Under the pieces are notes generated by a model. It saw only the letters and a program-made list of their open reading frames with translations, was not told the DNA's origin and searched no databases. Shown in pieces: positions 1-64,000 of a stretch of DNA of 64,000 nt. This DNA is from Bacteroidales bacterium. GTDB lineage: Bacteria > Bacteroidota > Bacteroidia > Bacteroidales > UBA932. The translations under genes were made by a program, and so were the position numbers. Each line of letters starts with the position of its first letter. Positions within the stretch are counted from its first letter, which is position 1. Where the stretch lies: the NCBI GenBank assembly GCA_017442315.1, contig JAFRZX010000042.1, positions 1 to 64,000 of the forward strand, given 5' to 3'.

Positions 1-117
1 AACCTGCTCCTTGGTCAAGGCATCTCCAAAATCCACTCCTTCTAAATCCTGGGCCTTGACTGCATGACATGACAGACATAAAAGTATCACTGTCAAACAA
101 TAACTCAACGTTTTCAT
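1..117 (-). CDS. N-terminal part of a SmpA/OmlA-like exported protein (truncated by window edge)
   Basis: The first 39 codons of a gene whose remainder lies beyond base 1. It has a signal peptide (MKTLSYCLTVILLC, cut near VKAQ) and then the start of a domain with the pattern LTKEQV. Bases 1-120 appear identical to 1675-1794, so the visible part encodes the same residues as the full-length paralogue at 1327-1791. The start is the ATG at 115-117, equivalent to the paralogue's ATG at 1789-1791. Function is unknown. The SmpA/OmlA-like fold is inferred from the paralogue. Confidence 0.75.
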   Translation of the reverse strand, partial: MKTLSYCLTVILLCLSCHAVKAQDLEGVDFGDALTKEQV

Positions 118-120
118 ATC
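1..120. repeat. 120-base direct repeat, copy 1 (copy 2 at 1675-1794)
   Basis: By eye this segment is identical to 1675-1794. It covers the signal peptide and the first residues of the two SmpA-like genes. The identity stops just upstream of the start codon. Together with the other repeats in 1-4045 it suggests recent duplication or gene conversion. The repeat probably extends beyond the left window edge. Confidence 0.9.
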
Positions 121-146
121 CGGACCTCCTTATTCAATCATTACGA

Positions 147-254
147 TTACCTCACAGATGTCACAATACGACAAGACACAAAGAATCTCATGAAAGAAAA
201 CGGTTGACTCGTCACCGCTGCAAGCATCAGAAGCACGATAGAAAAACGTCTCAT
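147..254 (-). pseudogene. 35-codon remnant of the small exported protein gene
   Basis: The ATG at 252-254 opens a 35-codon frame starting MRRFSIVLLMLAA. Its first 13 residues match the 96-residue protein at 3556-3846, after which the sequence diverges and stops. It sits downstream of a copy of the promoter-bearing repeat (220-449) and just upstream of the truncated SmpA-like gene. It looks like a decayed or recombined 5' end of the 96-residue gene. It could also be a short leader peptide, since the promoter spacing and start codon are intact. Confidence 0.5.
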
Positions 255-449
255 AATTCAAAGTTTTTAAAGGTTGAAGAACAAGTGTCTGTGGTGAACT
301 CTCCGCTTCTGCAAATATACAAGATAACAAGGCTTTCCACCAAATTCCAGGACGTAAAAAATCTATCACACCCCATAAAGGCAAACCACTCAGATTCAAT
401 ACATTACGGGGTGGGACGAAAGAAAAAAATCTATCACTCTGAAAAATCT
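220..449 (-). repeat. Promoter-bearing intergenic repeat, copy A (230 bp)
   Basis: This stretch aligns over its full 230 bases with 3812-4041, with scattered substitutions. Its left part (441 onward) continues as similarity to copy B at 2718-2865. It holds the last codons and downstream region of a lipoprotein gene, a promoter, an untranslated leader and the first codons of a small exported protein gene, all read leftward. It is a unit boundary in the duplicated array at 1-4045. Confidence 0.85.
312..344 (-). promoter_or_regulatory. Bacteroidota-type promoter in repeat copy A
   Basis: Read on the minus strand: TTTG (341-344), a 21-base spacer, then TATATTTG (312-319). This matches the Bacteroidota consensus TTTG-N19-21-TAnnTTTG. 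Transcription would start near base 305 and run leftward into the 35-codon frame and the truncated SmpA-like gene, with about 50 bases of leader. Copy C at 3904-3936 has the same elements and spacing. Confidence 0.75.
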
Positions 450-1243
450 ACCCGGATCTGCTTCTTGAAGATGAAGCCTTCCGTGTCCTCGATGCGCACA
501 GTCAGAGTGTGGACCATACGGCCTTCCGGCATCTTTGCGGGAACCAGATCCGCAAGAGGAACTGGAGATTCATGTCCCCAACGCTGCCAACCGTCACATA
601 TCCCTATCATACGGAAATCATACTCATCAAGATCTGACAAAAGACCATAGACAGGTAGATATATTTTGGGGTCTGGATCCAAGTAATCGTACTGATCATA
701 TTTGTCTAAAGACATATCAAGATACTCCCAGTTCCAATCATAGTAGTACGGAGGTTCAGAATCAAGCATTCCCTCATCAACCGTATAGCCGTTCTGTATG
801 TATCGGTACGGACTGACGGATACAAAGTAGAAACAGTCTGCCAAACTTGTACCGGCAGGATGAGACGAGTCAAAAGGAGCGTCACTATAGACATCTATAC
901 TCACTATATCGCGCTCCGGGACACAATGGATATACTCCGGAACCAATAATGTCCAATAATGAATAGAATAACTGAAATCCCTGTTCTTGCGAGATTTTTC
1001 CTCAAAACGTTTTATATCATATTCATCGGTAGAAAATATACCATAAGAACGGTAACCGCGCGCACCGATGGATATTTTCTCATTGCAATCAACTGATAAA
1101 GATATATGCCGGTATTCTATATACTCCAGGACATAGGAATTGGAACGGACATGGCATGTCTGGTCACCATCAGGTGGCTCACATCCTGTTAAAATTGCGC
1201 TCAAAAGCACAAACAAAAACAATAATCTTATCTGTAGCTCCAT
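434..1243 (-). CDS. Exported lipoprotein of a duplicated family, function unknown
   Basis: A 269-residue protein with a lipoprotein signal peptide (lipobox LTGC, lipid cysteine about residue 21). It is paralogous to the 245-residue protein at 2785-3522. Shared blocks include YGIFSTDEYD versus YGAFSTYGPD, VPERDIVSIDVYSD versus VPDRDFKNIEVFSD, HPAGTSLADCFYF and SVSPYRYIQNGY. The last 26 residues (from VHTLTV to DFSE) are identical in the two copies and the DNA there is nearly identical, while the middle has drifted. That mosaic pattern points to gene conversion. The long C-terminal strand pattern suggests a beta-rich fold. No enzymatic motif is seen. The start is the ATG at 1241-1243, 83 bases downstream of the SmpA-like gene, so the two may be co-transcribed. 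Confidence 0.85.
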   Translation of the reverse strand: MELQIRLLFLFVLLSAILTGCEPPDGDQTCHVRSNSYVLEYIEYRHISLSVDCNEKISIGARGYRSYGIFSTDEYDIKRFEEKSRKNRDFSYSIHYWTLLVPEYIHCVPERDIVSIDVYSDAPFDSSHPAGTSLADCFYFVSVSPYRYIQNGYTVDEGMLDSEPPYYYDWNWEYLDMSLDKYDQYDYLDPDPKIYLPVYGLLSDLDEYDFRMIGICDGWQRWGHESPVPLADLVPAKMPEGRMVHTLTVRIEDTEGFIFKKQIRVDFSE

Positions 1244-1326
1244 GTCAATGTCTTTATTTCAGTAGTATATGCACCCATAGTATAGTCTGTGCCACTATGT
1301 ATTGGCCAACTTCATATTACAGACGA

Positions 1327-1791
1327 TCATACAGGAAAGGTTGTCCAGATTTCCACAATTATTCCATCCTTGATACGGTAATATATCCTGAGGTCATAAT
1401 AATATTGGTGATAAATATCTTCGTCATACCAGGCTGAATAATGAGGCTTCAAATCTGAATTAAGCACTTTATCCAATGAATCACCGACTCTTATGCCGCC
1501 ATCTATGTCCTTCGTAAAAACTGCGAAGTTCTTGCTGCTTATATAGAATTGAAAAAAATGACTATCTCTAAATTCTAAACGATTATTCTCATATATATAT
1601 GTTTCATATACTTCATCTTCTCCTTCACTATAGATAACTTTTGTATATTCATTCGGCTGGCCGAACTTGGCGATAACCTGCTCCTTGGTCAAGGCATCTC
1701 CAAAATCCACTCCTTCTAAATCCTGGGCCTTGACTGCATGACATGACAGACATAAAAGTATCACTGTCAAACAATAACTCAACGTTTTCAT
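1327..1791 (-). CDS. SmpA/OmlA-like exported protein
   Basis: A 154-residue secreted or periplasmic protein with a signal peptide that ends near VKAQ. After it come two repeats of a short pattern typical of SmpA/OmlA-like (BLIP-type) folds: DALTKEQVIAKFGQPNEY and, later, GGIRVGDSLDKVL. This is a fold-level guess only, and small proteins of this type often act as adaptors or inhibitors. The start is taken as the ATG at 1789-1791 (MKTLSY), which begins the signal peptide and is conserved in the copy at 1-117. An in-frame ATG ten codons upstream is less likely. The sequence between it and the next gene upstream (1792-1898) shows no clear promoter. Confidence 0.8.
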   Translation of the reverse strand: MKTLSYCLTVILLCLSCHAVKAQDLEGVDFGDALTKEQVIAKFGQPNEYTKVIYSEGEDEVYETYIYENNRLEFRDSHFFQFYISSKNFAVFTKDIDGGIRVGDSLDKVLNSDLKPHYSAWYDEDIYHQYYYDLRIYYRIKDGIIVEIWTTFPV

Positions 1792-1794
1792 ATC
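1675..1794. repeat. 120-base direct repeat, copy 2 (copy 1 at 1-120)
   Basis: Identical by eye to bases 1-120. It covers the start and signal peptide of the SmpA-like gene at 1327-1791. Confidence 0.9.
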
Positions 1795-1898
1795 CTTTCC
1801 TTTTAAATCAATCATTTCCATTACATCTTATGCCGGTGATCTTCGTCGAGGGTACATTCTTGCCGGCATCCGAACCTGTCTAGGATGTCCTGCCTGTA

Positions 1899-2672
1899 TT
1901 AAAAAGAGTATGAGGCCTTGAAGCCATACCGAAGAAAATAATCATCTCGGAAAAAGGGATTATATTCACCGATTATGGTTCCACCTGCCCACCAGGAGCT
2001 CTTCCTTGACGTATCCCGACTGCGTATGCGGCTACCTAAAGAAAACTCACCATAAGGCCTTTTAGCGTAAATATCGTATCCAAGATTCAGGGAAAGATAT
2101 GGAGAACACTTACGGTCACCTATGGTATATCTCATATCGGCATATATAGGAACGTACATATTCTCCCTATCTAAAGCAGAAAATGATATGCCACCTCCTA
2201 TAAACAGATTTTCAGAAAAATGATATCCTCCTGTAATACCTGCTTTGGGGTCAAGAAAAAGAAATATCCCTAAATCAATGATTACCGTCCCGCCTTTTTG
2301 CGACGGGCCTCTAAATTCAAGAGAAGATACGGAATAACGTCTCTGTATCACCGATCCTGAAATCCATAAAGGAGTTCCGACTATAGCAAATACTCCACCT
2401 AATCCAGCTGTTATCATACCAATGAAACTTTGAAGTCCGGATGGCGGTGTAACACTGTTTCTTGCATGAATACTCTCTTCAACAATCATCGCTATTCCAG
2501 TCATGGCAAATCCGGCACCGGTAAGGACCAATGTATTACCGGCACCGATACACCGTTCGGATTGTCGGGATACTCTTTCGTCTGGACCTTCCGGAGTTAT
2601 CTCTGCCCAAGCATCTGTATAAGACAGAAACAGCAGACTGAATATACTGATATGCAACAAGCCGATTTTCAT
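1899..2672 (-). CDS. Exported beta-barrel-like protein, function unknown
   Basis: A 257-residue protein starting MKIGLLHISIF, with a signal peptide ending near TDAWAE. The first third has glycine-rich hydrophobic stretches (about residues 35-110) that could be two membrane-inserted segments. The second half alternates polar and apolar residues (FIGGGISFSA, PYLSLNLGYDIYA) and ends in YGFKASYSF, a terminal aromatic typical of outer-membrane barrels. An upstream in-frame ATG at 2801 is rejected because it would translate the intergenic repeat (copy B). A TAATTTTG element (minus strand, 2681-2688) lies 8 bases upstream of the chosen ATG, which hints at a very short leader. Not recognised as a named family. 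Confidence 0.75.
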   Translation of the reverse strand: MKIGLLHISIFSLLFLSYTDAWAEITPEGPDERVSRQSERCIGAGNTLVLTGAGFAMTGIAMIVEESIHARNSVTPPSGLQSFIGMITAGLGGVFAIVGTPLWISGSVIQRRYSVSSLEFRGPSQKGGTVIIDLGIFLFLDPKAGITGGYHFSENLFIGGGISFSALDRENMYVPIYADMRYTIGDRKCSPYLSLNLGYDIYAKRPYGEFSLGSRIRSRDTSRKSSWWAGGTIIGEYNPFFRDDYFLRYGFKASYSF

Positions 2673-2717
2673 ATTCTCAGCAAAATTAAAAACTCCGATT
2701 GATGGAATAAAATGCTT

Positions 2718-2865
2718 CATGTCACATAAAGACAAACCACTCAGCTTCAATACATTACGGGGTGGGACGAAATAAAAAAATCTATCACTCTGAAAAATCA
2801 ACCCGGATCTGCTTCTTGAAGATGAAACCTTCAGTGTCCTCGATGCGCACTGTCAGAGTGTGGAC
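2718..2865 (-). repeat. Intergenic repeat, copy B (truncated, lacks the promoter part)
   Basis: Bases 2718-2790 match the left half of copies A and C (for example GGGTGGGACGAAA), and 2785-2865 match the 3' end of the lipoprotein gene at 434-514. The promoter half present in copies A and C is replaced here by the unique upstream region of the beta-barrel-like gene. The breakpoint is therefore close to base 2718. Confidence 0.8.
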
Positions 2866-3522
2866 TGACTTCTCAGAGGGCTCAAAAATCGGAATGAGTT
2901 CAAATATGGGCGTAGTCTCCCGACAATGATTGGAAACCCCCAACAAAATAAAATCTTCCTCACGAAACTCCGACAGAACTCCATAAACCGGTACAAAGCC
3001 CGCATCAGCTATATCCCATACAAAATATTCCGGCAAATGTTCATCCCTGATAGACACATCAACTCTATAACCATTTTTTATATATTTATACGGGCTTACA
3101 GATGCAAAAAAGAAGCAATCAGATAAATTGCTGCCGGCAGGATGACAATCATCAAACATCTTGTCACTGAACACTTCTATGTTTTTGAAATCTCTATCCG
3201 GTACCATATGAATAAAGTCATTACTCCCCTTAAGAAGAGAAAAAGTCAACTGATAGCCGTAATCGGAATATTTTCTGCATTTTGCTTCATATCCGTCCAG
3301 ATCAGGACCGTATGTAGAAAAGGCTCCATACCTATGTACCCCTTTGACACTAACCATAATGCTCCTATTGGAACGGGCTGACAAATCCATCTCATAGTAT
3401 TCTATATAACCATATATGTATGAATCTGCAGTTCGTGTTTCATATCGATCTGATTCCGGAATGCAGCATACCAGCAGAAAAACAAAAATGATTATATATA
3501 AATTTCGAATCAATTGCTCCAT
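2785..3522 (-). CDS. Exported lipoprotein, paralogue of the protein at 434-1243
   Basis: A 245-residue protein with a hydrophobic N-terminus and a cysteine at about residue 19-20 (FLLVCCIPE), fitting a lipoprotein. It shares the block order and the identical last 26 residues with the 269-residue paralogue, but is shorter in the region just before the C-terminus. It lies 33 bases downstream of the 96-residue gene in the same direction, so the two are probably one operon driven from 3904-3936. The bases just before its start codon resemble those before the paralogue's start (GTCAAGGTCTT versus GTCAATGTCTT on the plus strand), so the duplicated unit includes this junction. Function unknown. Confidence 0.85.
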   Translation of the reverse strand: MEQLIRNLYIIIFVFLLVCCIPESDRYETRTADSYIYGYIEYYEMDLSARSNRSIMVSVKGVHRYGAFSTYGPDLDGYEAKCRKYSDYGYQLTFSLLKGSNDFIHMVPDRDFKNIEVFSDKMFDDCHPAGSNLSDCFFFASVSPYKYIKNGYRVDVSIRDEHLPEYFVWDIADAGFVPVYGVLSEFREEDFILLGVSNHCRETTPIFELIPIFEPSEKSVHTLTVRIEDTEGFIFKKQIRVDFSE

Positions 3523-3555
3523 GTCAAGGTCTTGATATGTTTATATACACTCATG

Positions 3556-3846
3556 TCATACCTCCCATTTCCACTTGTTCTTTCGCACATCACTGAAGCC
3601 CATCTCGTTCTTCACATAGCGCTTCGCCTTGTTTATACTGGAACTGCTGCCATCTGCACCGTAATCCATATCCAGTTCCTCTCCCAAGGACCTTATATAT
3701 GCTGCTATTATCGGCTTATACGGCTCCGGCTCATTGTAATTCGGACCGACATACACCCCAAAAGAAGACATCACATCCCAATTCTCATAAACAGGCTTCC
3801 TGAAGTACGCAGCAAGCATCAGAAGCACGATAGAAAAACGTCTCAT
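3556..3846 (-). CDS. Small exported or anchored protein, 96 residues
   Basis: Starts MRRFSIVLLMLAAYF, which could be a short uncleaved anchor or signal. The rest is hydrophilic, with a serine run (GADGSSSS) and a basic C-terminal part (KAKRYVKNEMGF, KNKWKW). No known domain is recognised. It is the first gene after the promoter at 3904-3936 and is followed by the lipoprotein at 2785-3522. A shortened relative of its 5' end survives at 147-254. The fixed order of small gene then lipoprotein suggests a functional pair, but what they do cannot be read from sequence. Confidence 0.7.
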   Translation of the reverse strand: MRRFSIVLLMLAAYFRKPVYENWDVMSSFGVYVGPNYNEPEPYKPIIAAYIRSLGEELDMDYGADGSSSSINKAKRYVKNEMGFSDVRKNKWKWEV

Positions 3847-4041
3847 GAATCAAAATCTTTAAAGGTTGAAGAACAAGTGCCTGTGTTGGACTCTCCACTT
3901 CTGCAAATATACAAGACATAAAGGCTTTCCACCAAATTCCGGGACGAAAAAAATCTATCATGCCACATAAAGGCAAACCACTCAGCTTCAACACATTACA
4001 GGGTGGGACGAAATAAAAAAATCTATCACTCCGAAAAATCT
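3812..4041 (-). repeat. Promoter-bearing intergenic repeat, copy C (230 bp)
   Basis: Aligns base for base in length with copy A (220-449). It includes the first codons of the 96-residue gene, its leader, the promoter and a segment that in copies A and B follows the lipoprotein stop codon. At the right edge (4042 onward) the similarity ends and no lipoprotein gene follows, so this is the right boundary of the array. Confidence 0.85.
3904..3936 (-). promoter_or_regulatory. Bacteroidota-type promoter in repeat copy C
   Basis: On the minus strand: TTTG (3933-3936), 21 bases, TATATTTG (3904-3911). It lies 57 bases upstream of the start codon of the 96-residue gene. Elements and spacing are the same as in copy A, so the promoter travels with the repeat. 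Confidence 0.8.
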
Positions 4042-4136
4042 GCATTTGTATCGAAATTTCAGCAACTATATATTAACCAAGTTAAAGCTTTTCATACTCA
4101 GGAAATACCGCGGGCAGAGAGTTTGGTGGGCTAAAG

Positions 4137-4169
4137 TTAGGTACATTATTAATATAATTGCTATATTTG
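4137..4169 (+). promoter_or_regulatory. Promoter of the structured RNA
   Basis: TTAG (4137-4140), 21-base spacer, TATATTTG (4162-4169). The second element is a perfect TAnnTTTG and the spacing equals that of the two array promoters. No open reading frame follows. The transcript would start near 4174. Confidence 0.65.
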
Positions 4170-4173
4170 CCGT

Positions 4174-4459
4174 CAACAAGGTTGAATAAATATTCGACAA
4201 GTTGAAATAATACCAACAACCCTATCGTCACCACTCGAACCGCAAAACAATCAAGACTGATAGGGCGATAGGTGGTTCTATGCCTCAGGCGTAGGGCAAC
4301 CTATCTATTAGTCGGGCTTTTGCGGGCCTTGAGTGGTGTGGGTTGTACCTGCGCCTTTAAACATATAGGGAAAGCACTGCGAAACTAATACGTCTCATAC
4401 ATTTCAGTCAAGCCTGTGAAGGTCAGATTGACAAAATCATGCAGTGCTTTCCTTTTTTT
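4174..4459 (+). ncRNA. Structured non-coding RNA, possibly 6S-like
   Basis: No coding gene lies in 4042-4457. After a promoter, the sequence folds into a 5' hairpin (GTTGAAT 4181-4187 with ATTCGAC 4192-4198) and then a long rod: ACAACCC (4216-4222) with GGGTTGT (4340-4346), CACCACTC (4229-4236) with GAGTGGTG (4331-4338), CCGCAAAA (4240-4247) with TTTTGCGG (4318-4325), GACTGATAGG (4255-4264) with CCTATC plus AGTC (4300-4313), and an apical ATGCC/GGCGT hairpin (4280-4292). A terminator closes the unit. A long rod with internal bubbles is the shape of 6S RNA, and the Bacteroidales-1 motif is another candidate. It lacks recognisable RNase P, tmRNA or SRP RNA signatures. The class is inference; the pairing is seen directly. 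Confidence 0.65.
4369..4459 (+). terminator. Terminator of the structured RNA
   Basis: GGAAAGCACTGC (4369-4380) pairs perfectly with GCAGTGCTTTCC (4441-4452) and is followed by seven T residues. The 60-base loop contains a smaller complementary pair (GTCAA with TTGAC, about 4407-4431). It also lies at the 3' end of the convergent transporter gene. Confidence 0.7.
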
Positions 4460-5801
4460 ATGCAATGATGCCGGAGAGGAATACAACCGCCACTGCTACA
4501 GGAGCGACATATCGAATCAGGAACCATAGTATGCCGAAAATACGGACATTGGCAGAAATTGTTCCCCCATTGGTGAATTCATCATAGATTTCTGTCTTTT
4601 TAAGCCTCCAGCCTACAAAAAGCACTGTAAGAAGACTGCCTAATGTCATCAGGATATTTGAAGACAGATTATCAAAGAAATCAAAGATATTCATACCGGC
4701 CAGTCTGACGTTTGATAACGGGCCGAAAGAAAGGGAGCACAATGCACCAACCGACCAGCACACTGCTAGAAGCACAGAGCAAGCCGCAATGCGCGACATC
4801 TTCTTTTCTTCTATAAGGTATGCCACCCCCACCTCAAACATAGAAATGGAGGATGTTATGGCAGCTACCAGAAGCGCTATAAAGAACAATATTGCAACCA
4901 GTCCTCCTGCAGGCATCTGTGAAAACACATATGGAAGTGTCTCGAAAACAAGCCCCGGACCAGATTGCGGATCAAGGCCGAAAGCAAATACCGCCGGCAT
5001 TACAGCTATACCTGCAATAAGGGCAAACATCAGGTCAGAGACAGCTGTAGCTGTACTCTGGAACATTATATTCTCTTTTTTATCAACATATGAAGCATAA
5101 GTCATGATTGTTCCGAAGCCGAGGGACAAGGAAAAGAATGCTTGTCCGAGAGCTGCTGCACAAGACTTTGCATCTATCTTTGAAAAATCCGGCCTGAAAA
5201 GATACTCGACACCCTTATGAGATCCGGAAAGGGTAAGCGAATACACCGCTATAGCCATCACGATGACAAACAGCAGAGGCATCATTATCTTGCTGAATTT
5301 CTCGATTCCACCTTTTATACCCATGACAACAATCAGAGCTGTAACACACAGAAAAGCCGTATGGCATATCAAAGGACGCCAGGGAGAAGACGTGAAGTCT
5401 GAAAACATTGTATCAATCACTGACTGTGCTTCGGCTGTGAAAGAAAATGTAAAAGATTTGAAAAGATACTCCACCGCCCAGCCTCCTATGACACTGTAAT
5501 ATGATGTCACGACCACCGGTACTATGACGGTCATCAGCCCTACCCATCTCCATCCGCTTCCCCCGGAAAGGTCACGGAATGCGGCAAAGGCGTTTTTCTG
5601 GCTACGTCTTCCAACAATAAACTCTGAAATGAAAATCGGAAGACAGATCAGAAAAACAAAAACTATATATATTATTATGAATGCTGCTCCACCGTTCTCC
5701 CCTACCAGGTACGGAAAGCGCCAAAGATTACCCAAACCTACAGCAGAACCAGCCAAAGCCACCAGTGCTCCGAAACGGCTGCCGAAACTGTCTCTACGCA
5801 T
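4458..5801 (-). CDS. Sodium-dependent transporter of the NSS/SNF family
   Basis: A 447-residue inner-membrane protein with about eleven predicted membrane helices. It opens with the family signature in helix 1 (GSAVGLGNLWRFPYLVGENG, about residues 18-37), where the unwound segment binds sodium and substrate. NSS proteins import amino acids or related amines with sodium. The substrate cannot be told from sequence. Its stop codon overlaps the T-run of the RNA terminator on the opposite strand. The next gene upstream, folA, ends 11 bases before its start, so they may be co-transcribed. Confidence 0.93.
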   Translation of the reverse strand: MRRDSFGSRFGALVALAGSAVGLGNLWRFPYLVGENGGAAFIIIYIVFVFLICLPIFISEFIVGRRSQKNAFAAFRDLSGGSGWRWVGLMTVIVPVVVTSYYSVIGGWAVEYLFKSFTFSFTAEAQSVIDTMFSDFTSSPWRPLICHTAFLCVTALIVVMGIKGGIEKFSKIMMPLLFVIVMAIAVYSLTLSGSHKGVEYLFRPDFSKIDAKSCAAALGQAFFSLSLGFGTIMTYASYVDKKENIMFQSTATAVSDLMFALIAGIAVMPAVFAFGLDPQSGPGLVFETLPYVFSQMPAGGLVAILFFIALLVAAITSSISMFEVGVAYLIEEKKMSRIAACSVLLAVCWSVGALCSLSFGPLSNVRLAGMNIFDFFDNLSSNILMTLGSLLTVLFVGWRLKKTEIYDEFTNGGTISANVRIFGILWFLIRYVAPVAVAVVFLSGIIA

Positions 5802-5812
5802 AAAACCCGCTA

Positions 5813-6328
5813 CTATTTTCCTTTCCTTATATATTCAACAAATTCATATTTATAACCTGATTTCTCATCTATCTGCATCTCTGAACGAGATCTTTCCTTC
5901 CATTCATTCTTATCAATCTTCGGGAAAAACGTATCCGCCGATTCGAACACATGATGGACATGAGTTACTATAAGTTCATCAACCTCCTTTATCGCCTGTG
6001 CATACATTTCACCACCGCCAATAATAAAGCACCTTTTACTTTGTGTCTCGTCGCAGACCTTCTTTGCAAGAGAATATCCTTCAGAAAAAGTATTGACCAC
6101 TGAAACCCCTTCAATCTCCTTCTTACTCCTTGAAATAACGATGTTTTTCCTTTGAGGCAAAGCCTTTCCTATAGACTCAAACGTCTTACGCCCCATTATC
6201 ACAGGACAACCAAGAGTCTTTTTCTTGAAAAATTTCAAATCCTCAGATATATGCCACAGGAGTTCATTATTTTTTCCTATAGCATTATTATCAGCCATTG
6301 CTACAATTATACTTTTCTTCATATTCAT
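5813..6328 (-). CDS. folA: Dihydrofolate reductase
   Basis: A 171-residue cytoplasmic enzyme that reduces dihydrofolate to tetrahydrofolate with NADPH. Family landmarks are present: IIVAMADNNAIGKNNELLWH at the N-terminus, the MGRKTFESIG motif (about residues 44-53), and the IGGGEMYAQA cofactor loop followed by THVHH. It lies 58 bases downstream of thyA in the same direction, which makes sense because thymidylate synthase produces the dihydrofolate this enzyme recycles. The start could be the ATG at 6328 or the one two codons later at 6322. Confidence 0.96.
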   Translation of the reverse strand: MNMKKSIIVAMADNNAIGKNNELLWHISEDLKFFKKKTLGCPVIMGRKTFESIGKALPQRKNIVISRSKKEIEGVSVVNTFSEGYSLAKKVCDETQSKRCFIIGGGEMYAQAIKEVDELIVTHVHHVFESADTFFPKIDKNEWKERSRSEMQIDEKSGYKYEFVEYIRKGK

Positions 6329-6386
6329 ATCGTTTTTATGCCTGTCACCACATCAGTATCCAAGTTCGGCAAATGCCGTTCCATGA

Positions 6387-7181
6387 CTACACGGCTACAG
6401 GGGCTGGAATCTTCGGATAAGGATCATAATCGACAAGCTCAAAATCCTCATACCTGAAATCGAAGATGCTCTTTACGTCAGGATTGATCTTCATTTTCGG
6501 CAATGGGCGAGGTTCACGCGTAAGTTGAAGTGCGACCTGATTGAAATGATTGACATACAGATGGGTATCACCGGTAGTATGAACGAATTCACCCGGCTGC
6601 AGACCGCACACCTGAGCTATCATCATTGTCAGCAAAGCATAAGATGCTATATTGAAAGGTACACCCAGGAAAACATCCGCGCTACGCTGGTACAGCTGAC
6701 ACGAAAGCTTTCCGTCTGCCACATAGAACTGAAACAGAGAATGACAAGGCGGAAGAGCCATCTTCTCAACTTCAGCCACATTCCATGCTGAAACGATCAT
6801 CCTTCGTGAATCAGGATTATTTCTTATCGTTTCAATGACGTTCGACAACTGGTCTATGGTCCCTCCGTCAGGAGTCGGCCAGCTACGCCACTGATGCCCG
6901 TAAACCGGTCCAAGATCTCCGTTTTCATCAGCCCATTCATCCCAGATGGTAACACCGTTGTCCTTAAGATACTTGATATTGGTATCACCGGAAATAAACC
7001 AAAGCAACTCATGTATTATTGATTTCAGATGAACCTTCTTGGTCGTAAGAAGAGGAAAGCCTTGGCTGAGGTCGAAGCGCATCTGATATCCGAACACGCT
7101 CTGGGTGCCGGTTCCGGTGCGGTCAGACTTCATTACTCCGTTTTCACGTATATGTCTTAACAGGTCCAGGTATTGTTTCAT
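6387..7181 (-). CDS. thyA: Thymidylate synthase
   Basis: A 264-residue enzyme, the same length as the Escherichia coli protein. It methylates dUMP to dTMP using methylene-tetrahydrofolate. It contains the SDRTGTGT loop, the catalytic cysteine in [13 protein letters not shown] (about residue 146), the nucleotide-binding arginines in [12 protein letters not shown] and the conserved C-terminal APVAV. It is followed by folA, so the pair forms a thymidylate-cycle operon. Confidence 0.97.
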
Positions 7182-7233
7182 ATCATAATGTAATTATTGC
7201 TACGTCACTTCGTTACCCGCAATGAAACTTCAA

Positions 7234-8286
7234 CTAATTTCCAGTCTTAAAGGCAAAGATGATAGCCTGCTCATAGGTTTCTCCCGGACGCAGGACTGAT
7301 GAAGGATAATCTGACTTGTTAGGTGCATCTGGAAAGTTCTGACATTCGATAGCCACACCACCATAATCTCCATATGCATGACCATTCTTACCTGCAGGAC
7401 ATCCTGAAAGCCAGTTTCCGGTATAGACCTGTACTCCAGGCTGGGTTGTGAAGACCTCAAGCACACGACCACTTTCCGGTGCATAAAGTTCCGCACAGAA
7501 CTGGATCTGCCCCTGCTCGGCACCGTCAATGACCCAGCAATGATCATATCCTTTACCTATCTTCAGAGGCTCAAAATCAGCCTTTATATCCTGTCCTATC
7601 GGCTTTCCGCTGACAAAATCCATCGGTGTTCCGGCTACCGGTTCACTTTCTCCTAGAGGAATCTGAGTAGAATCAGTAGGAAGGTATTCAGATGCATTGA
7701 GTTTAAGGATATGCCCGAAAACATCACCAGACCCTTCTCCGTTAAGATTGAAGTAGGCATGATTGGTAAGATTGATTACAGTCGGAGCATCTGATTCTGC
7801 TGTGAGCGTCAGACGAAGCTCGCAATCATCTGTCCACTCATAACGGGCAACCGCCTTCAGTGCACCCGGATATCCCTGCTCTCCATCTTCTGCATAATAA
7901 AGGAATTCCACTCCACCTTCATGCTCCCTGCTTTCCCATACCTTGTTCTGGAAACCTTCCGGTCCGCCATGAAGATGATTCGGACCGTTATTTATCGGAA
8001 GAGTGTATTCCAAACCATCAAGCGTAAAGTGTCCCAAGGCTATACGGTTGGCATAACGTCCAGGGATTTTTCCGGCACATGGCCCGTCTCCGAAATAACT
8101 TGCCGCTTCAGGATAACCTAAAACCACATCGGCCATATTGCCGTCCTTGTCAGGAACGACAACAGACACAATGCCCGCACCAACACTTGAGAGCTGCACA
8201 TATGCCCCTTTTTCATTTGTAAGTGTATAAAGGTACACTTCCTTTCCACAAGGGGAAGTTCCCCAAAGTTCTTTTTTCAGTGTCAT
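7234..8286 (-). CDS. galM: Aldose 1-epimerase (mutarotase)
   Basis: A 350-residue galactose mutarotase-fold protein that interconverts alpha and beta anomers of aldohexoses. Landmarks include NRIALGHFTLDG, the catalytic histidine in NLTNHAYFNLNG (about residue 176), the GKGYDHCW substrate loop, and the C-terminal catalytic glutamate in VAIECQNFPDAPN. No signal peptide is visible, so it is probably cytoplasmic. Galactokinase is encoded at 14916-16049, about 6.6 kb away, so the Leloir genes are near each other but not contiguous. The gap to thyA is 52 bases. Confidence 0.95.
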   Translation of the reverse strand: MTLKKELWGTSPCGKEVYLYTLTNEKGAYVQLSSVGAGIVSVVVPDKDGNMADVVLGYPEAASYFGDGPCAGKIPGRYANRIALGHFTLDGLEYTLPINNGPNHLHGGPEGFQNKVWESREHEGGVEFLYYAEDGEQGYPGALKAVARYEWTDDCELRLTLTAESDAPTVINLTNHAYFNLNGEGSGDVFGHILKLNASEYLPTDSTQIPLGESEPVAGTPMDFVSGKPIGQDIKADFEPLKIGKGYDHCWVIDGAEQGQIQFCAELYAPESGRVLEVFTTQPGVQVYTGNWLSGCPAGKNGHAYGDYGGVAIECQNFPDAPNKSDYPSSVLRPGETYEQAIIFAFKTGN

Positions 8287-8306
8287 ATCACGTATTTTTT
8301 ATCAAT

Positions 8307-9290
8307 TTATTCTTTATAACGAAGAAGATACTCAAACACCTTATTCTCAGGCGCATCCTTCATTATGACCTTCTTTTCCTCATCCAGCAGATAAAGCGAC
8401 GGAATCGCACGTACATCATAAAGTTCATCTGTTCTTATCACAAGGTCAGGGTCGAAACCATTATACCACTGCTCCGGATAAACAGGCATATAAGAATACC
8501 ACTCCTGGATATTCTCATCTATATAGATGTTAAGAACTGCCAGTTTCCCTTCTGAAATCATGGACACGATTACAGGTTCGCCCTTCAGGACCTGAATTAT
8601 GTTCATGCAGGCTTCACATCCGGGATTGCTGAAAAAAAGAAGTGTCAGAGGAGCCTTGATGTCATGAAGTCTTCTTATCCTGCCTGATTTATCGGAAAAT
8701 CTGAAATCAGATGCCTCTGTCCCTATTCTGTTCAACGAACACAGACGCGTCTGTCTTTCATATTTTCTCCTCAACTGTTCCTCAATACCCTCATATACAC
8801 TTAACCTGCTTACAAAAGGAAGATAGTGATCCTCGTTTCTCAACGGTGAATTAGGATTATATAAATATTTGTCTGTAAGCTCAATAAAAGTCTCGAATAT
8901 ATTGGATAGTGTATCTTTCCTTTCATATGCCAGAGCTCTGTCATAAAGTCTACCTACCGCATCAGAGGCAACCTTTATATCAACCATATCGAGCATATAT
9001 GCCCAATCTGCAAATTTCTGTTCCACTATATCGGCAGATACTCCGTTCACATGAGTTGAATCGCACAGATATCTTTTTGCCGGATCAGTAAATGCATCCC
9101 AGAAATGCAATGCCATATATTCCGCCCTATCTGCTGCATCTTCTATCATTGCAGGTGGAATGACATCAGGAAAAGGCAGAGCTTCAAACTGCTCTGCCTT
9201 AAGTTCCTCGGATACATCTGAGCTGCATCTGCAACCTGTGAACAAGGCAACAGATGCCACCAGAATCAATATTCTAGATTTCGTATTCAT
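8307..9290 (-). CDS. DUF5106-type lipoprotein with a thioredoxin-like domain
   Basis: A 327-residue exported lipoprotein (lipobox FTGC). The N-terminal half, with alternating helices and AEYMALHFWDAF, fits the DUF5106 family. The C-terminal half is a thioredoxin-like fold with a CEAC redox-type motif in FFSNPGCEACMNII and a cis-proline region in VRAIPSLYLLDEE. Such proteins act in periplasmic redox or cytochrome/lipoprotein maturation, but the partner is not known. The ATG at 9288-9290 is preferred, because the longer frame would begin with TTG at 9299. The start overlaps the end of the Na/Pi transporter gene by 17 bases, so the two are translationally linked. Confidence 0.85.
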   Translation of the reverse strand: MNTKSRILILVASVALFTGCRCSSDVSEELKAEQFEALPFPDVIPPAMIEDAADRAEYMALHFWDAFTDPAKRYLCDSTHVNGVSADIVEQKFADWAYMLDMVDIKVASDAVGRLYDRALAYERKDTLSNIFETFIELTDKYLYNPNSPLRNEDHYLPFVSRLSVYEGIEEQLRRKYERQTRLCSLNRIGTEASDFRFSDKSGRIRRLHDIKAPLTLLFFSNPGCEACMNIIQVLKGEPVIVSMISEGKLAVLNIYIDENIQEWYSYMPVYPEQWYNGFDPDLVIRTDELYDVRAIPSLYLLDEEKKVIMKDAPENKVFEYLLRYKE

Positions 9291-11037
9291 ATTTACCAAC
9301 TACCGCCTGAGAGATATTGATCATGAAATCACCTACCTTTTCAAGTTCTGAAAGCACATCCATATAATATACACCGGTAAGGTAATTATAGCTGTTGTTT
9401 TCTATATTTACAATATGTTCTTCTCTAAGATGATTACGGCACTCATTGATATTGTATTCTGCATTCTGAGCATTAGAGATCTCCTTGAGGTTGTCATTTT
9501 TAAGATTTTCAATCATGACATCGTAACCTTTCTGCACAAGATCCATCATCTTGTTGAGACGGTCAATTATAGACTTGTCGAATACTTTGCCATGAACATT
9601 CTTTCTCTTGAGTATACGTCCTATAGCTTCTCCCGAATCGCCAAGGGACTCCATCTCACCTATGATCTTATACATAGCCTTTATCTGCTCGGTTGCCTCC
9701 TGACTTATCTCATTCTTGGAAACTTCGTTGAGATATGTAGCAATCTCGTATTCGATCCTGTCTGTTATCTCTTCGTATTTGATGAGTTTATCATTTATTG
9801 CATCGAATTTTTCCGGATCCTGTTCATTTACAGCCTGACGAACATATCCGAATCCATTGCGGCATATTTCAGCAAAATGAATGATTTCCTGTCTTGCCTC
9901 ACTGATGGACAGCTCTGCAGTACTGAGTGGACCACCAGAAATATACTTGAGTCTGAACACCTCGGTTTCTCCCTTAGGTTCCTTGACAAGCCAGACCACA
10001 GCCTTTTCTATCAAAGGAGTGAACCATATAAGTACGAGAGTATTTGTCACGTTGAAAAGGGTATGAAGCATTGCGATTCCATAAAGCAGGGAATTCTTAT
10101 AAACCTCAATTGTTGCTGTTCCTGCCTCTACGGACCCGCCTGCAATCATTTCAAGCTGATGACTTGCCTCCATCGGATCGTAGAATCCGAGAGATTCCAT
10201 AACTATGCATATGAGGTTCACAATAGGCCTGAAAAGACACAGGACCCAGATCACTCCTATTAAATTGAATATGGTATGGGCACGTGCCGCCCTCTTTGCT
10301 GACGTATTTGCAACAGCAGCTGCAATATTAGCTGTGATGGTCGTTCCTATATTTTCACCTAACACCATCGCTACTGCAAGCTTGAAGTCGATAAGTCCGG
10401 AAGCTGCAAGGAGCATGGTGATGGCCATTGTTGCACTGGATGCCTGAAGAACAATTGTCAAGACAGCACCGGCAATCAGGAAAAGAAGCACGGAACCGAA
10501 TCCGAATCCATTGATACTTCCGAAGAAGTTCATCATTCCTGTCTGATAATTGCCAAGTATTTCATTAGAACAATCCTTCATGAACGTAAGACCTACATAC
10601 ATCACTGCAAATCCCATCATGAACTGGCCTATATTCTTTAAAGATGCCTTCTTTGAACAATGCATAAGGTATCCGAAAGCCATCATCGGAACAGCAAACA
10701 AAGCAATGTTCACAGAGAATCCCAAAGATGTGATCCAGGCGGTAAGGGTAGTTCCTATATTTGCTCCCATGATCACGCCTATCGCATTTCCCAAGGTAAG
10801 AAGACCGGCATTCACAAAGCTTACAACCATGATGGTAGTCGCTGAAGATGACTGCACAAGACATGTCACAACAGTTCCGGTAAGTACACGTTTGAATGCA
10901 TTGGATGTCATTTTGGCCATGAAAGCCCTGAGACGGTCTCCTGCAGATTTCTGGAGTCCTTCGCTCATGAGTGCCATTCCGTAGAGGAACATTGCAAGTC
11001 CACCTAAGACAGAAAGCACATTAAGAATAGTTGTCAT
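9274..11037 (-). CDS. Na/Pi cotransporter family protein with PhoU-like domain
   Basis: A 587-residue membrane protein. The first 340 residues hold two inverted membrane repeats, each with the QSSSATT-type signature of the NptA/PNaS family (CLVQSSSATTIMVVSF, about residues 60-75, and the related VLQASSATMAITM, about 197-209). The last 200 residues are charged and helical, resembling the PhoU domain found at the C-terminus of bacterial members. It probably imports phosphate with sodium or regulates phosphate flux. It is followed by the DUF5106 lipoprotein with overlap. Confidence 0.92.
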   Translation of the reverse strand: MTTILNVLSVLGGLAMFLYGMALMSEGLQKSAGDRLRAFMAKMTSNAFKRVLTGTVVTCLVQSSSATTIMVVSFVNAGLLTLGNAIGVIMGANIGTTLTAWITSLGFSVNIALFAVPMMAFGYLMHCSKKASLKNIGQFMMGFAVMYVGLTFMKDCSNEILGNYQTGMMNFFGSINGFGFGSVLLFLIAGAVLTIVLQASSATMAITMLLAASGLIDFKLAVAMVLGENIGTTITANIAAAVANTSAKRAARAHTIFNLIGVIWVLCLFRPIVNLICIVMESLGFYDPMEASHQLEMIAGGSVEAGTATIEVYKNSLLYGIAMLHTLFNVTNTLVLIWFTPLIEKAVVWLVKEPKGETEVFRLKYISGGPLSTAELSISEARQEIIHFAEICRNGFGYVRQAVNEQDPEKFDAINDKLIKYEEITDRIEYEIATYLNEVSKNEISQEATEQIKAMYKIIGEMESLGDSGEAIGRILKRKNVHGKVFDKSIIDRLNKMMDLVQKGYDVMIENLKNDNLKEISNAQNAEYNINECRNHLREEHIVNIENNSYNYLTGVYYMDVLSELEKVGDFMINISQAVVGKYEYEI

Positions 11038-11134
11038 ATATATCTTTGGTTGTTATTATCTACAAAGAAATTTGGCAAATAGGTCACAAAAATATAAAAA
11101 ATAATTAGATTTGTCTCTTAAGTACTAAGATTTG

Positions 11135-14100
11135 ATGTCATTTTTGAAAATGAGATACCTGAAACCTGCTGTTTTCCTGCTGTGCATTTTTATATACACT
11201 TCTGCTTCCGCCCAGTTCTATGTCACAGGTGACAACCCTGCAAAACTGAAATGGAACAGCATCTGCAGCGAAAACTACCATATCATATATCCGAAAGGAA
11301 GCGATTCTCTGGCTGTAGAATATGCCCGGAAACTGGAAACTTTCCGTATACCTGTATCACGCACAACAGGATACCTCCCAGGAGGAACGGGAAAATACAG
11401 AATGCCTGTTGTCATGCATGCATTCAACACTTCCAACGGGTCTGTAGCCTGGGCACCGAAAAGAATGGACCTTTTCACATTACCGACTCCTTATGATCCT
11501 GATCCGATGCCATGGTCGACTATGCTGTCCGTACATGAATCAAGACATGTTACGCAAATGCAGTTTGCAATGACAAAGGCACTCAAGCCAGGCAACTGGA
11601 TATTCGGAGAAATGTTCAACATCCTGATGTCTCTGATCTATCCCGGACTTTCAGACATGGAAGGAGATGCTGTTGTCACAGAGACAGCACTGACAAAATC
11701 CGGACGTGGACGCACAGCAGATTTCCTCAACTACTACCATGTGGCATTCGACAACGGAGATTTCAGAAATTGGGACAGATGGCGCTTCATGTCTCAAAAG
11801 CACTATTCTCCGGACCACTATGCTCTTGGATACATAACCGTAGGAGGCTTCCGTTACTTATACGACTGCCCGCAGTACATGAATGAGTCATATCATCTTG
11901 CCGCACGACGTCCATATAATCTCGCTGCATTCTATACTACAGCCAGAAAGATGACAGGAAAAAAGTTCAATGATGCTTTTTCCGAAGTATGTGACACCCT
12001 TAGCAGGATGTGGAAAAAAGAAGCTGACCAGAGGGCTCCGTACATATATTCCGAACCTGTAACGAAAGAACCACGGCTATACACCGACTACAGGAACAGC
12101 ATCTTATCGGGAGACGATATATACAGTGTGAAGAGAGGACATCTCAACTCTCCTGTTCTGGTAAGGATCGACACTCAGGGAAACGAGAGATTCATATCGC
12201 ATTTTTCTCCTTCGACAAGCGGATTGAAATATGATCCTGAACTTCAGAGAATATACTGGAGCGAAACCATGACCAATGGTAGATGGTCAATGAAAAGCGA
12301 ATCAAAAATAAGATATTACAATCTTCGTAACCGCACGAAAAAGACAGTCCGAGGCACAAAAGGATTTGTCAACAACCCCGAACCTGTTGCTGACACCAAG
12401 AATATCGCAACAGTAAGATATGACGAGAACGGAAAGACATTCCTTACTTTCATCAATACCGTCAATGGAAAGACAGTGAAGGAGATACAGGCTCCGGATG
12501 GTATCCAGCTGGTAGAAACAGCAGTGATAGGTGACGAAATCTACTGCTCAGCCGTATCGGAGGAAGGATTCGGAATATTGTGCATGAACAATGGATGCTG
12601 GAGTGAAACACTGAAAGCCGAACCGGTAAAAATCAAGGATTTCATGGCTTATGGAGAACAACTCATGTTCACATGTGACAGAACAGGGGTAAACGAACTG
12701 TATCATTTAGATCCGAAGAACGGTAAACTTCTGCAGAAAACCTCAACAAGATATGGAGCATCCGATTTCGCATATAGCCAGGACGGTAGTTATCTTTACT
12801 ATTCTTCACAGACTATGAAGGGAATGCGGATTTTCCGTACTCCTTCAGATTCACTCCTCAACAGAGAAACTGACTTCACGGAACATCATAAATGGGCTAT
12901 TGCAGATAAATTGGCAGCACAGGAAAAGGAGATCGCTCATGATGATGGCTATGACGCTGCAGTATCATATGATAAGGATATAGAAATTTCAGATCCGAAG
13001 AGATACAGAAAATTTCCACATGCATTCAATGTTCACTCATGGGCACCATTCTACGTCAATGTTGACAATATAATGAACATGTCATTCGACCATGTATGGC
13101 AGGCTATATCACTGGGTGCGGCTGGGATAATGCAGAACCGGCTGTCTACTGCTGTAGGAGAATTCGGATATTCAGCACACAAGGATCCATATGATCCTGC
13201 CAGATGGAGACACTCCGGACATGCAAGGTTCACATATTCCGGATGGTATCCTGTAATTGAGGCATCAGTGGATTTCAATGACAGGGCATCAAGAAAATGG
13301 ATGATGGATGCATACAGAAATGATGGCAAAGTAAACTCAATGTCATTGTATACAAAGGAAACTGGAAAATCTCATGTAATAGGAAAACTGGCTGTCTATA
13401 TACCTTTCAGCTTTTCAGGAAACGGATGGTATCACGGATTTATTCCACGTGTGGCATACACAATCTCCAATGACAGATTCAACAGCAGAATTGCCGTATT
13501 CGATCTGGAAACAGACAAGGTAACAGGAGAGACGTACGGAACATATGCCGGGTCCACAAAAGGAAAGAATCTACCTATGCAGACAATCTCCACATCAATA
13601 AGAGGATATTCTATGTTGGGAACAGCTAATTCGGCTGTATACCCGCGCCTGGGCATTGGAGCCGAACTAGGATCGCATCTCAATATAGAAAATCATGACT
13701 ATCTTACACCTATGGGATATGTCTATGTTTACGGATATGTTCCAGGCATATTACGCTCACATGGAATAAGACTTTCACTTACAAGACAGTTTGTCCTGCA
13801 AAAGGATTTTCTCTTTGCCAGTCCGGTTACAGATGTACTTCCAAGAGGTTTCAATGGGAACATAAGTATACTCAGCCGTCTTACCATGTCAAGCTTCAGC
13901 ACAACAAAACTGACAGCAGATTATGCTGCACCTGTATATATCGGAGACCTGTCAATAGCAGGATCCTTATTCTCTATAAAAAGACTTATTCTGTCTCCTC
14001 ATTTCGATCTTACCCTATCAAAAGGTATTTCAGACGGAAAACAAAGGATATTATTTTCAGCAGGATGCTCCCTTGCGCTCGACCTTCATAGCATACTTTG

Positions 14101-14233
14101 GCTTGAATGGCCATGCTCGATAGGTGTGACATGGTCCTTCAATGGAGGTCCGAGCCTGAATTCACTTGAAAAAGATACAGGTGTAAAAGTCGGCAGACAC
14201 TACGTTGGTCCTACATTCAATGTAACATTCTAA
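11135..14233 (+). CDS. Exported protein: HExxH metalloprotease-like domain, propeller repeats and C-terminal barrel-like region
   Basis: A 1032-residue protein with a signal peptide ending in TSASA. Residues about 134-138 read HESRH, a zinc metalloprotease-type motif, followed 38 residues later by MEGDAVVTET, whose glutamate could be the third zinc ligand as in MA-like (gluzincin) peptidases. The middle (about 310-600) has repeated strands like WD40/PD40 propeller blades (LQRIYWSETM, DGSYLYYSSQ). The last 400 residues alternate in beta-barrel fashion and end with GPTFNVTF, a terminal phenylalanine. Location is probably the outer membrane or cell surface. Alternative start: ATG at 11150 (MRYLKPAV). 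A TAGATTTG element sits at 11106-11113. The protease role is inference. Confidence 0.8.
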   Translation: MSFLKMRYLKPAVFLLCIFIYTSASAQFYVTGDNPAKLKWNSICSENYHIIYPKGSDSLAVEYARKLETFRIPVSRTTGYLPGGTGKYRMPVVMHAFNTSNGSVAWAPKRMDLFTLPTPYDPDPMPWSTMLSVHESRHVTQMQFAMTKALKPGNWIFGEMFNILMSLIYPGLSDMEGDAVVTETALTKSGRGRTADFLNYYHVAFDNGDFRNWDRWRFMSQKHYSPDHYALGYITVGGFRYLYDCPQYMNESYHLAARRPYNLAAFYTTARKMTGKKFNDAFSEVCDTLSRMWKKEADQRAPYIYSEPVTKEPRLYTDYRNSILSGDDIYSVKRGHLNSPVLVRIDTQGNERFISHFSPSTSGLKYDPELQRIYWSETMTNGRWSMKSESKIRYYNLRNRTKKTVRGTKGFVNNPEPVADTKNIATVRYDENGKTFLTFINTVNGKTVKEIQAPDGIQLVETAVIGDEIYCSAVSEEGFGILCMNNGCWSETLKAEPVKIKDFMAYGEQLMFTCDRTGVNELYHLDPKNGKLLQKTSTRYGASDFAYSQDGSYLYYSSQTMKGMRIFRTPSDSLLNRETDFTEHHKWAIADKLAAQEKEIAHDDGYDAAVSYDKDIEISDPKRYRKFPHAFNVHSWAPFYVNVDNIMNMSFDHVWQAISLGAAGIMQNRLSTAVGEFGYSAHKDPYDPARWRHSGHARFTYSGWYPVIEASVDFNDRASRKWMMDAYRNDGKVNSMSLYTKETGKSHVIGKLAVYIPFSFSGNGWYHGFIPRVAYTISNDRFNSRIAVFDLETDKVTGETYGTYAGSTKGKNLPMQTISTSIRGYSMLGTANSAVYPRLGIGAELGSHLNIENHDYLTPMGYVYVYGYVPGILRSHGIRLSLTRQFVLQKDFLFASPVTDVLPRGFNGNISILSRLTMSSFSTTKLTADYAAPVYIGDLSIAGSLFSIKRLILSPHFDLTLSKGISDGKQRILFSAGCSLALDLHSILWLEWPCSIGVTWSFNGGPSLNSLEKDTGVKVGRHYVGPTFNVTF

Positions 14234-14245
14234 ATAGAAGTATAT

Positions 14246-14908
14246 ATGTCAATTACAACAATGGCAACTGCTCCATGCAGCAAATGCGGAAAACAAAATC
14301 AGATTAAGGTATACAAAAGCATCAACATATCAGAAAATCCTGAATTGAAAGACAAGGTAAGGGATGGTTCGCTCTTCCTATGGGAATGCCCTCATTGTTC
14401 TCAGATGAATCTGGCTAGATATGAGACATTGTATCATGATCCCGAAAAGAAGGTCATGTTCTGGCTGCTTCCTGAAGGAGAGCTATCGGAAAGTCAGATG
14501 CAGGCTATAACAATGCATACCAAGGCAATGGGGAACTACACGTTGCGTCGGGTGAACGACATGGGATCCCTTATGGAAAAAGTACTTCTCACTGATGCAG
14601 GACTGGATGATACCGTTCTGGAAATGGTAAAATACGTAACCAAGATGGAAATGCTTCAGAAGAATGTGGATGAGGAGCAAAAAGAAGAATTTCTTGCTTC
14701 CACCTTCCATTTCTACAGAAGCGAAGGAGAGGACCAAGAGCGTATACTGACTTTCATGTATGCTCTTGACGGACAGATGCTGGGAGTTAATGTAGGATGG
14801 AATGTCTATCAGGACTGTGCCGGCATTCTTGAACGTAATCCACAAATAAAGCCAGCCGACGGATTCGCTCGAATCGACGCAGGCTGGCTCAGTTCAAAAC
14901 TTATCTGA
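14246..14908 (+). CDS. CpXC domain protein
   Basis: A 220-residue, probably cytoplasmic protein. The N-terminus has two cysteine pairs spaced as in the CpXC family (CSKCGKQNQ at residues 11-19 and WECPHCSQMNL near residue 50), which likely bind zinc. The rest is mixed helix and strand with no known catalytic motif. It follows the large exported protein by 12 bases and is likely co-transcribed with it. The role of CpXC proteins is not established. Confidence 0.85.
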   Translation: MSITTMATAPCSKCGKQNQIKVYKSINISENPELKDKVRDGSLFLWECPHCSQMNLARYETLYHDPEKKVMFWLLPEGELSESQMQAITMHTKAMGNYTLRRVNDMGSLMEKVLLTDAGLDDTVLEMVKYVTKMEMLQKNVDEEQKEEFLASTFHFYRSEGEDQERILTFMYALDGQMLGVNVGWNVYQDCAGILERNPQIKPADGFARIDAGWLSSKLI

Positions 14909-14915
14909 CGGTTTC

Positions 14916-16049
14916 CTAAAGCTTACGTGCACCGTCACTGATCACTACCGGAATTTCAATAGGTTCATGGCCGTATTTCTCTGCAAATGCGGCCTTTGCC
15001 TTTGTTATGAATGCATCATAAAGTTCAGCCTTCACAAGGTTGATGGTGCATCCTCCGAAGCCGCCTCCCATGATTCGTGAACCTGTCACACCACATTCCT
15101 TAGCCACTTCAGCAAGGAAATCAAGCTCTTCGCAAGAAACTTCATAATCCTTTGACATACCCCAGTGTGTCTCATACATACGGGCGCCAACTGTCTCGTA
15201 ATCTCCCTTTTCGAGAGCATCGCAAACATCAAGGACGCGTCTTTCCTCACCTATCACATAACGTGCACGAAGGTAGTCCTCTTCGGAGATCTGGTCTTTG
15301 ATTGCTTCAAGCTGGTCCATTGTCGCTCCACGAAGGAACTCCTGTCCGAGTACCTTTGCAACACGCTCACAAGATGCACGACGGTCATTGTATGGAGAAC
15401 CCACAAGTTCATGTTTCACGCGTGAGTTAAGGAGAACGAGCTTATAGCCATGCTGCTCAGGATCGAACGGAAAGTATGCAAACTCCATAGAACGGCAGTC
15501 CAGACGCATCAGATTTCCAGCCTTTCCGAATACAGAAGCAAACTGGTCCATGATTCCGCACTTAACCCCGCAGTAGTTATGTTCTGTACTCTGACCTATA
15601 CGTGCCAGCTCAAACTTGTCAATGCCGAGATTGAAAAGATAATTAAGAGCAAACGCAAATGTACTTTCAAGAGCAGCTGACGAAGACATTCCTGCTCCAA
15701 GAGGAACATCACCGGCAAAGACGGTATCGAAACCAGCTATCTTTCCTCCCCTCTTCTGTATCTCACGGCATACACCGAAAATATATCTTGCCCAGCTCTG
15801 TGAAGGAGCATCTTCCTCATTGAGTCCGAATTCACAATATTCATCCAGATCAAGAGCAAAAGCACGTACCTTATCTGTTCCGTTAAGTCTGATTTCAGCA
15901 ATCATGCCTTTATCAATGGCTCCGGGAAAAACAAATCCACCATTGTAATCGGTATGTTCGCCAATAAGATTGATACGTCCTGCAGACGCAAAGAATTCAC
16001 CCTCTGTCTGGAAAAGGGTCTGGAATTTTTCAGCAATTCTATTTTTCAT
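14916..16049 (-). CDS. galK: Galactokinase
   Basis: A 377-residue GHMP-family kinase that phosphorylates galactose at C1 with ATP. Signature motifs are GRINLIGEHTDYNGG (about residues 23-37), the ATP loop VPLGAGMSSSAALES (about 116-130) and the C-terminal GSRIMGGGFGGCTINLV. The catalytic aspartate lies in CGIMDQFASVFG. It converges on the CpXC gene, with 7 bases between stop codons and no obvious terminator hairpin. Confidence 0.97.
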   Translation of the reverse strand: MKNRIAEKFQTLFQTEGEFFASAGRINLIGEHTDYNGGFVFPGAIDKGMIAEIRLNGTDKVRAFALDLDEYCEFGLNEEDAPSQSWARYIFGVCREIQKRGGKIAGFDTVFAGDVPLGAGMSSSAALESTFAFALNYLFNLGIDKFELARIGQSTEHNYCGVKCGIMDQFASVFGKAGNLMRLDCRSMEFAYFPFDPEQHGYKLVLLNSRVKHELVGSPYNDRRASCERVAKVLGQEFLRGATMDQLEAIKDQISEEDYLRARYVIGEERRVLDVCDALEKGDYETVGARMYETHWGMSKDYEVSCEELDFLAEVAKECGVTGSRIMGGGFGGCTINLVKAELYDAFITKAKAAFAEKYGHEPIEIPVVISDGARKL

Positions 16050-16139
16050 GTTTCAGTGTATTGATTTACGTGGTGACAAATATCCTTCAAAGATATGAAT
16101 TAGTATTTAAAATTCATATAATTAGCCTCTTAAATCTTA

Positions 16140-17111
16140 TTATTCCTTTATCAGCAGGACTATCGGACAATGATCACTCACCCCACCGGTATATCTCGGT
16201 CCAGTATATGTCCTTAGCGGTTTCTCACCCGGATAAACTCTATCATAAGTCATTAGAAAAGGTATCTTCAGTATCTCCATATAAGAATTGTCTTCAATAT
16301 TCCGAGTTACCATAAACATATCGATAAGTTCCCATTTACCTTTAAATCTTATAGTTCCTTCATGCGTCTTGAAATGAGGAACAGCTTTATTTACCAGAAT
16401 TCCATCAAGCATACCGAATCGTTCAGCATCAGGAGTATCATTGAAATCCCCCATCACAACAATAGAAGCATCTTTGATATTCATTACCGAATCACACATT
16501 TCCTTCAAAAGACTCATTGATGCATTACGTCTCTCTTCAGACTTGAATGATCCGCCGTATTTGGATGGATGATGATTGACCATAAAATTCATATCATTTC
16601 CTCTGCAATCAGTCAGACAAACGTGAAGAATATCCCTTGTATCAAGCTTTCTTCCTCCGCATTCCGGCCTTCTGACAGAAGAAGAAAGCAGATTGAAAAT
16701 GGATTTTCTATAAAGCAGAGCCACATCTATCCCCCTTCTGTCGTGAGATTCATAATGAACTATACCATAATCATATTTTCTAAGCAATGTATGTTCCAGA
16801 AGATTCCATAATACCTTCTTGTTTTCCACCTCAGCTAAACCTATGATATCCGGCATTCTTCCATACCTGTCTTTCATCCATAACAGGCTTTTCGATATTG
16901 CATCGCACTTGATATAAAATCTTTTTCTTGTCCAACACCTGCTTCCTGAGGGAGAGAATTCCTTGTCGCTGTCCCCATTGCCATCATCGGAATAATCGAA
17001 AAAGTTCTCAAGATTCCAGAACACTACAATGACAGAATCTTCAGTCTGACAGCATCTTCCAGGATATAAAGCCGTAATCAGCAAAACAAGACATATACAC
17101 AATCTTCCCAT
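16140..17111 (-). CDS. Exported endonuclease/exonuclease/phosphatase family protein
   Basis: A 323-residue protein beginning MGRLCICLVLLIT, a signal peptide with cysteines at its end (PGRCC), possibly a lipoprotein. It carries the complete set of EEP-fold active-site motifs: VFWNLENFFD, DIIGLAEVENK, VNHHPSKYGG, VVMGDFNDTPDA and VSDHCPIVLL. Substrate may be nucleic acid, a phospholipid or inositol phosphate. The family motifs alone do not decide. The longer in-frame start at 17183 adds a non-signal leader and is rejected. The upstream gene ychF is divergent. Confidence 0.88.
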   Translation of the reverse strand: MGRLCICLVLLITALYPGRCCQTEDSVIVVFWNLENFFDYSDDGNGDSDKEFSPSGSRCWTRKRFYIKCDAISKSLLWMKDRYGRMPDIIGLAEVENKKVLWNLLEHTLLRKYDYGIVHYESHDRRGIDVALLYRKSIFNLLSSSVRRPECGGRKLDTRDILHVCLTDCRGNDMNFMVNHHPSKYGGSFKSEERRNASMSLLKEMCDSVMNIKDASIVVMGDFNDTPDAERFGMLDGILVNKAVPHFKTHEGTIRFKGKWELIDMFMVTRNIEDNSYMEILKIPFLMTYDRVYPGEKPLRTYTGPRYTGGVSDHCPIVLLIKE

Positions 17112-17261
17112 GAAGCTAATTTCAAAACATACGTCAAAAGTATATCTGCTTTTTTCAAAATGCTTTAAAAAAGAGAAAAACATCGTTTAAAAAAGAGAAA
17201 TAAATTAAAGAAAAAGAAAAAGTTAGCGTAAATTTGCTCCCTGACTTTAAAATAAAGAAAA

Positions 17262-18365
17262 ATGGCACTTAAATGCGGTATAGTAGGACTTCCTAATGTG
17301 GGAAAATCAACATTGTTCAATTGCGTCAGCTCAGGAAAGGCACAGAGCGCAAACTTCCCTTTCTGCACAATCGAACCTAATATAGGTTCCACTATAGTAC
17401 CAGACAAGAGACTGGAGGTACTTGAAAGTCTCTGCAATCCTAAAAGAGTTGTTCCGGCAACAGTGGAAATAGTCGATATAGCAGGACTCGTAAAAGGAGC
17501 CAGCAAGGGAGAGGGTCTCGGTAATCAATTTCTTGCAAATATCAGAGAGACTGATGCAATTCTGCATGTACTTAGATGCTTCGATGATCCTAATATAGTT
17601 CACGTCGACGGAAGCGTAGATCCAGTCAGAGACAAGGAGGTAATAGACCTTGAACTCCAGCTGAAAGATCTTGAAACAGTTGAAAACCGTATTGCAAAAG
17701 TGCAGAAGCAGGCCCAGACAGGAGGAGATAAGAATGCAAAGAAACTTTTTGATCTGCTCTGCAGGTATAGGGACGCCCTTCAGCAGGGGAAATCATGCCG
17801 TACTGTGATTCCGGAAAATACAGAAGAAGAACAGATGGCAAAAGAACTTTTCCTTCTTACAAACAAGCCGGTAATGTATGTCTGCAATGTTGACGAAGCT
17901 TCTGCAAAGACAGGAAACATTTATGTAGAACAGGTTCGTGAAGCAGTAAAGGACGAAAATGCTGAAATCCTTGTGATAGCCGCAAAAATAGAATCAGATA
18001 TAGCAGAACTGGAAAGCTACGAGGAGCGCCAGATGTTCCTTGAAGAAATGGGATTGGAAGAATCCGGTGTGGTAAGACTCATCCAGAGTGCATATTCACT
18101 TCTGAACCTTCGCACATACTTCACTGCAGGAGCAGACGAGTGCCGCGCATGGACTATTAACAAAGGAGACAAAGCACCTAAGGCAGCAGGAGTGATCCAT
18201 ACGGATTTTGAAAAGGGATTCATACGTGCCGAAGTAATCAAATACGAAGATTTCGTATCATTGAAATCAGAAGCAGCCTGCCGTGCAGCTGGAAAGCTGG
18301 GAGTGGAAGGTAAGGAATACGTCGTCCAGGACGGAGACATAATGCATTTTCTTTTCAACGTATAA
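17262..18365 (+). CDS. ychF: Ribosome-binding ATPase/GTPase YchF
   Basis: A 367-residue Obg-family P-loop protein that hydrolyses ATP in most species and associates with ribosomes. It has the Walker A motif GLPNVGKST (about residues 8-16), the switch region NFPFCTIEPN, the Walker B region VDIAGLVKGASKGEG, a central coiled-coil and the C-terminal TGS-like domain ending in VQDGDIMHFLFNV. A TAAATTTG promoter element lies at 17229-17236. It converges with and overlaps the next gene by 11 bases. Confidence 0.97.
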   Translation: MALKCGIVGLPNVGKSTLFNCVSSGKAQSANFPFCTIEPNIGSTIVPDKRLEVLESLCNPKRVVPATVEIVDIAGLVKGASKGEGLGNQFLANIRETDAILHVLRCFDDPNIVHVDGSVDPVRDKEVIDLELQLKDLETVENRIAKVQKQAQTGGDKNAKKLFDLLCRYRDALQQGKSCRTVIPENTEEEQMAKELFLLTNKPVMYVCNVDEASAKTGNIYVEQVREAVKDENAEILVIAAKIESDIAELESYEERQMFLEEMGLEESGVVRLIQSAYSLLNLRTYFTAGADECRAWTINKGDKAPKAAGVIHTDFEKGFIRAEVIKYEDFVSLKSEAACRAAGKLGVEGKEYVVQDGDIMHFLFNV

Positions 18366-18861
18366 GGGATTCCACAGCAACCTTAAGATCAGAATAAGAC
18401 GGAACGGGATCATCAGTAAAAACATTTCTGATAATTCCGTTCCTGTCATTTATATATATCCTTGGAATACGAGATTGTGCAAACAATTCATATACACTTC
18501 TGTCATTTTGCGCAGAAAAGGCCATATCAAGTCCGTTTTCCTTCCAATAAGTCTCTATCTTATCTTTTTCCTCTTCGCGGCTTATAAGCACAAATAACAC
18601 GTTTTCGGCCTTATATTCATCATATATTTTCTGAACAATGGGAAGAGTTTTCTGACAATCCTTACACTCAGTGTGAAAAAACATAACGAAAGAAACCTTT
18701 CCTTTAAGCAGATCATCAGTCATCAGGCTTCCATCACTCATCATTACGGAAAAATCCGGTAAAAAATCCCCCGGTTCAAGTTCATCACCAATTCCTTTAT
18801 TCTTGATGCAACCTGAAATCATTATGCAGAGTGACAGAAACAAGAAAATATGTTTACTCAT
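18355..18861 (-). CDS. Thioredoxin-like lipoprotein (TlpA/AhpC-TSA type)
   Basis: A 168-residue exported protein with a lipobox (MISGC). It has a thioredoxin fold with a CKDC redox motif in FFHTECKDCQKTLP (about residues 70-83) and a cis-proline in SRIPRIYIND. It is probably a periplasmic thiol-disulfide reductase. Its 3' end overlaps ychF on the other strand by 11 bases. The ATG is 12 bases from a GAATCTGTTTAAATTTT motif (minus strand, 18873-18889) that recurs upstream of other genes in the window. Confidence 0.9.
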   Translation of the reverse strand: MSKHIFLFLSLCIMISGCIKNKGIGDELEPGDFLPDFSVMMSDGSLMTDDLLKGKVSFVMFFHTECKDCQKTLPIVQKIYDEYKAENVLFVLISREEEKDKIETYWKENGLDMAFSAQNDRSVYELFAQSRIPRIYINDRNGIIRNVFTDDPVPSYSDLKVAVESLIR

Positions 18862-18896
18862 GGAATTTTGATAAAATTTAAACAGATTCTAAAAAT

Positions 18897-18927
18897 AATC
18901 CCGATAATCAATTTGATTACCGGGATT
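18897..18927 (-). terminator. Terminator after the PpiD-like gene
   Basis: AATCCCG (18897-18903) pairs with CGGGATT (18921-18927), and the stem extends inward through TAATCAA/TTGATTA with one mismatch. Read on the minus strand the hairpin is followed by ATTTTTAG, so it terminates leftward transcription from 18949-20931 before the thioredoxin-like gene. Confidence 0.75.
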
Positions 18928-18948
18928 ACAACCTTTAAACTTCACTTA

Positions 18949-20931
18949 TTAATAGAAACGTGCTCTATTATCCTTTACTTCAGCATCTTCCATCATTACA
19001 GGAACAAGCATCTGGGAAGAATACATAGTCATCTGTGCATCACGTGACTTTGCATCATCCTCTGTGAAGAAAGCACCTGTATCATGTCCTGTAACCTTAT
19101 AGACATATACACCTATATTGCCTGCCAGAGGTCCATAAAGCTTGCCTTCCTCTGCAACGGAAGCTGCTCCGATGAACTTATTGTCAAGACCCTGTGATGT
19201 AAGAGATGAGAATGCTACATCTTCCTTAGTACTTACAGTCGTTCCAAGAACCTCGGCAACAGCCTGAAGATCTTCAAGACCTGAAATTTTCTCTGCAACT
19301 TCAGCAGCCTTCTTCTCACCCACCTTCTCTTTGTAAAGAATATTGCTTATGGCAGAGGAAACCTCCTTGAGATCAGTATATCCTTCCTTGTGCGCTGCCT
19401 TGAGAGCCGCTACAATGAAATAATTGTTGTTTACGGTAATGATATTTGACACATCACCTGGCTTAGCCTCGAAAGCCCATCTTGTAACTTCCTTGGTATT
19501 TTCCACTGCTCCAAGCCTATCTGAACTTTCGAGCATCTTGTTTACCGGATGTGCATAAAGACCTTCCTCGTTAAGGGCATTCTTGAATGACTCATACTTT
19601 CCAGCTGACTTGGTAGCAAACGTATTAGCCTTTGCATAATAACCGTTTACAGTCTCCTTGCTTGCTACAGCCTTTCTTTCAAGTACAGCAACTCTTTTCT
19701 TTGCAACAGGAGCTCTTGTATCGAGAACCTTGAAAACAAGACCGTTTACGGTGATTTCACTGTTCTTCTTTGCAGTCATCACATCCTCAAAGCCAGGAGT
19801 CTGAGTAATCCATATAGGCTCTGCAACATTAAGAAGACTGTCAACGTTCTCTGAATTTGCAGGTGCATACTTAACATATACGGAATCAGGAACCATAGCT
19901 TCATCCATAACCCTTACTGCATAGAAGGTATTATTGTTTGAAAGGACCTCAGACACAGAAGCACCCTTCTGGAAAGCATAGTCATTAACTACCTTTGCAA
20001 CAGAATTCAGTTCACCTGCCTTGTACCAATGGTTATCATACTGTCTGTCTGAATTGGCAAGAAGGAATCCCTTCATGTTTTCAGCAGCAGCAAATTCATC
20101 ATAAACATCGATTACAGCCTGGTTAGCAGCAGCTATATCATCAGCTGAAGGAACCACTTCAAACACTACATACTCTATATCCCTGCTTGCCTGCTGCTTG
20201 TAGAACTTCTTATGAGAATTATAATAATCCTTGATTTCATTTTCTGAAACAACAATTGTAGTATCCTTCTGATAACCATAAGGAACCAGAACAAATTCCA
20301 CATCAAAAGTATTATTATTCTCAGCTATGTCCTCATTGAGCATAAGTGTATTGGTAAAGTTGCTCTGATTAAAAAGAGACATGTATTTTGCATAATACTG
20401 CTGAGTCTTTGCCGCCTCCTGAAGATAATTCCAGTAAAGCTTCAGACGTCCGGTCTCATCTGATTCCATATAGCTGATGAATTCAAGAAGCATATCCTTT
20501 GAAAAAACACCCTGCTCATTGAAGAATGCCTGATTCTGAGAAATCACAGGAGAAGATATATCACCTGAAACAATAGCTACCATTTCCTCTTCACCCACAT
20601 GTATACCAGCCTTTTCAGCATTCTTTATGAAAAGATGCTTATCGATAAGGGACTGCCATGCCGCATTCCTTATCGACTGCTGCTGCTGTTCGTTCTGAAC
20701 AGATGAACCTGTAGTGATTTCGTTGATTGTAGTAAACTTTTCCACATCTGTCTGGAAATCAACATAAGAGATAGACTTTCCATCAATTTCACCTACATCA
20801 TATTTTGATGACATAGAAGAAGATACAGACTGAAGTGTAGTCGGATCAATAATGAATGATAACAATGCCACTGCAATAAGCACTGTTATAAAGATTCCGA
20901 ACTTTACACGGATTTTTTCAAGTACTGCCAT
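18949..20931 (-). CDS. PpiD/SurA-type periplasmic peptidyl-prolyl isomerase
   Basis: A 660-residue membrane-anchored foldase. One N-terminal membrane helix (FGIFITVLIAVALLSFII, residues 12-29) is followed by a SurA/PpiD N-terminal chaperone region, a parvulin-like region in the middle (around the segment with KAGELNSVAKVVNDYAFQKG) and a second parvulin-like part near KPGDVSNIITVNNNYFIVA. It would help fold exported proteins at the inner membrane. It is the last gene of the leftward cluster starting at coaX and is followed by a terminator. Confidence 0.88.
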   Translation of the reverse strand: MAVLEKIRVKFGIFITVLIAVALLSFIIDPTTLQSVSSSMSSKYDVGEIDGKSISYVDFQTDVEKFTTINEITTGSSVQNEQQQQSIRNAAWQSLIDKHLFIKNAEKAGIHVGEEEMVAIVSGDISSPVISQNQAFFNEQGVFSKDMLLEFISYMESDETGRLKLYWNYLQEAAKTQQYYAKYMSLFNQSNFTNTLMLNEDIAENNNTFDVEFVLVPYGYQKDTTIVVSENEIKDYYNSHKKFYKQQASRDIEYVVFEVVPSADDIAAANQAVIDVYDEFAAAENMKGFLLANSDRQYDNHWYKAGELNSVAKVVNDYAFQKGASVSEVLSNNNTFYAVRVMDEAMVPDSVYVKYAPANSENVDSLLNVAEPIWITQTPGFEDVMTAKKNSEITVNGLVFKVLDTRAPVAKKRVAVLERKAVASKETVNGYYAKANTFATKSAGKYESFKNALNEEGLYAHPVNKMLESSDRLGAVENTKEVTRWAFEAKPGDVSNIITVNNNYFIVAALKAAHKEGYTDLKEVSSAISNILYKEKVGEKKAAEVAEKISGLEDLQAVAEVLGTTVSTKEDVAFSSLTSQGLDNKFIGAASVAEEGKLYGPLAGNIGVYVYKVTGHDTGAFFTEDDAKSRDAQMTMYSSQMLVPVMMEDAEVKDNRARFY

Positions 20932-20995
20932 TTTATTAATTATTTTAGATTATTTCCGCAAAAAGCTATTGGGGTGCGAAGATAGTAATTTTCTG

Positions 20996-21613
20996 TCAAT
21001 CTACGTTATTTTTTTTAAACGGTCCTACAAAATTGACAGAATCCACAACGACTTGCGTAGTATCCTTAACCACAAAGCCATAACTGTTGAAAGGATTAAA
21101 GAGTTTTGAATCTCTAGCCCTCTGATCTGATTCCATGCCATATCCCTGTGAAAAACCGTCCGGAGAGTACATTCGTACATAACAATGGGTGTATATTTTC
21201 TCTTCCTTCTGGTCCCAATAGAGAGTATCGGTTTCCATCACCTCCTGATTGATAAGATTCTTTACCACCACATTTCCATAAGCTTCCCAGGTCTCCCTTC
21301 CATCCTTATACTGGACATGCTTTGCATTATCAGCTTCGATTTCCGTTTCAAGCATCCCTTCATCTGTGTATCCGAATACAGAAAAGCCTTCAGGAAAAAG
21401 TTCATAAGACAGTGAATCGTTCTCAAATCTCTGCATCAGGTCAGCTTCAGCCCTCATCTGTATATGTCCGTTTTCGCTATGCACAATGAACATGTCATTC
21501 ACAGTCTGCACAGGAGTTTCAGACAGTACAAGTGATTCAGCTTCAGCCAATTTTCCTTTACATGAATAAACGACGAAAGCAACCGCTGATGCGGTTGCAA
21601 TCATCTTGAACAT
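20996..21613 (-). CDS. lptC: LptC-like lipoprotein of LPS export
   Basis: A 205-residue protein with a short lipoprotein-type signal (VVYSC). The body is a series of beta-strand repeats (MRAEADLMQRFE, LETEIEADNAKHVQY, WEAYGNVVVKN, METDTLYWDQKEEKIYT) typical of the OstA/LptC jellyroll that relays lipopolysaccharide from the inner membrane to LptA. The ATG at 21611-21613 is chosen; the longer frame would start with TTG at 21631. It lies between a TPR gene and the PpiD-like gene, a common neighbourhood for lptC in Bacteroidales. Confidence 0.82.
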   Translation of the reverse strand: MFKMIATASAVAFVVYSCKGKLAEAESLVLSETPVQTVNDMFIVHSENGHIQMRAEADLMQRFENDSLSYELFPEGFSVFGYTDEGMLETEIEADNAKHVQYKDGRETWEAYGNVVVKNLINQEVMETDTLYWDQKEEKIYTHCYVRMYSPDGFSQGYGMESDQRARDSKLFNPFNSYGFVVKDTTQVVVDSVNFVGPFKKNNVD

Positions 21614-21637
21614 ATTGAATATCCTATCCAACGGTTA

Positions 21638-22969
21638 TTATTTCTGAGTTCTTACAATAGTAGTTGCCCTAAGACCTCCGCAAGATACAGTGTATGACTG
21701 ACCATCCTCAACTCCATACATGAATGCTTCCGCTGTCTGAGGAAAATAAGCAGAATACTGTCTGATAAGATTAGAGGCATCTTCAGCCAGAGTTTCATCA
21801 GCAGCCTTTGCCTTATTCATATAATCTACAGCTACCCAGTATTTAGCCCTCTGTTCTATATCATTTCCTGAACAAACAAGACTGCCCCAGATTGTACCTA
21901 AAAGCATATAAGCCTTTCCATCATACAGATCAGAAAGCTCTACAGCATCCTGAGCAGCCTTTACTGCCCTTGCATTATTGCTGTTCTTATAACAGAAGGC
22001 CGCAAGTTCCACATTATAATCTGCATCAGTATCTGCATCCGACTGCTCTGAAGCTATAGCCTCTTCCATGAATTTCACTGCATTATCAACATCTCCTCTT
22101 GAAGAATAGAGCTTATAGAGATTGTAAGCAGATGAGTGAGATGGCTCAAGGTTATACCATGTCTGCATTGCATTCACGAACAGATCGTTATCTGTACATC
22201 CTTCAGTCTTTATCATCATATTGACAATAGTCTTTGCAATACTTAGATTCTGAGGATCAGCTTCATATCTTGGAGTGAAAAGTTCCACCAGATTCTCGCA
22301 GCTTGCAACCTGACTTCCTATGAAAAGTTTCTCTATATCATCAAGATTCTTTGCAATAAGACGTCCTTCAGTTTCATTCTTAGGAGTCTTCTCACCAAGA
22401 TACTTTACAGAATTTTCATATGCATTTATCACATTTTCCGCTGAAATATCACCTTCCTGATAAAGATCGCATGCAATCTTCATATAGATAGGGAAAATAT
22501 TAGGAGATGTCTCAGACTGAGTCTGCTCAATAATATCAGTGAATTCTTTATATAGGAATTCAGGTTCACCCTGCTTGAAGTTATACATATCAAGAGCCTT
22601 CTTATTGAGGTTTGATACAGCATACTTAGGCCAATACTGTGCAATCTGATCATAAAGAACAAGAAGCGAGTCAACAAGCTGAGCCTTACGTATAGGATTA
22701 GCCGAATATTTCTTTATTTCACCTTTAAGAAGGGTTGTACCGTTTGAAAGAAGATTATATCTGGAAGTCGGAGGACAATACTTATATGCCTGTCTCCAGT
22801 TAGGAAGTGCAGATTCGTAATTTTTCTGTTTATAATACTCAGTATAATATGACAGATATTCTATACACTTTGTACTGTCCGGGCCATATTTTCCCTGAGC
22901 TGAAGATACGGCAGAGCTGCCTAACAAGACTGAAGCAAAAACTGAAACAATTATTAAAATTCTTCTCAT
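21638..22969 (-). CDS. Exported tetratricopeptide-repeat protein
   Basis: A 443-residue protein with a signal peptide (MRRILIIVSVFASVLLGSSA, cut near SSAQG). It is made of helical pairs fitting TPR repeats, for example CIEYLSYYTEYYKQKNYES and VELAAFCYKNSNNARAVKAA. It probably serves as a periplasmic scaffold for outer-membrane assembly, but no partner is proven. It ends 24 bases before the lptC-like start and starts 15 bases after the outer-membrane protein gene, so it is in the middle of an operon. Confidence 0.85.
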   Translation of the reverse strand: MRRILIIVSVFASVLLGSSAVSSAQGKYGPDSTKCIEYLSYYTEYYKQKNYESALPNWRQAYKYCPPTSRYNLLSNGTTLLKGEIKKYSANPIRKAQLVDSLLVLYDQIAQYWPKYAVSNLNKKALDMYNFKQGEPEFLYKEFTDIIEQTQSETSPNIFPIYMKIACDLYQEGDISAENVINAYENSVKYLGEKTPKNETEGRLIAKNLDDIEKLFIGSQVASCENLVELFTPRYEADPQNLSIAKTIVNMMIKTEGCTDNDLFVNAMQTWYNLEPSHSSAYNLYKLYSSRGDVDNAVKFMEEAIASEQSDADTDADYNVELAAFCYKNSNNARAVKAAQDAVELSDLYDGKAYMLLGTIWGSLVCSGNDIEQRAKYWVAVDYMNKAKAADETLAEDASNLIRQYSAYFPQTAEAFMYGVEDGQSYTVSCGGLRATTIVRTQK

Positions 22970-22984
22970 AGCAGTATTTATTTT

Positions 22985-24301
22985 TTAATTATATCTCGGT
23001 TTCTGGAACCATATGTCATGTATATTGAATCCTATGACAATCATAGCATATCTTTCCCTTACCATATTGTTCTTCATACTGGATTTCTGACCAAGGTCCA
23101 CTCCCAAAGAAAGACCATTATACCATCTGAATACCGGCAAAGTCAATCCTAAGGTTATACCCATGGAATTGACATTGGTTCCATTGAATTTGTAATACGA
23201 CTGGTCATAATATACTCCGGCACGGTAAGCACATCTCTTTAGATAGTATCTTATATCATTTCTATTAGGCACTATTTCAAATCCTGCACGGAAAGAATGG
23301 GAAACAGAAGATGTGAATGTAGATTCACCTATTGCAGAAAAACCATATGTATTATCCATTCCTGACCTTCTCCAGTCTGACATAACATAATCGAATTCCA
23401 CACTCCACTTTTCACCTCCTTTGAATGCTATACCGACTCCTATCTCGTTTCCGAACCTCACAGATCCCGAATGTTTAAGAGTATCTATATTATGACTCAA
23501 AGTGTCAACCACCCCAGATTGCACAGCATATCTGTAATTAGTGGCATACCCCTTCATTTTAGTACCAAGCTTATATGTAGCTCCTACCACCATCGATACA
23601 TCTCCACCCAGATTCTGTTCATACTGAAGGCCGAATTTTCCTGTAAACCCTCTCAACATAAGTTCACTTCCACTGTTGATGGATCTGTATGAAGCATCAG
23701 TATACTCCATATTGGTGACCTTGTCAATATTTCCAAAATAATATATACCTTCAGCTCCTACCGAGAATTTTTTCCAGAATGTTGCTCCAGCACCAAGAAA
23801 AACCTGATATATGCTTCCTGTTCCGTGGGAATCGTAAGTAATATTGTTTGTCTGACCTATTATGTCAGGATTGCTTTCAATGGCTGTAAAATCATATCCT
23901 ACGTCACTGAACGGCGTTATTCCTACCATTATCGCAGATGATTTCCATATAGGAAAACTCATAACGAAATCATATATATTGAAAGTATTCTTCGCTGATC
24001 TGAGGTCACCTTGACTATATATAGTATTTTTCTGTGAAAGTCCGAAATCAGCCATGAAAGACAATGTATCCCTGGCTGTAACCGCTGCAGGATTAAGATA
24101 GTTTATGAATCTTCTGTTTCTGGTAGCTATACCTACTCCACCCATACTCTTATTATATGCAGTCCCCTCTTTTGATATATCACCGATTCCATATATGGAA
24201 TAAGGGGAATAAGCTCCATAAGCGCCATCCTGAGCTGAGACAGAGACACTTATAAAAATAATAAAGGAGAACAGCAGAATCCTTTCAATCTTTTCTATCA
24301 T
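22985..24301 (-). CDS. Outer-membrane beta-barrel protein
   Basis: A 438-residue protein with a signal peptide ending near VSVSAQDG. The start of the mature part (YSPYSIYGIGD) and the repeated amphipathic strands (GMGGVGIATRN-like turn SMGGVGIATRN, FGLQYEQNLGG, VGATYKLGTKM) fit FadL-like or other transporter-type barrels of Bacteroidota. The chosen ATG is at 24299-24301; the longer frame begins with TTG at 24307. Its start overlaps the end of coaX by 17 bases, so the two are translationally coupled. Confidence 0.82.
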   Translation of the reverse strand: MIEKIERILLFSFIIFISVSVSAQDGAYGAYSPYSIYGIGDISKEGTAYNKSMGGVGIATRNRRFINYLNPAAVTARDTLSFMADFGLSQKNTIYSQGDLRSAKNTFNIYDFVMSFPIWKSSAIMVGITPFSDVGYDFTAIESNPDIIGQTNNITYDSHGTGSIYQVFLGAGATFWKKFSVGAEGIYYFGNIDKVTNMEYTDASYRSINSGSELMLRGFTGKFGLQYEQNLGGDVSMVVGATYKLGTKMKGYATNYRYAVQSGVVDTLSHNIDTLKHSGSVRFGNEIGVGIAFKGGEKWSVEFDYVMSDWRRSGMDNTYGFSAIGESTFTSSVSHSFRAGFEIVPNRNDIRYYLKRCAYRAGVYYDQSYYKFNGTNVNSMGITLGLTLPVFRWYNGLSLGVDLGQKSSMKNNMVRERYAMIVIGFNIHDIWFQKPRYN

Positions 24302-24998
24302 ATTCAACAGCTATTAAAGCCAACCCCATCAAAACGAGATTACAAACTACAAAGATGGAGTTTTTCATTCTTTTTGCAAAATAAATCGCATCACCACCCG
24401 TAAAAACATTTACATTTTCAGGATGTTGCAAAATGTATCCGCTGATTTCAAACATCATGCCTGATATGACACCGGATTCTATTGAAGTAGATAAGTTATA
24501 TCCATTTTCCGTTATTTCAAGAGGGGTATCAAGTAAGGGAAGGGATTTTGCATAACGGTTCAAAGCCTTGAATCTCATTCTGCATCCTAAAGAAACGTTT
24601 CCTCCCGAATAATTACCATCTGCATCAATGAAATCTACTGTCATTGTAGTACCGAAATCAAATATAGTACAGTCTCTTCCATTGAAAAGATATCTTGAAG
24701 CTATTATAGATGCGGCCCTGTCAGGAGTAAGATGACCTGGTATAGAATATTTTTCAAATATTACTCTATCTGCTATTACAAGTTTCTCACAACAAGATTC
24801 CAGCTTATTTATGTTCTGAGTTGAAAAATTTCTTAAACTGCTCAGCACCATTATATCGGGTTTTTCCTTTTCTATGATGGATAATATGAAATCCATCATC
24901 TTCTCACCCTGATACCTGAAAGTCCTTCCTATGGTCACTCCGTCGCACCATGAAGCTTTCAAAGCCGTGTTTCCTATATCTATAACAAGATTAGCCAC
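24285..24998 (-). CDS. coaX: Type III pantothenate kinase
   Basis: A 237-residue ASKHA-fold enzyme catalysing the first step of coenzyme A synthesis. It shows the phosphate-1 motif VIDIGNTALKASW, the pantothenate-site region PGHLTPDRAA, the phosphate-2 motif IFDFGTTMTVDFID and the adenosine motif VNVFTGGDAIYFA. The start codon appears to be GTG (24996-24998), since no ATG lies nearby upstream in frame. It heads the leftward operon with the outer-membrane protein, the TPR protein and lptC. Confidence 0.94.
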   Translation of the reverse strand: MANLVIDIGNTALKASWCDGVTIGRTFRYQGEKMMDFILSIIEKEKPDIMVLSSLRNFSTQNINKLESCCEKLVIADRVIFEKYSIPGHLTPDRAASIIASRYLFNGRDCTIFDFGTTMTVDFIDADGNYSGGNVSLGCRMRFKALNRYAKSLPLLDTPLEITENGYNLSTSIESGVISGMMFEISGYILQHPENVNVFTGGDAIYFAKRMKNSIFVVCNLVLMGLALIAVEYDRKD

Positions 24999-25034
24999 TT
25001 CCTTTATATTTTATGACCTGCAAATGTACAAAAA

Positions 25035-28000
25035 TTACTGTAACTTCTTTAGAACAGAATAAGCTTTGGAAATACTGTCAATATTACGTGAAAATATTCT
25101 CAGACGATCATCATTCTGCTTCAGCTCAAAAAGAGAAGGATTCTTTGATACATTTTCAAGAACCTTTGCAAACTTGTCACTTTTATAATATCGGGATAAT
25201 GGATTTGAAATAAAGAATGCTATCATCACTCCATTCTTTATTATTATCTTTTCAAATCCTGTATTCTTTCCAAGCTGTCTTATCCTTACAATGTCAAACA
25301 ATCTGCAAAGTTCTTCCGGCATGGTTCCGAAACGGTCTGTAAGCCTGCTTCTCATTGTATCAAGTTCCTTATCAGATGAAAGAGAATCCAATTCCTTATA
25401 AATCCTTATTTTTTCAGCAGTAACATCTATATATCCGTCAGGGATCAAAGCAATCTGATCAGTCTCTATGGTACAGTCTGATATATAACTGTCGTCTATG
25501 TTTCTTGAAGACAATCCAGTCTCCACTCCTAATTCTTCCATAGCTTCGGCGAGGATCTTCTGATATGTTTCAAATCCCATATCAGTAATGAAACCACTTT
25601 GTTCAGCCCCCAGCAGATTTCCTGCACCCCTTATATCAAGATCCTGCATTGCTATATTGAAACCGCTTCCTAAATCCGAAAAAGCTTCTATAGCTTTAAG
25701 TCTCCTTCTTGCATCTTCCGTTATAGACACCAAAGGAGGAACCATCAGGTAACAGAAAGCTCGCTTGTTTGATCTTCCTACACGTCCTCTTAACTGATGA
25801 AGGTCACTCAAACCTATATTCTGGGCCTGATTTATTATTATAGTGTTGGCATTAGGTATGTCAAGACCGTTTTCTATGATTGTGGTACATAACAGCATAT
25901 CATAATCTCCTGCCATGAAGTCCAGTATCTTATTTTCAAGAACCTTTGACTCCATCTGGCCATGAGCAATGCAAATCTTCATATCAGGAACCAATCTATG
26001 AAGAATATCATGAATAGATTGAAGTTCTTCCACTCTGTTATGTACAAAAAACAATTGCCCTCCCCTGTTAAGTTCATACCTTATGATCTTTCTTACCTCA
26101 TCATGGTCGAAAAGCATTATTTCAGTCTGTACCGGTATTCTGTTTGGAGGTGGAGTGTTTATGATAGACAGGTCTCTTGCACCCAATAGAGAAAACTGAA
26201 GTGTGCGAGGTATAGGGGTTGCTGTCAAAGTAAGAGTATCGACAGAAGCTTTCAGCTGTCGTAATTTCTCCTTGGCTCCTACACCGAATTTCTGTTCTTC
26301 ATCTATTATAAGCAATCCAAGATCCTTGAATTCAAAGCCCTTTCCTATAAGTTTATGCGTACCTATGACAATATCAAGGATTCCCGACTTCAATTTCTTC
26401 TGGATATCACTTATTTCCTTTGCTGTACGCAATCTGCTTACATAATCTATATTGCAAGGAAAATCTTTAAGACGATTTCTGAATGTATTATAATGCTGAA
26501 GAGCCAGAATAGTAGTAGGAACCAATACTGCAACCTGCTTGCTGTCCGCTACAGCCTTGAAAGCTGCTCTGACAGCTACTTCTGTCTTTCCAAACCCTAC
26601 ATCACCACATACAAGTCTATCCATAGGACAGGTATCTTCCATATCTCTCTTGACAGCATAAACCGCCTTTTCCTGATCAGGTGTATCTTCATACATAAAA
26701 GATGATTCAAGCTCCTGCTGCAAATAAGTATCTGCAGAAAAAGCAAAACCACGAGCACTCTTACGCTTTGCATACAGCTGTATAAGATCCTTGGCTATAT
26801 CCTTTACTTTTGACTTTGTTCCGGCTTTGAGATTCTGCCATACCCTGGATCCCAGCTTATGTATCTTGGGAGGTTCAGAATCCTTTGATTTATAACGGGA
26901 AATCTTATGAAGAGCATGAACGGATACAAAAACCACATCATTATCCTTATAAGTAAGCTTTACAACTTCATGCATCCTTCCCTTATCATCTTTCATTCTC
27001 ACAAGACCGCCGAAAATACCTACTCCATAATCTATATGGACTACATAATCACCTATAGCGAAAGAGGTAAGATCATTTATAGTAAGCTGCTCGCTTCTGT
27101 CAACAGTCCTACGGATACTGACACGATGAAAACGGTCAAATATCTCATGGTCACTGTAACAACATACCTTATTGTCATGATCGATGAAACCGTTATGGAT
27201 ATTGCAGCCGGATATGAATTCAGGAAGAAGTCCTCCGTTCTGTGAAAGTATGGATTTAAGTCTATCGAGCTGAGATTGCTTCTCACCATATATCCTGACC
27301 CTATACCCCTTTTCCATGCAACTTCTTATATCCTCAGTAAGCAGTTCGAAGTTCTTATTGAACACCGGCTGAGGTGATATATTGAACTCCACATAATCTG
27401 TTTGCTGTCTTGAAAGCGGAAGTTCCATATATATTCTTCGGAACCTGCCCACGGAAGCAAAGAAGTCCTTGTTATTGTACATAGCTGAAGAATCCAGCCA
27501 TAAAAGAGTATCGGAAGGAAGAATATCCATTATGCTGATTGTCATGGAATCCTCGTCTGATACTATTATATCGGGATATATCTCCGCATTATCAACTTTC
27601 TGTACAGAAAGCTGGGTATTGCAGTCGAACATATTCAAAGATTCTATTTCGTCACCGAAAAAGGATACTCTGACAGGATTGCTGTAAGAATATGAAAATA
27701 TATCCAATATAGCTCCACGTACGGCAAACTGACCAGGTTCTGAAACAAAATCCACCCTTTCAAATCCGCTGTTGAACAATATATCCACCATATCATCCCG
27801 ACCCGATTCATCCCCCACCGAAAGTTTCAATATGGATTGACGTATCTTTTCCTCAGAAGGTATCCCCTCCTCTATAGCTGCCGGATAAGTGACAATGAAC
27901 AACTGCTCTCCCTTATTTTCAAGTATCTTTCCTATTGCGGATGTCCTCTGTACTCCCAAAGAAGATTTATAATTACTCCTCTCAAGACTTTTTCCAGAAG

Positions 28001-28223
28001 CAGGCATAAAGAACACTTTATCCCCTTCAATAAGATTATACAGATCCGAAGCACAATATTCTGCAGAATCCTTATCAGGTAGTACAATCATCTGAAGTCC
28101 ATCTTTATCAATCTGAGAAACAATGAACCACCTTGCTGATAAAAACAATCCGCTGCAGAATACCTCATCGGTATCCGCAATCTTTTCCGCTAATATACTT
28201 GTGCCTTTCTTACTTATTAACAT
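25035..28223 (-). CDS. mfd: Transcription-repair coupling factor Mfd
   Basis: A 1062-residue SF2 translocase that removes stalled RNA polymerase and recruits excision repair. In order: UvrB-homologous N-terminal region (about 1-330), CarD-like RNA polymerase interaction domain (GDYVVHIDYGVGIFGG, about 395-410), helicase core with Walker A GDVGFGKTEVA and the DEEQKFGV Walker B box, motif VI region HQLRGRVGRSNKRA, and the C-terminal TRCF domain. It is somewhat shorter than the E. coli protein (1148 residues). It begins at the edge of the AT-rich candidate origin. Confidence 0.97.
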   Translation of the reverse strand: MLISKKGTSILAEKIADTDEVFCSGLFLSARWFIVSQIDKDGLQMIVLPDKDSAEYCASDLYNLIEGDKVFFMPASGKSLERSNYKSSLGVQRTSAIGKILENKGEQLFIVTYPAAIEEGIPSEEKIRQSILKLSVGDESGRDDMVDILFNSGFERVDFVSEPGQFAVRGAILDIFSYSYSNPVRVSFFGDEIESLNMFDCNTQLSVQKVDNAEIYPDIIVSDEDSMTISIMDILPSDTLLWLDSSAMYNNKDFFASVGRFRRIYMELPLSRQQTDYVEFNISPQPVFNKNFELLTEDIRSCMEKGYRVRIYGEKQSQLDRLKSILSQNGGLLPEFISGCNIHNGFIDHDNKVCCYSDHEIFDRFHRVSIRRTVDRSEQLTINDLTSFAIGDYVVHIDYGVGIFGGLVRMKDDKGRMHEVVKLTYKDNDVVFVSVHALHKISRYKSKDSEPPKIHKLGSRVWQNLKAGTKSKVKDIAKDLIQLYAKRKSARGFAFSADTYLQQELESSFMYEDTPDQEKAVYAVKRDMEDTCPMDRLVCGDVGFGKTEVAVRAAFKAVADSKQVAVLVPTTILALQHYNTFRNRLKDFPCNIDYVSRLRTAKEISDIQKKLKSGILDIVIGTHKLIGKGFEFKDLGLLIIDEEQKFGVGAKEKLRQLKASVDTLTLTATPIPRTLQFSLLGARDLSIINTPPPNRIPVQTEIMLFDHDEVRKIIRYELNRGGQLFFVHNRVEELQSIHDILHRLVPDMKICIAHGQMESKVLENKILDFMAGDYDMLLCTTIIENGLDIPNANTIIINQAQNIGLSDLHQLRGRVGRSNKRAFCYLMVPPLVSITEDARRRLKAIEAFSDLGSGFNIAMQDLDIRGAGNLLGAEQSGFITDMGFETYQKILAEAMEELGVETGLSSRNIDDSYISDCTIETDQIALIPDGYIDVTAEKIRIYKELDSLSSDKELDTMRSRLTDRFGTMPEELCRLFDIVRIRQLGKNTGFEKIIIKNGVMIAFFISNPLSRYYKSDKFAKVLENVSKNPSLFELKQNDDRLRIFSRNIDSISKAYSVLKKLQ

Positions 28224-28511
28224 TATAGGTATTTTTTGGTTGATAACCTGTTGATAAACCTGTTTAAAACAAATGAAAACTAATTTGGCAAATGAAAGTT
28301 ATCCGTATATACCGGCAATTAAAATTCATTTCAAAAAAAACTTAATATTTTTTATCAATCAATTTACATCAGGGTTATCAACATGTATCACAATATATAA
28401 ATATATGATATTTAAATATTTGCACTTATTATCAACATATCAACAATAAAATAATAAACATCATTTATTAAAAATAAAATATATATTTGTATATAATTAT
28501 TTTGTTGTGAT
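28224..28511. other. Candidate chromosomal replication origin (oriC)
   Basis: A 288-base, very AT-rich gap between divergent mfd and ruvB. It holds repeated TTATCAACA, one base from the DnaA box TTATCCACA: 28375-28383 and 28429-28437 on the plus strand, 28249-28257 on the minus strand (TGTTGATAA). Near variants lie at 28238-28246 (GGTTGATAA) and 28437-28445 (ATATCAACA). The AT-only stretch at 28384-28500 could be the unwinding element. Left of it most genes read leftward and the plus strand is C-rich; right of it most read rightward and the plus strand is G-rich. dnaA is not adjacent, which is usual in Bacteroidota. Confidence 0.6.
28482..28489 (+). promoter_or_regulatory. TAnnTTTG element upstream of ruvB
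   Basis: TATATTTG, a perfect Bacteroidota -7 box, 22 bases before the ruvB start codon. No matching TTTG element is found 19-21 bases upstream, so this is a half-site call. Confidence 0.45.
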
Positions 28512-29540
28512 ATGGCTAATGATTTCGACCCGCACAATATCAACGATGGCAAAGATAAGGATTTGGATGGAATAATACGTCCTCAGGACCTTCAGGACTT
28601 TACCGGACAGGATAAGATTGTATCTAATCTTAAGATTTTTGTTGCCGCAGCTAAAATGAGAGGTGAATCTCTTGATCATGTCCTCTTTCATGGGCCTCCT
28701 GGTCTGGGAAAGACTACTCTTGCACATATAATAGCCAACGAATTAGGTGTGGGAATGAAGGTTACATCCGGTCCTATACTCGATAAGCCTGGCGATCTTG
28801 CCGGTCTTCTTACATCTTTGGAGGAAGGTGATGTATTGTTTATTGATGAGATCCATAGGTTGTCCCCTGTCGTAGAGGAATACCTGTATTCGGCCATGGA
28901 GGATTTTGTAATAGATATAATGATCGATAAGGGACCAGGTGCTCGTTCGGTAAGAATATCTCTTAATCCTTTTACACTTGTAGGTGCAACTACCAGAAGC
29001 GGACTCCTTACCTCTCCCCTACGTGCCAGGTTTGGAATCACATGCGCAATGGAATATTACGATACCTTGACTCTTGTAAACATAGTAAAGAGAAGCGCAT
29101 TCATTTTAAAGGTATCAATAGATCAGGATGCTGCATATGAAATAGCATTGCGCAGCCGCGGTACACCTCGTATCGCCAATTCTCTGCTTCGTCGTGTCCG
29201 TGATTTTGCACAGGTTATGGGAAGCGGGAACATAGATCTTTCAATAGCACGTTACGCTCTGGATGCATTGAATATAGATAAGAGAGGATTGGATTCCATT
29301 GACAATAAGATTCTCAGGACCATAATAACAAAGTTCAAGGGAGGGCCTGTGGGGGCCAATACCATTGCTACTGCCGTTGGAGAAGACCAGGGGACGTTGG
29401 AGGAAGTTTATGAACCGTTTCTCATAAAGGAAGGATTTATTATGAGGACTCCTAGGGGTAGGGAAGCCACAGATCTTGCATACAGACATCTAGGATTAGA
29501 GAAAGGAAATGTCGATATGAATGATCCTTCTCTCTTCTGA
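28512..29540 (+). CDS. ruvB: Holliday junction branch-migration motor RuvB
   Basis: A 342-residue AAA+ ATPase that, with RuvA, drives branch migration of Holliday junctions. It has Walker A ([12 protein letters not shown], about residues 60-71), Walker B ([12 protein letters not shown]), sensor 1 ([20 protein letters not shown]) and a C-terminal winged-helix domain ending in [10 protein letters not shown]. ruvA is encoded separately at 38414-39001 on the other strand, so the two are not one operon here. Confidence 0.98.
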
Positions 29541-29615
29541 TATTATTGTATTAAGCCTTAGAAGCTGTTTGAAATTTACTCAAGGATTCTTTTATAAAAA
29601 ATAGCAACTTCTAGA

Positions 29616-30869
29616 ATGAGAAGGTGTCTGATACTGATTCTTATTTCAGGAATGATTTTTCCTGAAATTTCTTATGCCTGTACATCTGCAATAATTCCCG
29701 GATGGGCTACGTCCGATGGCAGACCTTTGCTTTGGAAGCATCGTGATACAGGTAATTTGGATAATCGCCTGGAGCATTTCAAAGGAGAAAAATATAATTT
29801 TATAGGACTTGTCAATTCTTTGCAAGGCAGCAGGGGAAACGAAGTATGGATAGGTTGTAACACTGCTGGTTTTTCCATAATGAATACAGCATCCTATTGT
29901 CTTAAGAACGATTCTGTTCCGGATGAATATATGGATATGGAAGGGGTGCTGATGTACCGTGCTTTGGAAATATGTGCGTCTTTAAGCGATTTTGAACACT
30001 ATCTTGATACATTGTCACGCCCTATGGGTGTAGAGGCGAATTTCGGGTGCATAGATGCATTTGGAGGGGCTGCATATTATGAAACATGGAATGACGGATA
30101 TGTAAAAAGGAATGTTGATGAATTTCCTGAAGGATATTGTGTTGTAACAAATTTTTCGATTCATGGACGTAAGGATGACTGGAAAGGTTATGAACGATTT
30201 GTTACAGCTTCAGATATAATTGAAAGACAGGTAAAAATAGAGAACCGTTTTACCGATTTGTCACCATTGGTTATAATGGACTCTCTTTCCAGATCTTATG
30301 AACATAAAATATTAGGGATAAATCTTGCAGATAAATCAGATTCTTTCTTGTCAGGTACATCAGGTATAGCTGTGGACCAGGATTTCATACCAAGGAGAAG
30401 TACTTCAGCCTCTGTTGTCATACATGGAGTAAGGAAAGGGGAGTCTGCAGATAAGACAGTTATATGGACGGCTTTAGGGTATCCTTCATGCGCAGTAATG
30501 ATTCCTGTCCCTTTATCTGCTGAAGATACTATCCCAGAATGTATGAAGAAATCAGTCGGATCGGTTAATTGTCAGGCATGTGATCTGTCTCTTTATATAA
30601 AGGATTCGTATATATTCAATCTGCATCGCATGAGTAATGGATATTCTTATATGAATATGCGCCATATACTTAAAGGTGAGATGGGACGTCCTTCTCTTCT
30701 TGAATGTTCCAGAAAGGCGGAAAGAAATATATCAGATCAGTTTTCTGTTTTGTATGACAGGTATATAAGCGGCAATATAGGATATGATGATTATATTGAA
30801 GGGTATAAGCTTATATCGAAAGATTTTATGAGAATAATAGAAAATTCATTCGTTACCTATCAAAAGTAA
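29616..30869 (+). CDS. Secreted Ntn-hydrolase of the linear amide hydrolase / C45 acyltransferase type
   Basis: A 417-residue protein. The signal peptide ends ISYA and the next residue is Cys22, followed by TSAIIPG and then KHRDTGN. Exactly this arrangement is seen in N-terminal nucleophile hydrolases such as bile-salt hydrolases and acyl-CoA:6-APA acyltransferase-like enzymes, where the catalytic cysteine must be the first residue. Signal peptidase cleavage would therefore expose the active site. Other fitting pieces are WIGCNTAGFSIMNTAS and VVTNFSIHG. The substrate is unknown. A CTGTTTGAAATTTA motif lies at 29565-29578, 38 bases upstream of the ATG. Confidence 0.8.
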   Translation: MRRCLILILISGMIFPEISYACTSAIIPGWATSDGRPLLWKHRDTGNLDNRLEHFKGEKYNFIGLVNSLQGSRGNEVWIGCNTAGFSIMNTASYCLKNDSVPDEYMDMEGVLMYRALEICASLSDFEHYLDTLSRPMGVEANFGCIDAFGGAAYYETWNDGYVKRNVDEFPEGYCVVTNFSIHGRKDDWKGYERFVTASDIIERQVKIENRFTDLSPLVIMDSLSRSYEHKILGINLADKSDSFLSGTSGIAVDQDFIPRRSTSASVVIHGVRKGESADKTVIWTALGYPSCAVMIPVPLSAEDTIPECMKKSVGSVNCQACDLSLYIKDSYIFNLHRMSNGYSYMNMRHILKGEMGRPSLLECSRKAERNISDQFSVLYDRYISGNIGYDDYIEGYKLISKDFMRIIENSFVTYQK

Positions 30870-30890
30870 TAGGTAAATAAAAAATCTTAG

Positions 30891-30921
30891 TTGTTAAATC
30901 ATCTTATTTTGTGTAAACTTG
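30891..30921 (+). promoter_or_regulatory. Possible promoter of frdAB
   Basis: TTGT (30891-30894), 19 bases, TAAACTTG (30914-30921). This is a near match to the Bacteroidota consensus, 28 bases before the frdA start codon. Its position in the only gap before frdA supports it. Confidence 0.4.
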
Positions 30922-30949
30922 TGCCGAAATTTCACTAACACACTATAAA

Positions 30950-32896
30950 ATGGCCGAAAAACTTATTTCTAAGATTCCTGAGGGTCCTTTGGCCGATAAA
31001 TGGACAAAGCATAAATCTCAGATCCGTGTTGTCAGTCCTGGCAACAAAAGAAAACTAGAAGTCATTGTTGTGGGAACCGGTCTCGGTGGAGCATCTGCAG
31101 CTGCTTCACTTGGAGAACTTGGCTACAATGTAAAGGTGTTCTGTATCAGCGATTCACCTCGTCGTGCTCACTCTATTGCGGCACAGGGTGGTATAAATGC
31201 AGCAAAGAACTACCAGAACGACAACGACTCTATCTATCGTCTCTTCTATGATACTATCAAGGGAGGAGACTATCGTGCGCGTGAGGCTAACGTATATCGT
31301 CTTGCCGAGGTCAGCAACAACATCATTGACCAGTGCGTTGCACAGGGTGTTCCTTTTGCAAGGGAATACGGCGGACTTCTCGCCAACCGTTCTTTTGGAG
31401 GTGCGCAGGTCAGCCGTACCTTCTATGCCCGAGGTCAAACCGGACAGCAGCTTCTTCTAGGTGCATATGCTGCCCTTAACCGTCAGATTGCAGCAGGTAC
31501 AGTAAAGAGTTATCCACGTTATGAAATGCTCGATGTTGTCCTCATCAACGGTGAGGCAAAGGGTATCATCGCAAGAAATCTCGTTACAGGTAAGATCGAA
31601 AGATTCGGAGCACATGCTGTGGTTATCGCTACAGGTGGTTATGGAAATACTTACTTCCTTTCTACCAATGCAATGAATTCTAACGGTTCAGCTGCATGGC
31701 AGTGCTATAAGAAGGGAGCTTTCTTTGCAAACCCTTGCTTCGCTCAGATCCACCCTACATGTATTCCTGTACACGGTGACCAGCAGTCAAAGCTTACCCT
31801 CATGTCGGAGTCTCTCCGTAATGACGGACGTATCTGGGTACCTAAGAAAATGGATGATGTAAAGGCTCTTCGTGCAGGCACAAAGAAACCTTCTGATATA
31901 GCTGAAGAGGATAGAGACTACTATCTTGAGCGCAGATATCCAGCATTCGGTAACCTTGTTCCACGTGATGTGGCTTCCCGCGCTGCTAAGGAGCGTTGTG
32001 ATGCCGGTTATGGTGTAAACAATACAGGTCTTGCTGTATTCCTTGATTTCAAGACAGCTATCGAGCGTCTTGGAAAGGATGTTATTGCTGCAAGATATGG
32101 AAACCTCTTCCAGATGTATGAGAAGATCACTGATGTGAATCCATATGAGGAACCTATGATGATATATCCTGCAATCCACTATACAATGGGTGGTATATGG
32201 GTAGATTATAACCTCCAGACAACTGTTCCAGGTCTGTATGCTATTGGTGAGGCTAACTTCTCTGACCATGGCGGAAACCGTCTTGGTGCATCAGCTCTCA
32301 TGCAGGGTCTTGCTGACGGATATTTTATTCTTCCATACACTATCGGAGACTACCTTGCAGGTAAATTCAAAGAGCCTAAGACTGATATCAACGCACCTGA
32401 ATTTGCTGAGGCTGAAAAGGCTGTAGCAGACAAGATAGCAAAACTTTTTGCAGTCAAAGGTAAGAGATCTGTCGATTCATATCATAAGGAACTTGGCCAC
32501 ATAATGTGGGAGTATGTTGGTATGGCACGTAATGAGGCAGGTCTGAAAAAAGCTATAGAACTCATCAAGGAGCTTAAAAAGGATTTCTGGAAAAATGTTT
32601 ATGTAGCCGGTGAAAACGGTGAGTTCAACCAGGAACTTGAAAAGGCTCTCCGCCTAGTTGATTTCTTTGAAATCGGTGAGCTTATGGCACGTGACGCTCT
32701 GAACAGAAACGAGTCTTGCGGAGGTCATTTCCGTGAAGAAATGCAGACAGAAGAGGGTGAGACAAAACGTGATGATGAGAATTACATGTATGTAGCTGCA
32801 TGGGAGTATAAGGGTGAGGATGTTGAGCCTGAACTCCATAAGGAGCCTCTTGTATATGAGAACATAAAGATAGCTACCAGAAACTATAAAGACTAA
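30950..32896 (+). CDS. frdA: Fumarate reductase / succinate dehydrogenase flavoprotein subunit
   Basis: A 648-residue catalytic subunit. It has the FAD-binding [20 protein letters not shown] (about residues 42-61), the flavin-attachment histidine segment [20 protein letters not shown], and the substrate-binding HPTCIPVHG and [20 protein letters not shown] regions. In anaerobic Bacteroidales it usually runs as fumarate reductase. It is 5 bases from frdB. The membrane cytochrome b subunit that normally precedes it in Bacteroidales is absent here: only 80 bases separate frdA from the upstream gene. Confidence 0.95.
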
Positions 32897-32901
32897 TTGA
32901 C

Positions 32902-33681
32902 ATGGATTTGACATTGAAAGTATGGCGTCAGAAAAACGCCAAGGCAAAAGGACATTTTGAGACCTATAAGGTTAAGAATATATCCGCTGACAGTTCTTTC
33001 CTGGAGATGCTCGATATCCTCAATGAGCAGCTTATTGCTGAGGGTGCTGATCCGGTAGCTGTAGAAAAAGGATGCCAGAGCAGTGGTCCTGTATCCTTTG
33101 ACCATGACTGCCGTGAGGGTATATGCGGCGCATGTTCACTTTATATCAACGGACGTGCACACGGACCTGATGATGAAGTTACGACATGCCAGCTCCATAT
33201 GCGTAAATTCAAGGATGGTGATACAATCACAATTGAACCTTGGAGAAGTGCCGGTTTCCCTGTAATCAAGGATCTCGTTGTTGACCGTCAGGCTTATGAC
33301 AAGATTCTTCAGGCAGGTGGATATGTGTCTGTAAGGACAGGTGGAGTTCCGGATGGAAATGCTATTCCTATTCCTTATGAGCAGGCTGAAGAGAGCATGG
33401 ATGGTGCAGCTTGTATAGGTTGCGGTGCATGTGCTGCTACATGTAAGAATGGCTCCGCAATGCTTTTCGTTGCTGCCCGCGTAAGTTCGCTTGCACTTCT
33501 TCCTCAGGGTAAGGTGGAAGGAGCCAAACGTGCTAAGGCAATGGTTGCAAAGATGGATGAGCTCGGATTCGGTGCTTGTACCAATACCAAAGCTTGTGAG
33601 ATGGAGTGCCCTAAGCATATTACCGTTTCTCACATTGCGCGTCTCAACCGCGAATTCCTATGTGCTAAACTTCAGGACTAA
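32902..33681 (+). CDS. frdB: Fumarate reductase / succinate dehydrogenase iron-sulfur subunit
   Basis: A 259-residue subunit that carries electrons between the membrane anchor and the flavoprotein. Cysteine motifs for the clusters are visible: [15 protein letters not shown] ([2Fe-2S], about residues 69-83), [13 protein letters not shown] (about 172-184) and [15 protein letters not shown] (about 225-239). It ends the frdAB operon and is followed by a hairpin at 33733. Confidence 0.96.
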
Positions 33682-33732
33682 AATTTTCTGAATTATATAT
33701 TTAGAATTTGACCTGAAGTCATATTTATAAAG

Positions 33733-33775
33733 AACGAATCCCCGTTAGAATTATTCTAATGAGGATTCGTTTTTT
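33733..33775 (+). terminator. Terminator after frdB
   Basis: AACGAATCC (33733-33741) pairs with GGATTCGTT (33763-33771), with an inner TTAGAAT/ATTCTAA stem, and is followed by a run of six T residues. It separates frdAB from the convergent hflX. Confidence 0.8.
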
Positions 33776-33805
33776 ATATGAGGATACTTTTTTATGAATG
33801 TTCTT

Positions 33806-34996
33806 TTACCAGAGGAAATTATCAAAAGGATAACGTCCTGCATGGATTTCCGCTACCATTTTGTACAGGTCTCCTCGGAGTTTCTCAATCCCGATCTTAT
33901 TCTTTGCTGAAATAAATATGCAAGGTGTGTTTTCCTTTGCAATCCAGCTGTTCTTGAATTCATCCAGAGTATAGTTTTCCTGCTTTTTAGGCTCTAATGA
34001 GAATTCATCGTACTCTTCATATCTATATGCATCAATCTTGTTGAATACGACAAAAATAGGCTTGTCTATTGCCTTTATATCCTTGAGAGTTTCTTCTACT
34101 ACTCGGATATGATCTTCAAAATTAGGATGTGATATATCCACTACATGCATCAGTATATCTGCTTCGCGTACCTCGTCCAGTGTACTTTTGAATGCTTCAA
34201 CGAGCTGATGGGGGAGTTTGCGGATAAATCCTACCGTATCGCTGAGCAGAAACGGAACATTTTCTATTACAACCTTGCGTACAGTTGTGTCAAGGGTAGC
34301 GAACAGTTTATTCTCTGCAAAAACGTCGCTTTTAGCCAGTAAATTCATCAATGTACTCTTACCTACATTAGTATATCCTACAAGTGAAATACGGACCAGA
34401 GAACCCCTGTTTCCGCGTTGGGAGGCCATCTGCTTATCTACCTTTTTAAGCTGCTCCTTCAATTTTGAAATCTTATCCTGTATTATCCGTCGGTCTGTTT
34501 CAATCTGGGTTTCTCCAGGTCCTCTCATACCGATTCCTCCCTTCTGTCTTTCAAGATGTGTCCACATTCTTGTTAATCTTGGCAGAAGATACTGGTATTG
34601 AGCTAGTTCCACTTGCATTTTAGCATACGATGTCTTAGCTCTTTGTGCAAAAATATCGAGTATCAGATTGGTTCTGTCAAGGATTCTTATATTTAGTTCC
34701 TTTTCTATGTTTCGCAGCTGGGTAGGGGAGAGTTCATCATCAAATATGACGACTTCTATTTCATTTTCCTGAATATATTCTTTGATTTCCTGAAGTTTTC
34801 CGCTTCTTATATATGTCCTTGAATCAGGTCTGTCTACTTTCTGAATAAATTTCTTAACCCCTATGGCACCAGCTGTCTCAGCCAGAAACTCCAGTTCATC
34901 CAGATATTCCATTATCTGTCTTTCGTCGTCACCTTGTTTTATTACACCGACAAAGACAGCCTTTTCATTGTGTTGTTCTTCTGTTATTTTAGCCAT
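33806..34996 (-). CDS. hflX: GTPase HflX
   Basis: A 396-residue ribosome-associated GTPase. It has the N-terminal HflX domain with RSGKLQEIKEYI and FDDELSPTQLRNIE, the linker GGIGMRGPGETQIETDRR, then the G domain: G1 GYTNVGKSTLMN (about residues 206-217), G3 DTVGFIRKLPHQLVEAF, and G4 NKID. It is thought to rescue or split stalled ribosomes. It follows tonB on the minus strand after a hairpin at 35012-35040. Confidence 0.96.
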   Translation of the reverse strand: MAKITEEQHNEKAVFVGVIKQGDDERQIMEYLDELEFLAETAGAIGVKKFIQKVDRPDSRTYIRSGKLQEIKEYIQENEIEVVIFDDELSPTQLRNIEKELNIRILDRTNLILDIFAQRAKTSYAKMQVELAQYQYLLPRLTRMWTHLERQKGGIGMRGPGETQIETDRRIIQDKISKLKEQLKKVDKQMASQRGNRGSLVRISLVGYTNVGKSTLMNLLAKSDVFAENKLFATLDTTVRKVVIENVPFLLSDTVGFIRKLPHQLVEAFKSTLDEVREADILMHVVDISHPNFEDHIRVVEETLKDIKAIDKPIFVVFNKIDAYRYEEYDEFSLEPKKQENYTLDEFKNSWIAKENTPCIFISAKNKIGIEKLRGDLYKMVAEIHAGRYPFDNFLW

Positions 34997-35011
34997 ATGC
35001 CTTTCAATGAA

Positions 35012-35040
35012 TAAGCCCGATCAAATCTTGGTCGGGCTTA
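35012..35040 (-). terminator. Hairpin between tonB and hflX
   Basis: TAAGCCCGA (35012-35020) pairs with TCGGGCTTA (35032-35040). On the minus strand it follows tonB. The T-run after it is weak (TTATTCATT), so termination may be partial and hflX could receive some read-through. Confidence 0.5.
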
Positions 35041-35061
35041 ATGTTTTATGTTATTTTCAAG

Positions 35062-35751
35062 TTATCTAAGCTGGAATATCACAGGGAATGTATATGTTAC
35101 AGGAACCGAACGGTCTCTCTGTTTTCCCGGTGTCCATTTTGGTGATGAAGATACGACTCTTACAGCCTCTTTATCAAGAGATGGGTCTACTCCACGAAGA
35201 ACCTTCACTTTTGTCAGAGTTCCGTCTTTTTCAATTGTAAACTGAAGTGTAACACGTCCCTGAACACCGTTTTCCTTTGCAATTTCCGGATAAACCAATC
35301 TCTGGTTGACCCATTTTGAGAATGTGTTAGCATCACCACCCTGGAATGAAGGTCTCTTTTCAACCAACTGGAATGGAATAGCTTCCTCTTCTACAACTTC
35401 CTCTTCTACCTCGATATAGTCCATGATTTCTACTCCTAGGCTTGAATCGTCTTCAAGGTTCATGAACATATCATCCTCCAATTCTATTTCATCATCAACA
35501 ATATCAATCTGGTCTGAAAGAACAGGAATCTTAGGAGCTGCAGGTGGAGGTGGGGGAGTCTCCTGAGTAATAGGAATTATTTCTTCTTCCAGTACAATCT
35601 CATTGGTATCATCAAGCATAGATACCTTAGTCTCCTTACTTGTCCATTCAAATGCAACATAAGTAATTGCCAGTGATATAATGAGACCAATCTCCACAAA
35701 GAGGAGTTTCTTGCTCTCAAGGTTGGCTTTTTCTGACTTTTTAATTTCCAT
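35062..35751 (-). CDS. TonB-type energy transducer
   Basis: A 229-residue inner-membrane protein. One N-terminal helix (LLFVEIGLIISLAITYVAF) is followed by an acidic and proline-rich stretch (TPPPPPAAPKIPV) that spans the periplasm. The C-terminal domain has the TonB signature GVQGRVTLQFTIEKDGTLTK and the SSPKWTPGKQRD region. It would couple the proton-motive force via ExbBD to outer-membrane receptors. exbBD is not in the window. Confidence 0.92.
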   Translation of the reverse strand: MEIKKSEKANLESKKLLFVEIGLIISLAITYVAFEWTSKETKVSMLDDTNEIVLEEEIIPITQETPPPPPAAPKIPVLSDQIDIVDDEIELEDDMFMNLEDDSSLGVEIMDYIEVEEEVVEEEAIPFQLVEKRPSFQGGDANTFSKWVNQRLVYPEIAKENGVQGRVTLQFTIEKDGTLTKVKVLRGVDPSLDKEAVRVVSSSPKWTPGKQRDRSVPVTYTFPVIFQLR

Positions 35752-35787
35752 ATTGATTGTTATTTTTTATATTCTCATTTTGCCCGG

Positions 35788-35818
35788 TAAAGTTAGAAAC
35801 TTTATTTTTTATTTCAAA
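35788..35818 (-). promoter_or_regulatory. Probable tonB promoter
   Basis: On the minus strand: TTTG (35815-35818), 19 bases, TAACTTTA (35788-35795), one base off TAnnTTTG. A divergent TAGCTTTG element (35835-35842) sits beside it for ybeY, so tonB and ybeY share a compact back-to-back promoter region. Confidence 0.5.
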
Positions 35819-35857
35819 CTTTTTATACATTTTGTAGCTTTGCAGAAAATTTTAAGC

Positions 35858-36277
35858 ATGATTTCTTATTTTTTTGAAGATACCGACTTCGTTTTTAAAG
35901 GAAAGTCACGTAATAATTCATGGCTCCGTCTTGTAGCGGAAAGTGAAATTCGTAGAATAGGTAATATTTCACTGATCTTCTGTTCAGATAATTATATACT
36001 GGATGTGAACCAGCGCTTTCTTCAGCATGATTATTTTACCGATATAATTACTTTCGATTATTGTGAAGGTGACAGACTTTCCGGAGATCTGTTTATCAGT
36101 GTTGATAGCGTACGAGAAAATTCAATAGAATATGGTACGGATTTCAATGATGAACTTAACAGGGTCATAGTACATGGTCTGCTTCATCTGATCGGATATG
36201 ATGACCATTGTGATGAAGATGTTTCCATCATGCGTTCCAAAGAAAATTATTATTTATCATTAAGGGAACTAGTCTGA
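35858..36277 (+). CDS. ybeY: Endoribonuclease / rRNA maturation factor YbeY
   Basis: A 139-residue metal-dependent RNase involved in 16S rRNA maturation and ribosome quality control. The zinc-binding signature [12 protein letters not shown] is present near residue 104. The chosen ATG (35858-35860) gives the usual length. A longer frame from 35681 would run through tonB and its promoter and is rejected. A TAGCTTTG element ends 15 bases before the ATG, implying a very short leader. It ends 1 base before mnmG, so the two genes are coupled. Confidence 0.94.
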
Positions 36278-36278
36278 T

Positions 36279-38384
36279 ATGCGGAAGAATTACGATGTTA
36301 TAGTTGTAGGAGGTGGACATGCCGGATGTGAGGCAGCGATGGCAGCTGCGCGGATGGGTTCTTCGGTTCTACTCATTACAATGGATATGAACAAGTACGC
36401 CCAGATGTCTTGTAATCCAGCAATTGGTGGAATAGCTAAAGGTCAGATAGTCAGAGAAATAGATGCTTTAGGAGGGTATACTGGCATTATCACTGATGCC
36501 TCTACTTTACAGTTCAGAATGCTTAACAGGTCAAAAGGACCGGCTATGTGGAGTCCACGCGCGCAGTGTGATAAAATACAATTTTCTTTGTACTGGAGAA
36601 AATTACTTGAAAGTGCTTGTAAATTAGACCTTTACCAGGATTCTGTTGTGTCTTTTCTGTTTTCAGGATCGCGTATTTCGGGAGTATGTACTACTACTGG
36701 AGCAATATTCAATTCTCAGACACTTATTCTGACAGCCGGAACTTTCCTTGATGGCAGACTTTTCATTGGACGTAATATGTTTGAAGGTGGAAGGATAGGA
36801 GAACTTCCGTCTCATGGTCTGACAGAACAGTTGGTCAGCATGGGGATAAAGACAGCCAGGATGAAAACCGGTACACCTCCTCGAATTGATATATCTTCTG
36901 TCGATACATCTCGTATGGTGCATCAGTATGGTGATGAACATCCAGAGAAGTTTTCATATCTTCCATTTCTTTCTACAGCTCAGAACGGAACACCTCAGAT
37001 GCCGTGTTACGTAGTTCACACAAATTCTGAGGTTCACGATATTTTAAAGAGTGGATTTTCTGAATCTCCTTTATTCTCCGGCAAGATTACAGGGATAGGT
37101 CCGAGATATTGTCCGAGCATTGAGGATAAGTTGCGTACTTTTGCCGATAAGAATGAGCATCAGCTTTTCCTTGAGCCTGAAGGTAGAGGTACTAATGAAT
37201 ATTATCTCCAGGGTTTTTCTTCATCCCTTCCTATAGAGGTGCAGATGGATGCTCTCCATCATATCAAGGGTTTGGAAAATGTAAAGGTTTACAGACCGGC
37301 TTATGCTGTTGAATATGATTATTTTGATCCTACTCAGCTCAAGCCTACTTTAGAACTTAAAGATATCGATAATTTGTTTTTCGCTGGACAGATCAATGGT
37401 ACTACCGGTTATGAAGAAGCTGCTGCACAAGGTCTTATAGCAGGTATTAATGCTCATTTGAAAGTCCATGAGAAGGATCCTTTCATTCTAAAAAGAGATC
37501 AGGGTTATATAGGAGTCCTTATTGATGATCTTATTACCAAAGGTGTTGATGAGCCTTACCGGATGTTTACTTCTAGGGCTGAGTATCGTATTCTTCTTCG
37601 TCAGGATAATGCCGATCTTCGTCTTACACCATTATCATATGATATAGGTCTTGCTGATTCATACAGGTATGATTATACAATGAGAAAATATGATTCAGTA
37701 GGACGTTTTAATACTTTCTTTGAGGAAGCATCCCTTAAGCCAGAATCGGTAAACGGTTACTTGTCTTCTGTATCTTCCGCTGAAGTTAGTTCGAGAAAAA
37801 GAATTGCCGATCTTATATCTCGTCCACAGACAGAAATTATTGATTTATTTAATTTGGTTCCATGTGGAACATTTTTAAAACATAATATTAATTGCAATAG
37901 TGAGTTTGCATCTCCTTTAAAAGATTTATTATCTGAATCTTATAAATATTCTGATATTCTGGATTATATGCCTTATAGTGAAATAGATAAGTGTTTTACT
38001 GATACATATCCCGCTGATATTTCATATAAAGATGCAGCATATGTTCTTCAGTTTAATACGGAATATCCTTTAAGCAGATTAGATAAGGGCTTTATGGATG
38101 ATTCTATTAATGAAAATTATAAGCGCGATATATTAAGTTCTTCTGAGATATCAATAAAGTATAAAGGATATATTCAGCGTGAGCAGCAGATGGCTGACAA
38201 GATAATGAGACTTGAAAATCTTGTCATTCCTGATGATTTTGATTTTGACAGGGTAGAGAGTCTTTCTATAGAATGTCGTCAAAAGCTTAAGAAATATTCA
38301 CCTCGAACAATTGCTCAAGCCTCCAGAATTTCAGGAATATCCCCATCTGATATATCGGTTTTGCTTGTGTATTTTGGCCGATAA
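36279..38384 (+). CDS. mnmG: tRNA uridine 5-carboxymethylaminomethyl modification enzyme MnmG, with an extra segment
   Basis: A 701-residue FAD enzyme that, with MnmE, modifies the wobble uridine of several tRNAs. It shows the FAD motif [19 protein letters not shown], the [12 protein letters not shown] motif, GTGLYRF-like [20 protein letters not shown], and the C-terminal [20 protein letters not shown]. It is about 70 residues longer than usual: after FNLVP (about residue 529) an AT-rich insert runs to about residue 620, where the normal sequence resumes at [11 protein letters not shown]. The insert begins at the parS-like site at 37856-37871. The 3' third is noticeably AT-richer than the rest. 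Confidence 0.95.
37856..37871. promoter_or_regulatory. parS-like palindrome 1 (inside mnmG)
   Basis: GGTTCCATGTGGAACA, two bases from the ParB-binding consensus TGTTCCACGTGGAACA. It encodes VPCGT at the left edge of the extra segment of MnmG. Two more sites of the same type follow within 2.3 kb. Confidence 0.45.
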
Positions 38385-38387
38385 TAT

Positions 38388-38415
38388 AAAAAGAGTTCCA
38401 CGTGGAACTCTTTTT
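38388..38415. terminator. Bidirectional terminator between mnmG and ruvA, containing parS-like palindrome 2
   Basis: A perfect 28-base palindrome: five A, GAGTTCCA, CG, TGGAACTC, five T. It separates the convergent mnmG and ruvA, and its right T-run overlaps the ruvA stop codon. The core GTTCCACGTGGAAC (38395-38408) is an exact match to the core of the bacterial parS site, so it may also bind ParB. Confidence 0.75.
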
Positions 38416-39001
38416 ATAATTTTTTAAGAGATAGTTTGATAATTTCTTCCAATGTTGCAGATGGTCTTTCTTTTATTACTGCAGAAATAGCTTTGCTGAC
38501 ATTCGGTTTTGTGAATCCTAACATTACAAGGGCTGTTGTAGCTTCTTCGATAGCAGGATTTGATGTGTTTTGGAATAGGGCTATATTTTCTGATCCTTCA
38601 CCTTTCACAACCTTGTCTTTCAGTTCGAGAATGAGTCTCTGAGCGCTTTTTGTGCCTATTCCCTTAATGCTTTTTATCTTGTTCAGATCTTCAGCGAGTA
38701 TGGCGTTTCTTATTTCGTCAGTTGTCAGTGAAGATAACATCATTCTTGCTGTAGCTGCTCCCACTCCTGATACTCCGATAAGCAGTCTGAACATTTCCCT
38801 TTCTGATTTAGTTGCAAATCCATAATATATTTCTTCGTCCTCACGCAGGTAATGATGTATGTAGACCGTAGCATCTTCTTTATTGTTCAGAGCTTCATAT
38901 GTTTGCAGAGAAATAAGTATTTTATAACCTATTCCGTAGCATTCCAGTACTGTGTCTGTAGGGGTCAGTTCTATTATTCTGCCTTTTATGTAATCTATCA
39001 T
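38414..39001 (-). CDS. ruvA: Holliday junction-binding protein RuvA
   Basis: A 195-residue protein that forms the tetramer holding the Holliday junction for RuvB. It has the N-terminal OB domain (MIDYIKGRIIELTPTDTVLE), two helix-hairpin-helix motifs (GVSGVGAATARMMLSS and IKGIGTKSAQRLILELK) and a flexible C-terminal domain that contacts RuvB (EEATTALVMLGFTKPNVSKA). It reads leftward, against the main direction of this region, and ends within the shared terminator. Confidence 0.97.
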   Translation of the reverse strand: MIDYIKGRIIELTPTDTVLECYGIGYKILISLQTYEALNNKEDATVYIHHYLREDEEIYYGFATKSEREMFRLLIGVSGVGAATARMMLSSLTTDEIRNAILAEDLNKIKSIKGIGTKSAQRLILELKDKVVKGEGSENIALFQNTSNPAIEEATTALVMLGFTKPNVSKAISAVIKERPSATLEEIIKLSLKKL

Positions 39002-39068
39002 TATTGTGTGTTTTTTGTTATATGTGCAAAATTATGATAAAATCCTGTAAAAGAAATATCAAATTTAT

Positions 39069-39076
39069 TAATTTTG
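39069..39076 (+). promoter_or_regulatory. TAnnTTTG element upstream of sufS
   Basis: TAATTTTG, 47 bases before the sufS start. A clear upstream TTTG element is missing. It lies in the gap between the divergent ruvA and sufS genes. Confidence 0.4.
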
Positions 39077-39123
39077 CAGGATATTTTGCTTATATAAATA
39101 ACCTCAGCAATATAGTTGCCTAT

Positions 39124-40350
39124 ATGAATATCGAGTCAGTCAGATCATTGTTTCCAGCACTTTCAAGAAAGGTGTATGGGAAAGATCTCGTATATCTCGA
39201 TAATGCTGCAACCTCACAAAGGCCACAATCAGTTATTGATGAATGGAACAGGATTACAACGGAATCAAATGCCAATATTCATAGGGCTGTACATTGTCTT
39301 TCAGATGAAGCTACGCAGGCATATGAAAATTCAAGAGATGCCGTCAGGGAATTTCTAAATGCCGAAAGCCGTCAGGAAATAATCTTTACAAGCGGAACCA
39401 CTGCTTCTGTAAATCTTGTTGCTTTCAGTTTCGGAGAAACTTTTATCAGTGAAGGGGATGAGGTTATCGTAACTGAGGCTGAACATCACTCCAATATTGT
39501 TCCATGGCAAATGATGTGCAATAGGAAAGGTGCATCGTTAAAAGTCCTTCCTGTAGATGATGATGGTCATCTGATGTTGGATAAATTGGATGAACTGATT
39601 ACAGACAGGACAAAAATATTGGCTGTTACCCATATTTCAAATGTCCTTGGAATAATAAATCCTGTCAAGGAAATCATATCCAGATGTCACGACAACGGTG
39701 TTCCTGTACTAGTAGATGGTGCTCAGGGAATAGTTCATTGTGATGTGGATGTTCGTGATCTTGATTGTGATTTCTATGTTTTTTCAGGTCATAAGCTATA
39801 TGCTGCGACAGGCACAGGTGTCTTGTATGGAAATAAAAAGTGGCTTGAAAGCATGATTCCATATATGGGTGGTGGTGAAATGGTCGGAACGGTTTCTTTT
39901 ACCGGTACTACCTATGCACCTCTGCCTATGAAGTTTGAGGCAGGAACACAGAACTTTGCATCAGCAGCTACCTTCAAGCCAGCATTAAATTTAGTTAAAT
40001 TATTGAATAATAATGATTTAATAAAATATAATGATAAAATCAGAGACTTTGTTCTAGATGTGATACAGAGAGATGACAGGATTCGTCTTTTTGGCGTTCC
40101 ACGGGGAACTATCCAGAATAAGATACCTCTCTTTTCTTTTGTGGTTAATGGAGTGCATCATGAGGATCTTGCGTTGATTCTTGATAAGATGGGCATTGCA
40201 GTAAGATCAGGACAGATGTGTGCAGAGCCTCTTATGGATAGGTTTGGAGTGACTGGTATGCTGAGGGTTTCCTTTGCTCCATATAATACTATGGAAGAAG
40301 CGGAATATTTTATTGAATGTTTGAATAGGGCAATAAATATGCTGATTTGA
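39124..40350 (+). CDS. sufS: Cysteine desulfurase SufS
   Basis: A 408-residue PLP enzyme that takes sulfur from cysteine for Fe-S cluster assembly. It contains the PLP lysine in FYVFSGHKLYAATGTGVLYG (about residue 226), the EAEHHSNIVPWQ histidine, and the catalytic cysteine loop in AVRSGQMCAEPLMDRFG (about residue 365). The start is the ATG at 39124 (MNIESVRSLFP); the longer frame from 39004 includes non-conserved leader. Together with sufE and sufT it forms a Suf operon, but sufBCD are not in the window. Confidence 0.95.
   Translation: MNIESVRSLFPALSRKVYGKDLVYLDNAATSQRPQSVIDEWNRITTESNANIHRAVHCLSDEATQAYENSRDAVREFLNAESRQEIIFTSGTTASVNLVAFSFGETFISEGDEVIVTEAEHHSNIVPWQMMCNRKGASLKVLPVDDDGHLMLDKLDELITDRTKILAVTHISNVLGIINPVKEIISRCHDNGVPVLVDGAQGIVHCDVDVRDLDCDFYVFSGHKLYAATGTGVLYGNKKWLESMIPYMGGGEMVGTVSFTGTTYAPLPMKFEAGTQNFASAATFKPALNLVKLLNNNDLIKYNDKIRDFVLDVIQRDDRIRLFGVPRGTIQNKIPLFSFVVNGVHHEDLALILDKMGIAVRSGQMCAEPLMDRFGVTGMLRVSFAPYNTMEEAEYFIECLNRAINMLI
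40095..40110. promoter_or_regulatory. parS-like palindrome 3 (inside sufS)
   Basis: CGTTCCACGGGGAACT, with a 13 of 14 match to the core GTTCCACGTGGAAC. It encodes VPRGT in a variable region of SufS. It is the weakest of the three sites, since coding constraint or chance could explain it. Confidence 0.3.
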
Positions 40351-40391
40351 CCAGTCTTTGCTATTGCAGAATATGACAACGGATCTAAATT

Positions 40392-40820
40392 ATGAAAAAA
40401 ATGACATTGGCAGAAGCTGAAAACGCAGTCATCGATGAATTTTCGATGTATGAAGAATGGCTTGATAAATATGAATATCTGATAGAATTGGGAAAATCCC
40501 TTAAAGATTATCCTGAGTCTTCAAAAGTTGATAATAATCTCATAAAAGGTTGTCAGTCAAGGGTTTGGCTTGATTATGAGATAAAAGATGGGAGGATTGT
40601 CTTCAATGCTGACAGTGATGCTATAATCACTAAAGGAATAATTTCTCTGCTGATAGGTATATATTCTGACCGTACTCCTGAGGAGATACTTTCATCTGAT
40701 TTCTCTGTTGTAGAGAAAATAGGATTAAAGGAAAATCTCTCTCCTACCAGAGCTAATGGTCTGGTGTCTATGATTGCCAGGATAAAGGATATTGCCAGGC
40801 AAACGGTAAAGGTGGACTGA
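40392..40820 (+). CDS. sufE: Sulfur acceptor SufE
   Basis: A 142-residue protein that accepts sulfur from SufS and stimulates it. The acceptor cysteine lies in IKGCQSRVWLDYEI (about residue 57). The C-terminal GLKENLSPTRANGL matches the family. It sits 41 bases after sufS and 29 bases before the sufT-like gene. Confidence 0.95.
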   Translation: MKKMTLAEAENAVIDEFSMYEEWLDKYEYLIELGKSLKDYPESSKVDNNLIKGCQSRVWLDYEIKDGRIVFNADSDAIITKGIISLLIGIYSDRTPEEILSSDFSVVEKIGLKENLSPTRANGLVSMIARIKDIARQTVKVD

Positions 40821-40849
40821 CAGTTCAAGCTGATGACTACTGATCATTT

Positions 40850-41224
40850 ATGGGACTTAAAGATTTGTTTACAAGAAAGATGCTTCAGAATGCTGAAGAG
40901 GATGCAGAAATGAAAATGAGATTGGAGAGAGATATAATCATTGCGCTAAGACAGGTATATGACCCGGAAATTCCTGTCAATGTGTATGACCTGGGTCTTA
41001 TTTATGAGATAAAGGTCAGTGATGATCATGATGTTTATATACAGATGACTTTGACAGCCCCTAATTGTCCTATGGCTGATTATGTAGTGGATCAGGTGAA
41101 GACAGCGGTTGAGGATGTTCCTGGAGTGGTAAGTGTAAGGATTGATCTTGTTTTTGAACCTGTGTGGGATAAGACAAGGATGTCAGAAGAGGCTTTGGTA
41201 GAACTGGGACTTGATGAGGATTGA
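40850..41224 (+). CDS. SufT-like Fe-S assembly protein (MIP18/DUF59 family)
   Basis: A 124-residue protein. It has the family core YDPEIPVNVYDLGLIYEI (about residues 38-55) and LTAPNCPMADYV with its conserved cysteine (about residue 73). It probably helps load or transfer Fe-S clusters. The reading frame ends at TGA 41222-41224 and then stays open in the same phase straight into the folK coding region, which has no ATG of its own. Confidence 0.9.
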   Translation: MGLKDLFTRKMLQNAEEDAEMKMRLERDIIIALRQVYDPEIPVNVYDLGLIYEIKVSDDHDVYIQMTLTAPNCPMADYVVDQVKTAVEDVPGVVSVRIDLVFEPVWDKTRMSEEALVELGLDED

Positions 41225-41299
41225 AGGACAGAAGGGGAGAGGGAACTGAGTGAAGGGATAAGGAAGGTAAGGAACGGATTCCGTAGAGTAGATCTTTAT

Positions 41300-41761
41300 T
41301 TGTCATTAGGATCAAATCAGGGTGACAGAAGAAAGAATATTGAAGATGCTCTGAGTTGTCTTAATGTAGAATTCAATGTTCCTTATAAAGCGGTTTCATC
41401 CTTTATTGAGACGGAGCCGTGGGGTTTTGAAAGTGATGATAAGTTCATCAATGCGGCTGTACTATATGAAATAGAGCTTCCGGAAGGATATAATGCTGAA
41501 GCCGAAGGGTTGATGATTCTGGAAACCTGCAAGAAGGTTGAACGCATGTTGGGAAGGGTGGATAAGCCAGAATATGACGCAGATGGAAAAAGGATATATT
41601 CTTCAAGGCCTATAGACATAGATATATTGTTGTTTGGAGATAATAGGATAGATTGTCCGGAACTGACAGTTCCTCATCGACTTATGTTTGATAGAGATTT
41701 TGTTATGATTCCGTTGAGGGAGATCGCCGGTCAAGCCGGTGATGACGTTTGCTTAAGGTAA
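41300..41761 (+). CDS. folK: HPPK (6-hydroxymethyl-7,8-dihydropterin pyrophosphokinase), non-ATG start
   Basis: A folate-biosynthesis kinase of about 153 residues with the signature LSLGSNQGDRRKNIEDAL at the start and SRPIDIDILLFGDNRIDC plus VPHRLMFDRDFVMIPL later. No ATG exists between the sufT stop and the conserved LSLGSN. The in-phase candidates are TTG at 41300, which cuts into the first beta-strand (VDLYLSLGSN), and CTG at 41246, which has a purine-rich GGGGAGAGG upstream and keeps the strand. Read-through of the sufT TGA is another option. The last 14 residues come from an inverted-repeat element (41721 onward), so the natural C-terminus has been replaced. Confidence 0.85.
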   Translation: MSLGSNQGDRRKNIEDALSCLNVEFNVPYKAVSSFIETEPWGFESDDKFINAAVLYEIELPEGYNAEAEGLMILETCKKVERMLGRVDKPEYDADGKRIYSSRPIDIDILLFGDNRIDCPELTVPHRLMFDRDFVMIPLREIAGQAGDDVCLR

Positions 41762-41818
41762 CGATGACATCATCCCCTAAAGTAGCGATGACGTCATCCC
41801 CGACCTGATCGGGGATCT
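41721..41818. repeat. 98-base inverted-repeat element overlapping the end of folK
   Basis: The left end (41721-41747) and the reverse complement of the right end (41792-41818) agree at 22 of 27 positions; both read AGATC...GATGACG. The right end alone forms a hairpin (TCCCCGA/TCGGGGA, 41797-41815). Within it, CGATGACATCATCCCC and CGATGACGTCATCCCC repeat at 24-base spacing. This resembles a small non-autonomous mobile or REP-like palindromic unit. It supplies the folK stop codon. Confidence 0.7.
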
Positions 41819-41852
41819 GTAATGATGATAATTTATAAACTATAATGTTATT

Positions 41853-43394
41853 ATGACACAGGAAGAACTTTTTAAGATTCTGGTTGCTCATTGTAAAGAG
41901 TACGGATTTATTTTCCCTTCAAGTGAGATTTATGACGGTTTGGGAGCTGTTTACGATTATGGTCAGCTCGGTTCTGAACTTAAGAATAACATCAAGAGAT
42001 ATTGGTGGGAGGCTATGACAAGACTACACGAGAATATCGTAGGTATTGATTCTGCAATTTTCATGCATCCTAAGATATGGGAGGCTTCTGGTCATGTAGG
42101 AGCATTCAATGATCCTCTGATTGACAATAAGGATTCAAAAAAGAGATATCGTGCAGATGTCCTTATTGAAGATTATATAGGTAAACTTGAGGAGAAGATA
42201 GAAAAGGATGTAGAGAAGGGAAAGAAGAAGTTTGCAGATGCTTTCAATGAGGAGCAGTTCAGGGCTACCAATCCAAATGTCCTCAGAAATCAGTCCAAGA
42301 TTGATGCAGTACGCAAGAGAATGGCTGATGCACTCAATGCAAATGACCTTGCTGAGCTTCGCCAGATCATAGTGGATTGCGAGATAGCATGTCCTATCTC
42401 AGGTACCAAGAACTGGACAGACGTGCGTCAGTTCAATCTTATGTTCTCAACCCAGCTTGGAAGCGTTTCAGGAGAAGCAAATATAATCTACCTCCGTCCT
42501 GAAACAGCTCAGGGAATTTTTGTAAACTATCTCAACGTTCAGAAGACAGGACGTATGAAGATACCTTTCGGTATAGCTCAGATCGGTAAGGCATTCAGGA
42601 ACGAAATTGTAGCACGTCAGTTCATTTTCCGTATGAGGGAGTTTGAACAGATGGAAATGCAGTTCTTCATCAAGCCAGGTACTGAACTTGACTGGTTTGC
42701 AAAGTGGAAGGAAAACCGTATGGCTTGGCATAAGGCTCTCGGAATGGGTGATGACAACTATCGCTTCCACGACCATGATAAGCTTGCTCACTATGCAAAT
42801 GCTGCAACTGACATCGAATTCCGTTTCCCGTTTGGCTTCAAGGAACTTGAGGGAATCCACTCAAGGACGGATTTCGATCTTGGAAACCATCAGAAGTTCT
42901 CTGGAAAGAAGATCCAGTATTTCGATCCGGAATTAGGTGAGAATTACGTTCCATATGTGGTCGAGACTTCTATCGGAGTGGACCGCATGGTGCTTGCCGT
43001 ACTTTCACATTCATACAAGGAAGAACAGCTTGAGAACGGAGAGAGCAGGGTAGTACTCGGTATTCCAGCTCCGCTTGCGCCAGTGAAGGTGGCTGTGCTT
43101 CCTCTTATCAAGAAAGATGGTCTTCCTGAGCTTGCGAGAGAAATCATGGATGAACTCAAGTATGATTTCAATTGTCAGTATGATGAGAAGGATTCAATAG
43201 GTAAGAGATATCGTCGTCAGGATGCGATAGGAACACCTTTCTGTGTTACGGTTGACCATGATTCCCTCAATGACCATTGCGTTACTATCCGTCATCGTGA
43301 TTCAATGCAGCAGGAGCGTGTAAAGATAGAGGATCTTCACGCAATGATAGCTAAGGAAGTAAACCTCAGCAACATACTCAAGAAGTTGAAATAA
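41853..43394 (+). CDS. glyS: Glycyl-tRNA synthetase (homodimeric, eukaryote-like type)
   Basis: A 513-residue class II aminoacyl-tRNA synthetase. It has motif 1 region (YDYGQLGSELKNNIKRYWWE), motif 2 (AFRNEIVARQFIFRMREFEQ), motif 3 (ETSIGVDRMVLAVLSHSY) and the C-terminal anticodon domain (APVKVAVLPLIKKDGL). The single-chain alpha2 type is the form used by Bacteroidota, unlike the alpha2beta2 form of E. coli. Confidence 0.97.
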   Translation: MTQEELFKILVAHCKEYGFIFPSSEIYDGLGAVYDYGQLGSELKNNIKRYWWEAMTRLHENIVGIDSAIFMHPKIWEASGHVGAFNDPLIDNKDSKKRYRADVLIEDYIGKLEEKIEKDVEKGKKKFADAFNEEQFRATNPNVLRNQSKIDAVRKRMADALNANDLAELRQIIVDCEIACPISGTKNWTDVRQFNLMFSTQLGSVSGEANIIYLRPETAQGIFVNYLNVQKTGRMKIPFGIAQIGKAFRNEIVARQFIFRMREFEQMEMQFFIKPGTELDWFAKWKENRMAWHKALGMGDDNYRFHDHDKLAHYANAATDIEFRFPFGFKELEGIHSRTDFDLGNHQKFSGKKIQYFDPELGENYVPYVVETSIGVDRMVLAVLSHSYKEEQLENGESRVVLGIPAPLAPVKVAVLPLIKKDGLPELAREIMDELKYDFNCQYDEKDSIGKRYRRQDAIGTPFCVTVDHDSLNDHCVTIRHRDSMQQERVKIEDLHAMIAKEVNLSNILKKLK

Positions 43395-43435
43395 CTTCAT
43401 TGATTTAACTTATTTCTATGAAAAACTTTTGACTG

Positions 43436-45178
43436 ATGATAATAAAAACTTCATTACGAAAGTTGCCACTGCTTATTGTTTTGCCTTTTTTATTGCCGGA
43501 CCTGTCTCATGCTGTTGAAAAATGGTATAATCCTGAAGATTCTCATTTCCGTGTGATTCAAGGTCAGGCATATTATAGTCAGGAACGCGATGGATTCTAT
43601 CATCGTCTTCCTGCAAAGGCGAAAGATACTGTGCGTAAATCCGTATGGAAACGTTCTCTTTGTCCATCAGGTCAAAGTCTGGTTTTCAGCACAGATGCAG
43701 AAAAGATAACTATACGCTATCAGGTGTCCAGAGCACATTCGATGCCTAATATGCCTGCAACAGGGGTATCAGGTGTTGATCTTTATACATATGACAGAAA
43801 TGGAAAGGATATTTATCTGGCCGGAAAGTATCAGTTTAAGGATACAATAACCTTTACCTATGCTCCGATATACATAGAGAAAAAGCCGAAAATTCATCGC
43901 TATACTCTCTATCTTCCGCTTTACAATGAAGTACAATGGCTGGAGGTGGGAGTTGATGATGGTGCTGACTTTCATTTTGAGCCGGTGCTACAGTCCATGC
44001 CGATAGTCGCTTATGGTACATCTATCTGCCAGGGAGCAAGTGCCTCCCGTCCTGCTATGGCATGGACAAATATACTTCATCGCAGATTAGGTCACGAGGT
44101 CGTCAATCTCGGATTTTCGGGAAATGCCTTTATGGAGAATGAGGTGATAGACCTGCTTGCCGAGATTGATGCGAGGGTATATATTCTGGATGCAATGCCG
44201 AATGTGTGTGAACTGGATAGGTCTGAGGCTATCCGTGATACTGTACTGAATGCCGTGAGGCGTCTTCGTGCCATGCGTCCGGATACTCCTATTCTTCTTA
44301 CGGATCATTCCGGTTATCCGCATAGCCTGGCAAATCCAAGGATGAAAGAAAAGCAAGACCGCACACTCCAGATGCAGCAGCTTGCATACAGGACTCTTGT
44401 GGACGAAGGTATAGAAGGTCTGTACTATCTTTCTTATGACGAAATAGCTATGCCGCAGGAGGCTTTCGTGGAGGGAATACACATGTCAGATTATGGTATG
44501 CTTGCCTATGCTGATGCATATGAGAAGAAGTTGCGTGAAATCCTCCATGAACCTGTAGGAAATGTCAATACTATGATTCCTGTAGTTCAGCAGCGTGATC
44601 CGTATATATGGATGGACAGACATTATGATATAGTTACCCGAAGTGTCGGACAACATTATTCGAGAGTGCTGATAGGGGATTCCATAATGCATTTCTGGTC
44701 TGATACAAATGATGTTTCGTCTGTAAACGGACAGTCAAGCTGGGATAGGTTTGAAGGAACTTCCCTCAATATGGGATGTGGTTATGACAGGATAGAAAAT
44801 GTCTTGTGGCGTGTTTATCATGGCCAGCTTGACAACTTCACGGCAGACAGGATATATCTTACCATAGGCACCAATAATCTGTCTTGCAGCAGTGACGAAG
44901 AAATAATAGATGGTATCAGGTGTCTGCTTTCTGCAATCAAGTACCGGAGGCCTGAGACTGAAGTAAACTTGATGGGAATCTTTCCTCGCCGTGACCGTGA
45001 AGCAAGGATAAAGAGACTGAACAGACTTCTGAAGAAGACTGCTTTGGATTCGGATGTCAGATTTTCTGATCCTGGCAAGGAATTGCTGAAGGCCGGAAAA
45101 ATCGATGAGTCACTTTTTGTTGACGGACTTCATCCGAATGAGACTGGATATGAATGTATTGCCCCATATTACAGATAA
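43436..45178 (+). CDS. Exported protein with two SGNH/GDSL hydrolase domains
   Basis: A 580-residue protein with a signal peptide ending LSHA. After an N-terminal beta-sandwich domain (about 25-180), domain 1 (about 187-370) shows the nucleophile block YGTSICQG (Ser196), GFSGNAF and EGIHMSD, where the usual Asp-x-x-His reads Glu-x-x-His. Domain 2 (about 405-580) has the full set: GDSIMHFW (Ser416), NMGCGYDRIENV, TIGTNN and DGLHPNETGY. Such enzymes deacetylate glycans or cleave other esters outside the cytoplasm. The two domains are different subtypes, which suggests two related steps on one polymer. No terminator is seen before the next gene except a palindrome at 45249. Confidence 0.88.
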   Translation: MIIKTSLRKLPLLIVLPFLLPDLSHAVEKWYNPEDSHFRVIQGQAYYSQERDGFYHRLPAKAKDTVRKSVWKRSLCPSGQSLVFSTDAEKITIRYQVSRAHSMPNMPATGVSGVDLYTYDRNGKDIYLAGKYQFKDTITFTYAPIYIEKKPKIHRYTLYLPLYNEVQWLEVGVDDGADFHFEPVLQSMPIVAYGTSICQGASASRPAMAWTNILHRRLGHEVVNLGFSGNAFMENEVIDLLAEIDARVYILDAMPNVCELDRSEAIRDTVLNAVRRLRAMRPDTPILLTDHSGYPHSLANPRMKEKQDRTLQMQQLAYRTLVDEGIEGLYYLSYDEIAMPQEAFVEGIHMSDYGMLAYADAYEKKLREILHEPVGNVNTMIPVVQQRDPYIWMDRHYDIVTRSVGQHYSRVLIGDSIMHFWSDTNDVSSVNGQSSWDRFEGTSLNMGCGYDRIENVLWRVYHGQLDNFTADRIYLTIGTNNLSCSSDEEIIDGIRCLLSAIKYRRPETEVNLMGIFPRRDREARIKRLNRLLKKTALDSDVRFSDPGKELLKAGKIDESLFVDGLHPNETGYECIAPYYR

Positions 45179-45248
45179 TCTATGAAAAAATCAATTATTC
45201 TTTTTTTTGTATTTTGTCCCTTGTTGTTCTTTGAAGAAATGTAGGAAA

Positions 45249-45268
45249 CTGTTTAAAATTTTAAACAG
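45249..45268. repeat. 20-base palindrome, member of a recurrent intergenic motif
   Basis: CTGTTTAAAATTTTAAACAG is a perfect palindrome in the gap before the FGE-like lipoprotein. Related half-sites occur at 18873-18889 (minus), 28260-28271, 29565-29578 and 63679-63697. It has no T-run, so it is unlikely to be a plain terminator. Confidence 0.5.
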
Positions 45269-45292
45269 CTTCAAAAATTACCAAAAGAAAAA

Positions 45293-45325
45293 TTTGGATT
45301 TTCGGAGATGGGATTTATATATTTG
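45293..45325 (+). promoter_or_regulatory. Promoter of the FGE-like lipoprotein genes
   Basis: TTTG (45293-45296), 21 bases, TATATTTG (45318-45325). A full match to the Bacteroidota consensus, with 43 bases to the start codon. Confidence 0.8.
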
Positions 45326-45368
45326 TATTTAGCTTTTTTGATAAAACTAATAATTATAATTTAGTAAT

Positions 45369-47585
45369 ATGAGGAGTTTTGATTTTTTTAAGCTGAACGT
45401 ATTGTCTGTTGTTTCATGTATTGCATTCTTTGCATGCAGCGATCTTAAAGAAGATCCTGAGAGTGAGATTGAAGTTCAACAAAAGCCTAAATCAGTACCT
45501 ACTGTTGTAACAGGACAGGTTTCCGATGTAACAGATGTTTCGGCAACAGCAAGCATCTCCATAACATCTGATGGCGGAGCTGCTGTAACCGTTTGCGGTA
45601 TTGTCTGGGATGAAGAGCCAAATCCTACAGAAGACCTTCCTACCAAGGTTACATTCGATGGTAAAGAAGAAACTTACACCTGTCAGTTGACAGACTTGAA
45701 CACAAATACAACTTACTACTATCGCGCTTATGCTACCAATGAAGCAGGTACGGCCTACGGTGAAGAATATTCATTTACAACCGGCATTGCGACAACAATG
45801 AGCGTTGATGTGAACGGCATTGTCATTGACCTGGTTCTTGTAGAAGGAGGCACATTCACAATGGGAGCGACCCCTGACCTTATGGCACTTGCTCAATATG
45901 ATCCTGACGAGTTACCGGCACACAAAGTTACGCTCGACAGCTATTACATGGGCAAATATGAAGTAACTCAGGAATTGTGGATTGAAATAATGGGAGCCAA
46001 TCCTAGCCAGATGATCAGGAAGAATGAATGTCCGGTTGACGGCATATCTTATCTGCAATGTCTTGAATTCGTCAAAAAGCTCAATGAGCGCACGGGTCTG
46101 CGTTTCTCCCTTCCTACAGAAGCGCAGTGGGAATATGCAGCACGAGGCGGTAACAAATCACAAGGTTTTCTTTACAGCGGCAGCAACGACGCCACTGAAG
46201 TGGGATGGGTAGAGGAAAACATGGTTGAATTCGGACAGCATCCTGGTGGTGAGAAAGCTCCTAACGAACTTGGTATCTACGACATGACCGGCAATATCAA
46301 CGAATGGTGTCTAGACATTTACGGACCATATCCGGCAGAGCCGCAGACCAACCCTACCGGTGCTGAACTGAGTGGTAACTCTGCTTTATATGTGGTACGA
46401 GGAGGCTCATTCCTTGTTCAAAGTGCAAGATGGTGCCGCAATACCAAACGTATAAGCTATCCTGATATGTATACGCAGATGGACATCGGCATGCGTCTCG
46501 TACTTAAGGATCCTGCTTCAGGACCTGATCCAGAGCCTGAAATTTCAGCACCTACCGTTGTGACTGGACAGGTTTCCGATGTAACCGATATTTCGGCAAC
46601 AGCAAGCCTCACCATAGCATCTGATGGCGGAGCTGCGGTAACCGTTTGCGGTATTGTATGGGATGAAGAGCCAAATCCGACTGAGGACCTTTCCACTAAG
46701 ATTACCTTCGATGGTACAGAAGCAAATTACACTTACCAGCTGACAGGCCTGAACGCAGGCACTACTTACTACTATCGCGCTTATGCTACCAATGAAGCAG
46801 GTACTGCATACGGTAATGAATATTCATTTACAACGGAATCATCCTCAGAGTCAACAATGAGCGTTGATGTGAACGGCATTGTCATTGACCTGATCCTTGT
46901 AGAAGGAGGCACATTCACAATGGGAGCGACCCCTGACCTTATAGAACTTGCTAAATACGATGAAGACGAGTTACCGGCACACGAAGTTACACTCGACAGC
47001 TATTACATGGGCAAATATGAAGTAACTCAGGAATTGTGGATTGAAATAATGGGAGCCAATCCTAGCATGATGATCAAGAAGGATGAATGTCCGGTTGATG
47101 GAATGAATTATCTGCAATGTCTTGAATTCATCAAAAAGCTTAATGAGCGCACTGGTATGCACTTCTCCCTTCCTACAGAAGCGCAGTGGGAATATGCAGC
47201 ACGAGGCGGTAACAAATCAAAGGGTTTCCTTTACAGCGGCAGCAACGATCCTACAGAGGTAGGATGGGTAGGGGAAAACATGGCCGAATTCGGACAGCAT
47301 CCTGGTGGCGGGAAAGCTCCTAACGAACTCGGTATCTACGACATGACAGGTAACCTCAATGAATGGTGTCTGGACTATTACGGACCATATCCGGCAGAAC
47401 CACAGACCAATCCTACCGGTCCTGAAGATAATCAATATACTTTACGTGTAGTCCGTGGAGGTGCCTTTCATTTAGATAGTGCAGGATATAGCCGTAACAC
47501 TAAACGTCAAAGCTATCCTGAGAATTATTCGGTGCTGGATATCGGATTGCGTCTCGTTCTCAATATAAACACATCAGCAGAATAA
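45369..47585 (+). CDS. Surface lipoprotein with two Ig/FN3-like plus FGE-sulfatase-like modules
   Basis: A 738-residue protein. The lipobox (FFAC) is followed by SDLKEDPESE, an acidic stretch like Bacteroidota surface-export signals. It consists of two copies of a 351-residue module: an Ig/FN3-like domain (VVTGQVSDVT ... YYRAYATNEAGTAYG) and an FGE-sulfatase (SUMF1-like) domain (LVEGGTFTMGA, LPTEAQWEYAARGG, YDMTGN, VVRGGSF, GMRLVL). The first catalytic cysteine of true formylglycine-generating enzyme is missing near the C-terminus of each domain, so sulfatase activation is unlikely. Binding or another oxidase function is possible. Expressed from the promoter at 45293. Confidence 0.9.
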   Translation: MRSFDFFKLNVLSVVSCIAFFACSDLKEDPESEIEVQQKPKSVPTVVTGQVSDVTDVSATASISITSDGGAAVTVCGIVWDEEPNPTEDLPTKVTFDGKEETYTCQLTDLNTNTTYYYRAYATNEAGTAYGEEYSFTTGIATTMSVDVNGIVIDLVLVEGGTFTMGATPDLMALAQYDPDELPAHKVTLDSYYMGKYEVTQELWIEIMGANPSQMIRKNECPVDGISYLQCLEFVKKLNERTGLRFSLPTEAQWEYAARGGNKSQGFLYSGSNDATEVGWVEENMVEFGQHPGGEKAPNELGIYDMTGNINEWCLDIYGPYPAEPQTNPTGAELSGNSALYVVRGGSFLVQSARWCRNTKRISYPDMYTQMDIGMRLVLKDPASGPDPEPEISAPTVVTGQVSDVTDISATASLTIASDGGAAVTVCGIVWDEEPNPTEDLSTKITFDGTEANYTYQLTGLNAGTTYYYRAYATNEAGTAYGNEYSFTTESSSESTMSVDVNGIVIDLILVEGGTFTMGATPDLIELAKYDEDELPAHEVTLDSYYMGKYEVTQELWIEIMGANPSMMIKKDECPVDGMNYLQCLEFIKKLNERTGMHFSLPTEAQWEYAARGGNKSKGFLYSGSNDPTEVGWVGENMAEFGQHPGGGKAPNELGIYDMTGNLNEWCLDYYGPYPAEPQTNPTGPEDNQYTLRVVRGGAFHLDSAGYSRNTKRQSYPENYSVLDIGLRLVLNINTSAE
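45498..46550 (+). repeat. Tandem module repeat, unit 1 (1053 bp)
   Basis: Starts at the codons for PTVVTGQVSD and is repeated with offset 1053 (351 codons) at 46551. Long stretches are nearly identical, for example the bases encoding ELWIEIMGANPS and LPTEAQWEYAARGG. The phase is kept, so copy number could change by recombination without breaking the gene. Confidence 0.85.
46551..47575 (+). repeat. Tandem module repeat, unit 2
   Basis: The second copy of the module that begins at 45498. Differences cluster in the loop after MMIKKDECPVDG and near the C-terminus of the FGE-like domain, which suggests that these positions are under different pressure. Confidence 0.85.
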
Positions 47586-47588
47586 TTT

Positions 47589-48734
47589 ATGTATTTACGG
47601 AAATCTATTCGTATAATAATGCTGGCAATGCTATTGGCATTGCCAGCTTGTTCCGAGGACTCAAAGGAAGATACCACACCGATTGCGCCGGATGCACCGA
47701 CTGTTCCCGACGAGAAGCAGGTGCCGCAGGTGACCACCCTGGAAGCGCAGAACGTCACCGAGTCGTCTGTCGAGCTTTCAGGAGAAGTCATAGCAGACAA
47801 TGGGTATCGTGTAATCGAGAGAGGATTCGTTTATTCCATATCGGAGAATCCGGACATCGAGACTGCAGTCAAATTTGAGTCCGGACGTGGCTTGGGCGAA
47901 TACTCTGCCACTGTGCGAGGGTTGCAATCCAACACCACATATCACTTCAAAGCATACGCTACTAACTCGCAAGGTACATCTTACGGCGAGGAACTTACAT
48001 TTACCACCGAGGCTGAAGACGTAAAAATCTTCAATATAAATAATGCGGTGCTGACTATGGTGCGTGTAGAAGGTGGTATCTTCCAGATGGGTGGTTCTGA
48101 CGAAAGCGCGCAAAGTTACGAAAAACCCGTGCACAATGTTACACTCGACGATTACTATATCGGGCTGTGCGAAGTGACAAACGAGCAGTGGGAAGCCGTT
48201 GTAAACGGACGTATTCCTTCGCCTATGGAGGATCCGATATGGTACAATAACGAGCGCTTTTTGCCTAAAACCATGATATCACACGGAGAATGTCTTGATT
48301 TTATAAGCAAGCTCAATGCTCAGACCGGACTTGAATTCTCGTTACCTACTGAGGCTCAATGGGAATACGCTGCGCGTGGGGGCAAAAAGAGTCTTGGATA
48401 CACATACTCCGGAAGCAATGATGCCTCTGAAGTGGGATGGTGCTACGAAAACGCAGCAACGCAGGTAACCGTAGTTGGTACGAAGGTGGCCAATGAACTG
48501 GGACTATACGACATGACAGGCAATGTCAATGAATGGTGCTCCGACTGGTATGGCCCGTATTCGAGTGAAGACCAGACAAATCCTGTCGGTCCAGACTCCG
48601 GTAATTACCGTGTTATGCGTGGTGGCTCCGTAATAAACTTCTACAACGAATGTCGCATTTCGCACCGTTTTGGAGGAGAGCCTAACAGCCATTTATACTT
48701 TGTCGGCTTCCGTCTTGTTCTCAAGGACAATTAG
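47589..48734 (+). CDS. Surface lipoprotein with one Ig/FN3-like plus FGE-sulfatase-like module
   Basis: A 381-residue protein with a lipobox (LPAC) followed by SEDSKED, again a surface-type signal. It has one FN3-like domain (VTTLEAQNVTESSVELSGEV ... FKAYATNSQGTSYGEE) and one FGE-sulfatase-like domain (VRVEGGIFQMGGSDE, LPTEAQWEYAARGG, YDMTGNVNEW, YRVMRGGSV, GFRLVL). It starts 3 bases after the previous gene, so both are made from one transcript. It is clearly related to, but more diverged than, the two modules upstream. Function is unknown; both active cysteines expected of FGE are not in place. Confidence 0.88.
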   Translation: MYLRKSIRIIMLAMLLALPACSEDSKEDTTPIAPDAPTVPDEKQVPQVTTLEAQNVTESSVELSGEVIADNGYRVIERGFVYSISENPDIETAVKFESGRGLGEYSATVRGLQSNTTYHFKAYATNSQGTSYGEELTFTTEAEDVKIFNINNAVLTMVRVEGGIFQMGGSDESAQSYEKPVHNVTLDDYYIGLCEVTNEQWEAVVNGRIPSPMEDPIWYNNERFLPKTMISHGECLDFISKLNAQTGLEFSLPTEAQWEYAARGGKKSLGYTYSGSNDASEVGWCYENAATQVTVVGTKVANELGLYDMTGNVNEWCSDWYGPYSSEDQTNPVGPDSGNYRVMRGGSVINFYNECRISHRFGGEPNSHLYFVGFRLVLKDN

Positions 48735-48801
48735 AAACTCGACAAAAATGAGTAAGGCCCGTTGCTTTTGTTGAAAACGATTCTTGGCAGCGGAGTACCA
48801 A

Positions 48802-48845
48802 AACAGAAGAGGCAGAGCCATATTCAAGGCTCTGCCTCTTCTGTT
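48802..48845. terminator. Bidirectional terminator
   Basis: AACAGAAGAGGCAGAGCC (48802-48819) pairs perfectly with GGCTCTGCCTCTTCTGTT (48828-48845), with an 8-base loop. It lies between the convergent lipoprotein gene and the XRE regulator. The arms end in mixed T-rich sequence rather than a pure T-run. Confidence 0.8.
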
Positions 48846-48858
48846 AAATAATGAGGAC

Positions 48859-49065
48859 TTATTCGTCCTGATATTCAAGAATATCTCCTGGCTGGCATTC
48901 AAGGGCCTTGCATAAGGCAGTCAAGGTAGAAAACCTTATGGCTTTGGCCTTTCCTGTCTTGAGAATTGAAAGATTGGTAGCTGATATCCCTACCTTTTCC
49001 GCCAGTTCTCCAGACGACATCTTTCTGCGCGCCATCATTACGTCTATATTAACTATAATAGGCAT
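48859..49065 (-). CDS. XRE-family transcriptional regulator (small Cro/CI-like)
   Basis: A 68-residue DNA-binding protein that is almost only the helix-turn-helix domain (KMSSGELAEKVGISATNLSI, then ALCKALECQPGDILEY). The start codon ATG overlaps the flotillin stop codon (TAATG), so translation is coupled to the upstream gene. It is the last gene of the NfeD-like, flotillin, XRE operon and is followed by the terminator at 48802. Regulators of this Yozg-like size often control their own neighbourhood or a phase of growth. Confidence 0.9.
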   Translation of the reverse strand: MPIIVNIDVMMARRKMSSGELAEKVGISATNLSILKTGKAKAIRFSTLTALCKALECQPGDILEYQDE

Positions 49066-50486
49066 TATTCCTCCTTTGTCTGCTCATCTGCTTCTACTGG
49101 TTTTTCCTGTCCTTTAAGGTATCCTGGCAGACTCATTCCTGCCATATTGAACAGTTCTTCAAGCGGCGGTACTGACTTCATCATTCCTGATATGAAATTG
49201 GATGTTGCTGTCTTGCCGTCTGCCTGGGCATTCCCGTCCCATACTGTAACCTTATCGATCTTAATGCCTTTGACAGCTTCGACCTGAGTCTTTACAAGTT
49301 CTGGAAGCTTGTCTGCAATGAGCATGAGAACGGCTTTCTGAGGGTCTCCTGCTGCAGCATTCACAAGCTGGTTGAATCCTTCTGCCTGCTTTGTAAGAAT
49401 CTCAAGCACACCACGAGCCTGAGCATCCATCTTTGCATATATTGCGTCAGCTTCTCCCTGTGCCATCCTGCGTATCTTTTCCGCTTCCGCTTCCGCCTCT
49501 ATTATAGCCTTTTCCTTCTCGATCTGTGCAGGAACCACAACGTTTGCCTGTTGAGTCGCTTTCTCTCTTTCTGCACGCGCAAGTTCTGCGTCGCGTTCTG
49601 ATTTATAAGCCTCCTCAAGAGCTAATGCGGCCTGCACCTTTTCAGCAGCAATCGCTATTCTTGCAGCTTCCGCTTCTTTTTCGCGACGTATCGCATCAGA
49701 TGCAGCAATGGCTATCTTTGAGTTGTTTTCTCCTTCTACAGCCTTTGCATTTGCATCTGCGGTACTGATACGGGTGTCTCTCAGAGTTTCTGCTATACGT
49801 ATATCCTTATCTCTGTCAGCTTCAGCTTTACCGATTTCACCAAAGCGGTTCTGCTCTGCCACACTTTTCTTAGCATCGTTTATTGCCTTGGCAGCAGCTT
49901 CCTTACCGAGAGCTTCGATGTAACCGGACTCATCCCGTATGTCGGTAACATTCACGTTTATAAGCTTCAGACCTATCTTTCTGAGTTCGGCTTCCACATT
50001 CATGCTGACGTTTGCAAGGAACTTGTCTCGGTCAGAGTTGATTTCCTCGATATCCATAGTCGCTATTACAAGACGGAGCTGTCCGAAAAGAATATCAGTA
50101 GCAATGTTCTGTATGTTCTCGATAGTAAGACCAAGAAGTCTTTCGGCTGCATTTGTCATGTTTTCTGGTTCAGTAGAGATACCTACAGTGAATCGGCAAG
50201 GTACATCCACGCGGATATTCTGCTTACTGAGGGCATTGGTAAGATTGCATTCTATGGAAATAGGCTTAAGGTCCAGGAATTCATAACTCTGGAATACAGG
50301 CCATATGAATGATGCTCCTCCGTGGATACATTTTGCAGATGATACACCTCCATGGCTGTTCCTTCCTGTCTTACCATAGATAACGAGAATCTTGTCTGAA
50401 GGGCAACGCTTGTAACGCTTCAGAATGGCTGCCAGTGTTACTATAAGCACCAGCACGCCGATGATGATGATGAAGATAGTTTGCAT
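49065..50486 (-). CDS. Flotillin-like SPFH/band 7 protein
   Basis: A 473-residue membrane-associated scaffold. It has an N-terminal hydrophobic segment (TIFIIIIGVLVLIVTLAAIL), an SPFH (PHB) domain (about 30-200), and a long alanine/glutamate-rich coiled coil (about 205-370, EAEAARIAIAAEKVQ) followed by a flotillin C-terminal part (LMLIADKLPELVKTQ). It resembles YuaG/FloT and eukaryotic flotillins. Such proteins oligomerise into membrane microdomains. It lies 6 bases after the NfeD-like gene, its usual partner in other bacteria. Confidence 0.92.
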   Translation of the reverse strand: MQTIFIIIIGVLVLIVTLAAILKRYKRCPSDKILVIYGKTGRNSHGGVSSAKCIHGGASFIWPVFQSYEFLDLKPISIECNLTNALSKQNIRVDVPCRFTVGISTEPENMTNAAERLLGLTIENIQNIATDILFGQLRLVIATMDIEEINSDRDKFLANVSMNVEAELRKIGLKLINVNVTDIRDESGYIEALGKEAAAKAINDAKKSVAEQNRFGEIGKAEADRDKDIRIAETLRDTRISTADANAKAVEGENNSKIAIAASDAIRREKEAEAARIAIAAEKVQAALALEEAYKSERDAELARAEREKATQQANVVVPAQIEKEKAIIEAEAEAEKIRRMAQGEADAIYAKMDAQARGVLEILTKQAEGFNQLVNAAAGDPQKAVLMLIADKLPELVKTQVEAVKGIKIDKVTVWDGNAQADGKTATSNFISGMMKSVPPLEELFNMAGMSLPGYLKGQEKPVEADEQTKEE

Positions 50487-50492
50487 ATTCTA

Positions 50493-51089
50493 TCAGATTA
50501 TAAGTGAGTTCATTTCTTCTACGAGCAATGTTGAAGCATCGATCACCTCCACGACCTTTATTGCTGTACCGGTCTTGAGATCGTTCTCTGAATCTGTAAG
50601 TGCGTCATATTCCCTTACGGATTCATTTATATTGATCTGTACCTTGCCGCTTCCTTTTCTTTCTGCAGGAATTGTCAGATATACCTTTCCATTGCAGCCG
50701 ACGGCACTTTTATATATATTTATATTGCCACTTTGCTGCATTTTACTGAGCCATCTGAACATATACATCACGGCTGTGACAAGCAAGGCTCCTACTGCGA
50801 ATGCTATAAGCATCAGAAGTGCCTTTGATGCTATCTGGTCTTTCAGCAGAATAGCTGTCCAACTCATACCTAGAAGGAAGTTGACGAGATTTCGGAATGT
50901 GTATAGGTTCATTGACGGATCTCCTTCAAAGCCGCCGTCTGCCATATCGAAATCCATGTCTGTGTCCATTTCTACATCGGCACCTATAAAGGTCAGTATT
51001 GTCTCAACTATAAAGATGAGTGAAGAAGCGATGGCTATGCACCAAAGTATCTTCATGAACAGGTCAAGTGATGTCCACCATTCGGTCAT
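50493..51089 (-). CDS. NfeD-like membrane protein with OB-fold domain
   Basis: A 198-residue inner-membrane protein. It has one helix near residues 15-37 (CIAIASSLIFIVETILTFIG), an acidic loop (MDTDMDFDMADGG), two further helices (about 62-110) and a soluble C-terminal OB-like domain (VGCNGKVYLTIPAERKGSGK, about 130-149). This is the usual partner of flotillin-type SPFH proteins, corresponding to the YqiJ/NfeD-type proteins. The hairpin at 51153 separates it from DUF4923. Confidence 0.88.
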   Translation of the reverse strand: MTEWWTSLDLFMKILWCIAIASSLIFIVETILTFIGADVEMDTDMDFDMADGGFEGDPSMNLYTFRNLVNFLLGMSWTAILLKDQIASKALLMLIAFAVGALLVTAVMYMFRWLSKMQQSGNINIYKSAVGCNGKVYLTIPAERKGSGKVQININESVREYDALTDSENDLKTGTAIKVVEVIDASTLLVEEMNSLII

Positions 51090-51152
51090 ATCTGTATTGT
51101 TTTATTGGTTTACGATGCGAAAGTATAAAATATTTTATGATAAACAAAGAAA

Positions 51153-51184
51153 AAGTGACTAAAATCGTAAAATTTTAGTCACTT
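51153..51184 (-). terminator. Terminator after the DUF4923 gene
   Basis: AAGTGACTAAAAT (51153-51165) pairs with ATTTTAGTCACTT (51172-51184). On the minus strand the hairpin is followed by a T-rich tract (TTTTTCTTTG), fitting termination of leftward transcription from 51205-51831. Confidence 0.8.
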
Positions 51185-51204
51185 CAATTAATTAAGAATC
51201 AGAT

Positions 51205-51831
51205 TTATTTCTTAAGCTCAAATCCTATCTTCATTCCATCATAGTTTCCTGCTATGCTGCCGAGACCTTTGAGAGCGCCATTCTCGCTGTTGGATGTCAT
51301 TTTCCCAAGAAGGTCCAGAATCTTGTCTGCCTTGAAGAGAAGTTCTAGAGAGTTTCCAGCCACAGATACCGTTGCATTGATCTTTGCAAAGCTGAGAAGC
51401 TTGCCGTATTTCAGTTCTATGGTCTTCTTGTCGTCGGAAAGAGTGTAGGTTCCTTCAAATGTCTTGTTTTTGAATGAAGTGGTGAAGGTATTGTCTGCGT
51501 TGAAGGTATAGCTGAAAAGTCCGGTTTTTACGCCTATCTTTTCAAGTGCTCCGTCCAGTTTTCCTTCTACCTGACTTACTGCAAGACTGGCTGCAGCATT
51601 CTTCAGAAGGTCATCGCTTTCAAGTTTTACTGCGGATCCTGTATAATTCCATTTACCGGTTACGTTTACAGTAGCAGAGAGATCAATACCTGTGGCATCT
51701 TCCACAAGATCCTTTACTGCAGAAGAATTGGCAGCCTGATTAAGCAGGTCCTTGAGCATTTGTGCAGAAGCAGTTTCTGTTGCAAGACAGATAGATACGG
51801 AGAAAATGATGATTTTAAAAAAGGTTTTCAT
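51205..51831 (-). CDS. DUF4923 family exported protein
   Basis: A 208-residue protein with a signal peptide ending TASAQ. The mature part starts with a helix (MLKDLLNQAANSSAVKDLVE) and continues as a lipocalin-like beta-sheet region (GKWNYTGSAVKLES, FSYTFNADNTFTTSFKNKTF, GTYTLSDDKKTIELKYG). This fits DUF4923, found in Bacteroidota exported proteins of unknown role. It is 23 bases downstream of the ThiL-like gene and likely in its operon. Confidence 0.85.
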   Translation of the reverse strand: MKTFFKIIIFSVSICLATETASAQMLKDLLNQAANSSAVKDLVEDATGIDLSATVNVTGKWNYTGSAVKLESDDLLKNAAASLAVSQVEGKLDGALEKIGVKTGLFSYTFNADNTFTTSFKNKTFEGTYTLSDDKKTIELKYGKLLSFAKINATVSVAGNSLELLFKADKILDLLGKMTSNSENGALKGLGSIAGNYDGMKIGFELKK

Positions 51832-51854
51832 ATTGTTTTTCTTTTGATTTGTGA

Positions 51855-52865
51855 TTATTCGTTTTTCCAGCCTTGTGCTTTTACGGGAAGTTCTACACCT
51901 TCCGGAGTGACTACTACTGCCTCTACTTCAGGTTTAGCCATGTGGCCGATGATGTCGAATGTCTGGAAGTCATGACGGAACCTGTCGTGTTTGCCAATAG
52001 GAATGGTGAAAAGAAGGCGGTAGTCTTCGCCACCGTTTAGAGCAGCTGATATCGGATCTATATTCATTTCCTTTCCGAGTTCAAATGTCTTTCCTGCAAA
52101 AGGAAGCTTGTCAACATATATCTTCGCTCCGAGGCCGCTGTCACGTACGAGGCGACGTACTGCATCGGCAAGTCCGCGTGTGACCAGGTAGCCGTATGAA
52201 GGCATTATTTCAGTTTCTTCGAGCTGTCCTATGATCTGTGGGTTGATCTGCGGTTTCAGGTATGCTCCTATCAGATTCTTATAGTCATCGAGCTTAGGCT
52301 GCGCCTTTGCATCTCCGCTTTTTTCAAATTCTCTCTTTTCTCTTTCCAGTACCTGAAAACCCATGTAGGCTGCTCCGAGATTGCCTGATATGCAGATAAG
52401 GTCCATACTTTTTGCTGCAGGACGGCGCTTTGCCATCAAGAGTGAGGTTTCTCCAGTAGATGAAATACTGATAGTCAATCCGTTAGGTGATGGTAAAAGA
52501 TCGAGGGACACCTGGCTATATCCATGTTCCTTGGCAGCTGTAACGACACCTTCCCATATTTCCTTGATATGCTTGAAATCAAGTTTTGAAGATATTCCTA
52601 AACGGACATCCATTGTGCGGGGATGTGACATTTCAGCGTAAAGTTCTCCGGTTACTGCCACAACACATTTGTAACCGAGGTGTTTCAGTGGAAAATATAT
52701 GAGGTCGAAATCCATACCTTCGATGAAGGTGCGTGAATGTGATCCGATGACACTTTTGCCGCTTGTTTCAAACCACCTGCTGCTGAACGGTTTATAAGGG
52801 GTACCTTCGTATAGTTTAGCAATTGCCTCGACTCTGCCGAGATCTGAAAATGTTTTTTCTGTCAT
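51855..52865 (-). CDS. ThiL-like protein (AIR synthase-related) lacking catalytic residues
   Basis: A 336-residue protein with overall similarity to thiamine-monophosphate kinase: DLIYFPLKHLGYK, ISGNLGAAYMGFQVLEREK and ALNGGEDYRLLFT match closely. However, the acidic metal and nucleotide sites of the family are replaced: GDDxAV reads IGSHSRT (about residues 40-46), the NLSDxxAM motif reads VTGELYAEM, the GGDTT motif reads VSLDLLP, and ISDGL reads LVTRGL. Only GGEDY remains. It is therefore probably not a kinase but a derived pseudoenzyme. Its role is unknown. It is transcribed leftward toward DUF4923. Confidence 0.85.
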   Translation of the reverse strand: MTEKTFSDLGRVEAIAKLYEGTPYKPFSSRWFETSGKSVIGSHSRTFIEGMDFDLIYFPLKHLGYKCVVAVTGELYAEMSHPRTMDVRLGISSKLDFKHIKEIWEGVVTAAKEHGYSQVSLDLLPSPNGLTISISSTGETSLLMAKRRPAAKSMDLICISGNLGAAYMGFQVLEREKREFEKSGDAKAQPKLDDYKNLIGAYLKPQINPQIIGQLEETEIMPSYGYLVTRGLADAVRRLVRDSGLGAKIYVDKLPFAGKTFELGKEMNIDPISAALNGGEDYRLLFTIPIGKHDRFRHDFQTFDIIGHMAKPEVEAVVVTPEGVELPVKAQGWKNE

Positions 52866-52933
52866 AAATAGAAGCGTTTATGCAAAAGTACAATAAATTA
52901 CTTAAATTTGTCTTCCTAATTACAATAACTGAA

Positions 52934-53785
52934 ATGAAACGTTTTCTTCTTACCCTTCTATCTGTTTCTGTAGTCTTTTCTTTTGATGTGCATGCGCAGA
53001 AAAAGTCTGATTCTCACGATGAACTTAAGGTTATGTCTTATAATATAAGGATGGATACCAAGAAAGATGGTACCAATGCATGGCCTATGAGGTGTTCCGC
53101 CACTTTGGAGATGATTGAAGATCAGAATCCGGATGTGTTCGGTGTCCAGGAGGCGTTTTCGCATCAGGTCCAGTTCATTGAAGAATATTGCAGGGATTAT
53201 AAGTGTGTCGGAGTGGGGAGAGAGGATGGAAAGCATGATGGAGAACATATGTCTATATTCTGGAACAAGAAGACGGTCAGCGTGTTGAAGTGGGGAACCT
53301 TCTGGCTTTCTGAAACACCCGACATTCCTTCAAAAGGCTGGGATGCTGCATGTTTCAGGACAGCTACGTGGGCTCTTATGAAAGACAGGAGGACAGGAAA
53401 TAAATTCTATTTTGTCAACACCCATCTGGACCATCGTGGAGCTGAGGCCAGAAGGAATGGTCTCAAACTGATTGTTGACAAGATAGAGGAAATCAATCCG
53501 GAAGGCTATCCTATGGTGCTTACTGGCGATTTCAATGTGACACCTGATAACCCGGCGTTGGATGAACTTGACATGAGGATGAAATCTGTTCGCAACATAG
53601 CAGACAGGTCGGACAACCACCGGACATTCAACGGTTGGGGAAAGGCGGCTCAGGACCGTATCATAGATTATATTTATATCTCTGGCTTTTCTTACTGTCC
53701 TGAGTATCAGACTGTGACAAAAAAATACGCAGACAGGACGTTCATTTCCGATCATTATCCCATCTGCGCAAGACTTATTTTTTGA
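52934..53785 (+). CDS. Exported endonuclease/exonuclease/phosphatase family protein
   Basis: A 283-residue protein with a signal peptide ending DVHAQ. It has EEP active-site motifs: VMSYNIRMDT, DVFGVQEAF, NTHLDHRG, VLTGDFNVTPDNPAL and SDHYPICARL. The absence of polymer-specific domains fits the Bacteroidota secreted EEP proteins that may act on nucleic acids or lipids. The longer frame from 52880 is rejected. A TAAATTTG element lies at 52903-52910. Its 3' end overlaps dnaE convergently by 11 bases. Confidence 0.9.
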   Translation: MKRFLLTLLSVSVVFSFDVHAQKKSDSHDELKVMSYNIRMDTKKDGTNAWPMRCSATLEMIEDQNPDVFGVQEAFSHQVQFIEEYCRDYKCVGVGREDGKHDGEHMSIFWNKKTVSVLKWGTFWLSETPDIPSKGWDAACFRTATWALMKDRRTGNKFYFVNTHLDHRGAEARRNGLKLIVDKIEEINPEGYPMVLTGDFNVTPDNPALDELDMRMKSVRNIADRSDNHRTFNGWGKAAQDRIIDYIYISGFSYCPEYQTVTKKYADRTFISDHYPICARLIF

Positions 53786-56700
53786 TTACGCTGTATTTGA
53801 TACCCATTCTGTTGAGATCCTCGACAAAAGTTGCCGTTACGCTTACCCTGAACTTTCTTGAAAGGAACTCTATGTTCCATTTCTTTTCCGGATCATAGAG
53901 GAACATTGTAAGAGGTATGTTACCTTTGTTCTTCTTGATCAGTCTGACAAGATTCTCTCTGAATTCCGGTGTAAGCATAGGTGTTGATATGCTGATTGAG
54001 AAACCTTTAAGAAATGTGTCCGTCACATTGCCCAGAAGCATTATCTTCTTGACTTTGAATGCATATGGTGAAGTCTTGCCCTGTGCTCTTTCTTCCGGTT
54101 TCAGATAGAACTTCTCATCAATCTCTCCTTCTATGAAGATAGCTTTGTGAAGTTGTGTATGACTCATGAATGCTTCATGATCCTTGCCGAAGAGGGAAAG
54201 TTCGTAGCTTCCTCCATAGTCTTCAATGACAGTCTTCGACCAAGGACGTCCGGTCTTGGTCTGCATCTGCTGATTCGAGGTTACGAATCCTGCTATACAG
54301 GCTTTCTGTTTGACTTTTTTTGCTTCGGCTTCCGCTACAAGCGTGTCTATTTCACTGACCTGACAGGTTGTGAAATTCTCCATCTCGAACTGATATTGGT
54401 CCAGAGGATGTGCAGAAAGGTACATTCCCACCAATTCCTTTTCAAACTTCAGTTTTTCAAGGACATCGTCTTCACCGGTCATTGCAGGAATTTCAGGCCT
54501 CTCTGGTTTGAGTTCTTCTGCATCACCGAAGAGCGAAACTGAATTTTCTTCATTGTCTCTTTTATACAGTTCACCGTATTTCAGGAGGGTGTCGATGAAG
54601 AAATCTCCATTTTTGCATGGAAGCATGAATTGCTTTCGGTTGAGGCCGAAGCTGTCGAATGCTCCGGAATGCAGAAGTGATTCAAAGGCCTTGCGGTTGA
54701 CTATACCGGACATACGTTCCACAAAATCATATATGTCGGTGAAGTTTCCGTTTTCCTCCCGTTCAGAAAGGATGGCCTTTACAATATTGTCTCCGAATCC
54801 TTTGATTCCTCCAAGTCCGAAACGTATTTCTCCGTTATGGTTGACTGTGAAGCGGGCATCTGATTCGTTTATGTCCGGATTAAGGACTTTTATGCCGTTC
54901 TTCTTGCAGTCATCCATGATCTTCTTGATCTCATCCATGTTGGATAGATTCTTTGTGAGGTTGGCTGCCTGGAATTCAGCAGGATAATGTGCTTTCAGCC
55001 ACCCTGTCTGGTAGCTCACCCATGCATAGCATGTTGCGTGTGATTTATTGAATGCATATGATGCGAACTTTACCCAGTCTTTCCAGATCTTTTCAAGCAC
55101 ATCCTGTGGATGACCGTTTTTGATTCCGCCATTGATAAACTTGTCTTTCAATGAGTTAAGAAGGTCTATTATCTTCTTTCCCATTGCTTTTCTCAATGTG
55201 TCCGCTTCTCCGCGTGTGAAATCCGCCAGCTTGCGTGAAAGAAGCATTACCTGCTCCTGGTAGACAGTGATGCCATATGTGTCCTGCAGTATGTCTTCCA
55301 TCTGAGGAAGGTCATATACTATTGGCTGGCGTCCTTGCTTTCTTTCTACGAAATCCGGTATATAATCCATCGGCCCCGGACGGTAGAGTGCATTCATGGC
55401 TATCAGGTCTTCAAAGCGGGTAGGCTGTAGCTTGATGAGCCATTCCTTCATACCTGGGGATTCAAACTGGAACACACTGGTAGTATCTCCACGGCTGTAT
55501 AGAGCATATGTCTGAGGATCATCGATAGGAATCTTCTCTATGTCGAACTCCACGCCAAAACGTTTCTTGATATTGGCCTGACATTCCTTTATTATGGATA
55601 AAGTCCTCAGTCCTAGGAAGTCCATCTTCAGCATGCCGACTTCTTCTATGTAATGGCCGTCATACTGAGATACCCAGACTTCTTCTCCGGTAAGTTTGTC
55701 ATTGGCAATGCAGATAGGAATATACTCAGTAAGATTTCCGCGTCCTATTATCATTGCGCAAGCATGTACGCCTGTCTGCCTTATGCAGCCTTCCAGTTTT
55801 CCTGCATAGTTCAGAACGTCCTTTACTTCATCCGTACCGTTGGCCAGTTCTTCCTTCAGCTCAGGAATAAGCTTATAGCAGTTCTTTAGTTTCGGTTTGT
55901 ATGAAACCTCTTTCTTGTATTTCCTGAACTTCTTTTTGACTTTTATCTTTTTCCCTTCATTTTCAGGATCATCAACCTCCACTTCCTTTTCTATAACTTT
56001 CTGACCATCTTCCAATGTATCTCCCTCATTGAAAGGTTCTTCCGTATCCTCCATCTGGACAATAGGCTTGTCAGGAATCATCTTGGTGAGCCTGTTGGAT
56101 TCAGGAATAGGCATATTGCTGACCCTTGCAACGTCTTTGATGGCACTTTTCGCTGCCATAGTTCCGTAGGTGATCACATGGGAGATATGGTCTTTTCCGT
56201 ATTTTTCCTCTATGTACTGAAATACCCTATATCTTCCATCATCATCAAAGTCTATGTCGACATCCGGCATGTTTATTCGGTCAGGGTTGAGGAAACGCTC
56301 GAACAGGAGGTCATATTTTATGGGATCTATGTTTGTTATCTTAAGACAATATGCTACAGCAGAACCGGCTGCCGATCCACGTCCAGGACCCACAGAAATC
56401 CCTTCCGAGCGTGCTGCAGCTATGAAATCCTGGACAATCAGGAAGTAGTCAGGAAAACCCATCTTGCAGATTGTCTTAAGCTCGAATTCAATGCGTTCCG
56501 CCTGTTCCTCATTCAGAGTATCACCATACCTTTCCTGTGCTCCTTTATAGGTCAGATGGCAAAGGAATGCTACAGAATTGCAAAATTCCGTTCCGCGTTC
56601 ATTTCCGTTCTTGTCGCACCTTCCCTCGTCTATGATATGTCTGTATTTCTCAAGGTAGGTCTCTATGTCTTTCATGAATTCTACCGGAAGATCAAACTTA

Positions 56701-57578
56701 GGAAGGATGGGATCCTTGTCTATCTTGTAGGAAGTGATCTTTTCGGCGACTTCCAGAGTGTTTGATATTGTTTCAGGATGCTTGTAGAAAAGGTCTAGCA
56801 TCTCTTCTTCACTTTTGAGGTATTCCTGCTGGGTGTATCTCATCCGGTCAGGATCGGTCAGATATGCGTTTGTTGTAAGGCATATGAGCCTGTCATGTGC
56901 AGGACCGTCTTCCTTGCGTGTGAAGTGCACGTCATTTGTGGCGACGACCTTTGTTCCTGTCTTTTCTGCAAGAGTAAATATTCCTTCATTGGCAATGAGC
57001 TGGTGTTCATATACTTCTTGTGACAATCCTGGAATCTGGGTCTTATGCTGCTGTACTTCCAGATAGAAGTCATCTCCGAATACCTTTTTATGCCACATTA
57101 CCGCATCTTCAGCCTTCTTCATGTCTCCGGCGATGATCGCTCTAGGAATTTCTCCGGCAATACATGCGGAACAGCATACCAGGTCCTGCGAATATTTCTC
57201 TATGATTTCATGACTTACTCTGGGTTTGTCATAATATTTTCCTTCTATGTGTCCTGTCGATACGATTTTCATCAGATTCTTGTAGCCGTTGTAGTTCTTG
57301 GCAAGAAGAATGAGGTGAAAATATGCCCTGTGGTCCTTGTCCTTTAGCTTGTGGTCATAATGTCTGGTCACATATACTTCACATCCGATGATAGGCTTTA
57401 TCAAAGGGTATTTCTTTGCCACTTTAAGAAACTCCTTTACTCCATACATGTTTCCATGGTCTGTTATTGCAAGAGCTGGCATTTCAAGTTCCTGTGCTCT
57501 TTCAAAAAGACTGCTTATTGACGCCTGACCGTCAAGGATGGAATATTGGGTGTGGACGTGAAGGTGTACGAAAGCCAT
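53775..57578 (-). CDS. dnaE: DNA polymerase III alpha subunit
   Basis: A 1267-residue replicative polymerase. In order: PHP domain (FVHLHVHTQYSILDGQ; later ALAITDHGNMYG), the palm with the catalytic aspartates in NMPDVDIDFDDDGR (about 430-443), a lysine-rich insertion (about 520-570, VKKKFRKYKKE), fingers (YALYSRGDTTSVFQFESPGM), the helix-hairpin-helix region (GLGGIKGFGDNIV) and an OB domain (ACIAGFVTSNQQMQTKTGR). It works with beta clamp and epsilon at the fork. It ends overlapping the convergent EEP gene by 11 bases. Confidence 0.97.
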   Translation of the reverse strand: MAFVHLHVHTQYSILDGQASISSLFERAQELEMPALAITDHGNMYGVKEFLKVAKKYPLIKPIIGCEVYVTRHYDHKLKDKDHRAYFHLILLAKNYNGYKNLMKIVSTGHIEGKYYDKPRVSHEIIEKYSQDLVCCSACIAGEIPRAIIAGDMKKAEDAVMWHKKVFGDDFYLEVQQHKTQIPGLSQEVYEHQLIANEGIFTLAEKTGTKVVATNDVHFTRKEDGPAHDRLICLTTNAYLTDPDRMRYTQQEYLKSEEEMLDLFYKHPETISNTLEVAEKITSYKIDKDPILPKFDLPVEFMKDIETYLEKYRHIIDEGRCDKNGNERGTEFCNSVAFLCHLTYKGAQERYGDTLNEEQAERIEFELKTICKMGFPDYFLIVQDFIAAARSEGISVGPGRGSAAGSAVAYCLKITNIDPIKYDLLFERFLNPDRINMPDVDIDFDDDGRYRVFQYIEEKYGKDHISHVITYGTMAAKSAIKDVARVSNMPIPESNRLTKMIPDKPIVQMEDTEEPFNEGDTLEDGQKVIEKEVEVDDPENEGKKIKVKKKFRKYKKEVSYKPKLKNCYKLIPELKEELANGTDEVKDVLNYAGKLEGCIRQTGVHACAMIIGRGNLTEYIPICIANDKLTGEEVWVSQYDGHYIEEVGMLKMDFLGLRTLSIIKECQANIKKRFGVEFDIEKIPIDDPQTYALYSRGDTTSVFQFESPGMKEWLIKLQPTRFEDLIAMNALYRPGPMDYIPDFVERKQGRQPIVYDLPQMEDILQDTYGITVYQEQVMLLSRKLADFTRGEADTLRKAMGKKIIDLLNSLKDKFINGGIKNGHPQDVLEKIWKDWVKFASYAFNKSHATCYAWVSYQTGWLKAHYPAEFQAANLTKNLSNMDEIKKIMDDCKKNGIKVLNPDINESDARFTVNHNGEIRFGLGGIKGFGDNIVKAILSEREENGNFTDIYDFVERMSGIVNRKAFESLLHSGAFDSFGLNRKQFMLPCKNGDFFIDTLLKYGELYKRDNEENSVSLFGDAEELKPERPEIPAMTGEDDVLEKLKFEKELVGMYLSAHPLDQYQFEMENFTTCQVSEIDTLVAEAEAKKVKQKACIAGFVTSNQQMQTKTGRPWSKTVIEDYGGSYELSLFGKDHEAFMSHTQLHKAIFIEGEIDEKFYLKPEERAQGKTSPYAFKVKKIMLLGNVTDTFLKGFSISISTPMLTPEFRENLVRLIKKNKGNIPLTMFLYDPEKKWNIEFLSRKFRVSVTATFVEDLNRMGIKYSVIKK

Positions 57579-57654
57579 TTTAAAGTTTTTTATCGGTTAT
57601 TTCATGAAGAATGACAAAGGTAGATAAAATGTTATCAGCAATCAAAAAAAAGAA

Positions 57655-57689
57655 TCCCTCTGAAATCAAAGTGTTGATTGTCAGAGGGA
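57655..57689 (-). terminator. Terminator of the lipocalin-like lipoprotein gene
   Basis: TCCCTCTGA (57655-57663) pairs with TCAGAGGGA (57681-57689), with an inner AATC/GATT stem. On the minus strand it is followed by eight T residues. It lies between the lipoprotein stop and the dnaE start. Confidence 0.85.
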
Positions 57690-57714
57690 AAAGTTATCAA
57701 CAATGCAGTTGCTG

Positions 57715-58122
57715 CTACATTTTTACCAGATGCAGTGTCACAGGGCCACCTTCTTCGTCAAACATGTCGCCTGATGCCAGTGAAAGTGTCATGTTCTTGC
57801 CTGAAATCGTCAATCCCGCAGACAGAACCTCCCCATACTGGTCTGTCATCATAAGGGTGGTTTCTGTAGCGATATAGGTGATCGGCTCGCTCGTTGTACT
57901 TCCGTCTGCAGTGGTGGAAATGGTTCCGGTTCCGTTCTTGTCGAATGAGAATATCATTGAAAGACCTATTTCCGCGAGGTTTACACTTACGTTTACTCCT
58001 TGATATGAAGACGTCATGGAAACGGTGTTCCAGGCACCTACGATGCTCTTGGATGTTTCTTTCTCACATGAAGTGAATGTAAATGCAGCAAGAATAGCTG
58101 TGATAAAGAAAAATTTTTTCAT
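57715..58122 (-). CDS. Small lipocalin-like lipoprotein
   Basis: A 135-residue protein with a lipoprotein signal peptide (FTSC). The mature part begins SIVGAWNTVSM, then FSFDKNGTGTISTT and YIATETTLMMTD, the strand pattern of Bacteroidota lipocalin-like domains. It probably sits on the outer membrane or inner leaflet. Ligand unknown. It is bracketed by terminators (57655 and 58193) and so is a single-gene transcription unit. Confidence 0.82.
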   Translation of the reverse strand: MKKFFFITAILAAFTFTSCEKETSKSIVGAWNTVSMTSSYQGVNVSVNLAEIGLSMIFSFDKNGTGTISTTADGSTTSEPITYIATETTLMMTDQYGEVLSAGLTISGKNMTLSLASGDMFDEEGGPVTLHLVKM

Positions 58123-58192
58123 AATGCGTTTTTTTAGATATATTCTGCCATAATAGATGCATTAATTCTTCAAATGTTGCAGAAGTCATACG

Positions 58193-58231
58193 AAAAAATG
58201 GGACTGGCATTTCACAGCCAGTCCCATTTTT
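58193..58231 (-). terminator. Terminator after secDF
   Basis: TGGGACTGGC (58199-58208) pairs with GCCAGTCCCA (58217-58226) and the stem extends by A/T pairs on both sides (AAAAAA and TTTTT). On the minus strand the T-run follows the hairpin, ending leftward secDF transcription. It could act in both directions. Confidence 0.85.
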
Positions 58232-58253
58232 ACAATATGAGATAATTTGGAAT

Positions 58254-61200
58254 TTATTTTCTTGACTTCTTCGCTTCAGCCTTTCTTGTAACATCGTACA
58301 TGATAGGAGTTGCGATGAAGATAGAAGCGTAAGTACCGATTACGATACCGAGAATCAATGCAACTGCAAGTCCTCTGATCACCTCACCTCCGAAGATTGC
58401 TATGGCAACCATTGTTATGAGAGTTGTGAGTGATGTGTTCATTGTACGTGAAAGCGTACTGTTGAGGGCCTCGTTCACGTTGGTATTGAATTCTGCCTTA
58501 GGATGAAGTTCCTTGTATTCACGGATACGGTCAAAGATCACCACTGTATCGTTGATTGCGTAACCGATGATAGTAAGGATGGCAGCGATGAACGTCTGGT
58601 CGATATCAAGGCTGAATGGAAGGATTCCTGAGAAGATGGAGAAGAATCCGATCACGATGAGGGCTGTGTGTGCAAGACCTGCCACACCTCCGAGTCCCCA
58701 TGTCCATCCGCGGAAACGTACTGCAATGTAGGCGAAGATTACGAAGAGGGCAATGATCACAGCGATGATTGCGTTTCTTGTTATATCATTCGCGATTGTC
58801 GGACCTACTTTGTCGGAACTTATGATACCGTTAGGGTTATCAAGGGTTGAAGTGAATTCAGCAAAAGTAAGTTCTGTCGTGAAGAAGCCCTTCAATGCGT
58901 TGTAGAGCTTGCTTTCAACTTCTGCATCTGCTTCTGAAGATTCGTTCTCAACAAGATACTGTGTAGTTATCTTCATCTGGCTCTCTCCACCGAACTGCTT
59001 TACTTCTACAGCTCCGTCGAACTCTTCGATAGCGGCTGCACGGACATCTTCAGCTGTTACAGGCTGGTCGAACCTTACTACATAAGTACGTCCTCCTGTG
59101 AAGTCAACACCATATGTAAAGCCTTTTGTGAATATGGAAACAAGACTGATCACGATGATTACGCTTGAAACGATATATGCAATCTTTCTCTTTCCAAGGA
59201 AGTCTACATGAGTGTTCTGAAGGAAGTTTCGTGTAAGTTTGTTGTCGAATGTAATGTTCTTTCCCTTTGTTACCCTGTCGTCAAACATGATTCTGGTTAT
59301 GAATACTGATGTGAGGACAGATGTGAGGATACCGATGATGAGCGTAGTTGCGAATCCCTGTACCGGACCTGATCCGAAAACAAAGAGTACAAGACCTGTA
59401 AGGAATGTAGTGAACTGACCGTCGATAATTGCAGAGTATGCATTTCTGTAACCGTCAGCGATTGCCTTGCTCAGACCCTTGCCTGCGCGAAGTTCTTCCT
59501 TCACACGCTCATAGATGATCACATTCGCATCCACAGCCATACCCAGGGTCAGTACGAGACCGGCGATACCAGGAAGGGTGAGGACTGCACCGAATGAAAC
59601 GAGAGTTCCGAAAAGGAGGACCACATTGCAAATAAGTGCGATGTCAGCCACGAGACCGGCACCCTGATAGAAGAGTACCATGTAGATGAGCACGAGCACG
59701 AACGCGATCACGAATGAGATGAGACCGGCATTGATTGACTCTGCTCCCAGTGAAGGTCCTACAACCTGTTCCTGAATGATTGTTGCAGGTGCAGGGAGTT
59801 TACCTGACTTGAGAACGTTTGCAAGGTCCTCTGCCTCTTCAAGTGTGAAGTTTCCTGTGATCTGTGAACTTCCTCCTGAAATCTCACTCTGAACAGTAGG
59901 GTAAGAATATACCATACCGTCGAGTACGATTGCTATCTGCTTGCCGATGTTGTCCTTGGTCATTCTTGCCCAGGTATTTGCGCCTTCTGCGTTCATTGAC
60001 ATCGACACCTCAGGGTTACCGCCTGTGTTGCCATACTGTACACGTGCGTCGGTTACTGCACCACCATCGAGAGGAGCCTTTCCGTCGCGTGAAGTAGCCT
60101 TGATTGCCACGAGCTCAAAAGTGTTGTCTCCAGGGATCCACTGTGAAGCCTTTACAGTCCACATAGGCTTGAATTCCGGTGGGAACAGACCTTTGATCTG
60201 AGGCATGTTCAGATACTTGTTTACAAGTGCTGTATCAGCATAGTTTGCGTAACCGATGCATGCATTTCCTCTTGCACCAGAAGGCTGGAGGATTGAGAAG
60301 AGAGGATTCTGCTTTCTGAATGCAGCCTCGGCAGCAGCTTCGTTCTGATTCTGCTGAAGCTCTTCAGCAAGGAGCTCGTCAGTTTCTTCTGCTGTCTCGA
60401 CAGTCTCTACTGTTTCTGCAACTGCAGTATTGTCAAGAAGCTGCGCAAGAGTTGTATTAGCTTCAGCAAGATAACTTTCAACTTCTGCATTGTCATAAGT
60501 TGCCCAGAATTCGAGGGATGCAGTTCCCTGAAGCAGTTTTCTTACACGCTCAGGTTCCTTAACTCCTGGGAGCTCTACAAGGATACGTCCGCTGTTTCCG
60601 AGTTTCTGGATATTAGGCTGGGTTACACCAAAGCGGTCTATACGGTTTCTGAGGACATTGAAAGAGTTTGATATAGCACTTTCCGCCTCTGCTCTGATTA
60701 CCTCGATAACCTGCTCGTCAGTTGATTCAGGGTTGATCTTATCTCTCATTTCATATGTACCGAAGACCTGTGCAAGAGGCATTCCGTTTGATGTCTCTGT
60801 CCATGCTTCAGCAAAAAGAGTAATGAAATCCTGTCTTGAATCTACGCTTCTTTCCTGAGCAAGAGCAAGGGCCTGAGTCAGTTCAGGAGCATTATTGCCA
60901 CCTGCAAGAGCTTTTACAAGGTCCTTGAGCTGCACCTGAAGCATGACGTTCATACCTCCCTTGAGGTCGAGACCGAGATTGATAGCCTTTGCTTTTACAT
61001 CTTTGTAGGTATATCCGAAATAGATCTTTTCGGATGAAATGGAATCGATGTACCTTCTGCTTTCATCCTTTCTGATGGAGTCAAGATAGAAGGCTTTGTC
61101 CGCTTCTGCAACTTTTTGAAAAGCGGATGACTGCATTGCAGCAACAGCCTTTGCTTCAGCATAATTTTCAGCTTTCTTCTCCTGACGGTTGGTCACGAGG

Positions 61201-61274
61201 GTAAATGAAAGCTGCCAGAGTGATGCCAGCAAAAGCAGGATTGCCACAAATCTGATTGCACCTTTACTTTGCAT
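58254..61274 (-). CDS. secDF: Protein translocase subunit SecDF (fused)
   Basis: A 1006-residue inner-membrane protein combining SecD and SecF, as usual in Bacteroidota. It has twelve membrane helices in two sets. SecD landmarks: DLKGGMNVMLQV (about 103-114), the P1 periplasmic domain with RILVELPGVKEPERV, and the membrane part with LGMAVDANVIIYERV. SecF landmarks: GVDFTGGRTYVVRFD and GYAINDTVVIFDRIRE. It uses the proton-motive force to complete export through SecYEG. A glutamate-rich segment (about 290-325, ETAEETDELLAEELQQ) is an insertion in the SecD periplasmic part. Confidence 0.97.
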   Translation of the reverse strand: MQSKGAIRFVAILLLLASLWQLSFTLVTNRQEKKAENYAEAKAVAAMQSSAFQKVAEADKAFYLDSIRKDESRRYIDSISSEKIYFGYTYKDVKAKAINLGLDLKGGMNVMLQVQLKDLVKALAGGNNAPELTQALALAQERSVDSRQDFITLFAEAWTETSNGMPLAQVFGTYEMRDKINPESTDEQVIEVIRAEAESAISNSFNVLRNRIDRFGVTQPNIQKLGNSGRILVELPGVKEPERVRKLLQGTASLEFWATYDNAEVESYLAEANTTLAQLLDNTAVAETVETVETAEETDELLAEELQQNQNEAAAEAAFRKQNPLFSILQPSGARGNACIGYANYADTALVNKYLNMPQIKGLFPPEFKPMWTVKASQWIPGDNTFELVAIKATSRDGKAPLDGGAVTDARVQYGNTGGNPEVSMSMNAEGANTWARMTKDNIGKQIAIVLDGMVYSYPTVQSEISGGSSQITGNFTLEEAEDLANVLKSGKLPAPATIIQEQVVGPSLGAESINAGLISFVIAFVLVLIYMVLFYQGAGLVADIALICNVVLLFGTLVSFGAVLTLPGIAGLVLTLGMAVDANVIIYERVKEELRAGKGLSKAIADGYRNAYSAIIDGQFTTFLTGLVLFVFGSGPVQGFATTLIIGILTSVLTSVFITRIMFDDRVTKGKNITFDNKLTRNFLQNTHVDFLGKRKIAYIVSSVIIVISLVSIFTKGFTYGVDFTGGRTYVVRFDQPVTAEDVRAAAIEEFDGAVEVKQFGGESQMKITTQYLVENESSEADAEVESKLYNALKGFFTTELTFAEFTSTLDNPNGIISSDKVGPTIANDITRNAIIAVIIALFVIFAYIAVRFRGWTWGLGGVAGLAHTALIVIGFFSIFSGILPFSLDIDQTFIAAILTIIGYAINDTVVIFDRIREYKELHPKAEFNTNVNEALNSTLSRTMNTSLTTLITMVAIAIFGGEVIRGLAVALILGIVIGTYASIFIATPIMYDVTRKAEAKKSRK

Positions 61275-61374
61275 AATAATTTATAGTTTAATGATATAAT
61301 TTCCGCAACAAACGCAAAATAGGGCACAAATTTACGATTTTTTTCTTATAAATGAAGATTCTGTAAATATTTCT

Positions 61375-61382
61375 TAATTTTG
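61375..61382 (+). promoter_or_regulatory. TAnnTTTG element upstream of the PD40-like gene
   Basis: TAATTTTG, 26 bases before the start codon at 61409. There is no clear -33 element at the usual distance. The divergent secDF has a TAAATTTG on the minus strand (61327-61334). Confidence 0.4.
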
Positions 61383-61408
61383 TGGACTGAAAAGAAGTGA
61401 GAAGATAA

Positions 61409-63193
61409 ATGAAATCAATAAGGAAAGTCATATATATCATATCGTCAGTGTTTTTATGCTATGGAGTCTCAGCTGCTCAAGGATTACAATTTGAAAGAAA
61501 TCTTGGAGAAGGGGATTCGCTTCGTATGAAATACTGTTTTGAAGCATCTGTGGAGACTTATCTGCGTGCATTGGAATATGCTCAGGATTCGCTTTCAAGG
61601 CTATTGGTTGAGGACCGTATACTGCTTTCTGAAAACGGAAAGACAATGTCGGAGTTCGTGTATGAACCTCAGGTTGTGGCAAGGCATAAGTTTTCGATAC
61701 AGGATTTTTATCTTTATTATCCCTTGAAAGACAAGGCATGGCATAAGGTTCCGAATGTATTGGATTCTCTGTCCGGAGGAATAGTGAATGCCTTGTATGC
61801 CCCTGAGGGAGATGAGGTGATATACTATTCTGCAGCTGATAAGGATGGAATCAGGAATATTTATATGACAAGTCGTATTGACAGTCTTTGGACAGTCCCT
61901 GCTCTGTTGAACGAACATATGACCTCTGCATCGGATGAAGTTTATCCTCTGCTCTCGGCGGACGGAAAGTCATTGTATTTTTCTTCTTCAGGATTATATG
62001 GTGTGGGAGGATACGATTTATATGTATCCCATTGGGATGATGACGTAAGGGAATGGTCTGTGCCTGTTAATTTGGGGTTTCCTTATTCGTCTCCTGCGGA
62101 TGACTTTCTTTTCATGGATGATGAGAATAGCGGACATACTCTGTTTGCTTCAAACAGAAATTGTTCTCCGGACAGCATATGGGTGTATGTTCTGAAATTT
62201 GACAATATGCCGGTCAGACGTGAACTTAAAGATCCTGAAAAGCTCAGAAGCCTTGCTGAACTTTCTCCAGACCGTAATGAAAAGTTTGAAGGTAATGAAG
62301 AAATAATGACGGATATTCCTATGAACAGGGATATAGAACGTTACATGGAGCATATGGAAAAGGTCAGGGAGTTGAGGGATTCCATGACATATTATATGGA
62401 AGTGGCTGACGAAAAAGGGCTTTCCGACCTGCAGTCAAGATTTGATGAGTCAATGAAGGTTCTGCAGAAGATAGAGATGGATCTTCTTTTCAAGGGAGTT
62501 GTAATTGACCCTGACCAGCTTCAGTCCAGAGCCGACAGCGAAATCGTAGCTGAAAGGAATGGATTTGCGTTTACGAAGAAAAGCATGGGAAAAGGTCTTG
62601 AAGTTGAGCTTGTCCAGCCGGAGCCCTCATTTGACTATTCCTTCAAGATTCTGCCTCAAGGACAGTTTGCTGAGGATAATGCTCTCCCAGGAGGCATTGT
62701 CTATCAGATACAGATATTCAGTACTGTCACTAAGGCTGGAATCAAGAATCTGAAGGGACTTAGTCCGGTGTTTGAACATCGTACTTCAAGCGGAAGGTAT
62801 ACATATAGGGTTGGATTGTTCCGTACTTATAATGATGTGCTGTCCAATCTGAATGCTGTAAAGAAGGTAGGATTCCGAAGTGCTTTTATAGTTGCGTTTA
62901 TCGATGGCAAGGAGGTTTCTGTTGCGAACGCCCGTACAAAAGAAAAAGATGTGTCTGAAAAAAGGTTTTATGAAGTACATGTCAGACCTTTGGGCGGAGA
63001 TATAGACAGAGTGTTGATGGAGGCTATTTCTCAGCAGGCGGATGGTAAGGATGTTGCAAAGGTAGTTGATGATGATGGGGTGTTTTATGTCATAGGGCCA
63101 TTTGCCGATAAGGATAAAGCCGGGACTCTTGCTACATTCGTCAAGGCTATGGGAATCGGGGATGTTTCCGTAGTGCAGATGATTAAGAAATGA
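61409..63193 (+). CDS. Exported protein with PD40-like propeller and SPOR-like domains
   Basis: A 594-residue protein with a signal peptide ending SAAQG. The first half has PD40/WD40-like strands (GDEVIYYSAADKDGIRNIYM, SADGKSLYFSSSGLYGVGGY, HTLFASNRNC). A coiled segment with charged residues follows (about 300-380). The C-terminus holds two SPOR-like units: YQIQIFSTVTKAGIKNLKG with RYTYRVGLFRTYNDVLSNL, and FYEVHVRPLGGDIDRVLM with VFYVIGPFADKDKAGTL. SPOR domains bind denuded peptidoglycan, so it may act at the division site or the cell wall. Start at ATG 61409. Located 13 bases before nfeD, likely the same operon. Confidence 0.82.
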   Translation: MKSIRKVIYIISSVFLCYGVSAAQGLQFERNLGEGDSLRMKYCFEASVETYLRALEYAQDSLSRLLVEDRILLSENGKTMSEFVYEPQVVARHKFSIQDFYLYYPLKDKAWHKVPNVLDSLSGGIVNALYAPEGDEVIYYSAADKDGIRNIYMTSRIDSLWTVPALLNEHMTSASDEVYPLLSADGKSLYFSSSGLYGVGGYDLYVSHWDDDVREWSVPVNLGFPYSSPADDFLFMDDENSGHTLFASNRNCSPDSIWVYVLKFDNMPVRRELKDPEKLRSLAELSPDRNEKFEGNEEIMTDIPMNRDIERYMEHMEKVRELRDSMTYYMEVADEKGLSDLQSRFDESMKVLQKIEMDLLFKGVVIDPDQLQSRADSEIVAERNGFAFTKKSMGKGLEVELVQPEPSFDYSFKILPQGQFAEDNALPGGIVYQIQIFSTVTKAGIKNLKGLSPVFEHRTSSGRYTYRVGLFRTYNDVLSNLNAVKKVGFRSAFIVAFIDGKEVSVANARTKEKDVSEKRFYEVHVRPLGGDIDRVLMEAISQQADGKDVAKVVDDDGVFYVIGPFADKDKAGTLATFVKAMGIGDVSVVQMIKK

Positions 63194-63206
63194 AATATGT
63201 GAGATT

Positions 63207-63674
63207 ATGGGATTGACGGTTACTTTGATTCTTTTAGGGCTTATACTGATTTTTGCCGAGATTCTGTTGATACCGGGGGTAGGAATAGCAGGTGTTTTGG
63301 GATTGATATCAATCGGCGGATCATGTTTTTATGCTTTTAATGAATTCGGGACAATGATAGGGTGGATAGTTACCGGTATCAACGTCCTGTTGATTGTGTT
63401 GCTGGCTGCATATACGCTTAGAGCTAAGACCTGGAAAAGGCTTTCTCTCGAAACGAACATAGATTCCAAAGCTGTTAGTTCTGATTATAAGGTTTCGTTA
63501 GGAGATAAAGGAATTACAATGACTCGTTTAGCCCCTATGGGAATGGTTCGTTTTGGAGATGAATCTGTTGAGGTCAAGGCTCTGGAAGGTATGCTTGATT
63601 CAGGGCTTGAGGTTGAAGTTGTGATGATTGAAAATGGACGCATTTATGTGAAACCTTTGACAGACGATTATTAA
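63207..63674 (+). CDS. NfeD family membrane protein
   Basis: A 155-residue protein with three to four membrane helices (LTVTLILLGLILIFAEILLI, GVGIAGVLGLISIGG, IGWIVTGINVLLIVLLAAY) and a C-terminal OB-like soluble domain (GDKGITMTRLAPMGMVRFGD, about 98-117). This is the short NfeD form that pairs with FloA. It precedes floA by 46 bases, as in other Bacteroidota and Firmicutes. It differs from the NfeD-like protein at 50493-51089. Confidence 0.93.
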   Translation: MGLTVTLILLGLILIFAEILLIPGVGIAGVLGLISIGGSCFYAFNEFGTMIGWIVTGINVLLIVLLAAYTLRAKTWKRLSLETNIDSKAVSSDYKVSLGDKGITMTRLAPMGMVRFGDESVEVKALEGMLDSGLEVEVVMIENGRIYVKPLTDDY

Positions 63675-63720
63675 GAATCTGTTTGAAAATTTAAACAATC
63701 AAAAATAAAAAAGTTTTCTT

Positions 63721-64000
63721 ATGAATGTTATGATGTTTGTATGGGCTGCGGTAATTGTCGTAGGTCTTGTGGTATTTCTCTGGTTTTTTCCGGTGACATT
63801 ATGGTTTCAGGCATTAATATCAGGTGTGCGTATTTCTTTGATTCAGCTGGTGCTTATGCGATGGAGGGGAGTGTCTCCCAACACGATAGTAATGGCTATG
63901 GTCACTGGTACAAAAGCCGGACTTAAGTTGTATGCAAATGAACTTGAGGCCCATTATCTGGCGAAAGGAAATGTCCCAAAAGTTGTGAATGCTTTGATTT
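63721..64000 (+). CDS. floA: Flotillin-like protein FloA (5' part, cut by window edge)
   Basis: The first 93 codons of a gene that continues beyond 64000. The visible protein starts MNVMMFVWAAVIVVGLVVF, a membrane hairpin, and continues with LISGVRISLIQLVLMRWRGV, then IVMAMVTGTKAGLKLYANEL, matching FloA from other bacteria. FloA forms membrane foci and works with NfeD. It is preceded by a CTGTTTGAAAATTTAAACA motif at 63679-63697. Confidence 0.93.
   Translation, partial: MNVMMFVWAAVIVVGLVVFLWFFPVTLWFQALISGVRISLIQLVLMRWRGVSPNTIVMAMVTGTKAGLKLYANELEAHYLAKGNVPKVVNALI

Follow-up and report, generated by a model that had tools for sequence, protein, structure and literature searches.

The closest described counterpart of the locus treated here is the basal unwinding system (BUS) of bacterial replication origins. 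The published search rule for a BUS comprises one or more DnaA boxes, a spacer and at least three NAN triplets with a central A, and the definition given in the same source places the DnaA box, which is often tandem, no more than 16 bp from these DnaA-trios (PMC8287927). In Bacillus subtilis DnaA, R202 and E228 hold the trio guanine and N187 holds the adenine, according to the account in PMC10721633. Among Bacteroidetes, an origin far from dnaA is described as usual (in the part of PMC4755523 that deals with this point), and the usual defaults of origin finders, as set out in PMC10225481, are an TTATCCACA box and dnaA as the indicator gene.

The DNA analysed here (the window) is a stretch of 64,000 nucleotides of a Bacteroidales genome, in which the intergenic gap between the divergent genes mfd and ruvB (28224..28511), with a box at 28214 over the mfd start, is the proposed oriC. 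Judged from sequence comparison within and beyond this genome, the gap is almost certainly the oriC of the Bacteroidales chromosome, and the proposed origin very probably follows the standard bacterial plan with small lineage-specific changes in its recognition motifs.

The mfd-ruvB gap and its DnaA boxes

The gap is 288 bp long, has a GC content of 19.8% and is flanked by mfd, encoding the transcription-repair coupling factor (25035..28223, minus strand; Pfam DEAD, UvrB_inter, TRCF, Helicase_C, and CarD_TRCF_RID), and by ruvB (28512..29540, plus strand; Pfam RuvB_N, AAA_lid_4, and RuvB_C), whose best named matches are Bacteroidales MAGs, some of them labelled Candidatus Cryptobacteroides. Exact copies of the DnaA box TTATCAACA lie at 28249..28257 (minus strand), 28375..28383 (plus strand) and 28429..28437 (plus strand); the last of these is the first member of a tandem pair (BUS box 1) and sits in the best-conserved stretch of boxes. 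Near variants occur at 28238..28246 (TTATCAACC, minus strand) and 28437..28445 (ATATCAACA, plus strand; BUS box 2), and thus both the three sites in an AT-rich gap (two plus, one minus) and the two near variants on which the original prediction of an origin was built were recovered. A degenerate third minus-strand box, TTTTAAACA (28261..28269), carries two mismatches, and the family consensus around 28249..28257 consists of TGTTGAAAACC-type repeats with a spacing of about 11 nt. Just outside the gap, at the mfd start, stands the DnaA-box-like sequence TTATTAACA (28214..28222, plus strand), whose variable base, 28218, reads C in 65 of the 113 gaps from relatives and T in 38. The segment from the tandem pair to ruvB (28446..28511) is only 9% GC and, from this base composition, is presumed to be the DNA-unwinding element. 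It contains TATATTTG (28482..28489, plus strand), a presumed ruvB promoter element found in the alignment of the 113 gaps, where seven of its eight columns are invariant in all 113 and the eighth is A in 107; we take this element to resemble the Bacteroidetes promoter motif TAnnTTTG, and the gap presumably doubles as the carrier of the ruvB promoter.

Three exact copies of TTATCAACA in the gap compare with a mean of 0.02 by chance, and none of 20,000 dinucleotide shuffles reached three. The 64-kb window holds six such sites (0.93 expected) and no exact TTATCCACA, and the box-cluster score of the gap is 12, with a next best score of 4 in the window. A genome-wide count, which the original prediction had named as a check, returned 57 TTATCAACA sites in the own assembly (2.80 Mb, 173 contigs), and nowhere but in the gap are three of them clustered; the only other pair less than 300 bp apart (C137:298/334) adjoins what was read by eye as the rpsL start. 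What the gap holds is, then, a cluster of DnaA boxes in an AT-rich intergenic region, one of the features by which an oriC is recognized. The 83-kb contig that carries the gap (C11), which makes up 3% of the assembly, has 9 of the 57 sites, six of these being outside the gap.

Box pair and DnaA-trio-like triplets in relatives

A divergent mfd-ruvB gap was present in 121 of the 125 loci handled; the four dropped were L017, L030, and L045, in which no mfd match was found, and L029, in which the mfd match lies on the other strand. Collapsing identical gaps reduced the 121 to 113 distinct ones, own gap included, among which near-identical gaps of the same species may remain. These 113 gaps, compared as had been proposed when the origin was predicted, keep boxes at recurring positions followed by a DnaA-trio element. 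The array starts with a box that overlaps the beginning of mfd; next come minus-strand boxes in tandem, spaced by about 11 nt, then a variable central part and finally, about 84 bp ahead of ruvB, the tandem pair TTWTCAACA-TWTCAACA. The best 17-mer of each gap differs from this box pair at 0, 1, and 2 positions in 39, 39, and 18 of the 113 gaps, respectively (two or fewer in 96). Another locus of the same family (L151, genome G604), in which ruvB has no mfd upstream, was kept out of the alignment for that reason; five one-mismatch boxes nevertheless lie upstream of its ruvB.

Five DnaA-trio-like triplets, AAT AAT AAA CAT CAT (28450..28464, plus strand), follow the pair, and their central A is conserved across the family. 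The trios were analysed in sequences anchored on the pair with no gaps allowed, which covered 110 of the 113 gaps and excluded three with 5–6 mismatches to the pair. In these 110 sequences adenine reaches 82–87% at offsets 22, 25, 28, 31, and 34, and stands at 17–65% between and beside them; the period-3 contrast of the central A is 0.395 against a shuffle maximum of 0.107 (2000 shuffles), and in the 76 sequences of less than 70% identity it is 0.362 against 0.125 (2000 shuffles). Of the 110 sequences, 103 have three or more NAN triplets in a row, the first of them no more than 9 nt from the second box, a count to be read with the ease with which AT-rich DNA yields such runs. The third base of the trio is G in 21 of the 463 triplets with a central A, so that the preferred 3'-GAT-5' triplet, a preference that lies outside the published NAN search rule, is rarely seen. 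Both elements of the BUS description are found in the gap, namely a box, here tandem, within 16 bp of the trios and an unbroken series of three or more NAN triplets whose central adenine is conserved. The anatomy of the gap fits the published rule, and the proposed oriC is, by its sequence features, a member of the DnaA/BUS class whose letters are a lineage variant.

The pair is close to unique in the genomes that carry it. In the own genome the exact 17-mer occurs once, at the gap, with seven further matches at two or fewer mismatches (all with two), and the reversed control of the motif gives four matches at that threshold. Searching 300 genomes of the genus, among them the own one, gave 118 exact matches, spread over 113 genomes, vs. 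a single match of the reversed control; the remaining 187 genomes have no exact pair, and mismatched pairs are frequent among the aligned gaps. Thirty of the pair-motif loci were fetched, with ruvB in 28, mfd in 28 and either or both in 29; the exception (L344) has neither gene beside the motif and resembles coding sequence. The element is conserved across relatives at about one per genome, as is looked for in an oriC.

Its taxonomic reach is narrower. A search of 395 genomes of the order, the own one among them, found 22 exact pair matches outside the family vs. eight for the reversed control, and the array of the family is absent at all 22; 17 of them have no further exact TTWTCMACA box within 450 bp, and five have one (L233, L238, L239, L243, and L246). 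Given these counts and the missing array, the extra-family matches were set aside as origins and are mostly attributed to chance. A search for mfd upstream of ruvB gave no match in any of 16 loci of other Bacteroidales families (L149 and L152–L166). Because neither the array nor the mfd-ruvB setting was seen in the loci examined from other families, the mfd-ruvB origin site appears, as far as seen, to be a family-level feature.

GC skew, partition-like sites and rival readings

On the 83,100-bp own contig the cumulative GC-skew minimum falls at 28462, within the trio triplets at 28450–28464, and it takes the same position on the 64-kb window alone; a two-segment skew fit on the window gives 28470. 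The G and C counts made by hand on three 60-base lines, from which a change of skew had been predicted, are exact, and the accompanying claim that the main gene direction switches at the gap agrees with the main open reading frames, 19 of 23 of which point leftward on the left and 15 of 25 rightward on the right (12 of 15 up to 49 kb). Since the own genome is split over 173 contigs, whole-chromosome skew was followed in the relative G402, a single contig of 2,657,245 bp sampled in 40 stretches (797 of 2,657 kb), the fortieth of which contains the gap. Skew is positive in 15 of 19 stretches from the gap to 1.28 Mb and negative in 17 of 20 beyond 1.28 Mb, and the curve, when interpolated, peaks at 1.28 Mb and is lowest where the record ends, a point about 16 kb away from the gap.

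In five of eight relatives the skew minimum of the stretch examined lies in the gap or no more than 35 bp away. It is in the gap in G471 (15,575, within 65 kb), G500 (214,828, within 80 kb), and G402 (16,396, first 40 kb), 35 bp inside ruvB in G013 (418,065, within 320 kb; the ruvB match begins at residue 3, position 418,036) and 33 bp inside ruvB in G032 (263,158, within 60 kb). In the other three, skew is weak and irregular and the minimum is away from the gap: in G121 it lies at 165,842 in 300 kb of contig C3, with ruvB at 250,256, and G016 and G033 were followed over 40 kb each. The skew minimum that the original prediction had asked for at this position is thus present in the own contig and five of eight relatives, as looked for in an oriC, and absent from the three with weak skew. 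Fifty named loci whose flanks reach 9 kb or more on each side divide into 28 that are negative on the left and positive on the right, seven with the reverse and 15 that are positive on both sides. Because five of eight relatives agree and the others have weak skew, skew is taken as strong evidence for some members of the genus and as uninformative for the others. Weak or irregular skew in part of the genus (G121, G016, G033, and 22 of the 50 named loci) occurs despite a conserved origin array, and several of the weak-skew relatives still carry conserved parS-like sites.

The partition site parS is a palindrome that lies near the origin where ParB is present. The own genome encodes a ParB-family protein on contig C160, and parS-like palindromes, recognized by sequence alone, occur at 37856..37871 (GGTTCCATGTGGAACA, two mismatches), 38394..38409 (AGTTCCACGTGGAACT, two mismatches), and 40095..40110 (CGTTCCACGGGGAACT, three mismatches); together with mnmG/gidA (36279..38384, plus strand; Pfam GIDA and SAM_GIDA_C) they lie about 8–12 kb from the gap. 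These own sites are weak (2–3 mismatches, with a further three-mismatch match at 15693; 0.21 expected in the window). Across six genomes, at one mismatch or fewer, the palindrome is found at 12 distinct places, nine of them within 17 kb of the gap and the other three on a 6-kb G471 contig (two) and another own contig (one). Among the named relatives, 55 have a complete right flank, and 39 of these carry one or more copies of a 14-base parS core with at most one mismatch; 80 loci give 75 copies vs. 1 and 0 for two scrambled controls, and these copies lie 7.8–10.8 kb beyond the ruvB start with two exceptions (L072 and L078). Many relatives have stronger parS-like copies than the own genome, at about the same distance from ruvB. 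The candidate origin is thus accompanied, in a genome with a ParB-family protein, by putative parS sites.

One relative, G471, carries a second copy of the array about 38 kb away, 285 bp long and 80.8% identical (L285, G471:C12:48000-60000, at about 54050-54066, minus strand), beside which the nearest open reading frame on one side resembles galactokinase by eye. Neither mfd nor ruvB gave a match in the surrounding 12 kb. The copy keeps the box pair and the trio region and lacks the aligned TATATTTG, with TATATTTC a few bases further on; since it stands without mfd, ruvB, and the aligned TATATTTG, it favours the array as a unit of its own rather than a ruvB promoter. The skew minimum of this contig is at copy 1, and a second local minimum at about 51 kb (3-kb bins) lies about 3 kb from copy 2, which may mark a second origin or a small inversion, both explaining it equally well.

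These data bear on three other readings of the gap. The boxes might form a DnaA-regulated operator of the divergent mfd and ruvB genes, with the true origin elsewhere, as could be argued from the nearly invariant TATATTTG before ruvB, the box that overlaps the mfd start and the local skew minima that lie elsewhere in the three weak-skew relatives. An operator would not account for a skew minimum that falls in the gap on the own contig and, in five relatives, either in the gap or at most 35 bp from it, nor for the parS-like cluster nearby; a promoter has no need of the period-3 trio signature, and the second array of G471 keeps the pair and trio region with no mfd, ruvB, or aligned TATATTTG, which together make this reading very improbable. 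GC skew partly follows transcription, and gene direction does switch at the gap, so a skew flip due to local gene orientation only, with boxes that are a by-product of AT-rich sequence, was also weighed; it is given next to no credence, as the skew of G402 keeps its sign across roughly half of the genome to either side, none of the 20,000 gap shuffles gives three exact boxes, and the pair motif is found 118 times across the genus vs. once for its control.

A neighbouring site could instead be the origin, for example the mnmG/parS-like region 9–12 kb to the right, with the gap serving as an auxiliary DnaA-binding site. mnmG adjoins oriC in many bacteria, and the parS-like sites are located by mnmG; against this, six genomes, counting the own one, have their skew minimum in the gap or within 35 bp of it and not 10 kb off, and no box cluster in the window approaches the score of the gap (12 vs. 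next 4), which reduces the chance of such a displaced origin to a negligible one. The original proposal that the gap itself is oriC is supported by the box cluster, the skew minimum, the box-pair and trio anatomy, the near-uniqueness of the pair and the parS-like sites nearby.

DnaA, a possible mechanism and comparison with known origins

In the own genome a single DnaA was found, encoded on contig C17 (L123:14609-16030); dnaA beside oriC, a common and not a required arrangement, is therefore not seen here (dnaA at C17:14609). The expectation voiced with the prediction, that dnaA in Bacteroidota is often away from oriC, agrees with what PMC4755523 states on the matter and with the place of the own dnaA on another contig. 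When aligned to B. subtilis DnaA (PDB 8btg), the own protein has L, A, and I at R202, E228, and N187. In 29 other Bacteroidota DnaAs (from 29 of 30 other genomes), R202 is never present, E228 is retained 15 times and N187 seven times; sampled class members outside the order have lost both R202 and E228 in seven of seven cases and kept N187 in two of seven. Four of five DnaAs from the genus lack R202 and E228, and the fifth (L111), which keeps all three residues in a genome with three DnaA matches, is for these reasons probably from a contaminant contig. The pairing of G-poor trios with a DnaA that lacks the guanine-contact residues is a suggestive correspondence. It is conceivable, though we regard it as rather unlikely, that the lineage, perhaps the class Bacteroidia, uses a shifted origin code in which TTWTCAACA boxes and G-poor trios go with replacement of R202, E228, and N187 in DnaA; strand opening would then proceed via a base-capture pocket unlike the one solved in B. 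subtilis.

By analogy with the BUS work in B. subtilis, from which both the order of steps and the mode of strand opening are inferred, DnaA would bind the TTWTCAACA boxes, with the tandem pair at 28429-28445 acting as its loading platform, and DnaA-ATP would extend from the pair onto the plus strand over the NAN triplets at 28450-28464. The adjacent 9% GC stretch would thereby be opened by DnaA for helicase loading, and forks would leave both ways, with mfd and ruvB transcribed away from the start. The boxes to the left of the pair (28214-28269 and 28375) may help to assemble or regulate the complex.

A base-level, conserved candidate origin is now proposed for a large uncultured gut genus, and its location and box letters differ from the usual defaults of origin finders. 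If the origin is true, the origin/terminus ratio from metagenome coverage could provide growth estimates for draft genomes of the genus, and the lineage offers a natural test of how a DnaA might read trios without the B. subtilis guanine pocket. New here are a candidate origin for an unmapped lineage, the A at box position 6, trios almost free of G, and a DnaA without the guanine-contact residues of B. subtilis. Searches of open-licence literature found nothing on a replication origin with Cryptobacteroides (absence from print or from DoriC is not claimed), nothing relevant on DnaA-trios in Bacteroid- taxa and nothing on replacements of the DnaA contact residues; for the box letters, the matches listed are, by title, mostly primer or probe sequences.

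Among origins for which a prediction has been published, that of Prevotella intermedia, as outlined in PMC4755523, is similar in that its boxes cluster where the skew changes, at a long distance from dnaA; the likeness rests on cluster, skew, and distance to dnaA, and the mfd-ruvB setting here looks family-specific. The predicted oriC of the linear chromosome of Cyanothece 51142 also lists TTATCAACA as one DnaA box, in an unrelated lineage with other boxes (TTATCCATA) and an extra linear chromosome (from the entry in PMC4674748). The closest likeness is to the BUS-type oriC of B. subtilis, as far as it is set out in PMC8287927 and PMC10721633, with which the candidate shares tandem boxes, three or more NAN triplets in which the central A is conserved and an AT-rich stretch alongside; the spacer, counted from where the first box ends to where the triplets begin, is 12 nt here and peaks at 10–13 in the published systems (PMC8287927; PMC10721633). 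The two differ in the box consensus, TTWTCAACA with A at position 6 here vs. TTATCCACA in the B. subtilis-type oriC, in the third base of the trio, rarely G here (21 of 463) vs. a 3'-GAT-5' consensus in B. subtilis, and in the residues of DnaA, where L, A, and I stand in place of R202, E228, and N187.
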